Origin: Flavobacterium sp. 1355
GTDB lineage: Bacteria > Bacteroidota > Bacteroidia > Flavobacteriales > Flavobacteriaceae
Direction of reading: 5' to 3'
Assembly: GCF_017833415.1 (NCBI RefSeq)
Contig: NZ_JAFICC010000007.1
Span: forward strand, 62,001 to 126,000
Length of the DNA: 64,000 bases
How positions within the stretch are numbered: position 1 is the stretch's first letter; every line of letters starts with the position of its first letter. Under the pieces are notes generated by a model. That model did no database searches, was not told where the DNA came from, and saw only the letters and a list, made by a program, of their open reading frames with translations. Both the position numbers and the translations under genes were made by a program. Below are positions 1 to 64,000 of this stretch, piece by piece.

Positions 1-903
1 AGTATTGTCAGCTATAGAAGTTACAGTTGGCTGATTGTATTCATAAAATTTATTTTCGTAGTTGAACTGGTGAGTTACGTACAAATTATTGCTTCCTTCT
101 TTTGGATTTACTCTGAAACCATGATCAAAAAACAAACGTCTTCCTTTTAAAAAAGATTCAGCATCAGTTAAATATACTTGCAATCGCTGACGATTGGCAA
201 AATTCTTGTCTCCGCTTTCGAAATCCTCAGGCGTTGTTATTCCTCCATTTTCTTCATTCAGGATATCCTGATAAGTATAATGTGCATTTAGAATATATCT
301 TCTGTCAGTTGTAAAATAGCTGGTTGTCATCCTAAAATTCCCTGTACTGGTCAGCTGGTTTATATAATCACCTTCTGATCGTAAACCTCTGTATGCCAAA
401 GAAAAATTAAGATTTTTTGAGGTATTTAATGTAATAAAAGAGTCTACATTCTGCCCTTTGTTAATTGTTGAATTGAAAAAGAGCTCTGTTAAGGGAGTTG
501 CTACTGAATAATACTGAATCTGGTTTGCTTCTAAAAAATTAAAGTGTTTTCCCTTAAATCCAATTTCAGGATAAGGAGAATAATCAGTCAGGCTATATTG
601 TAATGTATTATAGGTTTGTCCGATATTAGAGAAAGGCAGAAGTCCAAAATTGTCTTTTCTCAGGTAGTTTTGTCTGTAAGCACTTTTTATGGTCAAAGAT
701 GTATCAACATAGGTTGTGTCATGCTCCAGAGTAATGATCTGGTATTGATCTATAGTAGCAATTTTAGCTTTTTTCTTTTTTAAGGTATCGGTAATACTTG
801 AATATTTTGTATTCATATCCAAATTGTTTTTAGACGTATTTTTTTCCTGAGAAAATAATAATGTTGGTACGACTAATAGATATAGAAAAAAGAATATTCT
901 CAT
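1..903 (-). CDS. Putative outer-membrane porin, N-terminal part (cut by window edge)
   Basis: An open frame runs from an ATG at 901-903 (minus strand) to the window edge without a stop, so about 301 N-terminal residues are visible and the C-terminus is missing. It begins with a signal peptide (MRIFFFLYLLVVPTLLFSQ) and continues with aromatic-rich alternating segments such as YNTLQYSLTDYSPYPEIG and FRMTTSYFTTDRRYILNAHY, typical of outer-membrane beta strands. It resembles the Bacteroidota putative porin family (Porin_10-like). It diverges from rnhB, and a TAccTTTG promoter element lies about 43 bases upstream. The substrate cannot be inferred. Confidence 0.75.
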   Translation of the reverse strand, partial: MRIFFFLYLLVVPTLLFSQEKNTSKNNLDMNTKYSSITDTLKKKKAKIATIDQYQIITLEHDTTYVDTSLTIKSAYRQNYLRKDNFGLLPFSNIGQTYNTLQYSLTDYSPYPEIGFKGKHFNFLEANQIQYYSVATPLTELFFNSTINKGQNVDSFITLNTSKNLNFSLAYRGLRSEGDYINQLTSTGNFRMTTSYFTTDRRYILNAHYTYQDILNEENGGITTPEDFESGDKNFANRQRLQVYLTDAESFLKGRRLFFDHGFRVNPKEGSNNLYVTHQFNYENKFYEYNQPTVTSIADNT

Positions 904-945
904 TTGATAGCTTTATATATAGTTATTCGGCAAAAATTTGTTGAG

Positions 946-953
946 CAAAGGTA
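946..953 (-). promoter_or_regulatory. -7 promoter element for the putative porin
   Basis: The minus strand reads TACCTTTG, an exact match to the Bacteroidota -7 consensus TAnnTTTG, 43 bases before the porin ATG. I found no TTG at the usual -33 distance, so only half of the consensus is supported. Confidence 0.45.
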
Positions 954-1073
954 AAAGATAAAAACGTATAAATAAAAAAACACTACAATTTATACTATTG
1001 TAATAGTAAATAGTATGAAACGAAGGTTTTTACAGAAAATTTTATAATATTTGCTTTTTTAAATTCAAGAAGA

Positions 1074-1739
1074 ATGCTCCAGTTAAATTTTTCCGGATAT
1101 CATTTAGAAACGGGTACTGATGAAGCCGGACGTGGTTGTTTAGCAGGTCCTGTTACGGCTGCGGCAGTAATTTTGCCTCCTGATTTTAATAATGAAATAT
1201 TAAATGACAGTAAACAATTGTCTGAAAAAATAAGGGAGGAGCTAAAACCTATTATAGAACAGCATGCTGTCTGTTTTTCTGTGACGCACTTGCATGCAGA
1301 AGAAATTGACGAAATCAATATTCTCAACGCTTCTATGAAGGGAATGCAGGAATGCATCTTAAAATTACATCACAAACCCGAATTTATTATCGTGGACGGT
1401 AATCGTGCCCTGAATGCAAAACTGGGAATGAAAAATTCTTTTGGAAAACAATTTTCTATAACTGAAATAGAATTATTAAAATCAATTCCCAACCAAAGTA
1501 TCATAAAAGGGGATTCGAAATTTTTAAGTATTGCCGCAGCTTCTGTTCTGGCAAAAACATATCGTGATGAATATATGGACCGTATTCATGAAGAATTCCC
1601 GATGTATAACTGGAAACAAAATAAAGGGTATCCAACGAGGGAACACCGCGAAGCGATTAGAGAATTTGGAACTACAAAATATCACCGAATGAGTTTTAGG
1701 CTCTTGCCTGAGCAACTGGAACTTGATTTCTGCCAATAA
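1074..1739 (+). CDS. rnhB: Ribonuclease HII
   Basis: Endonuclease that cleaves the RNA strand of RNA-DNA hybrids, including single ribonucleotides misincorporated in DNA. The family's acidic active site is complete: Asp16 and Glu17 in the DEAGRG motif, Asp108 in IIVDGNR, and Asp165 in AKTYRDEYM. Length (221 residues) is normal for a bacterial RNase HII. It is a single-gene unit, diverging from the porin and followed immediately by a strong hairpin terminator. The ATG at 1074 lies 15 residues before the DEAGRG motif, as expected. Confidence 0.96.
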
Positions 1740-1740
1740 A

Positions 1741-1770
1741 AAAAGACTTATCCAACGATAAGTCTTTTTT
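1741..1770 (+). terminator. Intrinsic terminator of rnhB
   Basis: Perfect stem GACTTATC/GATAAGTC with a 4-base loop followed by six T, directly after the rnhB stop codon. The A-run on the 5' side would let it also act for the convergent minus-strand gene. Confidence 0.85.
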
Positions 1771-1832
1771 GTACTTATACAGAACGAAATTGAATTTATA
1801 TCCAAAATCAGGTGAGAAACCAATTTGACTTA

Positions 1833-2684
1833 TTACTTCCTGCTTTTTAAGAATTCTGCAAATTGTTTCGTATCAAAATAAAATGGACGAATGGCAGTAA
1901 TCTTTCCGTTTTTTAAATCAAAATGTTCAGAAATTGGCATCAAAAGGTTTTTGCCTGATTTTTTTGCCTTGCAGTTTATGGTAAAATATATAATTACTTC
2001 ATTTTTGGTAGCATCGCTAAAATAAACAGGCTCTTTTTCTATTTGCAGTTCAAAAAACTCCGCCGATTTTGCATACATTTTTGTCCATTCATTAAACCCC
2101 ACATAAGTTCCGCCGTAAGGCAATCCTTCCGCCTGGTTATAAATCGCCCCATCCTCAATCAAAGTTGCCATTTTTGTAAAATCTCTGGTTTTAAACAGGC
2201 ATTCAAAATATTGTGCAACTACTTTAAAATTATCAGCTTCAAGATTTTTCAAAGTATCCACTTCCGGCTGTACAACTTCAGAATTCCAAAAACCTATAAT
2301 TTTTGCCACCTGCCCTTTACCATTTAATCTGGCAAAATCGCGGCCTGTCATAATCAGTTTATTGTTTGCATCAAAAATTTTCCAGTCCCAGCTTACATAA
2401 TTATCTTTAACGACTTTTGGACCTGAAGTAAGTACAGCATTCGGATTTTTTTTGTAAAACTCATTTATAACATTATTAAATGCTGATGATCCTTTTATTG
2501 ACGCAGAAGGATCTTCGAAGGTACTGTCTTCTAACCAAATTGTTTTTATCAGTTTTAATCTTGTGTCACTATTACGTTCCTGCCATACTTTTTCATAAAC
2601 CGAAATCGGATATAATTTATCCTTCTTTTGAGCCACAAGATTATTAAGCACAAAAAGGAAGCAGATAAAGTAGATTTTTTTCAT
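1833..2684 (-). CDS. Secreted protein with two NTF2-like (SnoaL-type) domains
   Basis: A 283-residue protein with a signal peptide (MKKIYFICFLFVLNNLVAQ), so exported to the periplasm or beyond. The mature part looks like two successive NTF2-like folds: residues about 25-135 (the pattern EDPSASIKGSSAFNNVINEFYKK, split here as EDPSASIKG and FNNVINEFYKK, then a sheet-rich stretch ending FARLNGKGQVAKIIGFW) and about 150-280 (YFECLFKTRDFTKMATLIEDGAIYNQ begins the second). Such domains can be small enzymes or binding pockets; no catalytic residues can be assigned. A TAaaTTTG promoter element lies 48 bases upstream. Confidence 0.6.
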   Translation of the reverse strand: MKKIYFICFLFVLNNLVAQKKDKLYPISVYEKVWQERNSDTRLKLIKTIWLEDSTFEDPSASIKGSSAFNNVINEFYKKNPNAVLTSGPKVVKDNYVSWDWKIFDANNKLIMTGRDFARLNGKGQVAKIIGFWNSEVVQPEVDTLKNLEADNFKVVAQYFECLFKTRDFTKMATLIEDGAIYNQAEGLPYGGTYVGFNEWTKMYAKSAEFFELQIEKEPVYFSDATKNEVIIYFTINCKAKKSGKNLLMPISEHFDLKNGKITAIRPFYFDTKQFAEFLKSRK

Positions 2685-2731
2685 AAGCTGCTAAATTAGA
2701 TTTAGTTAAGATTTTTATTAAAGTATAAAAC

Positions 2732-2739
2732 CAAATTTA
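2732..2739 (-). promoter_or_regulatory. -7 promoter element for the NTF2-like gene
   Basis: TAAATTTG on the minus strand, matching TAnnTTTG, 48 bases before the ATG at 2684. Confidence 0.4.
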
Positions 2740-2849
2740 CCATAAAAACATTAGAAAATAACAGCTTTTTTATAATTTGTGGTTCAATTGAAAATCTTAG
2801 CATTTTAAGAAACATCTTTATCTCCGGATTGAATAAAAACAATAAGATC

Positions 2850-3590
2850 TTAACTTATATTATTTATTTTTTTCAAAGCAAACTTAGGGGCTATTCTGGA
2901 AATCAGATACAACAGTTTTACTTTAGCAATTCTTATCTCTGTCTTACCATCGGCATTTTTTTTTAGCATTTCAGAAACAGCTCTTTCCGGTGTTATTGCG
3001 ATCTTGGGAGGATTGCCTTTATGCCATGGAGTATCGACTGCAGGAAACATCACTTCAATTATTTGAATTTCTTCATTTTTAAGCTGATCGCGCAGAACTT
3101 GTGTAAAGGAGTGCAAGCCCGATTTTGTTGCATTATAAAATGTATAAATTGTTCTCGGTACGTAAATTAATCCTGTCGTAATATTTATAATCTTAGAATT
3201 ACAGCTTTTAATTAATATCGGATATAATAGTTTTATCAAACGGATTGGTGCAATTAAATTTGTCTCTATCTCATCATTCATTTTTTCCAGGATCATTTCA
3301 TCTTCAGTAAAATGAGTATTGCTTACAATTGCAGCATTATTGATTAGAACATTCGTTTCTGGATAATTTTTTCTTATCCATTCTACAAAAGAAACACATT
3401 CGGGCTCTTGCGAAATATCGCATTGATAAATAATCAAATCCGGCAGTAATTTTTTTGCCAAAGCGAGCTTATCTAAAGAACGCGAACAGGCTATGACTTT
3501 GTTTTTTGTTTCGATCAGCTGTTTGCACATTTCCAGTCCAATACCAGAGCTTCCTCCTGTAACAACAACAGTACTATTTGAAATTTCCAT
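2850..3590 (-). CDS. Short-chain dehydrogenase/reductase, DltE-like
   Basis: NAD(P)-dependent SDR of the classical size (246 residues from the ATG at 3590). The Rossmann cofactor motif TGGSSGIG begins at residue 11, the NNAA structural motif is present, and the active-site YNATK supplies Tyr and Lys. An upstream in-frame ATG at 3641 would add 17 residues before the fold; the 3590 start places the first beta strand at residues 7-11 as in the family. The catalytic Ser position appears to be Thr (INITTGL where relatives have NVSSGL). It follows the Crp/Fnr regulator by 64 bases on the same strand. Substrate unknown; the DltE name reflects sequence type only. Confidence 0.8.
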   Translation of the reverse strand: MEISNSTVVVTGGSSGIGLEMCKQLIETKNKVIACSRSLDKLALAKKLLPDLIIYQCDISQEPECVSFVEWIRKNYPETNVLINNAAIVSNTHFTEDEMILEKMNDEIETNLIAPIRLIKLLYPILIKSCNSKIINITTGLIYVPRTIYTFYNATKSGLHSFTQVLRDQLKNEEIQIIEVMFPAVDTPWHKGNPPKIAITPERAVSEMLKKNADGKTEIRIAKVKLLYLISRIAPKFALKKINNIS

Positions 3591-3654
3591 AACTTTTAAT
3601 TTTAAATTATGTTTCAAAAATAATAGCTGTACGATGGCCATACATTGACCTATG

Positions 3655-4230
3655 TTAAGTTTTATATTTTCTTCGCAACCGGCTAAGCGACTCTGGCTGA
3701 ATTCCTAAATATGAAGCCACGATTTGCTGTGAAATTCGATTTTCTAAATTTGGAAATTCGGTAATAAATAAATTGTATCTTTTTTCAGCATCCAAAAGAA
3801 GCAATTCTCTTTCTCTCTTTTCTTTTATGCAAAAAGCTTTTTCAAGGATTTTGAGCAAAAAAATATTCCAAAAAGGATTCTTTTCCTTTACTTCCAACCA
3901 GCATTGATAATCAATTTCTAAAATTTCAGCTTCTTCCAGAGCTTCAATAGAAAAATAAGAAGTACTATTATGAATCATAGCTGAGTAAGAACTGATAAAA
4001 TTATTTTCAGTAATAATACTTTTAGTAAATTCATTGCCATTTTCATGAACATAAACATATCTAAATAACCCTTTGACAACAAAAGCCATCTTTCGGGGTA
4101 TGTGTCCTGCAGTAATAAAACAGCTTCCTTTGTTGATTTTTTTATGTGACGAAATATCAAGCAATTCCTCGAGTTCCTTTTCTGGAAGGGCCAAACACTT
4201 TAAGATTGATTTTCGATCTGTAAATTCCAT
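3655..4230 (-). CDS. Crp/Fnr-family transcriptional regulator
   Basis: A 191-residue cyclic-nucleotide-binding-fold regulator. Residues about 25-115 form the beta-roll effector domain (INKGSCFITAGHIPRKMAFV, VVKGLFRYVYVHENGNEFT), followed by the long dimerisation helix and a short C-terminal helix-turn-helix (QQIVASYLGIQPESLSRLRRK). The FNR-type cysteine cluster is absent, so it does not look like an oxygen-sensing iron-sulfur protein. It precedes the SDR at 2850 on the same strand and may control that gene and its neighbours; the ligand is unknown. Confidence 0.85.
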   Translation of the reverse strand: MEFTDRKSILKCLALPEKELEELLDISSHKKINKGSCFITAGHIPRKMAFVVKGLFRYVYVHENGNEFTKSIITENNFISSYSAMIHNSTSYFSIEALEEAEILEIDYQCWLEVKEKNPFWNIFLLKILEKAFCIKEKRERELLLLDAEKRYNLFITEFPNLENRISQQIVASYLGIQPESLSRLRRKYKT

Positions 4231-4315
4231 CTATCGTATAAATATCAAGTAGTAATATTCTTTTTTAATTACGAATAAAAATACACTTTTTGACCTTTAC
4301 ATCAATAACAAAGAT

Positions 4316-4903
4316 TCAGCTTTCGTAAACTGCGGCAAAAGCGATCTGAATCTGATTTTTCCATTCTTCTATATTTTCATCAGAAGCACGATCTGCTTTA
4401 TCAAAATAATAATGAGCCTGGATGTCTAAGCCACAATAAGTAAAAATACCGGTATCAGAAGTCAGTGCCAAAGCCTTATCCATTCCCGATGCTTCATATT
4501 CTGCATTTGATTTTCCGTGAGAATTTACAATTATAGTCTTTTTGCCGGTCAACAATCCTTTTTGAACTCCACTATCATAACGGTAAGCAAATCCGTAGCT
4601 AAAAACCCTGTCGATATATCCTTTCATTATGGCAGGCATTCCGGTCCACCAAATCGGATAGACAAAAATTATTCGGTCTGCCCAGGTAATAAAATCCTGT
4701 TCTGTCTGTATTTCCGGCGCCACCTTTCCCATTCGTTGCCCATTCATATCATTCAAAGAGAGAACAGGGTTAAAATTAATTTCGTACAAATCACGAACTT
4801 CAATTTCTTCTCCGGACTCCTGAAGGGTTTCCAGAATAGTTTGTTTGAAAAAATGATTTAAACTACCTGAATTTGGATGTGCATAAATGATTAAATTTTT
4901 CAT
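4316..4903 (-). CDS. NAD(P)H-dependent FMN oxidoreductase (flavodoxin-like fold)
   Basis: A 195-residue protein of the quinone reductase/KefF/MdaB type. The FMN-phosphate-binding N-terminus reads IIYAHPNSGSLNHFFK, and the characteristic PIWWTGMPAIMKGYIDRVF segment, which lines the flavin pocket, is complete. These enzymes reduce quinones or other electrophiles by two electrons in the cytoplasm. It has its own well-formed promoter (4930-4957). The surrounding SDRs and regulators suggest a role in electrophile or redox stress, which is inference. Confidence 0.88.
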   Translation of the reverse strand: MKNLIIYAHPNSGSLNHFFKQTILETLQESGEEIEVRDLYEINFNPVLSLNDMNGQRMGKVAPEIQTEQDFITWADRIIFVYPIWWTGMPAIMKGYIDRVFSYGFAYRYDSGVQKGLLTGKKTIIVNSHGKSNAEYEASGMDKALALTSDTGIFTYCGLDIQAHYYFDKADRASDENIEEWKNQIQIAFAAVYES

Positions 4904-4929
4904 GTTTTAAGTTTTAAAGATTAACATGA

Positions 4930-4957
4930 CAAATGTAAAATGCCAGTCTCGGGCAAA
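4930..4957 (-). promoter_or_regulatory. Bacteroidota-type promoter for the NAD(P)H oxidoreductase
   Basis: Minus-strand TTTTG (-33 region, 4954-4957) followed after 16 bases by TACATTTG (4930-4937), which matches TAnnTTTG exactly. The -7 element ends 27 bases before the ATG at 4903. Confidence 0.6.
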
Positions 4958-4992
4958 ATTGTAAGAAAACGAAATCTGTGATTCTCTAAAAC

Positions 4993-5025
4993 AAAAATTC
5001 CTGACCAAATGATCAGGAATTTTTT
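4993..5025 (-). terminator. Intrinsic terminator after the SDR at 5043
   Basis: Hairpin AAATTCCTGA/TCAGGAATTT with loop CCAAATGA, flanked by A- and T-runs, 18 bases past the minus-strand stop at 5043. Confidence 0.75.
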
Positions 5026-5042
5026 GAAAATTTTAGTTTGAA

Positions 5043-5882
5043 TTAAAAAGCAGTTGCTATTGTTACTGATTTCCATTTTTCTAAATCAGCTTCAACTTCC
5101 TTAATTTTTACATTTGCCATATTATAGGCATCTTCTCCTAAGAATAAATGCAATGGTGGATTTTTTTCATTGCTGATTTGAATTAAGGCATCAACAGCTT
5201 TTTCCGGATCTCCGGGCTGATTACCGTTAATTTCATTCTGATGCGCTATTACTGACTGACGCGCTTCTTCATAATCTGCAATCGGATTTTTTGGCAATCC
5301 CATAGAATCTCCTGTTAAAAAACTGGTTCTGAAATAACCCGGATAAACCAAAGTTACATTGACATCAAATGCTTTTGCTTCTGCCCTTAAACCTTCTGTA
5401 AGACCTGCTACAGCAAATTTAGTTGAACAATAAATTCCCCAGCCCGGAAAACCGCCGTGATATCCTCCAATAGAAGAAATATTAAAAAAATGACCTGATT
5501 TATTGGCTCTAAACTCTGGCATTGTGTTACGAATGACATTTAATAAACCAAACACATTTATATCAAAATTGCGTCTTGACTCTTCATCAGAAAGTTCTTC
5601 AAGTGTGCCCACCTGTCCATAACCGGCATTGTTTACTACAACGTCAATTGTTTTAAAATGGTTAATTGTTTTGGCAACCGCATCCTTAACACTGCTTTCG
5701 GTTACAAGATCTACTTCTAACGGCAAAAATTGATCTGATGTTACGCCAACTTCTTTAGTCAGTGCATTTATGTCTCTTGATGTTGCCGCAACTCTGTAAC
5801 CATTTGCTAATAATTTCTGAACCAGGATTAACCCCAGACCTTTTGAAGCTCCTGTTACAAACCATACTTTTTTAGTTTCCAT
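5043..5882 (-). CDS. Short-chain dehydrogenase/reductase
   Basis: A 279-residue classical SDR with all core motifs: TGASKGLG at about residue 11, NNAGYGQVG, catalytic Ser in NISSIGGYHG, and YCSTK with catalytic Tyr and Lys. The long C-terminal substrate-binding part (after residue 190) resembles SDRs annotated as oxidoreductases acting on ketones or aldehydes, but no substrate can be assigned. It is monocistronic: its own TAatTTTG element lies 27 bases upstream and a terminator follows. The AraC regulator at 5969 is next to it on the same strand and may regulate it. Confidence 0.9.
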   Translation of the reverse strand: METKKVWFVTGASKGLGLILVQKLLANGYRVAATSRDINALTKEVGVTSDQFLPLEVDLVTESSVKDAVAKTINHFKTIDVVVNNAGYGQVGTLEELSDEESRRNFDINVFGLLNVIRNTMPEFRANKSGHFFNISSIGGYHGGFPGWGIYCSTKFAVAGLTEGLRAEAKAFDVNVTLVYPGYFRTSFLTGDSMGLPKNPIADYEEARQSVIAHQNEINGNQPGDPEKAVDALIQISNEKNPPLHLFLGEDAYNMANVKIKEVEADLEKWKSVTIATAF

Positions 5883-5908
5883 AATTTATTATTGTTTTAA
5901 TTACAAGG

Positions 5909-5916
5909 CAAAATTA
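5909..5916 (-). promoter_or_regulatory. -7 promoter element for the SDR
   Basis: TAATTTTG on the minus strand, matching TAnnTTTG, 27 bases before the ATG at 5882. Confidence 0.45.
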
Positions 5917-5968
5917 GGTCAGAAGTAAAGGCCCGTGATAACGAAATTCAAACGTTTAATTACAAAAT

Positions 5969-6868
5969 TCAAACAGTTCTGAATTGTCTCGGAGTAAGCT
6001 GAATATTTTTTTTGAAAAAATTATTAAAGTGTGTTGGCTCTTCAAATCCCAAACTATAAGCAATTTCAGAGATATTCCAGTCGGTATGTTTTAGAAGTAT
6101 TTTGGCTTCCTGCAAAAGACGTTCTGCAATTACTTCTGAAGTTGTTTTTTGAGTAGTTTCTTTTAAAGCCCTGTTTAAATGATTGACATGAATGGTTAAT
6201 TGATTGGCAAAATCTGCTGCCGAACGCAAGGTAAAACGCTGTCTTGAATTCTCTATCGGAAATTGTCTTTCCAGTAATTCCAGGAACAAGGAGGAAATTC
6301 TGCTCGAAGCATTTGAATGCTGATTTACAGAAAGATTTGCGGGCTGCATTTTCATTGCACTATGAATTAATTCAAAAACCAGGTTACGCAAAACATCATA
6401 TTTATAGGCATAATCAGAGTTAATTTCTTCTATCATCTGTTTGTAAATCAGCTTTATTTTTTCTGTTTGCTCTTTATTTACAGCAAAGATAAAATTTCCG
6501 TTTGGCTTAAAAACCGGGTATTCTTTTAAATTCCCAAACTGATGAAAAAATGCCTCGGTAAACACACAGAAAAAACCGGTCTGATGTTCTTCCAGCTGTT
6601 CCCAGTTATACGGAATTTGAGGATTTGCAAAGAGTAAAGCCTGCTCTTCGATCTCAACAATTTTGTCAGCGTAGTGTACTCTGTTTTTACCGATAATCAA
6701 ACTGATCTTAAAATAATCTTTACGGCTGTACGGAATAGGTTTTGCATTGCAGCCCACAAAATCATCCAGCTTAAATATATTAAAATGACCGATTTCTTTT
6801 TTAAGATTATCGGGCATAAAATTGAGCTTGGAACGGTAAAAATCTTCTATAGTTTCTGTTTTCTCCAT
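5969..6868 (-). CDS. AraC-family transcriptional regulator
   Basis: A 299-residue regulator with an N-terminal cupin-like ligand-binding half (about residues 15-165, including VEIEEQALLFANPQIPYNW) and a C-terminal double helix-turn-helix (about 195-299). The second HTH carries the AraC signature SEIAYSLGFEEPTHFNNFFK followed by TPRQFR. It lies directly upstream of the SDR at 5043 on the same strand, a common arrangement for a local activator. A TAacTTTG element ends only five bases before the ATG, so the transcript may be leaderless. Confidence 0.92.
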   Translation of the reverse strand: MEKTETIEDFYRSKLNFMPDNLKKEIGHFNIFKLDDFVGCNAKPIPYSRKDYFKISLIIGKNRVHYADKIVEIEEQALLFANPQIPYNWEQLEEHQTGFFCVFTEAFFHQFGNLKEYPVFKPNGNFIFAVNKEQTEKIKLIYKQMIEEINSDYAYKYDVLRNLVFELIHSAMKMQPANLSVNQHSNASSRISSLFLELLERQFPIENSRQRFTLRSAADFANQLTIHVNHLNRALKETTQKTTSEVIAERLLQEAKILLKHTDWNISEIAYSLGFEEPTHFNNFFKKNIQLTPRQFRTV

Positions 6869-6901
6869 GTCACAAAGTTACAAAATTCAAACAAACTCTA
6901 T

Positions 6902-7717
6902 TTATTTAGCGCTGCAAATTTCTTGTTGAAATTTGAGGAATTTGGTTGGGGACAAATTCATATAATATTTAAAATCATGAATAAGCTGACTCTGGTCATA
7001 ATACCCACATTCTTCTACAATTTGCAGCCAGTCTGTTTTTTGTTTTTTCTGAATATTTTGCTGAATCTGTTCAATCACTTTTAAAAAACGCTCATATCTG
7101 GTAACTTCTTTTATAGTGTAACCAAAAAACTTTTTTTGATTGAGCTGAATATTTCGTTCAGTCTGGTTGGTTTGTGAGGCAATGGCCTTGATGGGGTTCA
7201 GAGACTCATTTTTAAAATCGGCCAAAAGTGTGGTAATTGCATTTTGTTCCCTCAAATAGGGCCTGCAAAAGTCTAATATAACAGATACGCGTTGTCTGGC
7301 ATCCGGGATCATTTTTAATTCTTCCCACAATGCATGAAAACAATTTTCGGCTATTAAAGCATCAGGATGAACGGGCAGTGAATGTATCAAAAGGGCATTC
7401 CCAAAAAAGCGATAGAAGGCATCTTCTTTAAAATTTGCCACAAGAATTTCTGAACCGGGTTCTAACGTATAATCAAAAGCTTGTTTTATCGGTCCTAAAA
7501 CAAGACATTTTTCTGCTTCAAGAACAGTATTGTTTTGTGATTTTAAATAGGCTTTTGCTCCAAAAGTAAAAATCAAAATCGTCTGAAAGCTTGGCAATAA
7601 AGTTTTTGTAATTGCAAGATCTGTTTTATTTTCGGCAAAATAGAAATGCGAAAAAACAGATTCAAATTCTGAAGGAACAGCAATTCTGTAATTGTTATTT
7701 TCTTCAGAATTTTTCAT
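6902..7717 (-). CDS. AraC-type helix-turn-helix regulator
   Basis: A 271-residue protein with an N-terminal sensor-like half (FAENKTDLAITKTLLPSFQ onward) and a C-terminal AraC-type HTH (about 165-265: TERNIQLNQKKFFGYTIKEV, then ECGYYDQSQLIHDFKYYM and SPTKFLKFQ). This type is widespread in Bacteroidota beside redox or stress genes. It lies 21 bases after the lipB stop, so read-through from lipB is possible. Ligand and targets unknown. Confidence 0.88.
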   Translation of the reverse strand: MKNSEENNNYRIAVPSEFESVFSHFYFAENKTDLAITKTLLPSFQTILIFTFGAKAYLKSQNNTVLEAEKCLVLGPIKQAFDYTLEPGSEILVANFKEDAFYRFFGNALLIHSLPVHPDALIAENCFHALWEELKMIPDARQRVSVILDFCRPYLREQNAITTLLADFKNESLNPIKAIASQTNQTERNIQLNQKKFFGYTIKEVTRYERFLKVIEQIQQNIQKKQKTDWLQIVEECGYYDQSQLIHDFKYYMNLSPTKFLKFQQEICSAK

Positions 7718-7738
7718 TCTATTTCTATTTATAATGCA

Positions 7739-8443
7739 TTATTTCGAAACAAATTCTGTTTCAAACAATTCAGTCAGATGTTTTAAGATTTTAGACTTTA
7801 CTTCTTCTTCATCTACTTTTTCTACACCAAGTTCTACGTTTAAGGAAGTAACTCCTTTTCCACGAATTCCGCACGGAATAATATTATCAAAGTAGCCTAA
7901 ATCTACATTTACATTTAGCGCAAATCCGTGCATGGTTACCCAGCGTGAAGCACGCACACCTAGTGCACAAATCTTTCGGGCAAACGGAGTTCCGACATCC
8001 AGCCAAACGCCTGTTTCGCCTTCGCTGCGCCCACATTTCAAGCCATATTCTGCCAAAGTCAGGATAATAGACTCTTCCAGAAAACGCAGGTATTTATGAA
8101 TATCGGTAAAGAAATTTTCTAAGTCCAAAATCGGATAACCAACAATCTGACCGGGTCCGTGATACGTAATATCTCCGCCACGATTGATTTTATAAAAGGT
8201 TGCTCCTTTAGCTTCCAATTGTTTTTCGTTTAAAAGAAGATTCTCTAAATCACCGCTTTTTCCCAAAGTATACACATGTGGATGTTCTACAAAAAGCAAG
8301 TAATTTGGCGTTGGCAGATCAAGTTCTTCTCTTCTGTTTTTTATTTTTAAATCGACAATGTCTTTAAAAAGTTCTTCCTGATATTCCCAGGTCGATTTAT
8401 AATCTTTACTTCCTAAATCTTGAAGTTGAATTGTTTTATTCAT
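7739..8443 (-). CDS. lipB: Octanoyl-[ACP]:protein N-octanoyltransferase
   Basis: Transfers octanoate from acyl-carrier protein to lipoyl domains, the first step of lipoate synthesis, in the cytoplasm. The signature RGGDITYHGPGQIVGYPI is complete (residues 88-105), the catalytic Lys157 sits in FARKICALG, and the catalytic Cys191 in IIPCGI. Length 234 is normal. It starts five bases after the stop of the lipoprotein at 8449, so the two are co-transcribed. No lipA is in the window. Confidence 0.96.
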   Translation of the reverse strand: MNKTIQLQDLGSKDYKSTWEYQEELFKDIVDLKIKNRREELDLPTPNYLLFVEHPHVYTLGKSGDLENLLLNEKQLEAKGATFYKINRGGDITYHGPGQIVGYPILDLENFFTDIHKYLRFLEESIILTLAEYGLKCGRSEGETGVWLDVGTPFARKICALGVRASRWVTMHGFALNVNVDLGYFDNIIPCGIRGKGVTSLNVELGVEKVDEEEVKSKILKHLTELFETEFVSK

Positions 8444-8448
8444 TTTAA

Positions 8449-9204
8449 TTATTTTTCAAACTCCACATCAAAGTTAAGTTTGTCAGGATTCTCCATATAA
8501 TCCGTAAAAGGGTATTGAATTGTAACTGTTTTTCTATCCTCGCTAAATAAAGCATTTGGATTAGAAACTTTTTTTATTTTTTTTGGAAAATGATATTTTA
8601 TAACATAATTTGACGATGCAAAAATCATTTTAGACATATCCGGCGCAGTGTCTTTGGCTTTTTCTGCCAGTTTTTGCTGGTCGATTACTGCCGTACGTGC
8701 AAATTTCTTTCCGTTATATGTATAACTCAGTTTACTGTTATTGTTGCCAAAATTACTTCCGAAAGGATTACTTTTACCGCCACTTTCTAATTTTTGAAAA
8801 GTGCTCAGGGTTTGTAATATATCCTGTAATTCGTTTACATTTTTAAAATCTGTAGAAAGGTTCATTACAAACTCTTTTTTTTCAGCACTCATTTTGGTGT
8901 GAACTACGAAGTTTTCTATCTTTTTGAGCTCTTTTTGAGATTCAGGAGAAAGCTTTGCAATACTATCCTTTTTCTCTTCAAATAATTGCTTGAAAGTAAA
9001 AGTCGAATCCATATCCTTTTTGGCAGCAGCTCCCATTTGATCTCCTATCTGGTCGCCGGCCATTGCCATTAAAGAAGAACCATCCATGTCTACAGAAAAT
9101 TTTCCGGTGCCATTATCGTTGATATAAATGTTTTCTGTGAAAGTGCAGCTTGTAAGCGCTGCCAATAAAAAAGAAAAACTAAGTAATTTATATAATTTTA
9201 TCAT
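8449..9204 (-). CDS. Lipoprotein, member of a tandem pair (LppM-like N-terminus)
   Basis: A 251-residue lipoprotein with signal and lipobox (LLAALTSC). After the Cys the sequence TENIYINDNGTGKFSVDMDG closely matches TETITINADGSGTIE in its neighbour at 9310, and both carry YHFPxKIKxVSN near the C-terminus, so they are paralogs. The Cys-x-x-x-E-x-I-x-I-N-x-x-G-x-G start resembles LppM/DUF3153 proteins distantly. A longer TTG start at 9222 is rejected because it would lie inside the TATCTTTG promoter element at 9220-9227. It is co-transcribed with lipB. Confidence 0.75.
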   Translation of the reverse strand: MIKLYKLLSFSFLLAALTSCTFTENIYINDNGTGKFSVDMDGSSLMAMAGDQIGDQMGAAAKKDMDSTFTFKQLFEEKKDSIAKLSPESQKELKKIENFVVHTKMSAEKKEFVMNLSTDFKNVNELQDILQTLSTFQKLESGGKSNPFGSNFGNNNSKLSYTYNGKKFARTAVIDQQKLAEKAKDTAPDMSKMIFASSNYVIKYHFPKKIKKVSNPNALFSEDRKTVTIQYPFTDYMENPDKLNFDVEFEK

Positions 9205-9219
9205 GGTTTTATTTTTTAT

Positions 9220-9227
9220 CAAAGATA
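9220..9227 (-). promoter_or_regulatory. -7 promoter element for the lipoprotein-lipB unit
   Basis: TATCTTTG on the minus strand matches TAnnTTTG and sits 16 bases before the ATG at 9204, which decides the start of that gene. Confidence 0.55.
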
Positions 9228-9309
9228 CGAAGAGTATTTTATTTTTAAGACTTTGAGTTTTTATTGCAGGTTTGTCGATTGACTACAGATCTCTTTTTAT
9301 ATTCCGATT

Positions 9310-10035
9310 TTATTCTAAAACCACTTCCAAACTCGTCATTTCAGGATTTTGCAAACATTCTGAAAGCTGAAATTCTAAGATTAATGATTTTTTATCAGAA
9401 CTAAGAATTGCTTTTTCATTTGAAACGGATTTGATTTTTCCCGGAAAATGATAGCGTAATGTATAGGTTTGTGTCAATTTTAAAGATTTATATTTAGGAT
9501 CCATATTTGCAAACCAGTCTTTTGCATTTTGAAACTCTATCGGATTTGTAATTGAAACTAATCGTCTAAAAACTTTTTCCTTAAAATTGTATTCAATTTT
9601 ATAATAATGATTTTCAGCCGTTAAAGCATAATTGTTTCTGATATCATCAGCATAATCTTCCGTTTTATACAAATCAGCGATTTCAGAAACTGTATTGAAA
9701 TTTTGATTAAATACCGTTCTGAATTCCTTTTCAAAAGAACTCTTTTTGATTTGAACTTTTACATTTTGATATTTTTCAAACAACTGCTGTTCTGCTAATT
9801 GGTATTTTAAAAATGTTTCGTTGTATTTTTTAATGTAATCTTTAAATATATAAGTTGTATCCTGAAACACATCTTCTCTGGAATACTGATCTCCGGCCAA
9901 TTGCATGTAGCTATTCTCTTCACGAAGTTCAACAGCTTCAATAGTTCCGCTTCCGTCTGCGTTTATTGTAATGGTTTCTGTTACCTGACAGCTTGAAACT
10001 AAAAACAGAAGTAAAAAGGCTTTTATGAATTTCAT
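9310..10035 (-). CDS. Lipoprotein, second member of the tandem pair
   Basis: A 241-residue lipoprotein (MKFIKAFLLLFLVSSC, lipid-attachment Cys16). It shares with the 8449 gene the post-lipobox pattern TETITINADGSGTIE and the C-terminal RYHFPGKIKSVSN, followed by DKKSLILEF. The frame is open upstream to an ATG at 10110, but that would bury the signal peptide behind 25 charged residues, so 10035 is preferred. Function is unknown; the middle part is Lys/Glu/Tyr-rich and probably helical. It ends 82 bases before the promoter of its paralog. Confidence 0.72.
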   Translation of the reverse strand: MKFIKAFLLLFLVSSCQVTETITINADGSGTIEAVELREENSYMQLAGDQYSREDVFQDTTYIFKDYIKKYNETFLKYQLAEQQLFEKYQNVKVQIKKSSFEKEFRTVFNQNFNTVSEIADLYKTEDYADDIRNNYALTAENHYYKIEYNFKEKVFRRLVSITNPIEFQNAKDWFANMDPKYKSLKLTQTYTLRYHFPGKIKSVSNEKAILSSDKKSLILEFQLSECLQNPEMTSLEVVLE

Positions 10036-10116
10036 TTTTTGAGAAGGGTTCTGAGTTGCTAAGATACTTAGGTTTTCTTTAATTTTCTTACAGAAATATT
10101 TTTTGCACATAATCTT

Positions 10117-10212
10117 GTCATCCTGGGGAACGAAGGATCACTTAGAAGCTCGACAAAAATTGGCGATTTTGCATGCGGAGTTTCGCGTGTGTTCTTCGTT
10201 CCCCAGGATGAC
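10117..10212. repeat. REP-like palindromic element, GTCATCC family, copy 1
   Basis: The ends are inverted: GTCATCCTGGGGAACGAAGG on the left and CTTCGTTCCCCAGGATGAC on the right, around a 50-60 base centre. The same terminal sequence recurs at 31830-31922, and a related one at 24199-24265. Confidence 0.8.
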
Positions 10213-10270
10213 AAAGATTGTGTCAACATCCCCATCTATAACTTCTTTTAAAAACTAAAACCTCTAACAT

Positions 10271-10357
10271 AGCCCCGATAGAAGAGGTATCCTTTTTTGT
10301 CTCGTTTGGAGAACGAGACAAAAAAGATATAGTGTCCCGAAGCTTCGGGAGCGTGAC
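10271..10357. repeat. Structured palindromic repeat upstream of lysS
   Basis: Begins AGCCCCGATAGAAG, contains a perfect 14-bp stem TTTTTTGTCTCGTT/AACGAGACAAAAAA (10293-10306 and 10312-10325) and ends with the perfect 16-base palindrome TCCCGAAGCTTCGGGA (10335-10350). The start AGCCCCGATAG and the end TTCGGGA... can also pair weakly. From memory, similar units occur repeatedly in Flavobacterium genomes; only one full copy is in this window. Confidence 0.6.
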
Positions 10358-10411
10358 AAATGGTCTTGAAAAAATCTAAAATCTGCATTCTGAAATCTAC
10401 ATTCTTTTCTT

Positions 10412-10419
10412 TATCTTTG
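10412..10419 (+). promoter_or_regulatory. -7 promoter element for lysS
   Basis: TATCTTTG, an exact TAnnTTTG match, 22 bases before the lysS ATG. Confidence 0.5.
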
Positions 10420-10441
10420 CGCACTTAAAAAACAGTATATA

Positions 10442-12145
10442 ATGGCCTTATCTGAACAAGAAATCATTCGAAGAGAAAAACTTCAAAACTTACGCAACTT
10501 AGGAATCAATCCTTATCCTGCTAATCTTTTTCCTGTAAATCATACTTCTAAGCAAATAAAGGAGTCTTTTGAAGAAGGTAAGAAGGTTATCGTTGCGGGA
10601 CGTCTAATGAGCGTTCGTGATCAGGGTAAAGCTTGTTTTGCTGAATTGCAGGATAGCGAAGGCCGTATACAATTGTACGTTAATCGTGATGTTTTGTGTG
10701 AAGGTGATGATAAAACGCTATACAATCAGGTTTTTAAAAAATTAACCGATTTAGGAGATTTTATTGGTATTGAGGGAGAATTGTTTACCACACAAGTTGG
10801 TGCAAAATGTATTCGAGTGAGTGGTTTTACTTTTTTGAGTAAAACATTGCGCCCGCTGCCATTGCCAAAAGTTGATGAAGAAGGAAATGTACACGATGCT
10901 TTTAATGATCCTGAATTGCGTTACAGAATGCGTTATGTAGATTTAACGGTAAATCCGCAAGTTAAAGAAAACTTTATCAAACGTACAAAGCTGTTTAGCG
11001 CTATGCGTGGTTATTTTAACGATGCAGGATATCTTGAGGTTGAAACTCCGGTTTTACAGCCTATTCCGGGTGGTGCTGCGGCGCGTCCTTTTACAACGCA
11101 TCATAATTCGCTTGATATTCCGCTTTACATGCGTATTGCAAACGAATTGTATTTGAAAAGATTGATTGTTGGTGGTTTTGAAGGTGTTTATGAGTTCTCT
11201 AAAAACTTTAGAAATGAAGGTATGGACAGAACGCATAATCCTGAATTTACCGCTATGGAAATATATGTAGCCTACAAAGACTACAACTGGATGATGGAAT
11301 TTGCAGAAGGTTTGCTTGAGCATTGTGCGATTGCCGTAAACGGAACAAGTGAAGTTACTTTTGGTGAGCACAAAATCAATTTTAAAGCGCCTTATGCTCG
11401 TGTTACGATGACAGATTCTATCAAACATTTTACTGGTTTTGATATTTCCGGAAAAAGCGAAGAGGAATTGTATGAAGCTGCCAGAGGAATGGGAATTGAG
11501 GTGGATAAAACGATGGGTAAAGGAAAATTGATCGATGAAATTTTTGGAGCTAAATGTGAAGGAAATTATATCCAGCCAACTTTTATTACTGATTATCCTA
11601 AAGAAATGTCGCCTCTTTGTAAAGAGCACCGCGATAATCCTGAACTTACAGAGCGTTTTGAATTGATGGTTTGTGGTAAGGAAATCGCAAATGCATATTC
11701 TGAACTGAATGACCCGATTGATCAGCGTGAGCGTTTTGAAGACCAAATGCGTTTGTCTGAAAAAGGTGATGATGAAGCAAACGGAATTATCGATGAAGAT
11801 TTCTTAAGAGCTTTGGAATATGGTATGCCGCCAACTTCTGGAATGGGAATTGGAATGGACCGTTTGATTATGTACTTGACAAACAATGCCTCTATTCAAG
11901 AAGTTTTATTGTTCCCGCAAATGCGCCCGGAGAAAAAACAAGCTCAGATTGAATTGTCTGATGAAGAGAAATTTATCGTTGATTTACTGAAAGGAAATGA
12001 GAATAAAATGGATCTTCAGCAATTAAAAATTACTGCAAATTTAAGCGGTAAAAAATGGGATGCGTCTATGAAAAATTTATCTAAACACGGTTTGACTAAA
12101 GTGGCTGTTGAAGGTGAGTTCAAATTTGTGGAATTGGTGCAGTAA
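10442..12145 (+). CDS. lysS: Lysyl-tRNA synthetase, class II
   Basis: Charges tRNA-Lys in the cytoplasm. The 567-residue protein has the N-terminal OB-fold anticodon-binding domain (about 55-150, VAGRLMSVRDQGKACFAELQ) and the class II catalytic core: motif 1 ending LEVETPVLQP, motif 2 with FRNEGMDRTHNPEFT, and motif 3 GMGIGMDRLIMYLT. The 70-residue tail after motif 3 (ELSDEEKFIVDLLKGNENKM onward) looks like a small winged-helix-like domain, seen in Bacteroidota LysS and absent from the shorter E. coli enzyme. A terminator follows. Confidence 0.97.
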   Translation: MALSEQEIIRREKLQNLRNLGINPYPANLFPVNHTSKQIKESFEEGKKVIVAGRLMSVRDQGKACFAELQDSEGRIQLYVNRDVLCEGDDKTLYNQVFKKLTDLGDFIGIEGELFTTQVGAKCIRVSGFTFLSKTLRPLPLPKVDEEGNVHDAFNDPELRYRMRYVDLTVNPQVKENFIKRTKLFSAMRGYFNDAGYLEVETPVLQPIPGGAAARPFTTHHNSLDIPLYMRIANELYLKRLIVGGFEGVYEFSKNFRNEGMDRTHNPEFTAMEIYVAYKDYNWMMEFAEGLLEHCAIAVNGTSEVTFGEHKINFKAPYARVTMTDSIKHFTGFDISGKSEEELYEAARGMGIEVDKTMGKGKLIDEIFGAKCEGNYIQPTFITDYPKEMSPLCKEHRDNPELTERFELMVCGKEIANAYSELNDPIDQRERFEDQMRLSEKGDDEANGIIDEDFLRALEYGMPPTSGMGIGMDRLIMYLTNNASIQEVLLFPQMRPEKKQAQIELSDEEKFIVDLLKGNENKMDLQQLKITANLSGKKWDASMKNLSKHGLTKVAVEGEFKFVELVQ

Positions 12146-12165
12146 TTTTATTTTATTATAAATAC

Positions 12166-12197
12166 AACCCGATAGGTTTATAACTTATCGGGTTTTT
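12166..12197 (+). terminator. Intrinsic terminator of lysS
   Basis: AACCCGATA/TATCGGGTT stem with an 11-base loop and a T-run, 20 bases past the stop. Confidence 0.85.
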
Positions 12198-12238
12198 CGT
12201 TTTATTTACATAACTTTGATTAATGAAAACTGTGTATT

Positions 12239-12472
12239 ATGGGTACTTTAGAAATAAAATTAGAAATATTTGATAAACTAAAAAATGTTGAAGATGTTAG
12301 CCTGTTAGAGAAAATTAGAAATCTTCTAAAAAATGCAGACACTTCAGAGGTTTATCAATTTGAACAATATGAATTGGATATGCTGAGAGAAAGTGAAGAA
12401 GATATAAAGTATGGAAGAGTTATTTCTCAAGAAGATTTAGATAAAGAAGATTTGGAATGGCTGTCAGAATAA
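12239..12472 (+). CDS. Putative antitoxin of a ParE-type toxin-antitoxin pair
   Basis: A 77-residue acidic protein that overlaps the following toxin gene by 16 bases (toxin ATG at 12457, antitoxin stop 12470-12472), the usual layout of type II pairs. The N-terminal part (LEIKLEIFDKLKNVEDVSLL) and the strongly acidic C-terminus (SEEDIKYGRVISQEDLDKED) fit antitoxins found beside RelE/ParE proteins in Bacteroidota. No DNA-binding fold can be named with confidence. An upstream ATG at 12223 is in another frame. Confidence 0.72.
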   Translation: MGTLEIKLEIFDKLKNVEDVSLLEKIRNLLKNADTSEVYQFEQYELDMLRESEEDIKYGRVISQEDLDKEDLEWLSE

Positions 12473-12762
12473 CTTGGACTAATACAGCTGTAAATCAAAG
12501 AAGAAAAATACTGAATTATTGGAATAAAAGGAATAAATCAAAAACTTATTCAAGAAAGTTAGTTACGGAAATAACACAAAGAGTTAAGTTTCTAGCGAAC
12601 AATCCTGAAATTTATATTAAAACTGCCTTTCCAGATATTAGAACCTCCACATTAGGGCATTATAATATATTTTATAGAATAACTACAAAAGAATTAATTG
12701 TCATAGCATTTTGGGATAATAGGCAAAATCCAGAAATACTTTCTAAAATACTAAGGAGGTAA
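12457..12762 (+). CDS. RelE/ParE-family toxin
   Basis: A basic 101-residue protein with the compact ParE-like pattern: an N-terminal strand and helix pair (ITWTNTAVNQRRKILNYW), the YSRKLVTEITQRVKFLANNP helix-loop, and the C-terminal strands HYNIFYRITTKELIVIAFWD followed by RQNP. ParE toxins inhibit DNA gyrase and RelE toxins cut mRNA; the sequence alone does not say which applies, though the lack of obvious RelE catalytic residues favours a ParE-like class. It is translationally coupled to the acidic partner. Confidence 0.82.
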   Translation: MAVRITWTNTAVNQRRKILNYWNKRNKSKTYSRKLVTEITQRVKFLANNPEIYIKTAFPDIRTSTLGHYNIFYRITTKELIVIAFWDNRQNPEILSKILRR

Positions 12763-12771
12763 TGATATAAC

Positions 12772-12802
12772 AACTCCGACAGATTTAAACCCTGTCGAGG
12801 TT
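12772..12802. repeat. CCGACAG...CTGTCG hairpin repeat
   Basis: AACTCCGACAG and CTGTCGAGGTT form an imperfect stem around ATTTAAACC. It lies between the toxin gene and the convergent lipoprotein gene and may serve both as terminator. The motif resembles dispersed Bacteroidota hairpins; that comparison is from memory. Confidence 0.45.
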
Positions 12803-12808
12803 TATCTT

Positions 12809-13420
12809 TTAAAACGAATACTTCTCCAATTTCTTTCCCTGAATATCCAAAACTTTAGTACTTTCTTTCGGAACATCACCTTTCCATTTTTCCTGAACAG
12901 ATGGATTTGATGGGTATTTTCCGTTTTTCATTTTTATTTGATGCAGGTTTCCTCCGCTTTTGATTATTAAATCATAAAAATTTTCAGTCGTTGATGTAGT
13001 TATATGAATAGGAAAATCGGTTACGGTAAATGAATTAATTAAACTTCCGTCGTTGTTTAAAATATAACCGGAGCATCCACCGCTTCCGCAGAAATACGAG
13101 TTAGAGAAACCTACAAAGTATTCGTTCTTCTTATCGTTGTTTAAATCAAAAGCTTCATAGTAAAAGTATCGGTCTTCTTTGCTCATTGCCGGTAAATCTT
13201 TCTTTAGTAAAACCTTTAATTGCTTTTGAATCAACTTCACTGCTTTGCGATCCTTAACAGGTGCATTGCTTAAATTTGCTGTTCCTGCGACTGTTTTAGA
13301 TAATGTATCCTCAGCAATTGTTTTGATGATATTGTTTGATTTCCCTTTATTTTGATCACTTTTATTTTGACAGGAATATAATATCAGAATGGTTATTGCT
13401 ATTGTTATTTTACTTTTCAT
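12809..13420 (-). CDS. Lipoprotein of unknown function
   Basis: A 203-residue lipoprotein (ITILILYSC, lipid-attachment Cys17). After an Asn/Lys/Asp-rich linker comes a compact domain with the acidic loop EAFDLNNDKKNEYFVGFSN, which resembles an FG-GAP/EF-hand-like calcium loop (DxNxDxxxE), and a CGSGGCSGYIL motif with two cysteines that may form a disulfide. I recognise no enzyme. It converges with the toxin-antitoxin pair. Confidence 0.65.
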   Translation of the reverse strand: MKSKITIAITILILYSCQNKSDQNKGKSNNIIKTIAEDTLSKTVAGTANLSNAPVKDRKAVKLIQKQLKVLLKKDLPAMSKEDRYFYYEAFDLNNDKKNEYFVGFSNSYFCGSGGCSGYILNNDGSLINSFTVTDFPIHITTSTTENFYDLIIKSGGNLHQIKMKNGKYPSNPSVQEKWKGDVPKESTKVLDIQGKKLEKYSF

Positions 13421-13483
13421 GATTTCGAATTTTTAATTTGTCACTTAAATTTACATATAATAAAAACCAAAAACCAGATTTTT

Positions 13484-14500
13484 CTAAACCAATAATGCAG
13501 CTTTGTTTTCTATATCATTTTCTGTCAGCAATGATTTTATATTATTAAAAGTGACCAAAGCAATTTGCGTCAGGGCTTCGTTGGTAAAGAACGCCTGATG
13601 CGCTGTTACCAAAACATTCGGAAAACTCATTAAGCGCTGGATATTATCGTCCTGAATAATATTTTCGGAAAGATCTCTAAAAAACAGCTTTTCTTCCTGC
13701 TCATAAACATCGATTCCCAAATATCCAATTTTACCTTGTTTTAAACCTTCAATTACACAAGCCGTTTCAATTAATCCGCCGCGGCTTGTATTGATAATCA
13801 TAACATTATCTTTCATAAAGGAAATGGATGTTTCGTTGATGATATGTTTTGTCTGATCGTTTAACGGACAGTGAAGTGAAATTATTTCTGCAGACTTAAA
13901 GATTTCTTCTAACGTTACAAAAGAAACGCCGTCTTTTATCATTTCATCATTTGTAACAATATCATAGGCTAAAACCTTACAGCCAAAACCTAAAGCAATT
14001 TTAGCAAAAGCTTTTCCAATATTTCCAGTTCCGATGATTCCAATTGTTTTTCCGAATAAATCAAATCCTAATAATCCGTTTAAAGAGAAATTTTGTTCCC
14101 GAACCCTGTTATAGGCCTTATGCGTTTTTCTGTTCAAAGTAAGAATCATTGCCATGGCATGTTCTGCAACTGCCTGAGGGGAATAAGCCGGAACACGACA
14201 GACTTTTATATTGTATTTTTTTGCTGCCTCCAAATCGACATTGTTAAAACCCGCACAGCGAAGTGCAATAATGCTGACATTCTTTTCTGCTAGTTGTTTA
14301 ATTACTGTTTCATTGATAATGTCGTTGACAAATACACAAACAATTGCACAATCCTGAATCAGGGTTACGGTTTGGGGATTAAGCTGTGTTTCGAAAAAAT
14401 CCAATTCGAAATCAAAATCATTGTATTTATTAAAGAATATTTTATCGTAAGGCTGTGTCGAAAAAAAGGCAATTTTACCAGTATTGGAAATGGAGTTCAT
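13484..14500 (-). CDS. ldhA: D-lactate dehydrogenase (2-hydroxyacid dehydrogenase)
   Basis: Reduces pyruvate to D-lactate with NADH. The 338-residue sequence follows E. coli LdhA closely in order: IALRCAGFNNVDLEAAK, VPAYSPQAVAEHAMAMIL, the NAD motif GIIGTGNIGKAFAKIA, the catalytic Arg region NTSRGGLIE, the Glu in IDVYEQEE and the catalytic His in VTAHQAFFTNEA. It follows the NarK-like carrier gene by 36 bases on the same strand, so the two are probably one operon, linking a small-anion carrier with fermentation or overflow metabolism. Confidence 0.93.
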   Translation of the reverse strand: MNSISNTGKIAFFSTQPYDKIFFNKYNDFDFELDFFETQLNPQTVTLIQDCAIVCVFVNDIINETVIKQLAEKNVSIIALRCAGFNNVDLEAAKKYNIKVCRVPAYSPQAVAEHAMAMILTLNRKTHKAYNRVREQNFSLNGLLGFDLFGKTIGIIGTGNIGKAFAKIALGFGCKVLAYDIVTNDEMIKDGVSFVTLEEIFKSAEIISLHCPLNDQTKHIINETSISFMKDNVMIINTSRGGLIETACVIEGLKQGKIGYLGIDVYEQEEKLFFRDLSENIIQDDNIQRLMSFPNVLVTAHQAFFTNEALTQIALVTFNNIKSLLTENDIENKAALLV

Positions 14501-14536
14501 AGATTGAAAATATTTATTTTATATTGAATTGTTATT

Positions 14537-16006
14537 TTATTTACGATCCATATCTTTCGATATTTCAGGTAATTTTTCTTTTGTCATTTTCACAATAACA
14601 CGATGCATCCAGATTAAACAAGTAAGTGACAATGCGAGAATAAAAAACCAGGAACTTGTCCAGAAACCGGTAAATGCTAACAAATATCCGAAAATAATAG
14701 GCCCGAAGAAACCTCCTAAACCTCCTAGCAGGCCAACCATTCCGCCAATTACACCAACTTCATTTGGGAAATAATCAGGAATATGCTTGAATACCGCAGC
14801 CGAACCAATTCCCCATGATATACCAATTAAAATAACTAGAACTAAATAAACCCACATATTGGCTTCAAAATGAATCTGAGTAATTCCTTCTGCAAGCAGT
14901 TCTTTTTTCTGTACTTTTTGGTTTTGGGTCACAACAACTTCCTGCCAGGTTTTTTTTGACGGAAAAAAAGGGTTTTGTACAGAAGATTTATCTTCCTGAT
15001 TTATAGCATATTCTTTTCCTTCAATCGTAATTTTATCCGGAGCAACTGCTGTAACTGTTCCGGCTTTACTTGCCAATAAACCACTGCCTGAAGTGGTAAT
15101 GTCCATTTTTGGAAATAATAATAAAAAACTCAGCACGACTGATGAACTCAATACCCAATACATCACTTTTCGTGCACCAAATTTATCTGATAAGAAACCT
15201 CCAAAAGCACGGACAACACCAGCCGGAAGACTGAAACATGAAGTAAAAATTCCGCCCAGAATTAATGAAGTATGATATACATTCATAAAATTCGGCAACA
15301 GCCATTGTGAAAAGGTTACAAAGGATCCGAATACCAGAAAATAATAGGTTCCAAAACGCCAGACACGAATGCTTTTTAAGGGTTGTATTAATTGTTTGAC
15401 GGTTTTAGACTGCGCCTCGATTTTTTTGTTTTTAGCAAAAATCAGAAATACAATTCCCATTAACAGCAAAGCAGCACCATAAATAACCGGAAGCCATTTC
15501 CAGCCATTCAACGGATCACTTTCTGAAAACTTACTCAGCAATGATGGTGCTAAAAATGGTGTTATGGAAGCTCCGGCAGTTCCCATTCCGAATATTCCTA
15601 AAGCCCTGCCCTGCCATTCTTTTGGATACCAAACCGATGTCGACGCTACCCCGACAGCAAAACTCGTTCCTACCATTCCGAATAAAAAACTCAAAATAGC
15701 AAAAACAGTAAAGGAAGTTGCGAAAGGTAATAAAAACAAAGGTATCGAAGCCAGGATCAATAAAGCAGAATGCACAATTCTTCCTCCGAATTTATCGGTT
15801 AAGATTCCCATAGGTAATCTCATGATTGATCCGGTAAGCACAGGAATTCCCAAAAGCCACCCAATCTGCACTACACTCCAGTTAAAAATTTCCTTATCGA
15901 CCAGAAAAGTAACCAAAACTCCATTCAGTGTCCAACATGCAAAACAAATTGCAAAAGCCAAAGTATTTAGAAAAAGAATTCTGTGAGATTGCGAAAGATT
16001 TGCCAT
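14537..16006 (-). CDS. NarK/NNP-type MFS transporter with a large periplasmic insert
   Basis: A 489-residue carrier with twelve predicted membrane segments (first about 11-35, last about 448-470). It carries the NNP features SIMRLPMGILTDKFGGR (substrate Arg63, TM2), a second Arg266 in TM8 and a good nitrate signature 2, GLLGGLGGFFGPIIFG, in TM11. Signature 1 in TM5 reads GMGTAGAS, lacking the usual Asn. Between TM9 and TM10 lies an about 82-residue soluble insert (301-382) that resembles a barrel-sandwich domain (AGTVTAVAPDKITIEG ... QNQKVQKKELLAEG). Nitrate/nitrite is the family substrate, but the altered motif and the ldhA partner leave another anion possible. Confidence 0.85.
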   Translation of the reverse strand: MANLSQSHRILFLNTLAFAICFACWTLNGVLVTFLVDKEIFNWSVVQIGWLLGIPVLTGSIMRLPMGILTDKFGGRIVHSALLILASIPLFLLPFATSFTVFAILSFLFGMVGTSFAVGVASTSVWYPKEWQGRALGIFGMGTAGASITPFLAPSLLSKFSESDPLNGWKWLPVIYGAALLLMGIVFLIFAKNKKIEAQSKTVKQLIQPLKSIRVWRFGTYYFLVFGSFVTFSQWLLPNFMNVYHTSLILGGIFTSCFSLPAGVVRAFGGFLSDKFGARKVMYWVLSSSVVLSFLLLFPKMDITTSGSGLLASKAGTVTAVAPDKITIEGKEYAINQEDKSSVQNPFFPSKKTWQEVVVTQNQKVQKKELLAEGITQIHFEANMWVYLVLVILIGISWGIGSAAVFKHIPDYFPNEVGVIGGMVGLLGGLGGFFGPIIFGYLLAFTGFWTSSWFFILALSLTCLIWMHRVIVKMTKEKLPEISKDMDRK

Positions 16007-16341
16007 AGAATGTAGTATTAAATTATTTTTAGAATCTATTACTTAATCAGGAAACCATAAAATTGCTTTTAAGTAAAAATGCAATTATTATTTAAAGTTA
16101 AAAAAATATTACAACTAAAGTACTCATAATTAAATATTTATAATTATTTGATTTACATTTTCAACATACCCATTCATTTAGCCCCTTCTTTTATACCAAA
16201 TTCATTTTAATTGACGTTGTAATAAAAAACGTCATACTAACAGCTGATTTTCAATTTATTAAATAACAAAAATTTCTTATCCGGATTAAACCAATTGAAT
16301 TTGGTAAAGTCTAATTGTCATAACCTTAAAAAAAACAAATC
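16007..16341. other. 335-base divergent intergenic region
   Basis: AT-rich spacer between the MFS gene and the first DUF4890-like gene. It holds an inverted repeat TGACGTT/AACGTCA (16212-16218 and 16228-16234) that could be a regulator site or small hairpin. No open frame of note. Confidence 0.4.
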
Positions 16342-16785
16342 ATGAAAAAATTATTTATCGCAGCTCTGTTATTCGCAGGAGTAACAAGTTTTGCACAAGA
16401 CAACATGGATCAAAAACCGGAACGCGAACATAAAGAGAGACTGACTCCGGAACAGCGTAACGAAAAACAATTGCAGAAATTAACGACTGAATTAAGTTTA
16501 GACGCCAATCAACAGGCTCAGGTAAAACAATTACTTGCAGAAAGAAGCGCAAAAGCAGAAAGTTTTAAAGAAGCACGAAAAGCAAAAAAAGAGAATAATG
16601 AAAAACCTACGGTTGAAGAAAAAGCTGCTTTTAAAAAACAAATGGAAGATGAAGTGGCGGCAAATGATGCTAAAATGAAAACAATTCTAAAAGCCGACCA
16701 ATACACCAAATGGAAAACATTGCAGGAACAGAAAAGAGAAAAAATGAAAGACAAAGCCAAAGATTACAAAAAAGAAAACAACTAA
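16342..16785 (+). CDS. Periplasmic DUF4890-like (Spy/CpxP-like) protein
   Basis: A 147-residue exported protein (MKKLFIAALLFAGVTSFAQ) that is almost entirely charged helix. It has two LTxxQ-type elements, LTPEQRNEKQLQKL and the partner around LDANQQAQVKQLLAERSAK, as in Spy/CpxP envelope-stress proteins and DUF4890. The gene at 16942 is a paralog with the same signal peptide and the same 5' leader pattern (GTCTAA ... AACCTTxAAAAAAA before ATG). Possible role: periplasmic chaperone or stress sensor; inference from family type. Confidence 0.72.
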   Translation: MKKLFIAALLFAGVTSFAQDNMDQKPEREHKERLTPEQRNEKQLQKLTTELSLDANQQAQVKQLLAERSAKAESFKEARKAKKENNEKPTVEEKAAFKKQMEDEVAANDAKMKTILKADQYTKWKTLQEQKREKMKDKAKDYKKENN

Positions 16786-16790
16786 TTATA

Positions 16791-16815
16791 AGAGAGGCCA
16801 TTAAGCCTCTTTTTT
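16791..16815 (+). terminator. Intrinsic terminator of the first DUF4890-like gene
   Basis: AGAGGC/GCCTCT stem, six-base loop, then a T-run, just past the stop at 16785. Confidence 0.8.
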
Positions 16816-16941
16816 ATTGCTCTTTATTTTTAATTTTTTATTAATACTTTCTGTTAAATAAAAGATAAACCTGACAAACACATTAAACTTAGCAAACTCT
16901 TTGAAGTCTAACCAGCATAAAACCTTTAAAAAAAACGAATT

Positions 16942-17679
16942 ATGAAAAAATTATTTATCGCGGCTTTATTGTTCGTTGGAATAGTAAGTTTTGCACAAGA
17001 CATCAATCAGAAACCCGAACGTGATCAAAGAGAAAAATTAACTCCGGAACAGCGTAATGAAAAGCGTTTGCAAAAATTAACTGCTGATTTGAGTTTAGAT
17101 ACTAAGCAGCAGGAACAGGTAAAACAGCTTTTCGCAGAAAGAAGTGCTAAAGCAGAAAAATTCAGAAATGCCCGAAAAGACAGTAAAACAAAGCCTACCG
17201 ACGCGGAAAGAGAAGCTTTTAAAAAACAAATGGAAACTGAAAAAGCAGCTAACGATGCTAAAATGAAAGCTATTTTAAATGCTGATCAATACACAAAATG
17301 GACCGCATTGAAAAAAGACTATAAAGATCATAAAGGAAAAAATCATCATAAAGGTGATTTTAAAACACCACAAGAACGTGATCAGGCGCATTTGCAAAAA
17401 TTAACAACTGAGTTAAGTTTAAATGCCGATCAGCAAAAGCAAGTTGGTGATCTTTTATCTGAAAGAAGTACAAAAATGGCAATGCTTAAAAAAAGCAGAG
17501 GGGACGCAAAGCCTACTGATGCAGAAAGAGAAGCCATGAGAAAACAGATGAAAGAAAATCATAAAACTGCAGATGCAAAAATGAAAACTATTTTGAATGC
17601 CGATCAATATAAAAAATGGACAGCTATTCAAAAAGAGCACAAAGATAAAATGAAAGATCACCGAAAAGATAAAATGTAA
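16942..17679 (+). CDS. Periplasmic DUF4890-like protein with duplicated domain
   Basis: A 245-residue paralog of the 16342 gene with the same signal peptide. It contains the whole charged helical domain twice: residues 33-123 (LTPEQRNEKRLQKL to ADQYTKWTAL) and 141-229 (KTPQERDQAHLQKL to ADQYKKWTAI). The linker 124-140 is His/Lys-rich (KDHKGKNHHKGD), which might bind metal. A gene duplication followed by internal duplication is the simplest history. Its own terminator follows; it is convergent with hemL. Confidence 0.72.
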   Translation: MKKLFIAALLFVGIVSFAQDINQKPERDQREKLTPEQRNEKRLQKLTADLSLDTKQQEQVKQLFAERSAKAEKFRNARKDSKTKPTDAEREAFKKQMETEKAANDAKMKAILNADQYTKWTALKKDYKDHKGKNHHKGDFKTPQERDQAHLQKLTTELSLNADQQKQVGDLLSERSTKMAMLKKSRGDAKPTDAEREAMRKQMKENHKTADAKMKTILNADQYKKWTAIQKEHKDKMKDHRKDKM

Positions 17680-17687
17680 TTGAGATC

Positions 17688-17717
17688 AAAAAAAAGAGGC
17701 TTTAAAGCCTCTTTTTT
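17688..17717. terminator. Bidirectional terminator between the DUF4890-like gene and hemL
   Basis: AAAAAAAGAGGC TTTAAA GCCTCTTTTTT, a near-perfect symmetric hairpin with A- and T-runs, between two convergent stop codons. Confidence 0.85.
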
Positions 17718-17722
17718 GTTAT

Positions 17723-19009
17723 TTAAAATGTTTTCGAAACTTTGTCGATCGCATTAATGGTAAAATCTAAATCTTCATATGTCAAAGCATCTGTAATAAA
17801 CCAGGTTTCATAAGCAGATGGCGCTATGTAAATACCTTCCTGCAACAAACCGTGAAAGAATTTTTTAAACGTTTCGTTATCTCCTTTTGCGGCAGTCTGG
17901 AAATCAACAACGGGATTGGCATCAAAATGAACAGAAATCATCGATCCTACTCTATTAATCGTAAAAACTACGTTATTTTCTTTTAAAACCCTGTCAATTC
18001 CAGCTTCTAAATAAGCTGTTTTTTCTTCTAAACGTGTAAAAATTTGGCTGTCATTATCAAGAGCTTTCAGCATCGCCAATCCTGCCGCCATTGCTAATGG
18101 ATTTCCAGACAATGTTCCTGCCTGATAAACAGGACCAAGCGGTGCAAGGTAATTCATGATTTCTTCGCGGGCCGCAAATGCACCTACAGGAAGTCCTCCT
18201 CCAATTACTTTTCCGAAAGTTACAATATCAGCATTAATATTATACAATTCCTGAACCCCTCCGCGGGCCAAACGGAAACCGGTCATTACCTCATCAAAAA
18301 TTAATAAAATTCCGTTTGCTGTGCACAACTCTCTTAAACCTTCTAAGAAACCTTTTTGAGGCGGAATACAGCCCATATTTCCTGCAACAGCTTCTATAAT
18401 AATAGCTGCAATTTCACCTTTATTGGCTTCGACTAAAGTTTTTACATTCTCTAAATCATTGTATTTTGCCAACAAAGTATCTTTTGCTGTTCCTTCTGTA
18501 ACCCCAGGACTATTTGGAGAACCAAAAGTAACGGCGCCACTACCTGCCTGAATCAGGAATGAATCAGAATGACCGTGATAACAGCCTGCAAATTTAATTA
18601 TTTTATCTCTTTTTGTAAATCCGCGTGCCAGGCGAACCGCACTCATACAAGCTTCTGTACCCGAATTTACAAATCGTATTTTATCAATATTCGGCACCAT
18701 AGAAACAGCCAAAGCTGCAATTTCGGTTTCTAATTCTGTTGGCATACCAAATGAAGTCCCCAGTTTTGCTTTTTCAATGACAGCATCAACAACCGGCTGG
18801 TAAGCATGTCCCAAAACCATTGGCCCCCATGAGTTGATATAATCAATTAATTTATTTCCATCTTCATCATATAAATAAGCGCCTTTAGCACTTTTTACAA
18901 AAATCGGAGTTCCGCCAACCGCTTTAAACGCTCTAACTGGTGAATTTACTCCTCCCGGAATTACTTTTTCTGCTTCAGCAAAAAGCTGACTACTTCTTTT
19001 ATAGATCAT
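17723..19009 (-). CDS. hemL: Glutamate-1-semialdehyde 2,1-aminomutase
   Basis: PLP enzyme that converts glutamate-1-semialdehyde to 5-aminolevulinate in the C5 haem pathway. The 428-residue sequence has the N-terminal [16 protein letters not shown], the [14 protein letters not shown] region, [16 protein letters not shown], and the PLP-binding Lys in [16 protein letters not shown]. It is the last gene of a minus-strand run starting at 21446. Confidence 0.97.
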
Positions 19010-19047
19010 TATAATTTTAGATTTTAGAGTTTCGAGTTAGATTTAAT

Positions 19048-19299
19048 TTATTGACTTAAACCTTGATCTAAAACAAACTCATTGAAATATTCTTGTTCGA
19101 TTTGTTTTTCTTTTGAAAGTTCTTCTATTTTCGTATCAGACATCCCAATTGGCGAATAAAATTCCCATTTCCAAATTGGCCTATGTTTTATGAAAAAATA
19201 TCTTTCTGCAAACTCATCATGATTATACACACCACAAAAAAGTCTAATAATTAAAACTATCGCTGAAATAGAAATTACAATAAAAACTTTTTTCTTCAT
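19048..19299 (-). CDS. Small membrane-anchored protein of unknown function
   Basis: An 83-residue protein with one N-terminal hydrophobic segment (VFIVISISAIVLIIRLF) and an acidic soluble tail (IEELSKEKQIEQEYFNEF). The frame could start with TTG at 19311, but the ATG at 19299 gives a normal MKKK start. It sits 38 bases upstream of hemL and 19 bases after the glucosaminidase stop, so it is in the same transcript. No family recognised. Confidence 0.5.
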   Translation of the reverse strand: MKKKVFIVISISAIVLIIRLFCGVYNHDEFAERYFFIKHRPIWKWEFYSPIGMSDTKIEELSKEKQIEQEYFNEFVLDQGLSQ

Positions 19300-19318
19300 A
19301 AAATTATCCAACTGAAAA

Positions 19319-20212
19319 CTATTTAACCCGCAGTTTTTGTCCTATTGAAATTGCATTATCCAAAAGATTATTTTTTTGTTTTAACTCATCAACCAATAAA
19401 TTGAACTTCTTTGAGATAGAATACAAGGTATCTCCTTTTTGAACTTCATACAAATTAGGATCATTTGATTCTGAATTTGATTTTGTATTTGCAACAGCAG
19501 ATGAACTTCTAACAGGGTTTGATTTATTAATTGGCGTATAATTTTTTCCAGTTACCAGACAATCGTATTGGTGCAGATTATAACGTTCAATATAACTGAT
19601 TAATTTATCCGGATAATTTGGATCTGTTGCATAACCCGCAGCACGCAAGCCTTTTGACCAGGCTTTGTAATCGTCTTTTTCGTAAGTAAATAATGTGGCG
19701 TATCTTTTTTTACCAACCAGAAACAGCGCGTGATCCCTGTACGATTCAGCTGCTTCGGGATATTTTCTAAAACATTCCTGAGACGAATCATCATCATGAC
19801 GAACGCTTTCGCCCAGCCAGTCCCTATGGCATTTTATACCAAAATGATTATTGGCTTCAATTGCCAAATCTCCTCTTCCTGCACCAGATTCCAGAATTCC
19901 CTGTGCCAGAATAATACTTGCAGGAATGCCATATTTCTGCATATTTACCATTGCAATATCTTTATACTGCAACACATAATTATTAATTAAATCACTGGTT
20001 ACAACTGTTTTTGAGGTTGATTGAATAACCTCGGTTGTATTATTTGTAGAAGGATAATTTTTAGCAATTGGTTTGGCAGGAGTATTTCTTTTTGTCGAAG
20101 CTGTTCTGGTTTGAACTGCTGCCGCTTTTTTAGTCGTCGCGATCGCAGGCTTACTGGATGAGCAGCTTGCTAAAGCTAATACTACGGCAAGTAATGCAAT
20201 TCTTTTAATCAT
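19319..20212 (-). CDS. Glucosaminidase-LysM lipoprotein
   Basis: A peptidoglycan hydrolase of 297 residues. It has a lipoprotein signal (VVLALASC), a Ser/Thr/Lys-rich linker, an endo-beta-N-acetylglucosaminidase domain (about 75-215) with the catalytic Glu in AQGILESGAGRGDLA and the NHFGIKCH core, and a C-terminal LysM (about 252-296, YEVQKGDTLYSISKKFN) for binding glycan. It therefore probably acts on the wall from the inner face of the outer membrane. Its start overlaps the stop of the upstream ACC deaminase-like gene by four bases (ATGA), which implies translational coupling. Confidence 0.9.
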   Translation of the reverse strand: MIKRIALLAVVLALASCSSSKPAIATTKKAAAVQTRTASTKRNTPAKPIAKNYPSTNNTTEVIQSTSKTVVTSDLINNYVLQYKDIAMVNMQKYGIPASIILAQGILESGAGRGDLAIEANNHFGIKCHRDWLGESVRHDDDSSQECFRKYPEAAESYRDHALFLVGKKRYATLFTYEKDDYKAWSKGLRAAGYATDPNYPDKLISYIERYNLHQYDCLVTGKNYTPINKSNPVRSSSAVANTKSNSESNDPNLYEVQKGDTLYSISKKFNLLVDELKQKNNLLDNAISIGQKLRVK

Positions 20213-21102
20213 TGTTTTTTGAGTATTGGTAATTTTTTCTGCTTCAATTTTATATTCATTCCATCAATTCCCTGCAATCCGCCGGTGTGAATGAGTAAAA
20301 TTTTTGAATGTGCGGGAAAATAATTTTTGTTTATTAAATCTATAACGCCAAAAACCATCTTTCCTGTATAAATTGGATCTAAAGGAACTTTTGTTTTTTC
20401 AAAAAAAGTATTGATAAATTCGATTAATTCTAAATTTACCTTGCCATAGCCTCCAAAATGATAGTCAGAAATTAAATTCCAGTTATCTTTTTTTGCAAAA
20501 ATACGAATTTCATCGGTTAAAAAGTCACCTTTTAACGCCGGAAACCCTAAAATTTTCTGATTTGGCAATGCACTATTTATTAATCCCGAAATCGTTCCGC
20601 CCGTTCCTACTGCACAGCAAACGTAATCAAAAACAGAACCTTCTTCTGTCAAAATCTCTTCGCAGCCTTTTACAGCCAGTTCATTTGTTCCGCCTTCGGG
20701 TATTAAATAGAAATCCCCAAACTTCTTTTTCAATTTTTCTATAAACTGGTTTTCGCTTTTCAAACGGTAATCTTCCCGCGAAACAAATTCAAATTTCATT
20801 CCATTTTCCTGAGCAAATCTTAAAGTTGGATTTTCTTCTGTTTTATCAAAGAGTTCATCGCCTCTTATAATTCCGACGGTCTTAAAACCCTGCTCTTTTC
20901 CCGCATAAGCGACTGCAGCAATATGATTGGAAAAGGCACCTCCAAAAGTTAGTAACGTTTCTTTGTTTTCGGCTTTCGCCTGAAGTAAATTGTATTTTAA
21001 TTTCCTCAGTTTATTACCTGAAATAAACGGATGATTTAAATCTTCACGCTTTATTGTCAACGAAATAGAATGCTGAAAATTGATAGGGATTTGTTGGTTC
21101 AA
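20209..21102 (-). CDS. ACC deaminase / D-cysteine desulfhydrase-like PLP enzyme
   Basis: A 297-residue fold-type II PLP enzyme. The PLP Lys lies in SGNKLRKLKYNLLQAK, followed by GGAFSNHIAAVAYAG and the phosphate-binding CAVGTGGTISGL. The family includes 1-aminocyclopropane-1-carboxylate deaminase and D-cysteine desulfhydrase; the second activity is more common outside plant-associated bacteria, but the sequence does not decide. No in-frame ATG precedes the conserved N-terminus, so a TTG start at 21102, eight bases after the upstream stop, is used. Confidence 0.85.
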   Translation of the reverse strand: MNQQIPINFQHSISLTIKREDLNHPFISGNKLRKLKYNLLQAKAENKETLLTFGGAFSNHIAAVAYAGKEQGFKTVGIIRGDELFDKTEENPTLRFAQENGMKFEFVSREDYRLKSENQFIEKLKKKFGDFYLIPEGGTNELAVKGCEEILTEEGSVFDYVCCAVGTGGTISGLINSALPNQKILGFPALKGDFLTDEIRIFAKKDNWNLISDYHFGGYGKVNLELIEFINTFFEKTKVPLDPIYTGKMVFGVIDLINKNYFPAHSKILLIHTGGLQGIDGMNIKLKQKKLPILKKQ

Positions 21103-21110
21103 AATTGTGT

Positions 21111-21446
21111 TTATTTTAATTTGATGTAATCCATAAACTGAAAAAATGATCGTTTTTTCAAATAATTTAAGTCAGTTTCTTTTGCATAAGCTTCTCGTTC
21201 AAAACTAATATTCCGGTATGCCAAATCTTTATTTTTGTATTGAGCTAAACGAAATAAATATTCGAGAAAATACCAGACAAAAAACGGAATTATCAAAAGT
21301 TCAATTTGTTGTTTTAAATGTATTCTTTCGTGATTAACAAACACCTGGTTTGCTTTGTCAAAATCATATTTTAAGACTACAAACGGAAAAACAGTCATTC
21401 CACGATATCCTTTTGGAATTAAATATTTAGCAACAATCAGAAACAT
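21111..21446 (-). CDS. Small HExxH protein (possible minimal zincin)
   Basis: A 111-residue protein with a zinc-protease-like HERIH motif (His39, Glu40, His43) and a downstream acidic helix SFEREAYAKE about 40 residues later that could give the third ligand, as in mini-gluzincins. A hydrophobic aromatic stretch (IELLIIPFFVWYFLEYLFRL) follows the motif directly, suggesting membrane association. It heads the five-gene run that ends with hemL. Proteolytic activity is inference; small HExxH proteins can be inactive or serve regulatory roles. Confidence 0.62.
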   Translation of the reverse strand: MFLIVAKYLIPKGYRGMTVFPFVVLKYDFDKANQVFVNHERIHLKQQIELLIIPFFVWYFLEYLFRLAQYKNKDLAYRNISFEREAYAKETDLNYLKKRSFFQFMDYIKLK

Positions 21447-21514
21447 TGGCTGTAAAATTTATAAATTTGTAGATATAAAATTATTGAATTTCATTAAAAT
21501 CACAATCAATTATT

Positions 21515-21522
21515 TATTTTTG
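21515..21522 (+). promoter_or_regulatory. -7 promoter element for the DUF5522 gene
   Basis: TATTTTTG matches TAnnTTTG, 37 bases before the ATG at 21560. A second match, TAAATTTG, is at 21462-21469. Confidence 0.4.
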
Positions 21523-21559
21523 ATTTTTAAAGAAATAAAAACACGACCGAAGCAGATTT

Positions 21560-21742
21560 ATGAAAGAGCAAAGTAATGAAAATAAATTAATCGAAGGGGA
21601 AGATTTTTATTACACTCCCGAAGGTTATAAATGCTTTACGGAAAAACACCACTTAAAACGCGGTTATTGCTGCAAAAGCGGCTGTCGTCATTGTCCGTAT
21701 GGGTTTGATAAAAAAACAGGACAAATCAGGAAGTCTAATTAG
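21560..21742 (+). CDS. DUF5522 cysteine-rich small protein
   Basis: A 60-residue protein with the family core FTEKHHLKRGYCCKSGCRHC and PYGF. Four closely spaced Cys (CC-x3-C-x2-C) plus His residues suggest metal (zinc or iron-sulfur) binding. The family is widely conserved in Bacteroidota and function is unknown. It is divergent from the mini-zincin gene. Confidence 0.85.
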   Translation: MKEQSNENKLIEGEDFYYTPEGYKCFTEKHHLKRGYCCKSGCRHCPYGFDKKTGQIRKSN

Positions 21743-21749
21743 ATTTTTT

Positions 21750-21785
21750 AATGTGTCAATTTGAAAATGTGCCAATTAGATAATT
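21750..21785 (+). repeat. AT-rich dispersed repeat, copy 1
   Basis: Contains TTTGAAAATGTGCCAATTAG followed by ATAATT. Nearly the same string occurs at 48911-48945 and a shorter one at 21911-21939. Confidence 0.7.
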
Positions 21786-21910
21786 CAAAAATCTTAAGTC
21801 TAAAAACTAAAATTATATATGGATATTCTGCTTCGAAAATTTAGGATTACAATCCACAAATCCTATCACAGGTCGGATATCCGTTATCCTTAGCTTTTTT
21901 AAAATTAGAA

Positions 21911-21939
21911 AATGTGTCAATTTGGTAATTAGATAATTA
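21911..21939 (+). repeat. AT-rich dispersed repeat, copy 2
   Basis: AATGTGTCAATTTGGTAATT followed by AGATAATTA; shares its parts with the copy at 21750. Confidence 0.6.
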
Positions 21940-22161
21940 TTTCAGATTGAACTTATATTATATATATTTCACTCCGATGGAGCTTTTGCAACGCATACAT
22001 TTATTTTCTATAAAATGTAACGTCTTTCCAAGGCTTGAAAAGAAATCCGTTTGGATTGATATATTTATAGAAACAAATTATCGATCAGAATTTTAGCTCC
22101 GGCGGAGCGTCATAATTAAACATAAAATAATCGGTTGCTGATTTTTCATTTTAAAATAAAA

Positions 22162-22200
22162 CTTTAGAAACTTAGGATCTCAGCACCTTAGCACCTTAAA
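22162..22200 (+). repeat. TTAG-type 16-base-period repeat forming the hutU leader
   Basis: CTTAGGATCTCAGCACCTTA then GCACCTTAAAA runs to two bases before the hutU ATG. Its reverse complement matches the tandem unit at 45235-45266 (GGTGCTGAGATCCTAAG against GATGCTGAGATTCTAAG). Confidence 0.6.
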
Positions 22201-22202
22201 AA

Positions 22203-24179
22203 ATGACTTTTAAAGAACAAATACAACAAGGTATTCCATCTATATTACCTCCAAAGGCAAAATACGATTTAGCTATCAACCATGCGCCAAAGCGAAAAGA
22301 AATTCTTTCGGCAGAAGAAAAAAAACTGGCTTTAAAAAATGCATTACGTTATTTTGAACCTCAACATCACGCCGAATTAATCACTGAATTTTCAGAAGAA
22401 TTAGAAAAATACGGTCGTATATATATGTACCGTTTTCGTCCGGATTATAGAATGTATGCACGTCCAATTGATGAATATCCCGGAAAATCATTGCAGGCAA
22501 AAGCGATTATGCACATGATTCAGAATAATCTTGATTATGCCGTGGCGCAGCATCCGCATGAATTAATTACGTATGGCGGAAATGGAGCTGTTTTTCAGAA
22601 CTGGGCGCAATATTTATTGACAATGCAGTATTTATCTGAAATGACAGATGAGCAGACTTTAACAATGTATTCAGGACATCCTATGGGATTATTTCCTTCG
22701 CATAAGGAAGCACCAAGAGTTGTGGTTACAAACGGAATGGTGATCCCAAATTACTCCAAACCGGACGATTGGGAAAAAATGAATGCTTTGGGTGTTTCGC
22801 AATACGGACAGATGACAGCAGGAAGTTATATGTATATTGGCCCTCAGGGAATTGTACATGGAACTACGATTACGGTTTTGAATGGTTTCAGAAAAATAAA
22901 ACTAAATCCTGAAGGAAATCTTTTTGTAACGTCAGGTCTTGGCGGAATGTCTGGTGCACAGCCAAAAGCCGGAAATATTGCAGGCTGTATTACTGTCTGC
23001 GCCGAAGTGAATCCGAAAATTACCAAAATTCGTCACGAGCAGGGATGGATTAATGAAATCGTAACTTCAACGGATGAATTGGTTAAGAGAGTCCATTCGG
23101 CGAAAGCCAATAAAGAAGTGGTCTCGATTGCGTATTTAGGAAATGTTGTTGATGTTTGGGAATGTTTTGATAAAGAAAACATTAAAATCGATTTAGGTTC
23201 AGACCAGACTTCTCTTCATAATCCCTGGGCTGGAGGTTATTATCCTGTTGGAATTTCCTTTGAAGATGCGAATGAAATGATGGCGAATAATCCGGAATTA
23301 TTCAAAGAAAAAGTTCAGGAATCATTGCGCCGACATGCTGCTGCAATCAATAAACATACTGCTAAAGGAACTTACTTTTTTGATTACGGAAATGCCTTTT
23401 TATTAGAAGCTTCCCGTGCCGGAGCTGATGTAATGGCAGAAAATAATATCGATTTTAAATATCCGAGTTATGTTCAGGATATTATGGGCCCAATGTGTTT
23501 TGATTACGGTTTCGGCCCTTTCAGATGGGTTTGTACATCCGGAAAACCAGAAGATTTGCAAAAAACAGATTTGATTGCCAGTCAGGTTTTAGAAGAAATG
23601 TCTAAAACGGCTCCAAATGAAATTCAGCAGCAAATGCAGGATAACATTAAATGGATCAAAGGCGCGCAGGAAAATAAATTGGTTGTAGGCTCTCAAGCCA
23701 GAATTCTTTATGCAGATGCAGAAGGAAGAATTAAAATTGCAGAAGCTTTTAATCAGGCAATTGCCAAAGGTGAAATTGGCGCAGTTGTTTTAGGGCGCGA
23801 TCACCACGACGTTTCAGGAACAGATTCGCCTTACAGAGAAACTTCTAACATTTACGACGGATCTCGTTTTACGGCAGACATGGCAATCCAGAACGTGATA
23901 GGAGATAGTTTTAGGGGAGCAACCTGGGTATCAATTCATAATGGCGGCGGAGTTGGCTGGGGAGAGGTTATAAACGGTGGATTTGGTATGGTTCTTGATG
24001 GTTCTAAAGAGGCTTCAAATCGTTTAGCATCAATGCTTTTCTGGGATGTTAACAACGGTATTTCAAGAAGAAGCTGGGCTAGAAATGAAGGTGCAGTTTT
24101 TGCTATAAAACGCGCAATGGAGATTCAGCCGTTATTAAAAGTAACTTTACCCAATACAGTTGACGAAAGTCTTCTTTAA
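22203..24179 (+). CDS. hutU: Urocanate hydratase
   Basis: Second step of histidine degradation: converts urocanate to imidazolone propionate with tightly bound NAD+. The 658-residue protein is the long Bacteroidota form. Recognisable blocks are GGNGAVFQNWAQYLLTM, MYSGHPMGLFPSH, the NAD-loop TSGLGGMSGAQPKAGNIAG, the FDYGNAFLLEASRAG block and FRWVCTSGKPEDL. No other hut gene is nearby. Its untranslated leader coincides with a dispersed repeat. Confidence 0.95.
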   Translation: MTFKEQIQQGIPSILPPKAKYDLAINHAPKRKEILSAEEKKLALKNALRYFEPQHHAELITEFSEELEKYGRIYMYRFRPDYRMYARPIDEYPGKSLQAKAIMHMIQNNLDYAVAQHPHELITYGGNGAVFQNWAQYLLTMQYLSEMTDEQTLTMYSGHPMGLFPSHKEAPRVVVTNGMVIPNYSKPDDWEKMNALGVSQYGQMTAGSYMYIGPQGIVHGTTITVLNGFRKIKLNPEGNLFVTSGLGGMSGAQPKAGNIAGCITVCAEVNPKITKIRHEQGWINEIVTSTDELVKRVHSAKANKEVVSIAYLGNVVDVWECFDKENIKIDLGSDQTSLHNPWAGGYYPVGISFEDANEMMANNPELFKEKVQESLRRHAAAINKHTAKGTYFFDYGNAFLLEASRAGADVMAENNIDFKYPSYVQDIMGPMCFDYGFGPFRWVCTSGKPEDLQKTDLIASQVLEEMSKTAPNEIQQQMQDNIKWIKGAQENKLVVGSQARILYADAEGRIKIAEAFNQAIAKGEIGAVVLGRDHHDVSGTDSPYRETSNIYDGSRFTADMAIQNVIGDSFRGATWVSIHNGGGVGWGEVINGGFGMVLDGSKEASNRLASMLFWDVNNGISRRSWARNEGAVFAIKRAMEIQPLLKVTLPNTVDESLL

Positions 24180-24198
24180 GAGGTTTAAAAAACAAAAT

Positions 24199-24265
24199 GT
24201 CATCCTGAGCGAAGTCAAAGGCTTATAGAAACGAATAGGCTTCGACTTCGCTCTGCCTGACAGAC
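24199..24265. repeat. REP-like palindromic element, GTCATCC family, variant copy
   Basis: GTCATCCTGAGCGAAGTC on the left and GACTTCGCTCTGCCTGACAG on the right around AAAGGCTTATAGAAACGAATAGGCTTC-like centre (split by position 24217-24243). The left end matches the GTCATCCTGAG of the other copies; the rest is a different arm sequence. Confidence 0.7.
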
Positions 24266-24321
24266 AAATAAAATTGCTTTTAGGATAACTAATTAAAAAA
24301 AGAACATTAAATTATAAAAAT

Positions 24322-24858
24322 ATGAAAACATTCAAATTAATTCCTGTCTTTTTGCTTTTAATACTTGCCTCATGCAGTACGGTTAGTGTATATTCTGATT
24401 ACGATAAAAATGTAGATTTTGCGCCTTATAAGACTTATGCTTTTTTTAAGTCCGGAATTGATAAGGTTGAAATTTCTGATTTGGACAAGAGACGTATTCT
24501 GCGTGCGATAGATGAACAAATGCAGGCAAAGGGTTTTACCAAAAGTGAAAATCCTGATTTATTGGTAAATATTTTTACCAAATCGAGAGAGCAGGTAAAC
24601 GTAAACCAATTTAGCGCTGGCTGGGGATACGGCTGGGGCTGGGGTTGGAATCCTTATATGATGTACGGAAATCAGACTTCTGTTTCTACTTCTACCGAAG
24701 GAACTTTGTATATTGATCTAATCGATGCTAAAAAGAAAGAAATGATCTGGCAAGGTGAAGGAATTGGAAACCTGACCAAAAATGTCGATAAAAAAGACGA
24801 AAAGGTTAACGAGTTTGTATCTAAAATTTTAGCTCAATATCCGCCTGTAAAAAAATAA
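24322..24858 (+). CDS. DUF4136 lipoprotein
   Basis: A 178-residue lipoprotein (VFLLLILASC, lipid-attachment Cys18). The family pattern VYSDYDKNVDFAPYKTYAF opens the mature protein, with the conserved GTLYIDLIDAKKKEMIWQG near the end. A Gly/Trp/Tyr-rich stretch (GWGYGWGWGWNPYMMYG) lies between, typical of this family. Anchored in the envelope; function unknown. The ilvA leader promoter begins seven bases after its stop. Confidence 0.85.
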   Translation: MKTFKLIPVFLLLILASCSTVSVYSDYDKNVDFAPYKTYAFFKSGIDKVEISDLDKRRILRAIDEQMQAKGFTKSENPDLLVNIFTKSREQVNVNQFSAGWGYGWGWGWNPYMMYGNQTSVSTSTEGTLYIDLIDAKKKEMIWQGEGIGNLTKNVDKKDEKVNEFVSKILAQYPPVKK

Positions 24859-24864
24859 TTTAAT

Positions 24865-24872
24865 TACATTTG
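24865..24872 (+). promoter_or_regulatory. -7 promoter element for the ilvA leader
   Basis: TACATTTG, exact TAnnTTTG match, 19 bases before the leader-peptide ATG. Its position between the DUF4136 stop and the leader supports an independent ilvA transcript. Confidence 0.55.
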
Positions 24873-24891
24873 TTTTTCAACATGAAACAAA

Positions 24892-24951
24892 ATGACGAAC
24901 TTTAATAACATTATTATCGCTATTATCAGCATTATTGCAATTGAGCAATGA
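24892..24951 (+). CDS. Isoleucine-rich leader peptide of ilvA
   Basis: A 19-codon frame encoding MTNFNNIIIAIISIIAIEQ, with eight Ile codons (ATT or ATC) within eleven consecutive positions. It is followed by an intrinsic terminator and then ilvA, the first committed enzyme of isoleucine synthesis. A stem ATTGC/GCAAT (24934-24938, 24945-24949) overlaps its end, and GAGGT (24956-24960) just after the stop can pair with ACCTC (24992-24996) in the terminator's 5' arm. This is the layout of ribosome-mediated attenuation. A short overlapping frame at 24882 (MKQNDEL) is not considered real. Confidence 0.8.
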   Translation: MTNFNNIIIAIISIIAIEQ

Positions 24952-24990
24952 TGGCGAGGTGTTATATAAATAAGTGAAATATAATTATGA

Positions 24991-25016
24991 AACCTCCCAA
25001 AACGGGAGGTTTTTTT
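24991..25016 (+). terminator. Attenuator terminator before ilvA
   Basis: ACCTCCC/GGGAGGT stem with loop AAAAC and a run of T, 40 bases after the leader stop and 84 bases before ilvA. Confidence 0.85.
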
Positions 25017-25099
25017 ATTTTAAAAATTAAGTTTTGCCACAGATTAAAGGACTTTCACAGATTTAAAAATTCCTTTGGCAAAAATAAAAAACAACTATT

Positions 25100-26344
25100 A
25101 TGGAATTATTTAATGAAGTACTCGCCGCAAAAAAACATCTGGAAACCGTAGTTGCCGCTACTCCGCTTACTCAAAATCTCAATCTTTCTGATGAATTTCA
25201 AGCCAATATTCTTTTGAAAAGAGAAGACTTGCAAATTGTCAGATCCTATAAAATAAGAGGAGCTTATAACAAAATTTCTTCCTTAACTGAAAAAGAAAAA
25301 GCAAACGGAATTGTTTGTGCAAGTGCCGGAAATCACGCTCAGGGAGTGGCTTATTCCTGCAATTTACTGCATATAAACGGTAAAATTTATATGCCTAAAA
25401 CCACTCCGAAACAAAAGGTAAAACAAGTTCAGCTATTTGGAAAATCTTTTGTTGAAATTGTTTTGACTGGTGACACTTTTGACGATGCTTATGCCTCGGC
25501 AACAGCAGATGCCATTAAAAATCATAAAACGTTTATTCATCCTTTTGATGATATAAAAGTTATTGCCGGCCAGGGAACCGTTGGTTTAGAAATTTTGGAA
25601 ACTTACAAAGAACCTATAGATTATGTTTTCGTTCCGATTGGCGGCGGTGGTCTGGCCTCCGGATTATCTGAAGTTTTTAAGCAACTTAGTCCTAATACCA
25701 AAATAATCGGGGTCGAACCAAAGGGAGCCCCTTCGATGAAAACTTCAATTGACGAAAATAAAAATACTCCACTAAAAACCATTAACAAGTTTGTTGATGG
25801 AGCGGCTGTTAAACAAGTCGGCGATATAACTTTTGAAATCTGCAAACAAACCCTTGAAGATATAATTCTGGTGCCGGAAGGAAAAGTCTGCACAACAATT
25901 TTACGTTTATATAATGAAGAAGCGATGGTTGTAGAACCAGCCGGAGCATTGACAATTGCAGCCTTAGATTTTTATAAAGAAAAAATAAAAGGCAAGAATG
26001 TGGTTTGCATCGTCAGCGGCAGTAATAATGATATCGAAAGGACTGCTGAGATAAAAGAACGTTCGTTACTTTACGAAGGTTTAATGCATTACTTTATGAT
26101 TCAGTTTCCACAACGTCCCGGTGCATTAAAAGAATTTGTAAACAATATTTTAGGCCCTGATGATGACATTACCTATTTTCAGTTTCATAAGAAGAACAAT
26201 CGCGAGGTCGGTTCGGTGGTCGTTGGCTTAGAATTGAAAAATAAGGACGATATTATGTCAATCAAACTGAATATGACCCAAAATGGTTTTGAGTTTCAAT
26301 ACCTAAATGATAATCAGGATTTGTTTACGCAGCTCATTGGGTAA
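25100..26344 (+). CDS. ilvA: Threonine dehydratase, biosynthetic
   Basis: Deaminates threonine to 2-oxobutanoate, the entry to isoleucine synthesis. The PLP-binding Lys lies in VRSYKIRGAYNKI, with SAGNHAQGVAYSCN and the phosphate loop PIGGGGLASGL. The C-terminal part (about 325-410: YFMIQFPQRPGALKEFVNNI onward) is a single ACT-like regulatory domain, so the enzyme is of the 410-residue class, shorter than E. coli IlvA with two such domains. Other ilv genes are not in the window. The Ile-rich leader upstream points to control by isoleucyl-tRNA supply. Confidence 0.95.
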   Translation: MELFNEVLAAKKHLETVVAATPLTQNLNLSDEFQANILLKREDLQIVRSYKIRGAYNKISSLTEKEKANGIVCASAGNHAQGVAYSCNLLHINGKIYMPKTTPKQKVKQVQLFGKSFVEIVLTGDTFDDAYASATADAIKNHKTFIHPFDDIKVIAGQGTVGLEILETYKEPIDYVFVPIGGGGLASGLSEVFKQLSPNTKIIGVEPKGAPSMKTSIDENKNTPLKTINKFVDGAAVKQVGDITFEICKQTLEDIILVPEGKVCTTILRLYNEEAMVVEPAGALTIAALDFYKEKIKGKNVVCIVSGSNNDIERTAEIKERSLLYEGLMHYFMIQFPQRPGALKEFVNNILGPDDDITYFQFHKKNNREVGSVVVGLELKNKDDIMSIKLNMTQNGFEFQYLNDNQDLFTQLIG

Positions 26345-26354
26345 ACACAACACC

Positions 26355-26388
26355 AAAAAAGGCTGTCTGATAGTCCAGACAGCCTTTT
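26355..26388. terminator. Terminator between ilvA and the convergent GH30 gene
   Basis: AAGGCTGTCTG/CAGACAGCCTT stem with an ATAGTC loop between A- and T-runs; usable from both sides. Confidence 0.85.
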
Positions 26389-26425
26389 AAAATCAAATAA
26401 ATTACTAACTAATTATACATTTGAT

Positions 26426-28579
26426 TTATTGTTTGAGCACTTTTTTAGAATAAGTTCCTTTATCATCTTTGATATTCACTATATAAAGTCCTTTTGGCAA
26501 TCTTGAAATTTCGATTTCAGACTGGTTTCCTTTTGTAAAATGTACTGTTCGTTTTAATACACTTTGTCCTGTTAGTGAATAGATCTCAACTTCTCCATCA
26601 CCTTCATGGTTAGTATCAATTTTTAAATAATCATTTGTTTTATTTATAAAAACTGCCATTCCATTTTGATCCTCGCCTTCTAATGTTTTTGATACAGCAT
26701 TTTTTGCAGTAGATTCTACCTGTACCAATTGCCACTGCTGATTTAAATTACCTGTATAAGTCCAAACCTGTATATTTGCACCATTAGCCGTTGAAACATT
26801 TTCTACATCCAATGATTTTCCGCTATTTACATTAATGATCTTATAATAGCCTCCTCCCAAACTCGTAACGGTCCATTTGAATTCATTTGAAGCTGAAAAA
26901 GTTTTTTGCTGTACTTTTAATCCATCACCGGTTCCGTTATTTTCTACTGCCAAATACATTCCTGTTGATTTTACGATGATATAATAATTTCCGTTTCCAT
27001 CAGAAACAAATTTCCAGCGCTGGTTATTTCCTCCTCCATTGGTTATATCATACTGCTGAATTCTGCTTCCGCTTGTGGTTGAATTATCTGCAACATCCAA
27101 TCCTTTATTGCTATTTCTTGAGATTATATTATAATAACCCGGAAGACCTGTAACAGGTGGTGTTCCAGCTCCCCAATTGAATGTTACTGCTGATGATGCA
27201 GGAACGGCATAATTGAATGCTGATGAACCGGAAACGACCTTGATTGTATTTGATGAACCGCCAGAATTGTAAACCACAAGAGCAATTGAACCATCCGGAT
27301 TTTTAAACCCAACTGAAAAAATACTTCCACTTGTGCTCGAAGAGGCAATACGTACGGCTCCGGGTTTTACAAATTTTGAAATTTGTCCAATGATATAATA
27401 AGCTACATTTTTAGTATAAGTAGTACTATTATTAACTGTAATTGCACCTAAGCAGGTACTGCACCCGCCAGGAGTACGTGGCCCTAAACTCGAGTTATTT
27501 GCAGCATTCCATTCCAGGACTGTTTTTGACCAGTTATTTGTACTGCCAATAACAACGTTTTGCATGTGCCAGCCAAAGTCTCCGCTAAAACTTCCGCCAG
27601 AGCCTGTATATTGCTCTGTGAAATAAACATTTTTATTTGTTGCATTGCGTACCGTTGACATAGCTGAAATATTTCCTAAATACAAATGAAACGCTGCTCC
27701 ATCAACATAACCGCTGTTATTTAAAACATCAATCGGATACGCTGTATTGTCGCAGTTATGATCAAAAGCAATGATCTTGATATTGCCATAACCGGCTGCT
27801 GCCATTTGAGGGCCAAGCTGATTATTAATGAAATTTTTTTGCTCTGTAGAATTCATGAGCATACTTGGCTCATTATGCGGATTTTCTGGTTCGTTTTGCG
27901 GTGTGATTCCCCAAATTGAAATTCCTTGCGCCTGCATGGCATCAAAATATTTTACAAAGTATTTTGCATAAGCCGCATAATATTGTGTTTGCAGAGAACC
28001 TCCAATCCATGAATTGTTGGTTTTCATCCAGCGTGGTGCTGACCATGGTGTTGCCAGTATTTTGATATTAGGATTAATCAGTTTTATCTTTTTGATAATG
28101 GGAATTAAATAAGTCAAATCAGGTCCGTTAAGACTAAAATTATTCATATTGGTGTCTCCGGAAGTCTCGTTATAACTATAAGAAGAACTGCTTAAATCAG
28201 AAGCTCCTATACTTATACGTACCACACTGGCATTTAAACCAGTAGTAGGGTTATATAAATCATTCAATAATTGATTTTGCTGCGTTGCAGCCATTCCGCT
28301 TATTACTTCACAGCTTCCTTCAGTAAGTGTATAACCAAACCCATCCATTGTCTGATATGTTGTAGAAGGGTTAATAGTAACTGTTGCAGGATTGGTTCCT
28401 GAATTTGTACCAAAATTTACAGTAGATTGCTGCTGCAGTAATTTGGTCTGGTCTCCGGTTGTTATCCAAGGCGTTACGGTTTGAGCTTTTACTGTTATAG
28501 CAAAAAGCAGCATTATAAAGACTTGTGTCATTATAATTAAATTGTTTTTTTGTGTGGTTGTTTGGGTAGTTTTGTGCAT
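26426..28579 (-). CDS. GH30 glycosidase with ricin-type lectin and T9SS sorting domain
   Basis: A 717-residue secreted enzyme. Signal peptide to about residue 33; GH30 catalytic domain about 45-475 with acid/base Glu230 in TPQNEPENP and nucleophile Glu322 in VYFTEQYTG; a ricin-B-like carbohydrate-binding module about 478-623 with repeated GKSLDV/QQW motifs; a type IX sorting domain about 638-717 ending SRLPKGLYIVNIKDDKG. Known GH30 activities include glucosylceramidase, beta-1,6-glucanase and xylanase; which one is not decided here. The T9SS domain means export to the cell surface or medium. The first in-frame codon at 28588 is TTG; the ATG at 28579 is preferred. Confidence 0.92.
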   Translation of the reverse strand: MHKTTQTTTQKNNLIIMTQVFIMLLFAITVKAQTVTPWITTGDQTKLLQQQSTVNFGTNSGTNPATVTINPSTTYQTMDGFGYTLTEGSCEVISGMAATQQNQLLNDLYNPTTGLNASVVRISIGASDLSSSSYSYNETSGDTNMNNFSLNGPDLTYLIPIIKKIKLINPNIKILATPWSAPRWMKTNNSWIGGSLQTQYYAAYAKYFVKYFDAMQAQGISIWGITPQNEPENPHNEPSMLMNSTEQKNFINNQLGPQMAAAGYGNIKIIAFDHNCDNTAYPIDVLNNSGYVDGAAFHLYLGNISAMSTVRNATNKNVYFTEQYTGSGGSFSGDFGWHMQNVVIGSTNNWSKTVLEWNAANNSSLGPRTPGGCSTCLGAITVNNSTTYTKNVAYYIIGQISKFVKPGAVRIASSSTSGSIFSVGFKNPDGSIALVVYNSGGSSNTIKVVSGSSAFNYAVPASSAVTFNWGAGTPPVTGLPGYYNIISRNSNKGLDVADNSTTSGSRIQQYDITNGGGNNQRWKFVSDGNGNYYIIVKSTGMYLAVENNGTGDGLKVQQKTFSASNEFKWTVTSLGGGYYKIINVNSGKSLDVENVSTANGANIQVWTYTGNLNQQWQLVQVESTAKNAVSKTLEGEDQNGMAVFINKTNDYLKIDTNHEGDGEVEIYSLTGQSVLKRTVHFTKGNQSEIEISRLPKGLYIVNIKDDKGTYSKKVLKQ

Positions 28580-28962
28580 AGTTTTCAAGTTTTTAAAAAT
28601 TAAATATTTGTCATTTTTTAAGATTAATTTTATTAATTACACTCAAAATTATGTTAATTTTAATCAATATCATATTTTAATACCTTTACAAAAACACATC
28701 AAAAAAGATATAAAACCTTACAAAAACTTATCGTATAAAAAATTAAATAGCTAATAATCAAATCATTAACATAAAAACACTATTAATTAAAAGTAAATAA
28801 ATTCACAAAACTACTTCCACACCTGAATTTTATTAAGACTTATTGTTTATGTCATGTATTTAAGACAGATTACAAATTAAAAATTGTTGTTAAATGATAA
28901 ATATCAGAAAGTAAAACTTCGGTTATATTGTATTTTTGTAATTCAATTATATACTTGAAAAA
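28580..28962. other. 383-base divergent intergenic region, very AT-rich
   Basis: Separates the GH30 gene from the globin gene. It holds the globin -7 element (28931-28938) and a minus-strand TAGTTTTG (28806-28813) that could serve the GH30 gene through a leader of about 225 bases. No open frame or repeat of note. Confidence 0.4.
28931..28938 (+). promoter_or_regulatory. -7 promoter element for the truncated haemoglobin
   Basis: TATTTTTG matches TAnnTTTG, 24 bases before the ATG. Confidence 0.45.
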
Positions 28963-29376
28963 ATGGCAATCAGGGACATTTCTACTATAGAAGACATAAA
29001 ACAAATGGTAAACAGTTTTTATGAAAACGTGAGAAAAGACGATCTTATTGGTCCGATTTTTAATGATAAATTACAGGATCGCTGGGAACCACATTTGCAA
29101 AAAATGTACAATTTTTGGCAGACCATTTTATTTGATGTACGTGCCTATTCGGGAACTCCTTTTCCGCCACATAAGCAATTGCCAGTTGACAAAACGCACT
29201 TTGACCGTTGGATCAGTATTTTTAATACTACTATTGATTCTCAATTTGAAGGTCCTGTTACCGAAGAAGCCAAAATGCGGGCAACCAATATGGCGTTTAT
29301 GTTTAGCCATAAAATTGAGTATTTCAGAAATGCTGAAAATGAATTAAAAAATCAAATCGGTAATCTTAAAAAATAA
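28963..29376 (+). CDS. Group III truncated haemoglobin
   Basis: A 137-residue 2-on-2 globin. The proximal haem ligand is His79 in KTHFDRW; the group III pattern FYENVRKDDLIGPIFND and WQTILFDVRAYSGTPFPPH is clear. Proteins of this group bind O2 and ligands such as NO or peroxide; the role is not settled. The gene is monocistronic with its own promoter. Confidence 0.94.
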   Translation: MAIRDISTIEDIKQMVNSFYENVRKDDLIGPIFNDKLQDRWEPHLQKMYNFWQTILFDVRAYSGTPFPPHKQLPVDKTHFDRWISIFNTTIDSQFEGPVTEEAKMRATNMAFMFSHKIEYFRNAENELKNQIGNLKK

Positions 29377-29464
29377 TTGACCAGGCACAACTGTTTTCTC
29401 GTTTAATTAAATAAATTTGATTAGCTAAAAGCAAAAAATACCATAAACTGATCAATAATTAATT

Positions 29465-29911
29465 ATGAAGAAAATAATCTTGTCTTTCTTAATCTGCCTG
29501 TCTTTTTTAAACCACTTAAATGCCCAATCACAAGCTCCCATTTCAAATTTATATAAAGGAACTGTTGACGGAAAAACACCCGTTACTGTTTATATAAAAA
29601 CAGAAGAAAACCAATGTACAGCCGATTTAATGTACACAGCAATGTATCGATACAATAAATCGAATAACTGGATTCAGCTTGACATTACTCAAAACACCAA
29701 AAAAGAAAACCAGTTTATATTAGTAGAACATGGTTTTAGCGGTGTTTTAATGTTATCTAAAACAGGAAATACTTTTACCGGTTTATGGATCAGCCCTGAT
29801 ACTAAAAAACAATTGAAGGTAGAATTGAAAGAAGTTCCAATGAATGCAAAAGATATTAAAAAATACGAGGAGACAATGGATAAGGTTAATTACAATAATA
29901 ATGATTGTTAA
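29465..29911 (+). CDS. Secreted protein of unknown function
   Basis: A 148-residue exported protein (MKKIILSFLICLSFLNHLNAQ). The mature part is beta-rich (LYKGTVDGKTPVTVYIKTEE, GVLMLSKTGNTFTGLWIS) and resembles small lipocalin-like or avidin-like barrels that report on a ligand, but I cannot assign a family. Two Cys (in NQCTADL and at the C-terminus) may form a disulfide. A TAAATTTG element (29412-29419) lies 45 bases upstream. Confidence 0.6.
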   Translation: MKKIILSFLICLSFLNHLNAQSQAPISNLYKGTVDGKTPVTVYIKTEENQCTADLMYTAMYRYNKSNNWIQLDITQNTKKENQFILVEHGFSGVLMLSKTGNTFTGLWISPDTKKQLKVELKEVPMNAKDIKKYEETMDKVNYNNNDC

Positions 29912-30037
29912 TTTCCTTTGGAGCAAAATCTATAAAAACGCAATAAAATATACTTTCAGATAAAAATATTGTGATGAATGATAAAATACAGGCTCATAAA
30001 TTCGTAATTTTACATTTTAATCTACAACGTTTTCGAA

Positions 30038-31804
30038 ATGAATTCAAATATTGAAACAAATCCGTTATTAGACCGATTGCCAAAACATTTAAAGCAATTT
30101 ATTAAACCTCAGGATTATAGCGATTACACACCTATTAATCAAGCGGTTTGGCGATATGTGATGCGTAAAAATGTTGATTATTTATCTAAAGTTGCTCATC
30201 ATTCTTATCTGGATGGATTAAAGAAAACCGGAATTGAAATTGATTCTATTCCGAGTATGTACGGCATGAACCGAATTCTGACTGAAATTGGCTGGGCTGC
30301 TGTTGCCGTTGACGGGTTTATTCCGCCAAATGCATTTATGGAGTTTCAGGCTTATAATGTTTTGGTTATTGCCTCAGACATCAGACAATTAGAACATATT
30401 GAATATACGCCTGCGCCAGATATTATTCACGAAGGTGCCGGCCACGCTCCTATTATTGCAAACCCGGAATATGCTGAATATTTGAGGCGTTTTGGCGAAA
30501 TTGGCTGTAAAGCGATTTCTTCGCACAAGGATTATCAAATGTACGAGGCGATTCGTCTGCTTTCTATTTTAAAGGAAGCTGAAGATACGCCACAGGAAAA
30601 AATCAATGAAGCCGAAAAAGCGGTCGCCGATTTACAAAATGATATGGGTGAACTTTCTGAAATGGCACAAATTAGAAACCTGCATTGGTGGACAGTTGAA
30701 TATGGCTTAATCGGAACGGTTGAAGATCCAAAAATTTACGGAGCAGGATTGCTTTCTTCTATTGGAGAGAGTGCCTGGTGCATGACAGATAATGTAAAGA
30801 AAATCCCTTATGATATCTCGGCTGCAAACCAGAATTTTGACATCACACAATTGCAGCCTCAATTGTATGTTACGCCAACTTTTTCGTATTTAAGTTTGAT
30901 TTTAGAAGAATTTGCCAATAAAATGGCTTTAAGAACCGGAGGCCTTTCGGGGATTAAAAAACTAATTCAATCGAATGCTTTAGGAACAATTGAATTGAGT
31001 ACTGGTTTACAAATTTCAGGTGTATTTACAAATGTTATTGAAGAAGAAGGAAAACCCGTTTACATTCAGACAACCGGAAAAACGGCTCTTTCTTACCGCG
31101 AAAAAGAATTAGTCGGTCACGGAACTTTGACACATCCTCATGGGTTTGGAAGCCCGATTGGAAAACTAAAGGGGTTCAATTTAGCGATCGAAGACATGAG
31201 CCCAAAAGATTTGCAGGCTTACAGCATTGTTGAAAATGAAACTGTAAAACTGGAGTTTGAGGGTAACATTATTGTTGAAGGTGAAATCATTACAGGTTCT
31301 AGAAATTTACACGGAGAAATTATCCTGATTAGTTTTAGAAATTGCACCGTTACGCATGGCGAAACAATTTTGTTTCAGCCAGACTGGGGAAATTACGATA
31401 TGGCAATTGGTAAAAAAGTAGTTTCTGCTTTTTCGGGTCCGGCTGATGTGAATAGTTTTGATTTGATTAATATTGTTCCGACTACTACAACCATAAAGGC
31501 AAAACATTTTGAGGAACGTGATGATTTGGAATCTTTGTATGCAAAAGTCAGAGACATCAGAAATAATAAAGATTCTAAAACAGAGCTTACAACTATATTT
31601 GAAAAACTACAAAAAAATCATTCTAATGACTGGTTACTGGCTGTTGAAATTGCTGAACTTTTAAAAGATTCTAATGAAAAACAGTTGCTTCAGGAAGTTC
31701 TTGTTTATTTGGATAAAATGAAAGAAAAACGTCCCGAAGTATCACATCTGATTTCTGGAGGATTAGATTTGATTTTTGATAACTCTTTGCCACAAAGGCA
31801 CTAA
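30038..31804 (+). CDS. Biopterin-dependent aromatic amino acid hydroxylase, extended form
   Basis: Iron- and pterin-dependent hydroxylase, most likely phenylalanine 4-monooxygenase. The iron ligands are His131 and His136 in HEGAGHAP and Glu221 in WWTVEYGLIG; the pterin-site block GLLSSIGESAWC follows. The catalytic domain ends near residue 310, but the protein has 588 residues: an extra 270 or so, beta-rich at first (ELSTGLQISGVFTNVIEEEG) and helical at the end, with no recognised family. Plain bacterial enzymes have about 260-300 residues. No pterin-recycling gene is adjacent. The last codons lie in a dispersed CACAAAGGCACTAAG-type repeat. Confidence 0.88.
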   Translation: MNSNIETNPLLDRLPKHLKQFIKPQDYSDYTPINQAVWRYVMRKNVDYLSKVAHHSYLDGLKKTGIEIDSIPSMYGMNRILTEIGWAAVAVDGFIPPNAFMEFQAYNVLVIASDIRQLEHIEYTPAPDIIHEGAGHAPIIANPEYAEYLRRFGEIGCKAISSHKDYQMYEAIRLLSILKEAEDTPQEKINEAEKAVADLQNDMGELSEMAQIRNLHWWTVEYGLIGTVEDPKIYGAGLLSSIGESAWCMTDNVKKIPYDISAANQNFDITQLQPQLYVTPTFSYLSLILEEFANKMALRTGGLSGIKKLIQSNALGTIELSTGLQISGVFTNVIEEEGKPVYIQTTGKTALSYREKELVGHGTLTHPHGFGSPIGKLKGFNLAIEDMSPKDLQAYSIVENETVKLEFEGNIIVEGEIITGSRNLHGEIILISFRNCTVTHGETILFQPDWGNYDMAIGKKVVSAFSGPADVNSFDLINIVPTTTTIKAKHFEERDDLESLYAKVRDIRNNKDSKTELTTIFEKLQKNHSNDWLLAVEIAELLKDSNEKQLLQEVLVYLDKMKEKRPEVSHLISGGLDLIFDNSLPQRH

Positions 31805-31829
31805 GATACAAAGTTTTTTTACTGCTTTT

Positions 31830-31922
31830 GCCATCCTGAGGAACGAAGGATCACACATGTAATTCGACAAAGAAGCGAATTTCTGCACGGATATTCTGTG
31901 ATCCTTCGTTCCTCAGGATGAC
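31830..31922. repeat. REP-like palindromic element, GTCATCC family, copy 2
   Basis: CCATCCTGAGGAACGAAGGA on the left and TCCTTCGTTCCTCAGGATG on the right, followed by AC. Its terminal arms match the copy at 10117-10212 nearly base for base, while the centre differs. It lies between two convergent genes. Confidence 0.8.
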
Positions 31923-31971
31923 AAAACTACGAACGAACTCAATACCTTTGAATCTCTGAACCTCAAAAAAA

Positions 31972-32598
31972 TCACAACTTTAAATCTTCATTAAAATCGG
32001 TATCAGATTCTATTGTTTTTCCCTTGTATTGTAATTTCCAGCCCATTGAATTTGTCAGAATCAAAATCTTAGACAATTCACTTATTAATCTGTTTTGGGC
32101 ATTTGTTTTAAGGGAGGATTTTTCGATTTTTTTTGCCAGATTGGCTTTTACCGATTTGTTGATTTTATTGTAATCATCTCCTGTAAACGGATTTAGTTTA
32201 CTTTGCTCAACATCATAAAACTGAATATCAGGATTGATTTTTATTTCTTCTTTTGGAATATTTAAAATCGTTATCGTTTTATTTTTTTCATCAATATCGT
32301 ATTTCATTTGATGCAGATCGTAGGCAACAGTAACATTTGCATTTACAACAATCAGCGCTTTCTTTTCAAAAGAAATCATGTCCATTAAATATTTCTGCTG
32401 ATTCTTATAGGTTATCACTTCAGAGAAATTCCCTTCGGTTACTACCAATTTTCCAACGTTCAAAATCTGCTGTTGAATTAAGTTGGTATTATAATCAATT
32501 GAGTCGTCATCTTTTTTGAATTCGCAGTATTTAAAAGCGAGAACAATTAGTAAAACAATAACACCGACCCCTATAATTCTTTTGATTAAGTTCTGCAT
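31972..32598 (-). CDS. DUF4230 membrane-anchored protein
   Basis: A 208-residue protein with one N-terminal membrane segment (IIGVGVIVLLIVLAFKYC) and an extracytoplasmic domain of the DUF4230 type (GKLVVTEGNFSEVITYKNQQ, KKALIVVNANVTVAYDLHQM, ITILNIPKEEIKINPDIQFY). The family is common in Bacteroidota and of unknown function, with a fold similar to membrane-bound prohibitin-like domains possible but unproven. It lies downstream of the tamB-tamL unit on the same strand. Confidence 0.82.
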   Translation of the reverse strand: MQNLIKRIIGVGVIVLLIVLAFKYCEFKKDDDSIDYNTNLIQQQILNVGKLVVTEGNFSEVITYKNQQKYLMDMISFEKKALIVVNANVTVAYDLHQMKYDIDEKNKTITILNIPKEEIKINPDIQFYDVEQSKLNPFTGDDYNKINKSVKANLAKKIEKSSLKTNAQNRLISELSKILILTNSMGWKLQYKGKTIESDTDFNEDLKL

Positions 32599-32731
32599 TC
32601 CTGTAAAATATTTAGGCCAATTTACTTCTTTTTTTAGTTTTTTCCGCCACGAATTTTCGTTAATCTCAACTTTGTGTTATTGATTAATTTCGCAAATCAA
32701 AAAATTCATGTAATCGTAAAAAAAAACAAAA

Positions 32732-35047
32732 CTAGAATGGGTATCCGATAGCGATGTTCAAAATTAAATTGTCCTTTCTCCATGCTCTGCTTCCAAAATC
32801 TATTTGGTCTATTACCCATCTTTGCCCATCAGGAAGTGCCGGATTTCTAAGCGGAATCGCCAGGTCGGTTCTTAAGACCAAAAATGATAAATCAAAACGT
32901 AAACCTACTCCAGCACCAACCGCCAGCTGTTTCATAAAGTCCTTAGATATTTCTGCTCCCGGTTTATTAGGGTCTGCGTTTAACAGCCAGATATTTCCTG
33001 CATCAAAAAATACAGCGCCACGTACAACACTAAAAAGTTTAGCGCGGTATTCGGTATTAAATTCCAATTTTAAATCTGCAGACTGGTCTGGTATATAATT
33101 AGTGGTGGTCATTTCGGGAACGTAACTTCCAGGCCCTAGAGATCTTGCTCTAAAAGCACGAATACTATTGGTACCGCCGACTACAAATTGTTTGGAGGTT
33201 GGCAGCGTGCTGGAATTTCCATACGCAAATCCGGCCCCAACGATTATTCTGCTTGCCAGCTCGCTTTCTTTTCCTAATTTTAAATAATGCCTGAAATCGG
33301 TTTTGACCTTGACATATTGGCTAAATGGTACATCAAATATTTTTATCGTATCATTTTTCTTAATATTGGCTCCTGTCACTAAACCTGTTATGTTTCCTGC
33401 AAGGTCTAATTCTCCATTAAAATATATGGTGTTTTTTCTTCGCTTTTGCATGGTATTGGTATACGTATAATTGTACGTTGGCCCAAATATCAATTGTTTT
33501 TCGATTACTTTTTCTAATGCCGGATCTTGTTTAATATCCTCCAGATATTCAGGAGTCACATGATTTGGACTTACATAGGTAATATCAATAACATTTAACT
33601 GATGTTCTTTTCTGATGTTTTCTTTCCATAAATAACCAAAAGACCCATTAAAAGAATTTAAAGCATACAACTGCGTTCTTTTTTGGTATTCGTAACGTAA
33701 AGTCGCTTTGGTTCTGGGCACAAATTCACTGCTTCCTTTTATACCAAATGGCGATATAAATCTCGGCCACGTCAGACTGGTTTCTGCTCCGAGTTTATAA
33801 ATATTTTTTCCTTTATTGGCGCCGCCCAATTGAAAATCGGCTCCGCCAAAAACAGATACGGTAAACAATTCTGCGCCTCTGAAAAAGTTTCTGTTATTCC
33901 AGTTCACATTAATTTCAGAACCTGTGTAACTTGCTGAATTGGTTTTTCCCAAGACCTCAACTCGTATAAACTTTTTTGGCAAAAGAGTTAAGTAATAATA
34001 CGAGTCTAAGGTTTTTGGTATACTGTCTGATGGCCTAAATTCATTCTTTACAAAACTAAATGTTCCGAGGTTTACAAATCTGTTTAATGTCAGGTTGTGG
34101 TCTTTTCTGTTGTATAAATCTCCTTTTTTAAAATAAATTGTACGGTCAAAAATTCTGGGATTAAAGGTATCTGCGGTATCTATGATCGTAAAATCATGAT
34201 ATTGTTTGATGTCTTTTTTTCTATAAACGACGCTGTCATTTGACAAGGAATAATTTGGGTAAACAAATATTTTATCGATTTTATATGCCGTAAGAGCTTT
34301 TACCGGTGCTTCGTCTTTTATAACCAGTCTGATATTAACTTCATGGTCTCCTTTACTGCTGTCAACTTTGGCCAGAATATAATCGGGATTAAAATAAAAG
34401 TATCCTTTCTCTTTTAGTCTCGCATCAATTCTTTCTCTTTCGGCTTTTATAATATCAAGATCATATGGTTTTCCTACTTTTAGCAAACTTCTTCTGTGTG
34501 ACCTTGCTATAATTCTTGATATTGCCAGAGAATCGTCAGGAAAAGTAACGCTTTTTATGATGTATTGTTTTTTTGGTGTTACAGTATATTCTGCCGTAAC
34601 TCTCTTGTTTCTCACTGTAGAATCTGCACTCACACGAGTTTTAAAATACCCGCGGTTTTCTGCAAAATTTCGTAATACAGATGCGTTATAATCCAAATCG
34701 ACTTTGCTGAAAAGTACAGGTTCTTCACCTACTTTGTTTCGCAGCCAATACCTAAAACCTTTTTCTTTTTTGGGTTCACCGGCAATATTATAAATCCATA
34801 ATTTAGGCCGCAGCCCAAGGATTTGTTTATTAGGTTTCGGTCTTAACAAGTCTTTCATCTCTGCTTCAAGTGCTTTTCTGTCTTTCTTTTTAATGACAGA
34901 ATCCTTTACCTTTACAGAACCTCCTGTGTAGAGTAAATCACCTTCAGGAAGATATTTAGTATTACTGCATCCAAAAGCAAAAAATAAGGACAGCATTACA
35001 AAATACTTTACATATTGGTTTTCTATATGATTATGTTTTTTGCTCAT
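32732..35047 (-). CDS. tamL: TamL, BamA/TamA-like outer-membrane lipoprotein
   Basis: An Omp85-family lipoprotein of the Bacteroidota translocation and assembly module. It has a lipobox (FFAFGC), POTRA-like domains (about 90-400, including KSVTFPDDSLAISRIIARSH and IKAERERIDARLKEKGYFYF) and a C-terminal 16-stranded barrel with the SIRAFRARSLGPGSY lid-lock type motif and RTDLAIPLRNP near the end, ending in an aromatic residue. The start is taken at 35047 (AAGGA lies before it); 35062 is also possible. It overlaps the 3' end of tamB by 17 bases, so the two are coupled. Confidence 0.9.
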   Translation of the reverse strand: MSKKHNHIENQYVKYFVMLSLFFAFGCSNTKYLPEGDLLYTGGSVKVKDSVIKKKDRKALEAEMKDLLRPKPNKQILGLRPKLWIYNIAGEPKKEKGFRYWLRNKVGEEPVLFSKVDLDYNASVLRNFAENRGYFKTRVSADSTVRNKRVTAEYTVTPKKQYIIKSVTFPDDSLAISRIIARSHRRSLLKVGKPYDLDIIKAERERIDARLKEKGYFYFNPDYILAKVDSSKGDHEVNIRLVIKDEAPVKALTAYKIDKIFVYPNYSLSNDSVVYRKKDIKQYHDFTIIDTADTFNPRIFDRTIYFKKGDLYNRKDHNLTLNRFVNLGTFSFVKNEFRPSDSIPKTLDSYYYLTLLPKKFIRVEVLGKTNSASYTGSEINVNWNNRNFFRGAELFTVSVFGGADFQLGGANKGKNIYKLGAETSLTWPRFISPFGIKGSSEFVPRTKATLRYEYQKRTQLYALNSFNGSFGYLWKENIRKEHQLNVIDITYVSPNHVTPEYLEDIKQDPALEKVIEKQLIFGPTYNYTYTNTMQKRRKNTIYFNGELDLAGNITGLVTGANIKKNDTIKIFDVPFSQYVKVKTDFRHYLKLGKESELASRIIVGAGFAYGNSSTLPTSKQFVVGGTNSIRAFRARSLGPGSYVPEMTTTNYIPDQSADLKLEFNTEYRAKLFSVVRGAVFFDAGNIWLLNADPNKPGAEISKDFMKQLAVGAGVGLRFDLSFLVLRTDLAIPLRNPALPDGQRWVIDQIDFGSRAWRKDNLILNIAIGYPF

Positions 35048-38000
35048 TTCCTTGAATTTCATTTTCAGGTTGGTTTTCTTTTTCTTCAGCTTCTTTTTCC
35101 TCAGCTTCTTTTTTCTCTTTTTCTTTTTGTTTTCTTTTTTCTTTGCGAAGTTTTTCTTCTCTTATCAATTCTCTTTCTTCTTCTGTGCGATGAAAAAGTT
35201 CTCTGAATTTATTATAACTCATCGTGATAACAAAGGCAACACCGGTTTCTACCACCTGACCTTCAACAGCTACCTGATATTGGTTTTTTCTGTAAGCTCT
35301 GACCATATAACGTCCATCTTTTGTAAGCTGATAATCCAGCGCGACGTCTCCGGCAATGTTGGTGCTTTCCTCATTGGCACGTTCCTGCCCTTCTACTCCA
35401 AAACTGCTTCCAACGGTAACTTTTAGTCTGTCGTCAAGCAATCTTTTAGAAACTTCAACATTCAGGTCGGTTCTGTTTTCCATTGTACCTGTGGTATAGT
35501 CTTCAGTAGAATCCAAATCAAAATTCAATTCAAAACCGGTTACCAGCTGACCAGCCAGATTATTCAATTGCTGCGAAAGGATTTTGCTCACACTTTGTCT
35601 GGCAAGAGATTCTGCAGTTGTACCGCCACTCTCGCTTGAGAATGGATTTTCTCCAACAAATCTTCCTAATAATAAAAGTGCAAAAACCTGTTTATTGAGT
35701 TCTGCCGGATCTTGCTCTAACTGCTTTAGTTTCGTCTGAGTAACTTCTACCACATTAGATGACACGTTGTAATTTCCTTCTGGCAAATTGATTCCAAACG
35801 AAATTTCCGGTTTCAATAATTCTCCTTTCATTTTTAACAAAGTCTCAAAAGGAAGTCTTTGTTTATAGGTATTTCTAATAGTCGAACTTTCTGCAGAAAG
35901 CTGTGTTCCCAATAAGTCAATTGGCGCTGCTTCAACTTTATAAATTGCTGTAATGTTTACGTTTGCCATTGTCGGCTCACCGTTCCAGGTAATAAAACTT
36001 CCTTTCTGAAGCTCAAACTTTCTTTTAATTCCGTTAAAGTTCATTTGATAAGCCCCTTCGTTGAACTCGTATTTCCCTGTCAAGGTTGTTTTTCCAGACT
36101 GGTCAATTCCTCCTACAAGTTCTGCTTCACCTTTCAATTGCAGGTAATCCCCATTTCCTTTATCAATAATAAGATTCAGTTCTGCCTCTTTATCGATTGT
36201 GATTCCCACATTCACATCCATACCTTTCAACTCCGACTGATTCAATTGGTTTTTCATCTCAACAGTTTGCTTCAGGTACATATTGTCTTCGTTGACAAAT
36301 TCAACAATTCCTTCTCTGTCAGCGATTGAAGGATCTGATTGTGGTAAGACTACTGAGAATTTTGTCTCTTTATTAATTTTGATTGTACCATCAACAACCG
36401 GGCTGTCCAGATTTCCTTTAACATTTAACTTTGTATCCAAAAACAGATCTCCATAAAACAAATCATTATCTTTTGCTTTAGAATTTATGGCCCTAAAATC
36501 ATTTGCCTGAACCACCAAATCAAAATTAAAATCTGTAAAATCAGTTGACTGAATATTTCCGTCTACAAACAATTCATTATCATTTTCGTCTAACACAGAA
36601 AATTTGTCAAACGAGATGCTGCCATTATTAAAAGTGATTTTTTCTTTCTTTATCTTAAAATAAGAATTAAGCTTTGTAACCCTGAAAGCTGCATCATTAA
36701 AGTTCAGGTCGCCATTAATCTGTGGTGCTGTTGTATTTCCTGTTACTTTTAAATCTCCAGACAGATAACCGCTTCCTTCTGTAATATTGTCCATGCTAAA
36801 CCCTTGTATACTTTTGATATTCAGTTTATTTACAGCTAAATCAAAATCAAAAGTTCCCGCATCGAGTTTGTAATCTCCCGTAAGTTTTAAGTCGTTTCCT
36901 TCGTCGGTTAATTGTACATTTGCGGCAAGCGTATTATTGGTTTTATTATCTACTTTAATGTCCAGATCACCTACTTTTTCGCCTTTAAAAGCAAAATCAT
37001 CGATTTTTAGATCTGAGGTAAAAGTTGGTTTTGTCATAACGTTTTCTACCAACGCAGAACCATTTATAAGTCCCTGCATTAATAATTTGTCTTTTTTGAC
37101 AATATTCAAAATGGTCTCAATATTAAAATTGACAAAATCTACCTGCAGCGGCGCATTATTTTCATTTCCTTTCGATTGAATTTTTAACTCATTTCCTGCA
37201 TTAGAAAGAAAAAATTTATTGATATATAATCTTTTATCTCCAAATTCTACAGCATTTTCAGGATCAATTGTCCATTTTTCATAATTAAGAACGAAACTTT
37301 CTGCGTCAATTTTAAAAATATTTTTAGCATTCTCATTCGTTAAATTTCCTGCTACATAATATTGTTGTTTTTCTTTTGCATCCTGAACTTCAAGTGCATA
37401 AGTCAATATATTATTTTGCACCTGCCCAGACAAACTCGTAAACGGAATTTTTAGGGAACCGCTTTCGATAGTGGCTACAGAAACCCGATACTCTAAAGCA
37501 TTTTCTTTTGCTTCAATATTAATTTTCCCGTCTGCAATTGTATTATTGGCGTACACGATTCTCGGAATTGTCCCTTGTACCTGCAGCGAATCTGTTTTGT
37601 TATTATATTTTCCTGTAATCGTAAAAGGCTCTAAACCTGTTAATTTTGGCAATAATTTAAAAAGCACAGGATCATTATCCACTTTTAGCATAAATGACAA
37701 TCGCTGCTCATCTGACTCATTATTAACTTTAGGAGTACGAAGATCAATATACTTAGAGATTGATTTTTTTATTGATGCCGTTAAAGTCGTCAGCTTATAT
37801 TTTCCTGTTACTTCGGCTTTCAAAAACTGAGACGAAATTTTGATATTGTTACTGTCTTTATCAGCAAAAGCCAAAACTCTGATGGAGTCTAAAACAATTG
37901 GTTCTTCTTTTTGCAAAATCTGTATGTTTGACAAAAAGACTTTTCCATTCAGGAAATCAGGGTTACTATTTGCAATATCTGCATCTACATTACCACGCAA

Positions 38001-40154
38001 TTTCATTGGGCCCGCGTGAAGATTCAGTTTTTCAAGATCGGCAATATCCAGGTTCAGTTTTAATTTTACAGTTGGATATTTCTCTTTGGTGTCGCCGCTT
38101 GCTGTAAGATCAAAATTAAGATTTGGGTCTTTCATTCCCGATTTTACAGCAAAAGATCCGTTTTCTATATTTCCTTTTAGAGCTAAATTCCTATATGTGT
38201 ATCTATTAAAAACGGCTTTTTGTACCAGCCCATCAACTGCTGCGTCTGCTGTTTTTGGGTCTAATCCTTTTCCTTTTACTTTTGCTTTAAGCGAAATTTT
38301 TCCGATTGAATCATTTTTAATTAATTTTCCTAAATTAAAATCAGTAAGAGAAACTTTTGCGTCATATACTTCCCTTTTTTTAACGCGTTGATCAAACATT
38401 CCGTCAACCGTAGCATTTCCAAAACTGCTGTTGAGTGCTAAATTGGTTTTGAAATTTTTAATTGAGCCTTTAAATTTTCCTTTCAGGTTTATTTGCGATG
38501 GCAATTGAATATTTTTCGGAATTGTTCCGGTCGGAATAAACGAGTTTATGTCTTTTGATGTACTCGAAAGGTTTTTAATGGCTAAATCATAATACGATTT
38601 TTGAGCATCAGGAAGCCCTTTTATTTTCCCCGAAAGGGAAACTCTTGTCGAACCTATACCGCTCATTTCAAATTTCGAGATATTCAGATCTTTAACCTTT
38701 CCATTTAGTCGCGTATTGAGGTATAAAATGGCATTTGGATTACTTTTAAACGGATTTTGATTTTGCAGGTTTGGTACAAATAGTATAATATCCTTAAATC
38801 CTACCTTAGACTGGTTTAAATTGGCATCTATGGCAAGTTCTCCGATATTTTTTGAGAGTGATGCAATCGAAGGATAACCTGCTTTAATTTGATCCTTAAG
38901 CAGGGTTTGTGGCGTTCTTAAATATAAATCATTCAAATATGCATTTTTAGGGCCGTAGAAAAAATTTGTTTTTAGCGACTGGATCTGTAAACCGCTTTTA
39001 TCATTTACCGTTAAGGCTTTTATATTTCCGGAAATCGTATCATTTCCATAATATAATTTTTCGGCCTTAAAATTGAATTTATGTAAATCAAGATGTTTGT
39101 AATCTATTCCTTTAAGTACAGGCTTAGATTGCATATCATCAAATTTAAATGCGATATCCTGCAGGTCGACGTCATTTAGTTTTACTTTCCAGCCTGACTG
39201 TTTTATGGCTGTTGAGTCGAGACTTGGCGCCTGAATTTGCTTATCTTTAGAACCCAGACGCAGGTTTCCTCTCAGATTTTTAACTTCAAAATTTTCAAAA
39301 TCCAAAAGCTGTTTGTTCAAATCAACCTCGTTTACTTCCAGATTAAGATTTCCCAAACGTATTCCTGAGTCTAATTTTGAATCTTTATTATCATATGAAA
39401 TATCAATTTTTGACAAAGCGATAGTACCGAGTTTTAATCTGAAATCCGGGCGTTTTGAAATCGTATCTACTGTTTTCACAGAAACTTCTGCAATTTTTTC
39501 GACAACATCCTGATTCAAAACCAGTTTCAATCCTCTCAGATCAATATTCGGAATATTAAAATTCATTTTATCCAGATCAAATTCTTTAAACCTGGTATCA
39601 AAATGAGTAAGGTTTACACGAATATCATTTTTAGAATAATCATCTTTAAAATTGAATTTGATATTATCAAGATTAACTTTTACAACCGATATTTTGAAAG
39701 GTTTACTGTCCGGATCCGGTTTTTTTGGTTCTTTTGATTCGAATGCTTTTATAATGTAGTCAAAGTTAAAATCACCTTTTTTGTTTCTTGAAATATTGGC
39801 TTTTGTATTTTCTAATGAAACTGAATTTATTTCTAATTCACTGCTCACCAGTTTAAACAAATCTATATCAACTACTAACCGTTTACCTGCCAACAGAGTA
39901 TCTTTTTTTTGATCTTCAAAATAGAAACCTTCAAGAACTACATCTTTAGGAAATTTAATCAGGATTTTGTCTAGTGCAACTTTGGTTTTTATCTTATTAT
40001 GAAGATACGTTATCGCCTTATCCTTAGCAAAATTCTGGATGGCCGGGACCTGAATTAAAATGGTAATAAGAAGTAAAAGTGCTACTACAGAAACCACACA
40101 CCAAAGCAGTACACGTAATGTTTTTTTAAGTAAATGAGTGGTTTTTTTATTCAT
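35031..40154 (-). CDS. tamB: TamB-like translocation and assembly module protein
   Basis: A 1707-residue envelope-spanning protein: an N-terminal inner-membrane anchor (TLRVLLWCVVSVVALLLLIT), a very long repetitive beta-rich region (beta-taco fold in this family) and the C-terminal TamB/DUF490 domain (about 1280-1640). It forms a lipid- or protein-transfer bridge with TamL. After the usual end near MSYNKFRELFHRTEEERE it carries an unusual Lys/Glu-only tail of about 45 residues, which overlaps the tamL start. A possible promoter element TAATTTTG lies at 40309-40316. The adjoining tamL agrees with the function. Confidence 0.92.
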   Translation of the reverse strand: MNKKTTHLLKKTLRVLLWCVVSVVALLLLITILIQVPAIQNFAKDKAITYLHNKIKTKVALDKILIKFPKDVVLEGFYFEDQKKDTLLAGKRLVVDIDLFKLVSSELEINSVSLENTKANISRNKKGDFNFDYIIKAFESKEPKKPDPDSKPFKISVVKVNLDNIKFNFKDDYSKNDIRVNLTHFDTRFKEFDLDKMNFNIPNIDLRGLKLVLNQDVVEKIAEVSVKTVDTISKRPDFRLKLGTIALSKIDISYDNKDSKLDSGIRLGNLNLEVNEVDLNKQLLDFENFEVKNLRGNLRLGSKDKQIQAPSLDSTAIKQSGWKVKLNDVDLQDIAFKFDDMQSKPVLKGIDYKHLDLHKFNFKAEKLYYGNDTISGNIKALTVNDKSGLQIQSLKTNFFYGPKNAYLNDLYLRTPQTLLKDQIKAGYPSIASLSKNIGELAIDANLNQSKVGFKDIILFVPNLQNQNPFKSNPNAILYLNTRLNGKVKDLNISKFEMSGIGSTRVSLSGKIKGLPDAQKSYYDLAIKNLSSTSKDINSFIPTGTIPKNIQLPSQINLKGKFKGSIKNFKTNLALNSSFGNATVDGMFDQRVKKREVYDAKVSLTDFNLGKLIKNDSIGKISLKAKVKGKGLDPKTADAAVDGLVQKAVFNRYTYRNLALKGNIENGSFAVKSGMKDPNLNFDLTASGDTKEKYPTVKLKLNLDIADLEKLNLHAGPMKLRGNVDADIANSNPDFLNGKVFLSNIQILQKEEPIVLDSIRVLAFADKDSNNIKISSQFLKAEVTGKYKLTTLTASIKKSISKYIDLRTPKVNNESDEQRLSFMLKVDNDPVLFKLLPKLTGLEPFTITGKYNNKTDSLQVQGTIPRIVYANNTIADGKINIEAKENALEYRVSVATIESGSLKIPFTSLSGQVQNNILTYALEVQDAKEKQQYYVAGNLTNENAKNIFKIDAESFVLNYEKWTIDPENAVEFGDKRLYINKFFLSNAGNELKIQSKGNENNAPLQVDFVNFNIETILNIVKKDKLLMQGLINGSALVENVMTKPTFTSDLKIDDFAFKGEKVGDLDIKVDNKTNNTLAANVQLTDEGNDLKLTGDYKLDAGTFDFDLAVNKLNIKSIQGFSMDNITEGSGYLSGDLKVTGNTTAPQINGDLNFNDAAFRVTKLNSYFKIKKEKITFNNGSISFDKFSVLDENDNELFVDGNIQSTDFTDFNFDLVVQANDFRAINSKAKDNDLFYGDLFLDTKLNVKGNLDSPVVDGTIKINKETKFSVVLPQSDPSIADREGIVEFVNEDNMYLKQTVEMKNQLNQSELKGMDVNVGITIDKEAELNLIIDKGNGDYLQLKGEAELVGGIDQSGKTTLTGKYEFNEGAYQMNFNGIKRKFELQKGSFITWNGEPTMANVNITAIYKVEAAPIDLLGTQLSAESSTIRNTYKQRLPFETLLKMKGELLKPEISFGINLPEGNYNVSSNVVEVTQTKLKQLEQDPAELNKQVFALLLLGRFVGENPFSSESGGTTAESLARQSVSKILSQQLNNLAGQLVTGFELNFDLDSTEDYTTGTMENRTDLNVEVSKRLLDDRLKVTVGSSFGVEGQERANEESTNIAGDVALDYQLTKDGRYMVRAYRKNQYQVAVEGQVVETGVAFVITMSYNKFRELFHRTEEERELIREEKLRKEKRKQKEKEKKEAEEKEAEEKENQPENEIQGNEQKT

Positions 40155-40321
40155 ACGTTAACAAAACGTTTTAATAAATTATTAATGTAAAATATGGCAT
40201 ATACAATTTACAAAATTGTAAAAAATATACTTCAACTATTTACATAATTCCAATCATTTATTCTAAAATTTTAATAAATAATAAGTTTTTACTTACTTTA
40301 TTTTAATACAAAATTACTTTT

Positions 40322-41278
40322 TTAGAATTGAATCTGAGGATATTTATTTTGTAATAATCTGATTTTCTCATGTAGTCTGGACAAGAATTTTTGATGTTGT
40401 TCTGATTCCGGATTAAAGCTGCGATGATGTAATCCTTTTTGGATTTCCTCAATTTCATTCATAACTGAAAAGGCATCCTGAGAGATACTGCTTTCGCTAA
40501 ATAGTTCCCAGATATAATCTACAGCAATTTGATTAGGATGCAGCATATCTTCTTTGTAAAAACGATAATCACGAAGTTCGTCCATGACGATTTCGTAGGA
40601 GGGAAAATATTCTAATTTTTGATTGTAGGCTTCTGATTTTAGATTTGGATGAAGTCCGGAAAACAAATGCGATTTGCTGACCTGATTTTCGGTAAAACCA
40701 TCTTTTGTATGACGCACAGGCGAAATGGTAAAAATAAAATTTACAGCTGGGTTTAAAACCTGAATCAAATTGATTGTATTTTCAATACTTTTTTGGATTT
40801 CATTAACTGATAACAATTCTTTTGAAAATTGCTTTTGAGGAATTTTGTGGCAATTGGCTACAATTGCATTTCTTTCTATACTTCTGTATATCCAGGAAGT
40901 TCCGTAGGTAATAATGATGTGTGTTGCTTCTTTTAATTTTTCAAAAGTCGCTCTAGTAATCTGATTTAAATTTTCGAGGAATTCTTCTTTATTCGAATTA
41001 CTCCAATCAGAATGCACATCAAAACAATGCCAGCGTTCGTTGTGAAAAAAAATATCTTTTTCGGTAAAGAGTTCCTGCTCCAGAACTCTTTTAATTAATT
41101 TCTCAATCGAAACTGGATTGAATATTATTCCGAATGGATTTGTATTATTTTGGAATTTAAAATAGTCAAATTTATCTCCCATATTTTCGGCAAAACAAGA
41201 TCCTAAGGAAACAATTTTAGTATTATAATCTATCGGATTTTTACTTTTTGAAATTGGGACCTGGGTTCTAAATTGCAT
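40322..41278 (-). CDS. GSCFA-domain protein
   Basis: A 318-residue protein with the namesake motif GSCFAEN at residues 26-32, followed by TNPFGIIFNP and, further on, IITYGTSWIYRS and the FTISPVRHTKDG block. GSCFA proteins are SGNH-hydrolase relatives: Ser27 is the nucleophile candidate and DMLHPNQIAVDYIW the Asp/His block. Esterase activity on a cell-envelope substrate is the likely role, by family. No signal peptide. Confidence 0.88.
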   Translation of the reverse strand: MQFRTQVPISKSKNPIDYNTKIVSLGSCFAENMGDKFDYFKFQNNTNPFGIIFNPVSIEKLIKRVLEQELFTEKDIFFHNERWHCFDVHSDWSNSNKEEFLENLNQITRATFEKLKEATHIIITYGTSWIYRSIERNAIVANCHKIPQKQFSKELLSVNEIQKSIENTINLIQVLNPAVNFIFTISPVRHTKDGFTENQVSKSHLFSGLHPNLKSEAYNQKLEYFPSYEIVMDELRDYRFYKEDMLHPNQIAVDYIWELFSESSISQDAFSVMNEIEEIQKGLHHRSFNPESEQHQKFLSRLHEKIRLLQNKYPQIQF

Positions 41279-41319
41279 TGCTTTGTGTTTTACACAAATT
41301 TCGTTTATTTTCTTAAACG

Positions 41320-41355
41320 AAAAAACCCAAATACGTATTTGTATTTGGGTTTTTT
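41320..41355 (-). terminator. Terminator downstream of the 41371 lipoprotein
   Basis: AAAAAACCCAAATAC and GTATTTGGGTTTTTT, a symmetric hairpin 16 bases past the minus-strand stop at 41371. Confidence 0.85.
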
Positions 41356-41370
41356 AAGTAATTTATATTT

Positions 41371-42180
41371 TTAGTAGAAATACTCATTTATCGCTCCAAC
41401 TGTACCGTCTTGATTATGATAGGTTTGTTTGACAGGATACCCACTTTCATTGTATTCATATTCTATGCTATAAATAAATGGACCAGTTTCTTCAGAATCT
41501 GTTCCTGAAACAGAATAAGTATGCTTAATAAGATTATTGGTATCAAACTCTTCATCAAGCAGCAAATTCAAACCTAAAATATATTTATATGGGCTATCTT
41601 TTCCATCATACTCATAATCACTGGTGCGCACGCGATCAGAAGAAATGCTTTTTTCAACTACCTTAATCAAATTTCCATTTTGATACGTTAGAATTTCATA
41701 TAAGTCATTTTTCTGCTCTTCTCCAGTCGTTGCATTGGTACTGTAGGTTTCCTTTTTGATTGTACCATCAGCATTATAACTATAAACTGATCTGGTTTGG
41801 TGTTCTCCAAATGGATATTCGGAAGTAAAATTATTTACAGAAATGGAAGATGAAAGTTTTCCGTCGGTGTAGGTATACGATTTCTCACTTTTTTTATCAT
41901 TTCTATTGTAAGTGATATCATAAGTGATTGTTTTCACAACAAGATTTCCTTCATAAATATAGTCTGTTCTCTCCTCCTCGTTCTCAGTTACAGACACAAT
42001 CTTTTTTCCATTATAAGTTATAACAGAAGTTGAATTTTCTTCTGGATGATCCGGATTGGTGTTTTGTACTTTTTTTGGGAGGGTTATCTTATTCCCATTA
42101 TCAGAATCGTTATCATTATCGGTTGTCGAACAAGAAACTAGTAATGCCAATGCTCCTAAAAGAGATAAAAATTTTTTCAT
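41371..42180 (-). CDS. Lipoprotein with Y-rich repeats, paralog 1
   Basis: A 269-residue lipoprotein (LLGALALLVSC). The mature protein contains repeated beta units with the pattern xYxxGKL/xYTYxxGN (ITYNGKKIVSV, YIYEGNLVVKT, KSYTYTDGKLSSS, YSYNADGTIKK, YEYNESGYPVKQTY), reminiscent of RHS/YD repeats. The genes at 42355 and 45341 are clear paralogs with the same architecture. Function unknown; cell-surface location is likely. Confidence 0.72.
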   Translation of the reverse strand: MKKFLSLLGALALLVSCSTTDNDNDSDNGNKITLPKKVQNTNPDHPEENSTSVITYNGKKIVSVTENEEERTDYIYEGNLVVKTITYDITYNRNDKKSEKSYTYTDGKLSSSISVNNFTSEYPFGEHQTRSVYSYNADGTIKKETYSTNATTGEEQKNDLYEILTYQNGNLIKVVEKSISSDRVRTSDYEYDGKDSPYKYILGLNLLLDEEFDTNNLIKHTYSVSGTDSEETGPFIYSIEYEYNESGYPVKQTYHNQDGTVGAINEYFY

Positions 42181-42303
42181 AATAAATTGATAGGTTTATA
42201 ATTGTAGCGAAACTAACCCATCTAAAATTATACAACAATAAGTTTTCTTTCTGTCAAAATAAGACATCTTTTGCTTAACAAATTAGTTTATAGTCTTTAA
42301 ACA

Positions 42304-42337
42304 AAAATGCCAGATGTTTGTCGCATCTGGCATTTTT
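42304..42337 (-). terminator. Terminator downstream of the 42355 lipoprotein
   Basis: AATGCCAGATG/CATCTGGCATT stem with a TTTGTCG loop between A- and T-runs. Confidence 0.85.
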
Positions 42338-42354
42338 TAATATTCTAAGTATTT

Positions 42355-43101
42355 CTAGTAAAAAAACTCCGTATTCCCCAAACTATCTGTTCCTGTATCT
42401 ACTTCTTTAGTAGGATAGCCATTATCATTATAAGTAAAAGTGCTATTTGTCCACAAATCACCTTCTGATGTGTCTGTCAAAATATTAAATTTCACACCGT
42501 TACCTTCTCCATCAATAAAAGCAATTTTATCCATTCCAATTACATTTTTCATTGGGTTATTTTTAGTATCATAAGTATATACATGTTCTTCCCAACTAGC
42601 GTCCGGGCTTATGATTTCGGTAACTTCTCCATTTACAAATTTAATCGTAATGACAGTTCCCGGATCAGTTTGAGATTCATTATCTCCACCATAAGATTTG
42701 GCTGTAACTGTACCATCTGCATTATAGATATATTCTTCTTTGTGACCATAATTACTTTCTGGTTTAACTCTTACGAAAGTTACTAATTTTCCTTCTGCAT
42801 TATATGTGTATGTATTAACCTGGTCAATTGATCCATCAGGGAATCTGTATTCTAATTTGGTGATTAAATTTCCTGTATAGGTGTAATATTCATTTACATC
42901 TCCTGAATCATCTATTATACTTACAATCTTATTTCCATCATAGGTATAAATTGATGTAACAGCATCACCTTCAGAGTCTGTTGTAATAGTTTTTTTCAAT
43001 AATACAGTATCTGCATCAGTATTATTATCAGAGTCATCATTGCTTGAGCAAGATGTTAACAATAGAGACAAGGCTCCAAAAAGGCATAAAATTTTTTTCA
43101 T
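42355..43101 (-). CDS. Lipoprotein with Y-rich repeats, paralog 2
   Basis: A 248-residue lipoprotein (LSLLLTSC). It repeats the unit seen in its neighbours: YTYDGNKIVSIIDDSG, YTYTGNLITKLEYRFPDG, NTYTYNAEGKLV, EYIYNADGTVTAK, FTYNDNGYPTKE. An Asp/Asn-rich spacer follows the lipobox. The 5' end and signal peptide are most like the 45341 paralog. Confidence 0.72.
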   Translation of the reverse strand: MKKILCLFGALSLLLTSCSSNDDSDNNTDADTVLLKKTITTDSEGDAVTSIYTYDGNKIVSIIDDSGDVNEYYTYTGNLITKLEYRFPDGSIDQVNTYTYNAEGKLVTFVRVKPESNYGHKEEYIYNADGTVTAKSYGGDNESQTDPGTVITIKFVNGEVTEIISPDASWEEHVYTYDTKNNPMKNVIGMDKIAFIDGEGNGVKFNILTDTSEGDLWTNSTFTYNDNGYPTKEVDTGTDSLGNTEFFY

Positions 43102-43476
43102 TTACAGGTAGTTTTTATTAGTTCTTAACAGTAAATATAATAGATTGAGTTAAAAGGAATGTTATAAAAATTAACATTTTTTAACACTAAAATACCTCTA
43201 TAACACATTCCGTATTTGTGTATTACAATATTTTGTCTTAACTATCTTAAAAACAAGACTGTAAGTTTTACACTTATACTCTTAAGCAATTTTTAAAAGT
43301 TGAAAAACCATAATTGAATTAACAGAATTATTCTTTCTTTTTGAATTTACATTCTACAGTTACCAAATCTATTTTTAAAATTATTTACAAAAATTTAGCT
43401 TTTTAATATGCTGCATCAACCTTAGTACATCGATCTATTCATTACTTTTGCATTCTCTAAAATTTTAAATCATACT
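43102..43476. other. 375-base divergent intergenic region
   Basis: AT-rich spacer between lipoprotein paralog 2 and the ABC exporter. Apart from the exporter's -7 element at 43443 I see no repeat or open frame. Confidence 0.4.
43443..43450 (+). promoter_or_regulatory. -7 promoter element for the ABC exporter
   Basis: TACTTTTG matches TAnnTTTG, 26 bases before the ATG at 43477. Confidence 0.45.
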
Positions 43477-45222
43477 ATGAAATTATTATATTCTTATATA
43501 ATCAAACATAAACTGCTGTTGTTTTTTGCTTTGATTATGGCCACAATAAACATCTGTTTCAGCTTATCAGACTCTATTATTACCGGTAAATTAATGCAGG
43601 ATTGCGGGGTTGGACTTGCGAAGTATAAGGGAAATGAAATTGGTTTTATCAAATCTTTATCTTTCTGGCTAGGACTCTCTCTTGGTGCTGCCATGATTTC
43701 CAGAATTACTAAAAACTTTCAGGATTATTTTACCAATGTAGTGATACAAAGAACGGGGGCACAAATGTATACAGACGGAATCAAAAAATCCCTCGATTTA
43801 CCTTATGCCGAATTTGAGGATCAGCGAAGCGGTGAAACATTAAGCAAACTGACAAAAGTGCGTTCTGATTCTGAGAAACTAATTACGCTTTCGATTTCCT
43901 TGATTTTTCAGACTATTATCGGGTTCGTTTTTGTAATTCTGTATGTTTCGAGAATTGATTATCGTATTTCTATTATATTTTTAATCACCGCTCCTATTAT
44001 TGCTTTGGTTAGTTCCTATTTGGGCAAAAAGATCAAGATTGTTTCTAAAAAAATTGTAAATCAAACCAATGCGCTGGCAGGTTCTACAACAGAAAGTTTA
44101 AGAAATATCGAACTTGTAAAAAGTCTTGGTTTAACCTATCAGGAAGAAAAGCGTTTAAATCTTAATACGTTTAGAATTCTTCATCTTGAACTGGAAAAAA
44201 TCCGTTTTATCAGAAGTTTAAGTTTTATACAAGGAACAACTGTTCACTTTTTAAGAACCTGCGTGGTTTTTACTTTATACTACTTTCTCTTTGGCGGAAA
44301 AATCATTGTAGGTGATTTGTTGACGATGGTATTCTTTACTTTTTTCATTTTTGGACCTTTGCAGGAATTAGGGAATTTTATTATTGCACTTAATGAGACT
44401 AAAGTTTCAATGGAAAACTTCAGAGTTTTATTAAACGCTCCAAAAGAATTTCGCCCTACGACACCCAAACATGTTGGAGCAATTCAGTCATTGCTTTTTT
44501 CGAATGTAAGTTTTCAGCATAAAACAGCAAAATATAAGGCTGTCGAAAATATTAATTTTGAAATCAAACAAGGTCAAACCGTTGCTTTTGTGGGACCGTC
44601 AGGTTCCGGAAAAACAACATTAGTAAAACTTTTAGTTGGGTTGTATACTCCTGCAGAAGGACAGGTTTTTTATAATGATATTGATTCAACCGATATTGAC
44701 TTACTCGATTTAAGAAAACAATTGGGATTTGTAACTCAGGATGCACAGTTGTTCTCAGGAACAATTCGTGAAAATTTATTGTTTGTAAAACCAAATGCAA
44801 CCGACGAAGATTTGTACGATGCCCTGAAAAGAGCCAGTTGTGAAAAACTCTTAATACGTGCTGAAGATGGCTTAAACACCACAATTGGTGAAGGCGGAAT
44901 TAAAGTTTCTGGTGGTGAAAAACAACGTTTATCAATCGCTCGTGCTATTTTAAGAAATCCGAATTTATTGATTTTTGATGAAGCAACTTCTGCTTTGGAT
45001 TCTATTACCGAGGAAGAAATTAATGCTACGATCAGAAATATTTCAGACAAAAACAGAATCACTGTTTTAATCGCTCACAGATTGTCTACTGTTATGCATG
45101 CTGACAGAATTTTTGTTCTGGAACAAGGAAAAATCATTGAGCAGGGAAAACATGAAGATTTGATTGTTGAAAGAGGTTTATATTATGCGATGTGGCGCCA
45201 GCAGATTGGGGAGCGTAAGTAA
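43477..45222 (+). CDS. ABC exporter half-transporter
   Basis: A 581-residue fusion of six-helix membrane domain (about 1-320) and ATPase domain (about 335-581). Walker A is GPSGSGKT (373-380), the Q-loop FVTQDAQLFSG, signature VSGGEKQRLSIARAI, Walker B LLIFDEATSALD and the switch His in LIAHRLST are all intact, so it is active. It works as a homodimer. Export of a lipid, peptide or drug is the family range; the substrate is unknown. It is placed among three lipoprotein paralogs. Confidence 0.9.
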   Translation: MKLLYSYIIKHKLLLFFALIMATINICFSLSDSIITGKLMQDCGVGLAKYKGNEIGFIKSLSFWLGLSLGAAMISRITKNFQDYFTNVVIQRTGAQMYTDGIKKSLDLPYAEFEDQRSGETLSKLTKVRSDSEKLITLSISLIFQTIIGFVFVILYVSRIDYRISIIFLITAPIIALVSSYLGKKIKIVSKKIVNQTNALAGSTTESLRNIELVKSLGLTYQEEKRLNLNTFRILHLELEKIRFIRSLSFIQGTTVHFLRTCVVFTLYYFLFGGKIIVGDLLTMVFFTFFIFGPLQELGNFIIALNETKVSMENFRVLLNAPKEFRPTTPKHVGAIQSLLFSNVSFQHKTAKYKAVENINFEIKQGQTVAFVGPSGSGKTTLVKLLVGLYTPAEGQVFYNDIDSTDIDLLDLRKQLGFVTQDAQLFSGTIRENLLFVKPNATDEDLYDALKRASCEKLLIRAEDGLNTTIGEGGIKVSGGEKQRLSIARAILRNPNLLIFDEATSALDSITEEEINATIRNISDKNRITVLIAHRLSTVMHADRIFVLEQGKIIEQGKHEDLIVERGLYYAMWRQQIGERK

Positions 45223-45234
45223 TTTTATTTAAGG

Positions 45235-45266
45235 TTCTAAGATGCTGAGATTCTAAGGTACTGAGA
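45235..45266 (+). repeat. Tandem 16-base repeat (TTCTAAG type)
   Basis: Two adjacent units, TTCTAAGATGCTGAGA and TTCTAAGGTACTGAGA, differing at two positions. Related, in the other orientation, to the repeat before hutU. Confidence 0.65.
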
Positions 45267-45288
45267 TTTTTACCTTAATTCTGTAAAA

Positions 45289-45327
45289 CAAAGTCCCCTT
45301 TTCATTTCTGAAAGGGGACTTTGTTTT
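45289..45327. terminator. Bidirectional terminator between ABC exporter and lipoprotein paralog 3
   Basis: CAAAGTCCCCTTT/AAAGGGGACTTTG, a perfect 13-bp stem with a T-run, between two convergent genes. Confidence 0.9.
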
Positions 45328-45340
45328 TAAACCTCACTAT

Positions 45341-46093
45341 TTAATAGGTATACTCGAATGTTTCATCTCCACTTACCGATTTGATTAAATAGTTATCACT
45401 ATTGTAAGTGTTTGTATAAGTTGTCGTTCCTTCTATGACATCTCCTGTCTTTTCAGTTATTTTTGTCATATTATTAAACGAGTTTACCTCTTTATCAAAA
45501 ATCTCAGAGTCAAGTAATAATGTATATCCTACTATACTTTTGAAAGGATTATTTTTAGTATCATATTCAACTATCTCAGTTAAATCATCAAATTCTGCTT
45601 TAACTATATTTCCATTAGCATCTAATGTAAGAATGCTTGACGAATCCTGTGTTTCTTCCTCAGTCACAGGTTCAATTAGAGTTGTAACTGTCGAAATTGT
45701 CCCATTTGCATTATAAGTGTAAGTCTTTTTTTTGCTAAGAGAGTTTTCAGAATCAACTTTCAGAGTAGATTGTAATTTATTGTTTTCATATGTAAAAGTT
45801 GTAGTATTTGTGTGTACTTTACCTTCATAAGTTTCTTCATAAACTGCTTTTGTAATTAAGTTACCAGTATAAGTAAATACCACCTCCTCTCCACTATCGT
45901 AAGTTAAGCTAGTTATTTTATTGCCATCATAACTATATGTAACAGTGCTGTTTTCTGAAGGATTGGATGCATATGTATATTTTTCTATTTTAGGCAAAAG
46001 CACGTTTTCTTCTACTGTAGGATCAATTTCTGTACTCGAACATGAAGTCAAAATAAGCGACAAAGCACTTAGAAGGCATAAAAAGTTTTTCAT
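45341..46093 (-). CDS. Lipoprotein with Y-rich repeats, paralog 3
   Basis: A 250-residue lipoprotein (LSLILTSC) with the same repeated unit as at 41371 and 42355: VTYSYDGNKITSLTYDSG, FTYTGNLITKAVYEETY, TFTYENNKLQSTLK, YTYNANGTIS, YTNTYNSDNYLIKSV. It is separated from the other two by the ABC exporter. The 5' signal region is almost the same as paralog 2 (MKxFLCLLSALSLILTSCSS against MKKILCLFGALSLLLTSCSS). Function unknown. Confidence 0.72.
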   Translation of the reverse strand: MKNFLCLLSALSLILTSCSSTEIDPTVEENVLLPKIEKYTYASNPSENSTVTYSYDGNKITSLTYDSGEEVVFTYTGNLITKAVYEETYEGKVHTNTTTFTYENNKLQSTLKVDSENSLSKKKTYTYNANGTISTVTTLIEPVTEEETQDSSSILTLDANGNIVKAEFDDLTEIVEYDTKNNPFKSIVGYTLLLDSEIFDKEVNSFNNMTKITEKTGDVIEGTTTYTNTYNSDNYLIKSVSGDETFEYTY

Positions 46094-46171
46094 TTGATAA
46101 ATTTAATTTATTTAACAATCCTACAAATAAAGGAAAACCAAACTTAAAAACCTATCCTCATTTTACAATTA

Positions 46172-46209
46172 AAAGCCCGAATAATTATTAAATAAATTAT
46201 TCGGGCTTT
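46172..46209 (-). terminator. Intrinsic terminator of alaS
   Basis: AAAGCCCGAATAATT/AATTATTCGGGCTTT, a 15-bp stem with an 8-base loop, 22 bases past the minus-strand stop at 46231. Confidence 0.88.
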
Positions 46210-46230
46210 CGTATTATTATTTTTTAAAAA

Positions 46231-48867
46231 TTACTTCAAAAACTCAATTGCTTTAGATAAAGCTTCTTTAATCCCATCAGCATTTTTACCTTTTCCGGAA
46301 GCGAAGAAAGGCTGCCCTCCTCCATTTCCTTCAATATATTTTCCTAATTCTTTGATTACTGCATTTGCATTTAGACTTTTAGAAGCAACCAATTCTTTAG
46401 CGATATAACAATGAATATTCGGCTGTCCCTCTTCTACAGAAGCTAAAAACACAAACGAATCTGGTTTTGAACTTCCTAATGCCGAAGCTAAATCTTTTGT
46501 AGAAGCCATGCTCAAATCTACTTGTTTGGCAAGGAAATTTACACCGTTTACTTCCTGAAAATCTTTCTCCAGTTCTGATTTTAAAGCCCCTACTTTTTCT
46601 TTTAGCAATTGCTCAATTTGTTTCTTCAATTTAGCATTATCATCCTGCAAAGAAGCAACAGATTTTAAAATATCCTGTGGATTTTTAAGTGTTTCTTTTA
46701 TCTCTGCCAATGTATTTTCCTGGTTTAGATAGAAGTTTTTCACTGCATCGCCCGTGATCGCTTCAATACGACGAATTCCAGCCGCAACAGCACCTTCAGA
46801 AATAATTTTGAAGTGCCAGATATCTGCTGTGTTCTTTACGTGAATACCACCACATAATTCTTTACTTTCTCCAAATTCAATCATACGGACGTTATCACCG
46901 TATTTTTCGCCAAATAAAGCCATTGCACCTTTGTCTAACGCTTCCTGAATCGGAATATTTCTATGTTCAACCAATTGCAATTGCGCTTCAATCTGAGCGT
47001 TTACAGAAGCTTCAACCTGTTTAATCTCTTCATCAGAAACTTTGCTGAAATGTGAGAAGTCAAAACGCAGATAATTTGGATTTACCAATGATCCTTTTTG
47101 CTCCACATGCGTTCCTAAAATACTTCTCAAAGCCAAATGCATTAAGTGGGTAGCGGAGTGATTTTTTGAAGTTGATGTTCTTAAATCTGTATTTACTTTT
47201 GCCACAAAACCTGCTTCTACATTCTCAGGAAGTTGTTTTGCAAAATGCAAAATTAAGTTGTTTTCTTTCTTGGTATCAATGATTTCAATTGTTTCGTTTG
47301 CAGAAACAAGCGTTCCTTTGTCGCCAACCTGTCCTCCTCCTTCCGGATAAAATGGTGTATTGTCTAAAACAATTTGGTATAGAATTCCATCTTTCTTAGA
47401 ATCAACTTTACGAATTCTGGTAATTTTTACTTCGTTTTCTGTTTGATCGTAACCCACAAATGTTTCTACATTCCCGGGGATCAAAACATTCCAGTCTTCT
47501 GTAGAAACTTCAGAAGCTGCACGGGAACGTGTTTTTTGTTTTTGTAATTCAACTTCAAACTCTTCTTCCTTATATGAAAAACCTTTTTCTTTTAGAATAA
47601 GGGCTGTCAAATCTTTCGGGAAACCAAATGTATCGTACAATTCAAAAACCTTAGCGCCGGATACTTCTTTTCCTGAAGTTTCTGCTACCACATTTTCCAG
47701 CAATTGTAATCCCTGGTCTAAAGTTCTTAAGAAAGAAGCTTCTTCTTCACGAATTACATTGGTAACCAATTGTTGTTGTGATTTGATTTCCGGGAAAAAC
47801 TCTCCCATTTGATTTGCCAGAACTTCTACCAATTTATTGATAAATGGTTCTTTTGTATTTAAGAAGGTAAATCCGTAACGAATAGCACGACGCAAAATTC
47901 TACGAATTACATAACCCGCTCCGGTGTTTGATGGCAACTGTCCGTCTGCAATTGCAAAAGCAACCGCACGCACGTGATCTACAACAACACGAATGGCGAT
48001 GTTTGTTTTATTTTGCTCTTCACTGATGTTTTTTACTTCATCAGATGTATATTTTAAACCTGTAATTTGCTCTACTTTTTCGATAAGCGGTGTAAAAACA
48101 TCAGTATCATAATTTGATGTTTTTCCCTGCAAAGCCATACACAAACGCTCAAATCCCATTCCGGTATCTACGTGTTGGGCAGGAAGTTTTTCTAATGATC
48201 CGTCAGCTTTACGGTTGAATTCCATGAATACATTATTCCAGATTTCAACTACCTGAGGGTGATCATTGTTTACTAAACTTTTACCAGAAACTTGTGCTTT
48301 TTCAGATTCCGGACGTAAATCAACGTGAATTTCAGAACAAGGTCCGCATGGTCCCTGATCTCCCATTTCCCAAAAATTATCTTTTTTATTTCCAAGTATA
48401 ATTCGGTCTTCATCGATTAATGTTTTCCAGATATCCCAGGCTTCCTGATCAAAAGGGACGTTATCTTCTTTGCTTCCTTCAAAAACAGAAACATACAGAT
48501 TTTCCTTTGGAATTTTATAGACTTCTGTCAAAAGCTGCCAAGCCCAGTTGATTGCTTCTTTTTTGAAATAATCTCCAAAAGACCAGTTTCCTAACATTTC
48601 AAACATGGTATGATGATAAGTATCAAAACCTACATCTTCAAGATCGTTATGTTTTCCTGAAACACGAAGACATTTTTGCGTATCGGCTATTCTCGGGCTT
48701 TTTGGTGTTCCGTTTCCTAAAAAATATTCTTTAAACTGGGCCATTCCCGAGTTGTTGAACATAAGAGTTGGATCGTCCTTAAGAACGATTGGAGCAGAAG
48801 GAACAATTAAGTGTCCATTGCTTTTAAAAAAGTCTAGAAATTGTTTACGTACGTCTTGTGATTTCAT
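46231..48867 (-). CDS. alaS: Alanyl-tRNA synthetase
   Basis: Charges and proofreads tRNA-Ala. The 878-residue protein has the class II core at the N-terminus ([35 protein letters not shown]), the editing domain with [12 protein letters not shown] and CGGIHVKNT (zinc ligands), and the C-terminal C-Ala domain ending [20 protein letters not shown]. Full length for the family. The gene is monocistronic with a strong terminator. Confidence 0.97.
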
Positions 48868-48874
48868 ATTTTAT

Positions 48875-49019
48875 TAATGTTCCAATTTGATAATATGTCA
48901 ATTAGATAATTTGAAAATGTGCCAATTTGATAATTTAAAAATAAAATTCATAGTTTAAAACAATAAACTACCCAATTAATACATTATCTAATTATCTAAC
49001 TGACTCAATTATCTAATTG
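48875..49019. repeat. AT-rich dispersed repeat, inverted cluster between alaS and M23 gene
   Basis: Units TCAATTAGATAATT and TTTGAAAATGTGCCAATTTG followed by ATAATTT on the left, then TTATCTAATTATCTAACTG and CAATTATCTAATTG on the right. CAATTAGATAATT (48899-48911) and AATTATCTAATTG (49007-49019) are perfect inverted 13-mers. Shares its core with 21750-21785. Confidence 0.72.
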
Positions 49020-49040
49020 TTTTATTCTTGAAAAAAAGCC

Positions 49041-49069
49041 TTGAACAACTGAAACATTTATTAAATTTG
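49041..49069 (+). promoter_or_regulatory. Bacteroidota-type promoter for the M23 peptidase gene
   Basis: TTG (49041-49043) and TAAATTTG (49062-49069) with an 18-base spacer, a full match to the TTG / TAnnTTTG consensus, 47 bases before the ATG. Confidence 0.65.
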
Positions 49070-49116
49070 TTCGACTAACTTGTTTTACAAGCTGCAAAAA
49101 TAGGGTATTTTAAAAT

Positions 49117-50094
49117 ATGGCGAAAGTAAAATATTATTACGACTCAGAAAATCTGGCGTATACGAAAATAAAAACCAAAAAAAGGATTAAAATTGGTTAC
49201 GCCATGTTGTTTTTACTGGCTTCAGCTCTGTTTGGCTTTTTAATTTTTGTGCTTTTAATTAATACACCCTATTTTAAAACGCCAAAAGATCGTTTACAAG
49301 CCAGGGAAATTGAGAACCTGAAATTGCAATATGCTATTCTGAACAAAAAAATGGACCAGATCAATGATGTGGCAGAAGCAATAGAAGACAGGGACAATAA
49401 TATTTACAGAGTATATTTTAATAAAACGGAAATTCCGGATTCGATACGTAAATCTGGTTTTAAGGACGTGAAAAGATACAAGGATCTGGAAGGTTATAAT
49501 AATACACAGTTGGTACTGAATACAACAAAACGAATTGATAAACTTTCTAAACAATTGGCTATCCAGTCAAAATCGTTAGATGAAATATTGAAGCTGGCCA
49601 AGTTAAAAGGAAATTTATTATTAGCAATTCCTGCCATTCAGCCAGTGCGAAATGAAAATTTAAAGCGTATTGCGTCAGGTTTTGGATATCGTATTGACCC
49701 TTTCACGAAAGTGCGAAAAATGCATAACGGAATGGATTTTACAGCTAATACGGGATCTCCTGTATACGCTACCGGCGACGGTGTTGTGGCAAGGGCTGAC
49801 AATACAGCGTCAGGTTTTGGAAATCATGTAGTCATCAGGCATGGTTTTGGATATGAGAGTTTGTATGCCCATTTGAGCAAATACAACTGCAGACCCGGAC
49901 AACATGTCAAACGGGGTGATGTTATTGGATATGTTGGCAGCACAGGAAGATCTGAAGGCCCTCATTGTCATTATGAGGTACATAAGGATGGGAAAGTAGT
50001 GAATCCGTTGAATTTTTATTACGGAAATATTTCGGCGGTAGAATATGTGGCTATTGCACAAATGGCTAACCTGGAAAACCAGTCATTAGATTAA
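49117..50094 (+). CDS. M23-family metallopeptidase (membrane-anchored endopeptidase)
   Basis: A peptidoglycan endopeptidase of 325 residues. It has an N-terminal membrane segment (MLFLLASALFGFLIFVLLI), a coiled-coil-like periplasmic stem (about 60-165) and a C-terminal LytM/M23 domain with MHNGMDF (zinc His), DGVVARADNTASGFGNHVV and the HCHYEVH block. All zinc and catalytic His are present, so the enzyme should be active. Such proteins usually take part in division or envelope remodelling; no divisome gene is adjacent. Confidence 0.92.
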   Translation: MAKVKYYYDSENLAYTKIKTKKRIKIGYAMLFLLASALFGFLIFVLLINTPYFKTPKDRLQAREIENLKLQYAILNKKMDQINDVAEAIEDRDNNIYRVYFNKTEIPDSIRKSGFKDVKRYKDLEGYNNTQLVLNTTKRIDKLSKQLAIQSKSLDEILKLAKLKGNLLLAIPAIQPVRNENLKRIASGFGYRIDPFTKVRKMHNGMDFTANTGSPVYATGDGVVARADNTASGFGNHVVIRHGFGYESLYAHLSKYNCRPGQHVKRGDVIGYVGSTGRSEGPHCHYEVHKDGKVVNPLNFYYGNISAVEYVAIAQMANLENQSLD

Positions 50095-50109
50095 TCGTGT
50101 AAAAAGTAG

Positions 50110-50117
50110 TAAGTTTG
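50110..50117 (+). promoter_or_regulatory. -7 promoter element for the MerR gene
   Basis: TAAGTTTG matches TAnnTTTG, 25 bases before the ATG at 50143. Confidence 0.4.
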
Positions 50118-50142
50118 AAATAAATATAGAAAAATAAAAATC

Positions 50143-50475
50143 ATGCATATTGAGCTTTCTAAAGATAAAAGATATTTCAGCATTGGTGAAGTTGCCAAAG
50201 CTTTTAATGTCAATGCATCTTTAATACGTTTTTGGGACAGCGAATTTGACATCCTGAAACCAAAAAAGAATGCGAAAGGCAACAGAATGTTTACTCCCGA
50301 AGATATTACCAATTTGCAATTAATTTATCATTTGGTCAAAGAGCGTGGTTTTACACTTGAAGGAGCAAAAATACATCTAAAAGAAGGACAAAAGAAAACA
50401 TTAGATAAATTCGAAATAATACGTAAATTAGAATCCATAAAAGCAGAATTAAACGAAATCAAAAACGAATTATAA
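50143..50475 (+). CDS. MerR-family transcriptional regulator
   Basis: A short (110-residue) MerR regulator. The winged helix-turn-helix reads FSIGEVAKAFNVNASLIRFW and continues KNAKGNRMFTPEDI; a dimerisation helix follows (about 75-110). There is no C-terminal sensor domain and no Cys, so ligand sensing is not apparent. It lies between the M23 gene and lemA on the same strand. Confidence 0.9.
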   Translation: MHIELSKDKRYFSIGEVAKAFNVNASLIRFWDSEFDILKPKKNAKGNRMFTPEDITNLQLIYHLVKERGFTLEGAKIHLKEGQKKTLDKFEIIRKLESIKAELNEIKNEL

Positions 50476-50518
50476 CAATAATATCAAAAACTAGAAATAA
50501 ACTTAAATTAAAACAAAC

Positions 50519-51109
50519 ATGAAGAAAGGATTAATAATTCTTGGAGTTGTAGCTGTAATTGTTATTGGATTATACAGCTGGGCAAGTGGGATTTATAACA
50601 CTGCAGTAACACTTGACCAAAATGTGAAAGAAAGCTGGGGAAATGTCAACACTGCTTATCAGAGGAGAAATGATCTTATTCCTAATTTAGTTAGTACTGT
50701 AAAAGGATATGCTGCACATGAAAAAAGCACTTTAACAGCTGTAATTGAAGCTCGTGCTAAAGCCACAGGAATAACGATTGACCCAACAAATGTTACTCCA
50801 GAACAATTAGCTGCATTTAATTCAGCACAATCAGGAGTTTCTTCTTCTTTATCTAAATTATTGGTAAGTGTTGAGCAATATCCAAATCTAAAAGCTGACG
50901 CTAGCTTCATGAAATTACAGGATGAATTGGCCAGCACTGAAAATCAAATTTTAACTGCCAGAACTCGTTTTAATGAAGCCGTTAAACCTTACAACAATAA
51001 CATAAATACTTTTCCAAGAAATATACTTGCCGGAATGTATGGACTTAAAGAAAAGCCATATTTTGAAGCTTCTACAGGTGCTGATAAACCGGTTGAAGTA
51101 AAATTCTAA
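50519..51109 (+). CDS. LemA-family protein
   Basis: A 196-residue membrane-anchored protein with an N-terminal hydrophobic segment (GLIILGVVAVIVIGLYSWA) and the LemA helical bundle (VKESWGNVNTAYQRRNDLIP, ISxxY-type end NNNINTFPRNILAGMYG and FEASTGADKPVEVKF). LemA proteins are commonly found with TPM-domain proteins, as here, and are thought to work in an envelope complex of unknown function. Confidence 0.93.
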   Translation: MKKGLIILGVVAVIVIGLYSWASGIYNTAVTLDQNVKESWGNVNTAYQRRNDLIPNLVSTVKGYAAHEKSTLTAVIEARAKATGITIDPTNVTPEQLAAFNSAQSGVSSSLSKLLVSVEQYPNLKADASFMKLQDELASTENQILTARTRFNEAVKPYNNNINTFPRNILAGMYGLKEKPYFEASTGADKPVEVKF

Positions 51110-51137
51110 AAAAGAATTTAATCTAAAATAACAACTA

Positions 51138-51155
51138 TCCCGATAGCTATCGGGA
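51138..51155. repeat. Perfect 18-base palindrome
   Basis: TCCCGATAGCTATCGGGA, fully self-complementary, in the 61-base gap between lemA and the first TPM gene. It has the same end sequence (TCCCGA...TCGGGA) as the 16-base palindrome in the repeat before lysS. Confidence 0.7.
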
Positions 51156-51170
51156 CTAAAATAATTTCAA

Positions 51171-51608
51171 ATGTCAAAAGTAGAAGATTTTTTATCCAAA
51201 GAAGAAGAGCAGGAAATTGTTGAAGCTATTCGTATGGCTGAAGAAAATACTTCTGGCGAAATTAGAGTACATATAGAAAAAACAACTTCTAAAGACCCTT
51301 TTGACAGGGCTTTAGAAGTTTTTCATGAATTAAGGATGGATGAAACCCAACTTCAGAACGGGGTTTTATTTTATTTTGCCATAGAAGATAAAAACTTTGC
51401 AATTTGTGGCGACAAAGGCATAAACGATGTTGTAGCAGATGATTTTTGGGATTGTACCAAAGATAAAATGGTGGAACAATTTAAGGCCGGAAATTTTAAA
51501 CAAGGTATTGTTGATGGTATTTTGAACGCCGGCGAACAATTAAAAAAGAACTTTCCGTGGTCTGAAGGTGATACAAACGAATTAACAAACGAAATTTCAA
51601 AAGGTTAA
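51171..51608 (+). CDS. TPM-domain protein without signal peptide
   Basis: A 145-residue protein formed by one TPM domain (EEQEIVEAIRMAEENTSGEI, IRVHIEKTTSKDPFDRALEV, FAIEDKNFAICGDKGINDVV). No signal peptide or membrane segment, so cytoplasmic or peripherally attached. Its stop codon directly abuts the ATG of the next gene, so the two are translationally coupled, and both belong with lemA. Confidence 0.85.
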   Translation: MSKVEDFLSKEEEQEIVEAIRMAEENTSGEIRVHIEKTTSKDPFDRALEVFHELRMDETQLQNGVLFYFAIEDKNFAICGDKGINDVVADDFWDCTKDKMVEQFKAGNFKQGIVDGILNAGEQLKKNFPWSEGDTNELTNEISKG

Positions 51609-52454
51609 ATGATGAAAAATTCCAAAAATAAAATATCAAATTCCAAAAGAATTTTTCAGTTTACACTTTTGTCTATCGTCTTTTTTATCACAAATAGTAT
51701 TTTTGCTCAGTTTACTATTCCCGAGAAACCAAGTTTTCAGACTTCTGTTTATGATTATGCCAATGTTTTAAGTGCTTCTGAAAAATCACAATTAGAAGAA
51801 AAACTAATTCGTTACTCAGATTCTACCACAACTCAGATTGTAGTTATTACAATTGAAAGTTTAAAAGGGGAAGATGTTAGTCAATTAGCTACAAAATGGG
51901 GACAAACCTGGGGAATTGGAGGAACTAAGCAAGATGATAATGGTGTTATTATCTTATTGGCTAAAGCCGAAAAGAAAATTGCCATTAATCCCGGATATGG
52001 TGTTGAAGATCGATTAACAGCCGGAATTGGCGGTACAATAATTAGGAATATTATCATTCCTGAATTCAAAGCAGGAAGTTTTTACAATGGCCTTGACAAA
52101 GGAACCGATGCCATAATTGATGTTTTTAAAGGAAAATTCAAAGGAGAAAGAAAACAAAATAAAGCTAAAGGAAATAATTTTCCGATATTACCTTTTATCA
52201 TAATTGTTGTAATTGTTTTAATTTTACTATCTCGAAATAAACGAGGCGGTGGAGGAAATTCAGGCAATAATAGCGGTGGTGGTCCAAGCCTGATGGATGT
52301 AATTCTTCTAAGCAGTCTTGGCAGAAGCAGCGGTGGATTTGGCGGTTTCGGCGGAGGATCATCGGGAGGTGGTTTTGGAGGCGGAGGCGGAGGCTTCGGC
52401 GGTGGTTTTGGCGGCGGCGGATTCTCTGGAGGAGGTTCTAGTGGAGGCTGGTAA
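51609..52454 (+). CDS. Secreted TPM-domain protein with Gly-rich tail (YgcG-like)
   Basis: A 281-residue protein: signal peptide to about residue 34, TPM domain about 40-170 (IRYSDSTTTQIVVITIESLK and AKAEKKIAINPGYGVEDRLT), membrane segment (FPILPFIIIVVIVLILLS, about 193-211) and a tail of Gly/Ser/Phe (SSGGFGGFGGGSSGGGFGGG and more). The same layout as YgcG proteins, which face the periplasm. Its ATG immediately follows the stop of the preceding TPM gene. Confidence 0.9.
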   Translation: MMKNSKNKISNSKRIFQFTLLSIVFFITNSIFAQFTIPEKPSFQTSVYDYANVLSASEKSQLEEKLIRYSDSTTTQIVVITIESLKGEDVSQLATKWGQTWGIGGTKQDDNGVIILLAKAEKKIAINPGYGVEDRLTAGIGGTIIRNIIIPEFKAGSFYNGLDKGTDAIIDVFKGKFKGERKQNKAKGNNFPILPFIIIVVIVLILLSRNKRGGGGNSGNNSGGGPSLMDVILLSSLGRSSGGFGGFGGGSSGGGFGGGGGGFGGGFGGGGFSGGGSSGGW

Positions 52455-52524
52455 AACAAGTCGCAGTTTTCAGTGACTGTTCTCACTTTTAAAATTCATA
52501 ATTTATAATTCATAATTAAAATAG

Positions 52525-52938
52525 ATGTTATCACATAAAGCAAAATACGCCCTTAAGGCCTTACTTTATTTAGCTGAACAAGACGAAAATCACATTTCTA
52601 AAACTATAGAAATTGCTGATGGTGCCAATATACCTAAAAAGTTTCTAGAGCAAATTTTATTGGATCTAAAACGTGGCCGTTTTGTGAGCAGTAAGCAGGG
52701 GAAATTTGGTGGATACTATCTGATAAAATCTAAAAATGACATTACTTTGGCCGAAATTCATCGTTTATTTGACGGTGCAATTGCGCTTTTACCTTGTGCT
52801 TCGTTAAACTTTTACGAGCCATGTTCTGATTGCAAAACCGAGTCTGAATGCAGTCTGCGACACGGTTTGATGTTAATCAGAGACAAAACTTTGAATGCCA
52901 TGGAAGGCATTACTATTGCTTCACTGGTAAACAAATAA
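52525..52938 (+). CDS. Rrf2-family transcriptional regulator
   Basis: A 137-residue Rrf2 regulator. The winged helix-turn-helix lies at 1-75 (MLSHKAKYALKALLYLAEQD, IPKKFLEQILLDLKRGRFVS, SKQGKFGGYYL), and the C-terminal region has a Cys-rich loop LPCASLNFYEPCSDCKTESEC. Such a loop binds an iron-sulfur cluster in IscR-type members, while CymR-type members sense cysteine metabolism with a partner. A short inverted element and a Cys-rich leader ORF lie just downstream. In related genomes such regulators often sit with sulfur assimilation genes (from memory). Confidence 0.9.
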   Translation: MLSHKAKYALKALLYLAEQDENHISKTIEIADGANIPKKFLEQILLDLKRGRFVSSKQGKFGGYYLIKSKNDITLAEIHRLFDGAIALLPCASLNFYEPCSDCKTESECSLRHGLMLIRDKTLNAMEGITIASLVNK

Positions 52939-52954
52939 AAAAATATTTTCTTAA

Positions 52955-52975
52955 TCCCTAGTAAATCGATAGAAT
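52955..52975 (+). promoter_or_regulatory. Possible Rrf2 operator
   Basis: CCCTA-GTAAATCGA-TAGAA: an imperfect inverted element (CTA/TAG) immediately upstream of the TATGTTTG -7 box, covering the place where the -33 element should be. Resembles Rrf2-type sites in general spacing only. Confidence 0.35.
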
Positions 52976-52980
52976 TTGTG

Positions 52981-52988
52981 TATGTTTG
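52981..52988 (+). promoter_or_regulatory. -7 promoter element for the leader ORF and TonB receptor
   Basis: TATGTTTG matches TAnnTTTG exactly, 38 bases before the leader ATG at 53027. No clear TTG at -33, which is typical of activator-dependent promoters. Confidence 0.5.
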
Positions 52989-53026
52989 CAAAAAATAATT
53001 AACAAACCATTACAAATTTTTAATCC

Positions 53027-53143
53027 ATGAAAGTACATTTTAATCCATCAGGTGTATTAGAAAATTTTTTGCAAAGAAATCAAAATAGCGGTTTAAAAAC
53101 TGCAAACCATTTTTCATTTATAATGTGTAGCATGTGTAGGTAA
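53027..53143 (+). CDS. Small leader ORF ending in a Cys-x-x-Cys motif
   Basis: A 38-codon frame with ATG at 53027 and TAA at 53141. It begins MKVHFNPSGVLENF and ends NHFSFIMCSMCR, with two TGT codons three positions apart at the very end. It sits between the promoter at 52981 and the TonB receptor at 53192, after the Rrf2 gene. A 38-residue product with its only Cys codons at the C-terminus fits a leader peptide that senses cysteinyl-tRNA or cysteine level. No intrinsic terminator hairpin follows, so the mechanism would differ from the ilvA attenuator. A small functional protein cannot be excluded. Confidence 0.55.
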   Translation: MKVHFNPSGVLENFLQRNQNSGLKTANHFSFIMCSMCR

Positions 53144-53191
53144 AAAAATTTTTAATTTAAATTCTACTAATCACATATACTTAATATAAAA

Positions 53192-55738
53192 ATGAAAACA
53201 TCTATAAAAAATATATTAACAATACTATTCTTTTTAACCTTCTCAATCTCATTTGCACAAAACATAGAAGGTGTAGTTACAACAAATGAAAATACACCTT
53301 TGATAGCAGCAAATGTTGTAATAAAAGGTACTACTTACAGTACAATTACTGACGAAAACGGAAAATTTAGCATTGATACCCAAGGAAGACTTCCTCTGAC
53401 ACTATTAGTGCAATATGTTGGTTATACAACATCAGAATATAACGTGAATGTTTTACCAGCAACTCCATTACAGGTTGTCCTTAATGAAGAAAACAGACTT
53501 GTAGAAGTTGTTGTTTCTTCAAGACGCCGTATCGAAAAAGTGCAGGATGTGCCGATCGCTGTTTCTGTTATTACAGGAAAGCAGGCAGAACAAACGGGAG
53601 CTTTTAATGTGAACCGCATCAAAGAACTTGTTCCGTCTGTACAGCTTTATTCTTCAAATCCAAGAAATACCGGAATCAACATAAGAAGTTTGGGTTCTCC
53701 TTTTGGTCTTACTAACGATGGTATTGATCCTGGTGTTGGTTTTTATGTAGACGGTGTATATTATGCACGTCCGGCTGCAACAACGCTTGATTTTATCGAT
53801 GTAGAGCAAATAGAAGTTTTGCGTGGGCCTCAGGGATCGTTGTTTGGTAAAAACACGACTTCGGGAGCTTTTAATATTACAACACGTAAACCAAGTTTTA
53901 CTTCTGGTGCAGACTTCGAAGTGAGTTACGGAAATTATTCTTTTTTACAGGCTAAAGCATCTGTAACAGGGGCTTTGAGTAAAAAAATTGCGGGTCGTCT
54001 TTCTTTTTCAGGAACTTCTCGTGATGGTTTGATTGACAATGTTGCTACAGGAAGAGCTACAAATACATTAAACAATCAGGGTATTAGAGGTCAATTGCTT
54101 TATACTCCATCTGAAAATACAAATATCATCTTAGCTGCAGATATTACGACACAGCGTCCGGACGGATATGCACAGGTTGTTGCCGGTGTTGCTCCAACGC
54201 AAAGAGCGGCTTACCGTCAGTTTAATGCTATTATAGCCGATTTAAACTATCAGTTGCCAAGTCAAAATGCGTTTGATCGTAAAATTGATCAGGATACTCC
54301 ATGGCGTTCTAATCAGGATATGGGAGGTGTTTCTTTAAATATTGATACTAAAATCGGCAGCGGAACATTAACTTCTACAACAGCATGGCGTTTTTGGAAC
54401 TGGGATCCGTCAAATGACAGGGATTTTACAGGATTACAGGTTCTTGCAAAATCACAAAACCCTACAAGACAAACTCAGATCACACAAGAAGTACGTTATG
54501 CAGGTCAGCTAACTTCAAAAATAAGTGGCGTTGCAGGTGTATTTTTTATCGATCAGACATCTCAAACAGATGGCACAGAAGAATCTGGAAATGCGCAATG
54601 GCGATTTGCTCAAAGTTCGACAAGTGCGTTATGGAAGACCCCGGGGCTTTTTGAAGGATACGGGATTAAAACCGATGCAAGAATCAGAGCATCCAGTGCG
54701 GCAGTATTTGGACAGTTAGACTGGGCTATTACAGATCGCCTTCACGTTTTACCAGGTGTACGCTATAATTTTGATAAAAAAGATGCAAGTTATTCCCGTA
54801 CTACTTATGGCGGATTACAAACTACAGATCCTGCATTGCTTGCCTTAAAAAAACAAGTTTACTCTGATCAGGCATTTGATTCAAGTACTGATAATACAGA
54901 CTTTTCAGGAAATATAACAGTTTCTTTTAAGGCTTCAGATAAAATTAATGCGTATGCTACTTATGCAAAAAGTTATAAGCCAGTGGGTGTGAATGTGGCC
55001 GGATTACCAACAGATTCAAAAGGGTTGCCTTTACTAGACCTTGCTGTAATTAAACCGGAAAAAGTAAATCATTATGAAGTTGGGGTAAAAACTTCACCAT
55101 TTAAAAATTCAATTTTCAATTTAACATTCTTTCAAACAGAAATTAAAGATTTTCAAACCAATGTTCAGGCAGCTGAATTAGGTGTGAATCGTGGTTATCT
55201 TGCTAATGCAGACAAAGTTGAAGTTAAAGGGGTCGAATTAGATGCCAGTTTTGTTGTGAGTCAGCATTTGACTATAAACGGTGCTGCAACGTATACCGAT
55301 GGTAAGTACGTTAAGTTTACAAATGCCCCGCTTCCGTTAGAAGAAACAGGAGCTCCGGTTTCGTTTAAAGATGTATCCGGATCTGCTTTGCCGGGCGCTT
55401 CAAAATGGGCAGGATCTTTGGGTGGAGAACTTTCTGATCAGGCAAGATTCTTTGGGAATGCAGGTAAAGTTTTCCTTGCAATTGATTCTTATGCTCGTTC
55501 TGAATTCTCATCAAGTCCTTCTGCTTCAAAATATTTAGTGGTACAAGGGTATGCAATTTTTAATGCTCGTGTTGGTTTCCGTGCCACACAAGGTTTATCT
55601 GTTCAATTTTGGGGAAGAAACCTTTTGAACAAAGATTACTATGAGCAATTATTGCCTGCCGGAGGAAATACAGGTCAATACGCTGGTGTATTAGGTGATC
55701 AGAGAACGTACGGTGTCACTTTAAAATATTCGCTATAA
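53192..55738 (+). CDS. TonB-dependent outer-membrane receptor
   Basis: An 848-residue receptor: signal peptide 1-22, carboxypeptidase regulatory-like domain about 23-110 (IEGVVTTNENTPLIAANVVI), plug about 118-235 (VPIAVSVITGKQAEQTGAFN and VLRGPQGSLFGKNTTSGAFN) and a 22-stranded barrel to the end. The plug is of the FecA/siderophore type rather than SusC-type. The substrate is not known; the sulfur-type regulation suggested upstream would favour a sulfur compound or metal complex, which is inference. A terminator-like hairpin follows. Confidence 0.92.
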   Translation: MKTSIKNILTILFFLTFSISFAQNIEGVVTTNENTPLIAANVVIKGTTYSTITDENGKFSIDTQGRLPLTLLVQYVGYTTSEYNVNVLPATPLQVVLNEENRLVEVVVSSRRRIEKVQDVPIAVSVITGKQAEQTGAFNVNRIKELVPSVQLYSSNPRNTGINIRSLGSPFGLTNDGIDPGVGFYVDGVYYARPAATTLDFIDVEQIEVLRGPQGSLFGKNTTSGAFNITTRKPSFTSGADFEVSYGNYSFLQAKASVTGALSKKIAGRLSFSGTSRDGLIDNVATGRATNTLNNQGIRGQLLYTPSENTNIILAADITTQRPDGYAQVVAGVAPTQRAAYRQFNAIIADLNYQLPSQNAFDRKIDQDTPWRSNQDMGGVSLNIDTKIGSGTLTSTTAWRFWNWDPSNDRDFTGLQVLAKSQNPTRQTQITQEVRYAGQLTSKISGVAGVFFIDQTSQTDGTEESGNAQWRFAQSSTSALWKTPGLFEGYGIKTDARIRASSAAVFGQLDWAITDRLHVLPGVRYNFDKKDASYSRTTYGGLQTTDPALLALKKQVYSDQAFDSSTDNTDFSGNITVSFKASDKINAYATYAKSYKPVGVNVAGLPTDSKGLPLLDLAVIKPEKVNHYEVGVKTSPFKNSIFNLTFFQTEIKDFQTNVQAAELGVNRGYLANADKVEVKGVELDASFVVSQHLTINGAATYTDGKYVKFTNAPLPLEETGAPVSFKDVSGSALPGASKWAGSLGGELSDQARFFGNAGKVFLAIDSYARSEFSSSPSASKYLVVQGYAIFNARVGFRATQGLSVQFWGRNLLNKDYYEQLLPAGGNTGQYAGVLGDQRTYGVTLKYSL

Positions 55739-55762
55739 AGCAATAGTTAATAAATTTGCAAC

Positions 55763-55798
55763 TAAACGGGGTACATTCTGGCAATGTATCTCGTTTTT
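55763..55798 (+). terminator. Terminator of the TonB receptor gene
   Basis: AACGGGGTACATT/AATGTATCTCGTT with CTGGC loop and a T-run; the stem includes G-T pairs. Confidence 0.6.
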
Positions 55799-55914
55799 GC
55801 ATTTGTAAATATTGAAAATCACAAATTTGCTCTAAAACCCAATTTAAAAATCAGTCTTCCTTATTTAAGTACTCTCTGTTTTGTATATATTCGCAGCCTG
55901 AATTTATACAATAA

Positions 55915-56649
55915 ATGAAATTCTTCAAATTAGTACTCTTTTTAGTCTTTACAAGTCCATTTTTGTTGGCGCAGACAAAAACAGATCAACAAACACTAAC
56001 CTGGATACGGTATTATAATATTTTTCCTCTTACCCAAAAATGGGCATTGCATTCTGAGTTTGACAACAGGAGCTTTGTTAATCCTCTTCATGAAAATCTT
56101 TTTGTAATAAGGCTTCAAGGGCGTTACAGGGCAAATAAAATTATAGATTTGGGAGGCGGATTTGCTTATTTTAATGTGAATACGCAGGATCCTCATGCTG
56201 ATCCGGATTTCTCTGTACCTGAATACCGATCACAACAGGATATCACTTTTATTAATGATATTGCCAAAATTACTTTTCATAACCGGTTTCAGTTAGAAGA
56301 ACGTTTTATTCAAAAATCCAATAAAACCGAATTGCTGAATGATTTTTCCTTTTCTTTTCGATTCAGATACAGATTGCAATCGACATTCGACCTTTGGAAA
56401 AAAGAAAAAAAGAGCCTGAAAGGAACAATTTCTGATGAAATTATGTTTAACCATGGAAAAGATAACCGAAAAAACACTTTTGACCAGAATCGCTTCTACG
56501 CTGCCTTGCGTTATCATTTTAATCCTAATCTTGGTTTAGAATTAGGATATTTAAAAAGTTACCAGAGACGCTCGAGCGGGATTGATTTTTACGATCGTGA
56601 CATAATCCGTTTTACAGTTTATCATAGAATCGATCGGCTTAAAAATTAA
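55915..56649 (+). CDS. DUF2490 outer-membrane-type protein
   Basis: A 244-residue exported protein (FLVFTSPFLLAQ cleavage region) built of alternating aromatic strands (TLTWIRYYNIFPLTQKWALH, FVIRLQGRYRANKIIDLGGG, HFNPNLGLELGYLKSYQRRS), fitting the DUF2490 beta-barrel family. Function unknown; membership in the outer membrane is likely. It comes 176 bases after the TonB receptor and after that gene's hairpin, so it may have a separate promoter. Confidence 0.82.
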   Translation: MKFFKLVLFLVFTSPFLLAQTKTDQQTLTWIRYYNIFPLTQKWALHSEFDNRSFVNPLHENLFVIRLQGRYRANKIIDLGGGFAYFNVNTQDPHADPDFSVPEYRSQQDITFINDIAKITFHNRFQLEERFIQKSNKTELLNDFSFSFRFRYRLQSTFDLWKKEKKSLKGTISDEIMFNHGKDNRKNTFDQNRFYAALRYHFNPNLGLELGYLKSYQRRSSGIDFYDRDIIRFTVYHRIDRLKN

Positions 56650-56675
56650 ATTCCAAATTCCAATTCATACAGATG

Positions 56676-56709
56676 TTTTGCTGCAGATTATTTCCAATCT
56701 GCAGCAAAA
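56676..56709. terminator. Hairpin between convergent genes
   Basis: TTTTGCTGCAGATT/AATCTGCAGCAAAA, a perfect 14-bp stem with an ATTTCC loop, between the DUF2490 gene and the barrel gene at 56735. The following T-run is weak. Confidence 0.7.
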
Positions 56710-56734
56710 TCATTTATTATTTAAACATTAAAAT

Positions 56735-59488
56735 TTAGAAATCACCTTTTTGTTTTCTCCCTTTTTTTTCTGATGATGCGAAATTTCCAATTTTATAGGA
56801 AAGAGAAAACATTACATATCGTTTTAAAACAGTATTTTCTTCATCACGAATAGAAGTTGCTGAGATAGTTCTAGTGGCACTTAAATTTTGATTCAGAACA
56901 TCATATACTTTTACTTTTGCATATAACTTTTTATCAAAAAAGCCATAGGATAAACTGGTGTTCCACAAATAAAAGTCTTTTTTGAAATCACTGGAAATAT
57001 TTGAATTATAATTGTATCCGAAATCATTTCCGAAAATTAAATTTGCAGGCCAGTAAGTAGTTGTCTGCAGATTAATTCTGTGTACTACGTTTGATGTTGC
57101 GTCTCTTGTATAATTCTCGTACTCTGTTTGATTATATGATAAACTATAAGATGGTGAAATCGTGAGTAAATCTCCATATTCATAAGTCAGATAAACTCTT
57201 GGCGTTACTGCTGTCGATTTTGCGTTATAAATAACCTCATTTGTATATCCTTTATCAAAAGAATAACTTCCATTTACCCCAAGTCCATATCGTAAAACGT
57301 GAGCATCTTTTTTGATGGACTGGTTCCAGTTTGCTCCAACAGATGCAATGTATGTTCCTGATATATTGGCATAAGTTGTAGTTCTTTTTCCGCTGTCATC
57401 AAAAACTGATGTCGAAACTACATCATTGTTATAGTAATCTCCTTTTAGATAGACGCTGTAACCGGAACGTGTTCGAAAATCAAAATTTTTAAAATCTATA
57501 CTTGCAGTATTTTTTTCAATAGGATCAAGATCAGGATTTCCAATTAAGGTATTTAATGGGTTGGTGAGGTTCAAAACCGGCATAAGCTGAACTGCAGACG
57601 GCAGCGCATTTGAATAATCATATTTGAAAGTCAGATTTTTAGAACGGCTGAATTTATATCTTAACTGAATATTTCCAAAAGGCAATGCGTATTTTTTATT
57701 CAGATCAGTCTCTTTGTTCAGGTACAAAGAGTAATTATCATAACCAATAAGAGATGTTTTAGAATTCATGTTTAATGTAAACTTACTCTTCTGCCACGTA
57801 ATTCCAAATTTTGGACTAATTGCATTTTGGCTTGAAGTTGTATAATTGGTAAGCGACAGATTTAGATCAGAATATGAATTTGTAGCGGCATCAAAATTAA
57901 ATGTCTTTGCATCGTTTACAGTATTTGTCCAGTCAAAATCAGAACCAAATCTAATTCTTAATGAATCTGTGACCGGTTCAGTATATTCTACATCAAAAGA
58001 ATAGGCATCAGAACTGCTGTTATTTTTGCTGTTCTGGTTTCTTTCGTCATCTGGTTTGGCATCCTGATAAAAAATGGTTTCAGAAACGTTTATTCCGTTT
58101 GAGTCACTTCTTGAATTACTGTTATTAAAAACAATACTCAAATTACGAGATTTTTTATCAAAAGCTTTATTAAAATTGATACTGTTCGTAAAATTGGTAT
58201 TCGAACTTTCATTATAAGAATCAGACGTACTTTCGTTTAATGCTGCACCACTTTCGTCTTCAGAAAAAGTCGAAGAAAAAGATTTACTGTTAGAATGAGA
58301 TTCATTCAGTTTTGGAGCCACAACAAGTCTGGTGGTCGGATTGATTTTATATTCTAATTCAAAATTAGCATTGTTGCCTGTATTCTCATTTCTGGTTTTA
58401 GAATCTGATGAAGTCAGGATATTCCCCGTAGGCAAAAAATTAATCTGATCTGATTTACTTTCGTTTTTGTTGATCGAGTTCGAAAAATTATAACTGCTCA
58501 TGAATTCCAGATCTTCTCTCCAGTCATCAGAATAATTAATTCCTACCAGGTTCGACTGGGTTATGCCCTTTCCGCCTCCCGAACTTTTAGCATTTCCTTT
58601 ACTGTTTCTGCCTCCTCCCATATTATCAAAAACCTCATCTTGCGAAAACCCGGAAGAATTAATATTATTTGATGACGCCAGGACACTTATTTTTTGTTTG
58701 TTTTTAAAGAAATTTAAAATCAGGCTGCTTTCATATCGTTCATCAGACCCGTAACCGCCAAGTATTTTACCAAAGAATCCTTTATTTTTCTTTTCGTCAA
58801 TTGTAATATTTATACTCGAATAATCTGATGTAGATTCTTGTTTTGAAAGTTCTTCCTTTTTGGTTTTATAATCAGAAACCTGAATTTTTTTGATGATTTC
58901 TGCCGGCAGATTTTTTAAGGCAATGGCACCATCTTTATCAAAAAAAGTTTTACCATTTACCAAAAGCTGGGTGACTTCCCTCCCATTTACAGTAATTTTT
59001 CCATCATTATCCACATCAAATCCGGGCAATTGTTTTAATAAGGTTTCAACATTTGAGTCTGGCCGCACTTTGTATGAGGCGGCATTAAATTCCAGAGTAT
59101 CTTTTTTGATTGTAATTGGGGCGGCTTCGGTTTTAATAACCACATTATCCAATGCATTCACACTTTCAAGCAAATACAATTTTCCAAAGTCCTTGCTTTC
59201 CAAAAGGCCTTTTTCTTCTTCATAATAAGGCTGATAGCCCAGATAATTTACTTTTAGAAAAACCGGCTTATCGTATTTTTTTGTATTGATACTAAAAAAG
59301 CCATTTTTGTCTGTAGTAGCATATTCGAGTATCGTAGAATCTTTTACAGTTGTAAAATATACAGTAGCCATTTCGAGCGGTAATTGTGTGTTGAGATCAA
59401 CCACAGTTCCTTTGACAATAATATTATTCTGTGCATTTGCCGAATAACATAAAATAAAAAACAGTAGGGAAGAATATAATCTGGTCAT
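56735..59488 (-). CDS. Large outer-membrane beta-barrel protein (carboxypeptidase-like N-terminus)
   Basis: A 917-residue protein: signal peptide 1-19 (LLFFILCYSANAQ), a carboxypeptidase regulatory-like domain (about 22-105), a plug-like region (about 115-215: ETLLKQLPGFDVDNDGKITV, GREVTQLLVNGKTFFDKDG) and a long C-terminal barrel rich in Asn/Ser/Tyr (OMP_b-brl_3-type). This is the TonB-receptor-like family of Bacteroidota that lacks a SusD partner here. It may be a peptide or cofactor receptor, or a non-transporting structural barrel; the sequence does not decide. Confidence 0.85.
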   Translation of the reverse strand: MTRLYSSLLFFILCYSANAQNNIIVKGTVVDLNTQLPLEMATVYFTTVKDSTILEYATTDKNGFFSINTKKYDKPVFLKVNYLGYQPYYEEEKGLLESKDFGKLYLLESVNALDNVVIKTEAAPITIKKDTLEFNAASYKVRPDSNVETLLKQLPGFDVDNDGKITVNGREVTQLLVNGKTFFDKDGAIALKNLPAEIIKKIQVSDYKTKKEELSKQESTSDYSSINITIDEKKNKGFFGKILGGYGSDERYESSLILNFFKNKQKISVLASSNNINSSGFSQDEVFDNMGGGRNSKGNAKSSGGGKGITQSNLVGINYSDDWREDLEFMSSYNFSNSINKNESKSDQINFLPTGNILTSSDSKTRNENTGNNANFELEYKINPTTRLVVAPKLNESHSNSKSFSSTFSEDESGAALNESTSDSYNESSNTNFTNSINFNKAFDKKSRNLSIVFNNSNSRSDSNGINVSETIFYQDAKPDDERNQNSKNNSSSDAYSFDVEYTEPVTDSLRIRFGSDFDWTNTVNDAKTFNFDAATNSYSDLNLSLTNYTTSSQNAISPKFGITWQKSKFTLNMNSKTSLIGYDNYSLYLNKETDLNKKYALPFGNIQLRYKFSRSKNLTFKYDYSNALPSAVQLMPVLNLTNPLNTLIGNPDLDPIEKNTASIDFKNFDFRTRSGYSVYLKGDYYNNDVVSTSVFDDSGKRTTTYANISGTYIASVGANWNQSIKKDAHVLRYGLGVNGSYSFDKGYTNEVIYNAKSTAVTPRVYLTYEYGDLLTISPSYSLSYNQTEYENYTRDATSNVVHRINLQTTTYWPANLIFGNDFGYNYNSNISSDFKKDFYLWNTSLSYGFFDKKLYAKVKVYDVLNQNLSATRTISATSIRDEENTVLKRYVMFSLSYKIGNFASSEKKGRKQKGDF

Positions 59489-59825
59489 AAAATTGGGTTA
59501 GTTAGAATGGTAAGACTAAAAAAGTTACGAAAGGTTTAATTGTATTTTTTACATTTATTTTTATTTTTTCTTTATTCAAAAAAAATGCCATAAAGCAAAT
59601 ACCCTGAAAACAAATAAAACTCATTGATTTACAATATATTAACTTCTAAAAAAAAGGGTTAAACAGCCCTCTCAAAAACAGTATTTAGCCTAATATCTTT
59701 CTCATTAAAATACAAAAACTTTGCTATCTCAATTTTAAAACAAGGAGATTTTCAGAAAATCCTTAAAAGAGTATGACAGAGAAGCCGAAAACTGATTAAA
59801 GTAGGCAATTTAAAAACAAATTATC
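59489..59825. other. 337-base divergent intergenic region
   Basis: AT-rich with a short hairpin-like AGGGTTAAACAGCCCT at 59655-59670 and an imperfect inverted pair AAGGAGATTTTC/GAAAATCCTT at about 59741-59764, upstream of the 59826 gene. No promoter of the standard form was found. Confidence 0.4.
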
Positions 59826-61685
59826 ATGAGAAATATTTTAAAAGGTTCCTTAAGAGGACATGTATGCGAAGATTGTATTGAGTCGATATCAGATGTTGAA
59901 ATTTTATTTTATCTTCCGTACAGAAATGAGACCCCGGCTAATTCGACTTCAAACATAAAAGAAACATTTCATTTGGTTTTAAAAGACGAAGTAAAACAAA
60001 GGGAAAAATTACTCATTGGTAAAGCAATGACTGACAAAAATGGAAATTTTGAATTTGAAATTTCTGATCAATACCTGAGAGGAGATATTGATATTGATTT
60101 TATTTGCGGTACAGTTCCTCCAAAGCCTCCAAAACCAAAAAGAGACGAAATACTGCAATTTCACATCACCACTATATCTGTACGCGAAGAACTTGAAAAA
60201 CAAGCACAAAGTCAAAACTACAGATGGGAATACACTATTGCTTATAAATGGTGGTGTTATATAAGAGGTCATTTTTTTGATGCATGGGTTATTTGCGGTC
60301 ACCTAATGAATTGCAAAACAAATGAACCAATTGCAAATGCAACAGTTACCGCAATGGATGCGGATTTGCTTACTGATGACAATTTAGGATCTGCGACAAC
60401 AGACTCTCACGGGCATTTTAGAATTGATTATTCTTCAGCAGATTTTAAAAAGACATTTTTATCGCCTTGGATAAACATTGAAACCGATCCGGGTTTTCTT
60501 TCTTTTCAGAGTGGTCCAGATGTTTATTTTAAAGCTGAACTATCAGAAACAATATTGGTAAACGAAACGAAAGCAGACGCACGCAAAAATGTTGGTTATT
60601 GTTTGTGTGTGAATTTATGTTCTGAAATAGCAGTAACCGATCCCGGAGAAACTTTTCCAAGTGCGTGGACCGGAATTGGGGCTAAATTTAGTTCTTCATA
60701 CGGAACAAGTGCACCTGATTTTGATGCTGAAGGTTACGCCAGTTCTGATAAAAATGTGCTATTTTCAACAATAAATCTGACTGGGCAAGCGGCTTTAAGA
60801 TCTGCTGCAGGAAATCCTATTGAGTACCGTTTTTCTGTAAGTGATGCAACTCTCCCAAACGATGATGCAAATAATCCTCCGTTAGCAGGTTTTACCAAAA
60901 TAGTGGGGTTATATCCTAATTTATTTGCCTCAAGCGTTGTTTCAAAATTAATCCGAAAAGTGTATTCTCCTATTCTTAATCAGATTTCTGTGTCCAGTCA
61001 CCAGACTGATTTTGATACTGAGGGATGGTTTGACGTTAACCATGCGATTGACAGAGCACTTGTAAATGCAGGTTTAACACCGGCAGATCTGTCTCTATAT
61101 AATATAATTGAAGAAGACACATTGATTTCTATGAATACGACAGCGTTAACCACTGCTCCAAACGTGCCAGACATTTTTGACGCAGGACAGCCAATTCCTG
61201 AGGCAAATGAAATTGGGGTGGAAAAATTTGCAATCCGTTTTGAGATTAGAGAAGTAATCAATAAAGCTGCAAGTCAATTTGGTGTTATCAATGGCGGAAA
61301 AATATTGAATTCGGTCATTATGAACAATAACCCAATTTACAGAAGACTGGCAATTAAAGAGCTGGAAGAAACTACACTTTGTAATCCTATTAGCGGTAAC
61401 GTGACTGCGAAATATACTTTGTATCATCCCTATTTAGCATCTGGCAGCTTACATCTCAACAATAATAGCCTTACTATAGACAGAGACATTGCTGATGGTA
61501 CAATAAATACAACATTAGTAAAAAGGATAAACAACAATTCTCCTCTTAACGCTCCACCGCCTAATAATTTGACCCGTTGTACATACACTTTAAAACTATA
61601 TTCTTCTACTAAAAAACATAACGGAGACGATGGTGACTCTGATGGAGGCACACCACTGGAACAATTGTTCTTCTACGATATTTAA
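59826..61685 (+). CDS. Signal-less protein with two transthyretin-like domains, function unknown
   Basis: A 619-residue protein with no signal peptide or membrane segment. Residues about 6-95 form a beta-domain beginning KGSLRGHVCEDCIESISDVE, with AMTDKNGNFEFEIS; residues about 147-235 repeat the theme: DAWVICGHLMNCKTNEPIAN, ending GSATTDSHGHFRIDYSSADF, as in carboxypeptidase-regulatory/transthyretin-like domains. Cys clusters (CEDC, WWC, CGHLMNC, CLCVNLC) are unusual. The large C-terminal half (about 270-619) is not recognised, and its end contains DDGDSDGG. It is a single-gene transcript. Confidence 0.6.
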   Translation: MRNILKGSLRGHVCEDCIESISDVEILFYLPYRNETPANSTSNIKETFHLVLKDEVKQREKLLIGKAMTDKNGNFEFEISDQYLRGDIDIDFICGTVPPKPPKPKRDEILQFHITTISVREELEKQAQSQNYRWEYTIAYKWWCYIRGHFFDAWVICGHLMNCKTNEPIANATVTAMDADLLTDDNLGSATTDSHGHFRIDYSSADFKKTFLSPWINIETDPGFLSFQSGPDVYFKAELSETILVNETKADARKNVGYCLCVNLCSEIAVTDPGETFPSAWTGIGAKFSSSYGTSAPDFDAEGYASSDKNVLFSTINLTGQAALRSAAGNPIEYRFSVSDATLPNDDANNPPLAGFTKIVGLYPNLFASSVVSKLIRKVYSPILNQISVSSHQTDFDTEGWFDVNHAIDRALVNAGLTPADLSLYNIIEEDTLISMNTTALTTAPNVPDIFDAGQPIPEANEIGVEKFAIRFEIREVINKAASQFGVINGGKILNSVIMNNNPIYRRLAIKELEETTLCNPISGNVTAKYTLYHPYLASGSLHLNNNSLTIDRDIADGTINTTLVKRINNNSPLNAPPPNNLTRCTYTLKLYSSTKKHNGDDGDSDGGTPLEQLFFYDI

Positions 61686-61704
61686 AACAAAGTATTATTA
61701 AATC

Positions 61705-61743
61705 AAAAAAGCAACATTCCAAAGTTTGAAATGTTGCTTTTTT
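61705..61743. terminator. Bidirectional terminator, identical to the one at 62886
   Basis: AAAAAAGCAACATTCCAAAG and TTTGAAATGTTGCTTTTTT: a stem AGCAACATT/AATGTTGCT with an internal CCAAAGTTTG loop. The same 37 or so bases recur at 62886-62925. Confidence 0.85.
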
Positions 61744-61805
61744 ATTGATTATAAATCAGAGGGTTTTTTTCAAAACTTCATGTTATAAATCTTGTACACA
61801 AATAC

Positions 61806-62747
61806 TTAAATATCCTTGGTCCCTGGTAATGGTGATTTAAAATCGGGAACCAATATTGTGGTCTGTAACTTATTGCTTGCAGGTATTTTATCAGAAACTA
61901 TAGTATAAATAGTATTAGTACTTTCACCGTTTGTCACCTCTACTGGAACTTCATACTCAGCAACTTTTTCTCCTTTATCATCAAAAATATTAATAATATG
62001 CTTTAATGCTGCACCATGAGAAGTATAGTAACCATCAAGATAAGTTATGGCACTATTAGCTTTATCAACTACCCTAATTCCGGTACCACTTCCGCCGACA
62101 AATTTAGTTTCCACTTTTGCCGTATAGTTCCAATTTTTTAATTCGTCAGACAATTTAAACACCGATATAACACGACCATTTATTGGAATTAACGTAAATG
62201 AAATAGGGGTATTAATACCTGCTACTACATTAATTATTTGCGCATTTGATTCGTAATTTACCATTGCAGATCTTGCTTCCCATTTTATAAATAAGTCATT
62301 TACTGATAATGTGCTCGACTCACCTGTCCAAGTGCCGAAAATACCATTTTGGCTCATCTCATTTTCTATAACAGAATTAGCCGTGACTGTAAATCTAGAA
62401 ACTCCTGTACTAAAATTTCTAATTTCAAATCCATCTGCAGCCCCAATAGTATTATCAGAAACTATATTAAAATTAAAAATACTAGCAAGTCTGGTCAAAT
62501 CCATTATACCTCCATTTATTTTATCTTCGCTGTTAGGAATCCAAGGCTGAGCTTTAATCTCCACTGAATTAACAGTAACCGGAAGCGTTCCGCGTTTTAC
62601 ATCTTTGCCTGTAATGTTACTATTTTGAGAATTGAGCTTAATATTCATCGATGTTTCTTTACTAACAATTTCGTCAGGTTTTGTGCCATCTTCCGAGCAA
62701 CTTACTAAAGCAAATAATAATAAACCTAGCAATGTAATTTTTTTCAT
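61806..62747 (-). CDS. Lipoprotein of unknown function
   Basis: A 313-residue lipoprotein (LLLFALVSC). Mature part is beta-rich (VNSVEIKAQPWIPNSEDKIN, GFEIRNFSTGVSRFTVTANS, FGTWTGESSTLSVNDLFIKW) and ends in a Lys/Glu-containing segment KSPLPGTKDI. I recognise no family; the ordering of beta strands is compatible with a surface adhesin or fimbrillin-like protein, not demonstrated. It is flanked on both sides by identical terminator hairpins, as if inserted in front of der. Confidence 0.6.
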   Translation of the reverse strand: MKKITLLGLLLFALVSCSEDGTKPDEIVSKETSMNIKLNSQNSNITGKDVKRGTLPVTVNSVEIKAQPWIPNSEDKINGGIMDLTRLASIFNFNIVSDNTIGAADGFEIRNFSTGVSRFTVTANSVIENEMSQNGIFGTWTGESSTLSVNDLFIKWEARSAMVNYESNAQIINVVAGINTPISFTLIPINGRVISVFKLSDELKNWNYTAKVETKFVGGSGTGIRVVDKANSAITYLDGYYTSHGAALKHIINIFDDKGEKVAEYEVPVEVTNGESTNTIYTIVSDKIPASNKLQTTILVPDFKSPLPGTKDI

Positions 62748-62885
62748 GAATTTTTCTTTTAGTTACAGCAAATTTCATCTAAAATAATATTAAACACAAA
62801 TCATTTTATTTAATTTAACAATATTATTACTAAAAAAATGCGCATTAGAGTGCCAAAATATTATTGCAATTGTAGTTTTGTAAAA

Positions 62886-62925
62886 CAAAAAAAGCAACAT
62901 TCCAAAGTTTGAAATGTTGCTTTTT
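62886..62925. terminator. Terminator of der, identical to the one at 61705
   Basis: AAAAAAGCAACATTCCAAAG and TTTGAAATGTTGCTTTTT, directly after the minus-strand der stop. Confidence 0.88.
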
Positions 62926-62941
62926 CTTCTAAAAGAAAATT

Positions 62942-64000
62942 TTATTTCTCTCTGATATAAATATCAATTGGCACTCCCGAAAAATTCCAATTTTCTCTAA
63001 TCTTATTTTCAAGATATCTTTTGTATGGCTCCTTAACATATTGCGGCATATTGGCAAAAAACACAAATTGTGGTGTTTGAGTTGGCAATTGCATACAATA
63101 TTTAATTTTTACATATTTACCTTTTGTTGCCGGCGGCGGATAAGCTTCAATTACTTTCAACATATATTCGTTGAATTTTGAAGTTGCAATTCTTTGTTTT
63201 CTGTTTTCAAAAACCTGAACTGTTGCTTCAAGCGCTTTCAATAAACGTTGTTTTGTCAACGCCGAAACAAAAAGAATTGGCACATCTGTAAAAGGCATTA
63301 ATTCTTTCTTGATTTTCTCTTCGTAATCACGCGTAGACATGGTATCTTTTTCTACCAAATCCCATTTATTTACCAGGATTACAACACCTTTGCGGTTTTT
63401 TTCTGCCAGCCAGAAAATACTCTGATCCTGACCTTCAAATCCGCGGGTTGCATCAATTACCAGTATACAAATATCTGCATGCTCAATTGCTCTTACAGAA
63501 CGCATTACAGAATAAAATTCTAAATCTTCTTTTACTTTTGCTTTACGGCGAATTCCTGCTGTATCGACTAAGTTAAACTCAAAACCAAAACGGTCAAATT
63601 TTGTATCAATTGCATCACGAGTCGTACCTGCAATATCGGTAACCATGAAACGTTCTTTACCAATTAAGGCATTGATAAAACTTGATTTTCCAGCATTTGG
63701 GCGTCCTACAACGGCAAAACGAGGCAAAACTACTTCTTCCTTAACTGGCTCTGGTTTTTCCGGGAAAGAGTCAATCAAAGCATCTAACAAATCTCCGGTT
63801 CCGCTTCCTGAAATACTGGCAAATGTGAAATATTCTCCTAATCCAAGGTTATAAAACTCCACTGCATCTTTCTCACGCATGGCGTTATCTACCTTATTTA
63901 CAGCCAATAAAACCGGCTTTGTTACTTTACGCAACAATTTCGCCACTGTTTCATCCATTGGTGTAATTCCTTCTTCTACATCAACAACAAAAATAATAAC
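62942..64000 (-). CDS. der: Ribosome biogenesis GTPase Der (N-terminus outside window)
   Basis: Tandem-GTPase assembly factor for the 50S ribosomal subunit. The window shows most of the first G domain (VIIFVVDVEEGIT, NKVDN) and the whole second G domain: P-loop GRPNAGKSSF, DIAGTTRDA, switch II DTAGIRRKAK, NKWD and SALT, followed by the KH-like C-terminal domain (ENKIRENWNFSGVPIDIYIR). The frame is open to the window edge at 64000, so the first residues are missing. Full-length members have about 435 residues. Confidence 0.96.
   Translation of the reverse strand, partial: VIIFVVDVEEGITPMDETVAKLLRKVTKPVLLAVNKVDNAMREKDAVEFYNLGLGEYFTFASISGSGTGDLLDALIDSFPEKPEPVKEEVVLPRFAVVGRPNAGKSSFINALIGKERFMVTDIAGTTRDAIDTKFDRFGFEFNLVDTAGIRRKAKVKEDLEFYSVMRSVRAIEHADICILVIDATRGFEGQDQSIFWLAEKNRKGVVILVNKWDLVEKDTMSTRDYEEKIKKELMPFTDVPILFVSALTKQRLLKALEATVQVFENRKQRIATSKFNEYMLKVIEAYPPPATKGKYVKIKYCMQLPTQTPQFVFFANMPQYVKEPYKRYLENKIRENWNFSGVPIDIYIREK

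Follow-up and report, generated by a model that had tools for sequence, protein, structure and literature searches.

A probable cysteine-sensing leader peptide ahead of a TonB-dependent receptor in Flavobacterium and its likely place in a sulfur-acquisition regulon

What might a short open reading frame that ends in cysteine codons be doing between a regulator and an outer-membrane receptor? The question is raised by a locus in the window, the whole 64 kb stretch of Flavobacterium sp. 1355 DNA that was analysed, where the gene order on the forward strand is Rrf2 regulator, leader, TonB receptor and DUF2490 protein. The Rrf2-family regulator (52525..52938, Pfam Rrf2 E 1.7e-32) carries a four-Cys loop, PCASLNFYEPCSDCKTESEC, and is followed by an operator-like palindrome, CTAGTAAATCGATAG (52958..52972), that is kept in relatives and is the best matrix site of the 64 kb (19.3). 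Next comes a -7 promoter box, TATGTTTG (52981..52988), which we take to be a Bacteroidota-type promoter element and for which an alignment of 39 distinct loci gives the consensus TATaTTTGC. The leader ORF, MKVHFNPSGVLENFLQRNQNSGLKTANHFSFIMCSMCR (53027..53143), is recognised from sequence and conservation, has 38 codons and a stop, ends in MCSMCR and begins 38 nt after the TTTG of the -7 box, with its start taken from the ORF reading. Its only two Cys codons are 34 (53126-53128) and 37 (53135-53137), and this stretch (53126..53137) holds the presumed ribosome-stall sites and forms part of the 5' arm of a possible hairpin. A conserved element, CTACTAATCACATATAC (53164..53180), complementary in relatives to the Cys-codon end, lies 11 nt 5' of the receptor ATG, which itself stands 48 nt beyond the stop codon of the leader. 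The presumed target is a TonB-dependent receptor of 848 aa (53192..55738) with a CarboxypepD-like N-terminal domain by Pfam, which attained no NCBIfam cut-off. The DUF2490 protein (55915..56649, Pfam DUF2490 E 5e-37) is probably encoded by the gene that comes next in the unit; judged by likeness, a DUF2490-like ORF directly follows the receptor at loci L094 and L133 and lies farther downstream at L098.

The 38-codon ORF, the -7 box, the palindrome, their spacings and the Cys-rich loop of the Rrf2 protein were all part of the original prediction and were all confirmed. Its claim that any mechanism would not be classical attenuation holds at the receptor locus, where there are 0 terminator-like sites in 52900-53300. 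The leader ORF has no match in Pfam or NCBIfam, and a search of the window and six loci at the Rfam gathering score gave 0 matches, pointing to no known riboswitch or Rfam RNA.

Lack of conservation of the ORF or of its Cys codons among close relatives had been named as the outcome that would speak against the prediction. So that the leader itself would not select the loci, the Rrf2 protein was searched in 111 Flavobacterium genomes, with an ortholog defined as a match at E 1e-45 or better. An ortholog was found in 43 of the 111, and in 37 of these 43 the next gene is a TonB receptor homologous to that of the window (blastp E 7e-155 or better). A leader ORF with terminal Cys codons is present at all 37 receptor loci, which is the opposite of the adverse outcome; these leaders have 30-54 codons (the 54 being the length of L158 from an upstream ATG) and stop 45-58 nt 5' of the receptor ATG. 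The other six Rrf2 loci have a different next gene (L242, L244, L249, L250), none found (L251) or one not resolved (L252), and none of the six shows the canonical leader, although an ORF ending SCFMCPRA at L242 may be a relic of one.

The usual leader ends in MCMCW or MCMC, and the MCSMCR of the window is a variant of this, its nearest counterpart being the MCCMC of Flavobacterium sp. HTF (L344). Distant members have an unrelated N-terminal part and end in MCMC, MCMYMC, MCMCMC, MCLC, MMRMCQ, MMRMCCY or MCMS. A search with the peptide turned up ORFs of 35-38 codons that align with it at the equivalent position in 22 of 30 examined loci, the window's own included. The pattern ATGTGYATGTGYTGNTRR, which is made for MCMC[CW]-type ends and misses the window's own variant, gave 39 matches in 34 of 219 genomes of the genus vs 0 for a reversed control. 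The named loci with the intergenic motif (n=73) are from Flavobacterium, with two labelled 'Flavobacteriaceae bacterium' and one [Flexibacter]. Across the family (349 genomes) a search with the leader sequence returned 32 genomes at E <=0.1, convincing only in three Flavobacterium, own included. Across the phylum (395 genomes) the pattern MCMCx-stop occurs at 50 places in 44 genomes, with about half as many in the control; thirty of the 50 were inspected, 13 of which, in Flavobacterium or a second genus, are leaders, and as the remaining 17 have no receptor or sulfur leader context a phylum-wide spread of the leader is not supported. Four places checked closely (L135-L138) are inside or antisense to genes, and one Flavobacterium match (L132) is antisense within a gene.

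Regulation at the level of leader translation, the second of the two levels originally proposed, gains comparative support from the preservation of the frame and from constraint focused on the Cys-rich end. When 26 loci from the Rrf2-based sample were aligned as nucleotides without constraint, 289 of the 330 gap runs inside the leader ORF had a length divisible by three, leaving 41 that did not, vs 72 of 1121 outside it. The pN/pS of 74 alignable leaders is 0.23 in the last eight codons vs 0.83 before them. At the 37 loci, the last six codons hold Cys at 79 of 222 positions vs 4 of 1109 elsewhere; every leader has Cys among its last six codons and 35 of the 37 have at least two there. The same is seen in a wider set of 96 leaders (96/96 with Cys in the last six codons; 201 of 576 positions there vs 5 of 2857 elsewhere), although this set adds to the Rrf2-based sample loci found via the leader, its pattern or the intergenic motif, so that its conservation is partly selected. 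Because the frame is kept in gaps and both constraint and Cys are gathered at the ORF end, the leader is, on this comparative evidence, a peptide whose end matters rather than a small working protein. Judged by sequence it has the form of an amino-acid leader attenuator, a short ORF with the regulating codons near its stop. We regard it as very probably a Cys-sensing regulatory leader, and it would probably be receptor translation that it controls, within a sulfur-acquisition regulon.

How the leader would reach the receptor is suggested by the element in front of the receptor ATG. The motif CTACTAAT[CT]A[CT]ATAT is present there in 34 of the 37 loci, its distance to the ATG is near-constant and the element, CUACUAAUCACAUAUAC, shows complementarity to the final leader codons, which in many species read GUGUAUGUGUUGGUA. 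The mean binding of the two arms over the 37 loci is -12.7 kcal/mol, vs -7.1 once the arms are shuffled and -3.1 with an upstream segment of the leader, and 20 of the 37 are at z < -2. In a separate count, 95.4% of cells are paired in register vs <=58% after sliding the arms. The z values of eight folds range from -1.2 to -4.8; the fold of the window is weak (z -1.37), as an extra Ser codon shortens the stem, and arm pairing is poor at the distant loci L179, L181 and L246. No covariation of the arms was found: own arms bind at -13.54 vs -13.37 for swapped arms, with own better in 58 of 96, a single compensatory cell is present (L015), pair shuffles are as good as the real arms in 87 to 131 of 500 and the RNAalifold energy is only -2.6. 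Complementarity between the Cys-codon end and the element is evident; covariation is not. At the -3 position, A stands before the receptor ATG in 89 of 96 loci and C before the leader ATG in 64 of 96, which by published Flavobacterium johnsoniae data (PMC6847099) would make the receptor start favourable and the leader start unfavourable. That report, which includes ribosome profiling, describes translation initiation as tuned by structure around the start region (PMC6847099).

We propose that when sulfur or cysteine is low an Rrf2-type repressor would leave the CTA-TAG operator and the promoter would fire. If Cys-tRNA were ample the leader would be completed and its last codons could pair with the CUACUAAUCACAUAUAC element, hindering initiation at the receptor ATG, as initiation in Flavobacterium would depend on an open start region rather than on Shine-Dalgarno pairing. 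If Cys-tRNA were scarce the ribosome would stall on the UGU codons and mask the 5' arm, for which CACAUAUAC is the partner in the proposed pairing, and the receptor, which may import a sulfur-bearing compound, would be translated. The chances that this particular hairpin, Cys-codon arm against CUACUAAUCACAUAUAC, is the mechanism are about even. Translational attenuation by cysteine-starved ribosomes appears the simplest reading, and a Rho-based variant is its main rival.

In that variant the same Cys leader would act on transcription, with the stalled ribosome shielding the transcript from Rho or letting RNA polymerase pass, a mode of action already suggested for the cys leaders of mycobacteria, and with the element as a Rho or protein site. 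It sits well with the lack of an intrinsic terminator at the receptor locus, as predicted for mycobacterial cys leaders (PMC1262725), and with the terminator-bearing leader ahead of gdhA in the same genome. However, the near-constant distance of the element to the ATG and its complementarity to the codons suit translation better, and the 48-nt gap is AT-rich without a C-rich stretch, so that control of transcription is possible but is the less likely course. It is more doubtful still that the element is a second operator whose RNA complementarity is a by-product. Most of the operator is indeed contained in CTACTAAT-N3-ATA, which is the top non-operator position in 79 of 91 loci, yet the mean score of the element is 3.4 vs 18.2 for operators and the element has T where the operator ends in G. 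Moreover, 93 of 96 loci, many of them selected by the motif, vary only from C to T at two positions, by which G-U pairing is kept.

The DNA-binding level of the original prediction gains a candidate operator, to which its retention among relatives, like sites at sulfur promoters of the same genome and high-scoring sites in Rrf2-cysH gaps elsewhere all point. The palindrome CTA-N8-[AG]TAG lies 5' of the leader at 35 of the 37 loci and 92 of the 96 distinct leaders, and persists as well at Rrf2 orthologs that lack the receptor (L242, L244, L249). With a matrix built solely from the Rrf2-TonB locus of relatives, sites at sulfur loci of the same genome score from 12.0 to 21.2. These comprise CTACTAAGCCGATAG, directly 3' of a -7 box at a TauE-cysH-cysD-cysN unit, sites likewise directly 3' of the -7 box at both SusC loci, and sites near gdhA and near a cysteine-desulfurase-like gene. 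Among 249 family genomes, 16 Rrf2 loci of other genera were found, with a PAPS-reductase-domain protein (CysH) next in 10 of the 16. The best matrix site 3' of Rrf2 exceeds all 100 shuffles at 11 of the 16, and at 9 of the 10 with CysH, and CTACTAATCCGATAG is present at three.

The looser operator pattern CTANTANNNNNATAG is not enriched in the genome as a whole (55 matches vs 99 in the control). Besides the window and C15 sites, 14 of the 55 were inspected, picked by likeness; four (L139, L140, L141, L143) are on the promoter side with sulfur genes or Cys leaders, one (L151) is intergenic and has no link to sulfur, and nine are within genes. Across 61 genomes the operator pattern occurs at 71 places vs 56 in the control. 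Inspection covered 27 of the 71, picked for a recurring motif with at least five more motif-bearing places left out; four of the 27 have no gene in that orientation, and once L092 and L143 are added, a Cys-ended short ORF with an ATG, TTG or GTG start is present at 24 of the 25 places with a gene, L232 being the one without.

The Rrf2 protein of the window passes the NCBIfam rrf2_super model and falls far below the cut-offs of IscR, CymR and other equivalogs. It has the Rrf2 domain and presumed sulfur targets in common with CymR, the Rrf2 regulator of cysteine metabolism, yet scores 51 bits vs a cut-off of 195 against the CymR equivalog NF047409. It was considered as the ortholog of the cys-operon Rrf2 proteins of other genera and rejected, as these are closer (60-70%) to the Rrf2 that lies beside the cys operon of the same genome (L140) than to the Rrf2 of the window (46-56%). 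The latter would accordingly seem to be a paralog of the regulator of sulfur genes.

The link to sulfur genes is seen at sister loci, and the receptor locus itself may belong among them, given the likeness of its leader and operator. In the same genome a TTG-start leader, MKTTERNTSYILFKNYTYSTSCYMCMCC, stands ahead of SusC, SusD, three sulfatases and a rhodanese/thioredoxin protein. Ahead of gdhA a leader, MKNYSQNIVPFMCSFAMCCMISNGMKWP, is followed by an 11-bp intrinsic terminator, which sets it apart from the receptor leader, and by a second Cys-rich ORF. A third SusC has the leader MKRRMCM or MKKRMCCR, a leader ending YMCMCC (L099) precedes cysE, cysK, a type 2A encapsulin and its cysteine-desulfurase cargo, and leaders ending MCFCC precede cysE-like genes at L217, L219 and L239. 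Operator-like sites adjoin the sister leaders at the SusC/SusD/sulfatase, cysE-cysK-encapsulin-cysteine desulfurase and gdhA loci. The leaders of separate sulfur loci are unrelated in sequence, with the terminal Cys codons as their sole common feature. A second genus, of the same order and taken by us to be Chryseobacterium-like, has MCMCC ends in 23 of 78 genomes vs 0 for the control, and in it a 27-codon leader ending RMCMCC, with the same preceding ORF end and then a TonB receptor, is present at 20 of 21 newly examined loci. At one second-genus locus (L093) the ORF in that preceding position encodes a sulfite reductase (NIR_SIR, E 1.7e-42), with CysN-like, PALP, tetrapyrrole methylase and flavodoxin-reductase ORFs farther upstream and a siroheme-synthase/TauE protein downstream of the receptor. 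A search for small Cys-ended ORFs before sulfur or TonB genes had been proposed as a check, and such ORFs do occur, at SusC/sulfatase, cysE, gdhA and sulfite reductase-TonB loci.

The same loci bear on the idea that the MCMC nascent chain senses copper or another thiophilic metal. Alternating Met and Cys, as at the end of the leader, resembles Cu(I) ligands. The CruR uORF of Bordetella is likewise a Cys-motif uORF ahead of a TonB gene (PMC9426467). However, Met is not constant in the sister leaders (MCFCC, MCSCC, CCCK, MKKRMCCR), some leaders have a single terminal Cys (MMRMCQ, MCMS), the leader matches no Pfam or NCBIfam family and the linked genes are sulfatases, cysE, cysK and sulfite reductase with no copper gene, all of which makes a metal sensor very improbable. 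It is just as hard to credit that the Rrf2 operator is the sole regulation, with the ORF translated incidentally or encoding a small working protein, for although the palindrome persists at the receptor-less orthologs, the last codons are constrained while the N-terminal part has diverged past alignment, and unrelated leaders of other sulfur loci have only terminal Cys codons in common.

The proposed translational attenuation by cysteine has counterparts among known systems. In the erm and cat translational attenuators a stalled leader ribosome frees the next start from a hairpin. A halted leader ribosome would similarly open the downstream start site here, although the signal would be Cys-tRNA instead of an antibiotic, there is no Shine-Dalgarno sequence to mask and the hairpin is a proposed one. 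The trp and his attenuators employ a terminator/antiterminator switch, whereas the receptor locus has no terminator-like site. Closer to the present case, Actinobacteria were predicted to have Cys-codon leaders that lack terminators (BMC Microbiol 2005, PMC1262725), and those of mycobacteria were studied by Canestrari 2020, as cited in PMC9094748. As described there, these too are short ORFs with Cys codons by the stop and without a terminator; they lie ahead of sulfur genes, as the sister leaders do here. The phylum is different, the sequences are unrelated, Cys alternates here with Met (Cys-Met-Cys, with no run), the presumed target is an outer-membrane receptor and the loci here have an upstream palindrome in common. 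According to the title cited, the ORFs of mycobacteria are leaderless; here the ATG lies 38 nt beyond the -7 box.

CruR belongs to a copper TonB transporter operon of Bordetella (PMC9426467; PMC12914433) and resembles the leader in being a uORF with a Cys motif ahead of a TonB transporter gene. As characterised in the former report it is a DUF2946 protein with CXXC, a RAPP arrest motif and Rho termination, whereas the genes linked here are sulfur genes, the leader ORF of the window has no Pfam family, DUF2946 included, and a C-terminal RAPP is absent from it and from the endings of the 96 leaders. Within the same genus, leader-peptide attenuation of amino-acid biosynthesis operons has been reported in Flavobacterium psychrophilum (PMC9723704), which also has leader peptides in 5' UTRs, although neither a TonB receptor nor a sulfatase nor a cysteine leader is mentioned in the excerpted text of that report. 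The part of the open-licence full-text literature surveyed yielded no description of Cys leaders from Bacteroidota. Control by Cys leaders is known from Actinobacteria, and the MCMC-type leader before a TonB receptor in Flavobacterium would be a new form of it.

It may be that Flavobacteria, and probably other Bacteroidota, sense cysteine by unrelated Cys-ended ORFs (at about four loci in the genome studied), each beside one sulfur operator, with a mode that is specific to the locus, from a hidden start without a Shine-Dalgarno sequence at the TonB receptor to a terminator at gdhA; this wider view could equally well stand or fall. If true, Bacteroidota would have a sulfur regulon of two layers, and a start codon would be hidden without a Shine-Dalgarno sequence. 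Sulfur scavenging would then be suggested as the function of several TonB/SusC receptors that lack an assigned substrate, and the Cys-ended leader together with the palindrome would be a marker for finding further receptors of this kind.

The unit of operator-like site (the CTA-TAG palindrome proposed as the Rrf2 target), Cys leader and TonB receptor can exist separately from its regulator, as in genome G046 all three lie together on contig C116 (locus L372, G046:C116, with a leader ending SDCMMCMCLAK) and the Rrf2 ortholog is found on a different contig, C148. A second Rrf2 regulator is present at the cys operon locus of the window's own genome (L140:5192-5602), where it adjoins TauE and the cysH-cysD-cysN operon. 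It most closely resembles the Rrf2 that adjoins cysH in other Flavobacteriaceae, and it may bind the same operator.

Upstream of the glutamate dehydrogenase gene at locus L371 (G000:C5:242971 region, 1501-1860) there is an operator-like site, a Cys-rich leader, an 11-bp intrinsic terminator with a T-run, and then another Cys-rich ORF. The two Cys-rich ORFs are present at all five gdhA loci inspected, the first being divergent at L366 and the second having a TTG start at L349. The SusC/sulfatase locus L092 (5260-5420) contains a second short ORF, MKKMHSCCCR, and directly after it the hairpin GCCATTTCTG-CGGCAA-CAGAAATGGC, which is strong and lacks a U-run; some of the ORF's Cys codons are complementary to this hairpin.

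A Cys-ended leader also heads cysE, cysK and the genes for an encapsulin of type 2A (SrpI-like) and the cysteine desulfurase it carries as cargo at locus L099 (6090-11122), thus tying this encapsulin to sulfur loci. In a second genus, taken to be Chryseobacterium-like, a 27-codon leader ending RMCMCC precedes a TonB receptor (L093:7780-11042 and L253-L273), with a sulfite reductase gene on its other side in L093, therefore this receptor is probably a transporter of sulfur compounds.
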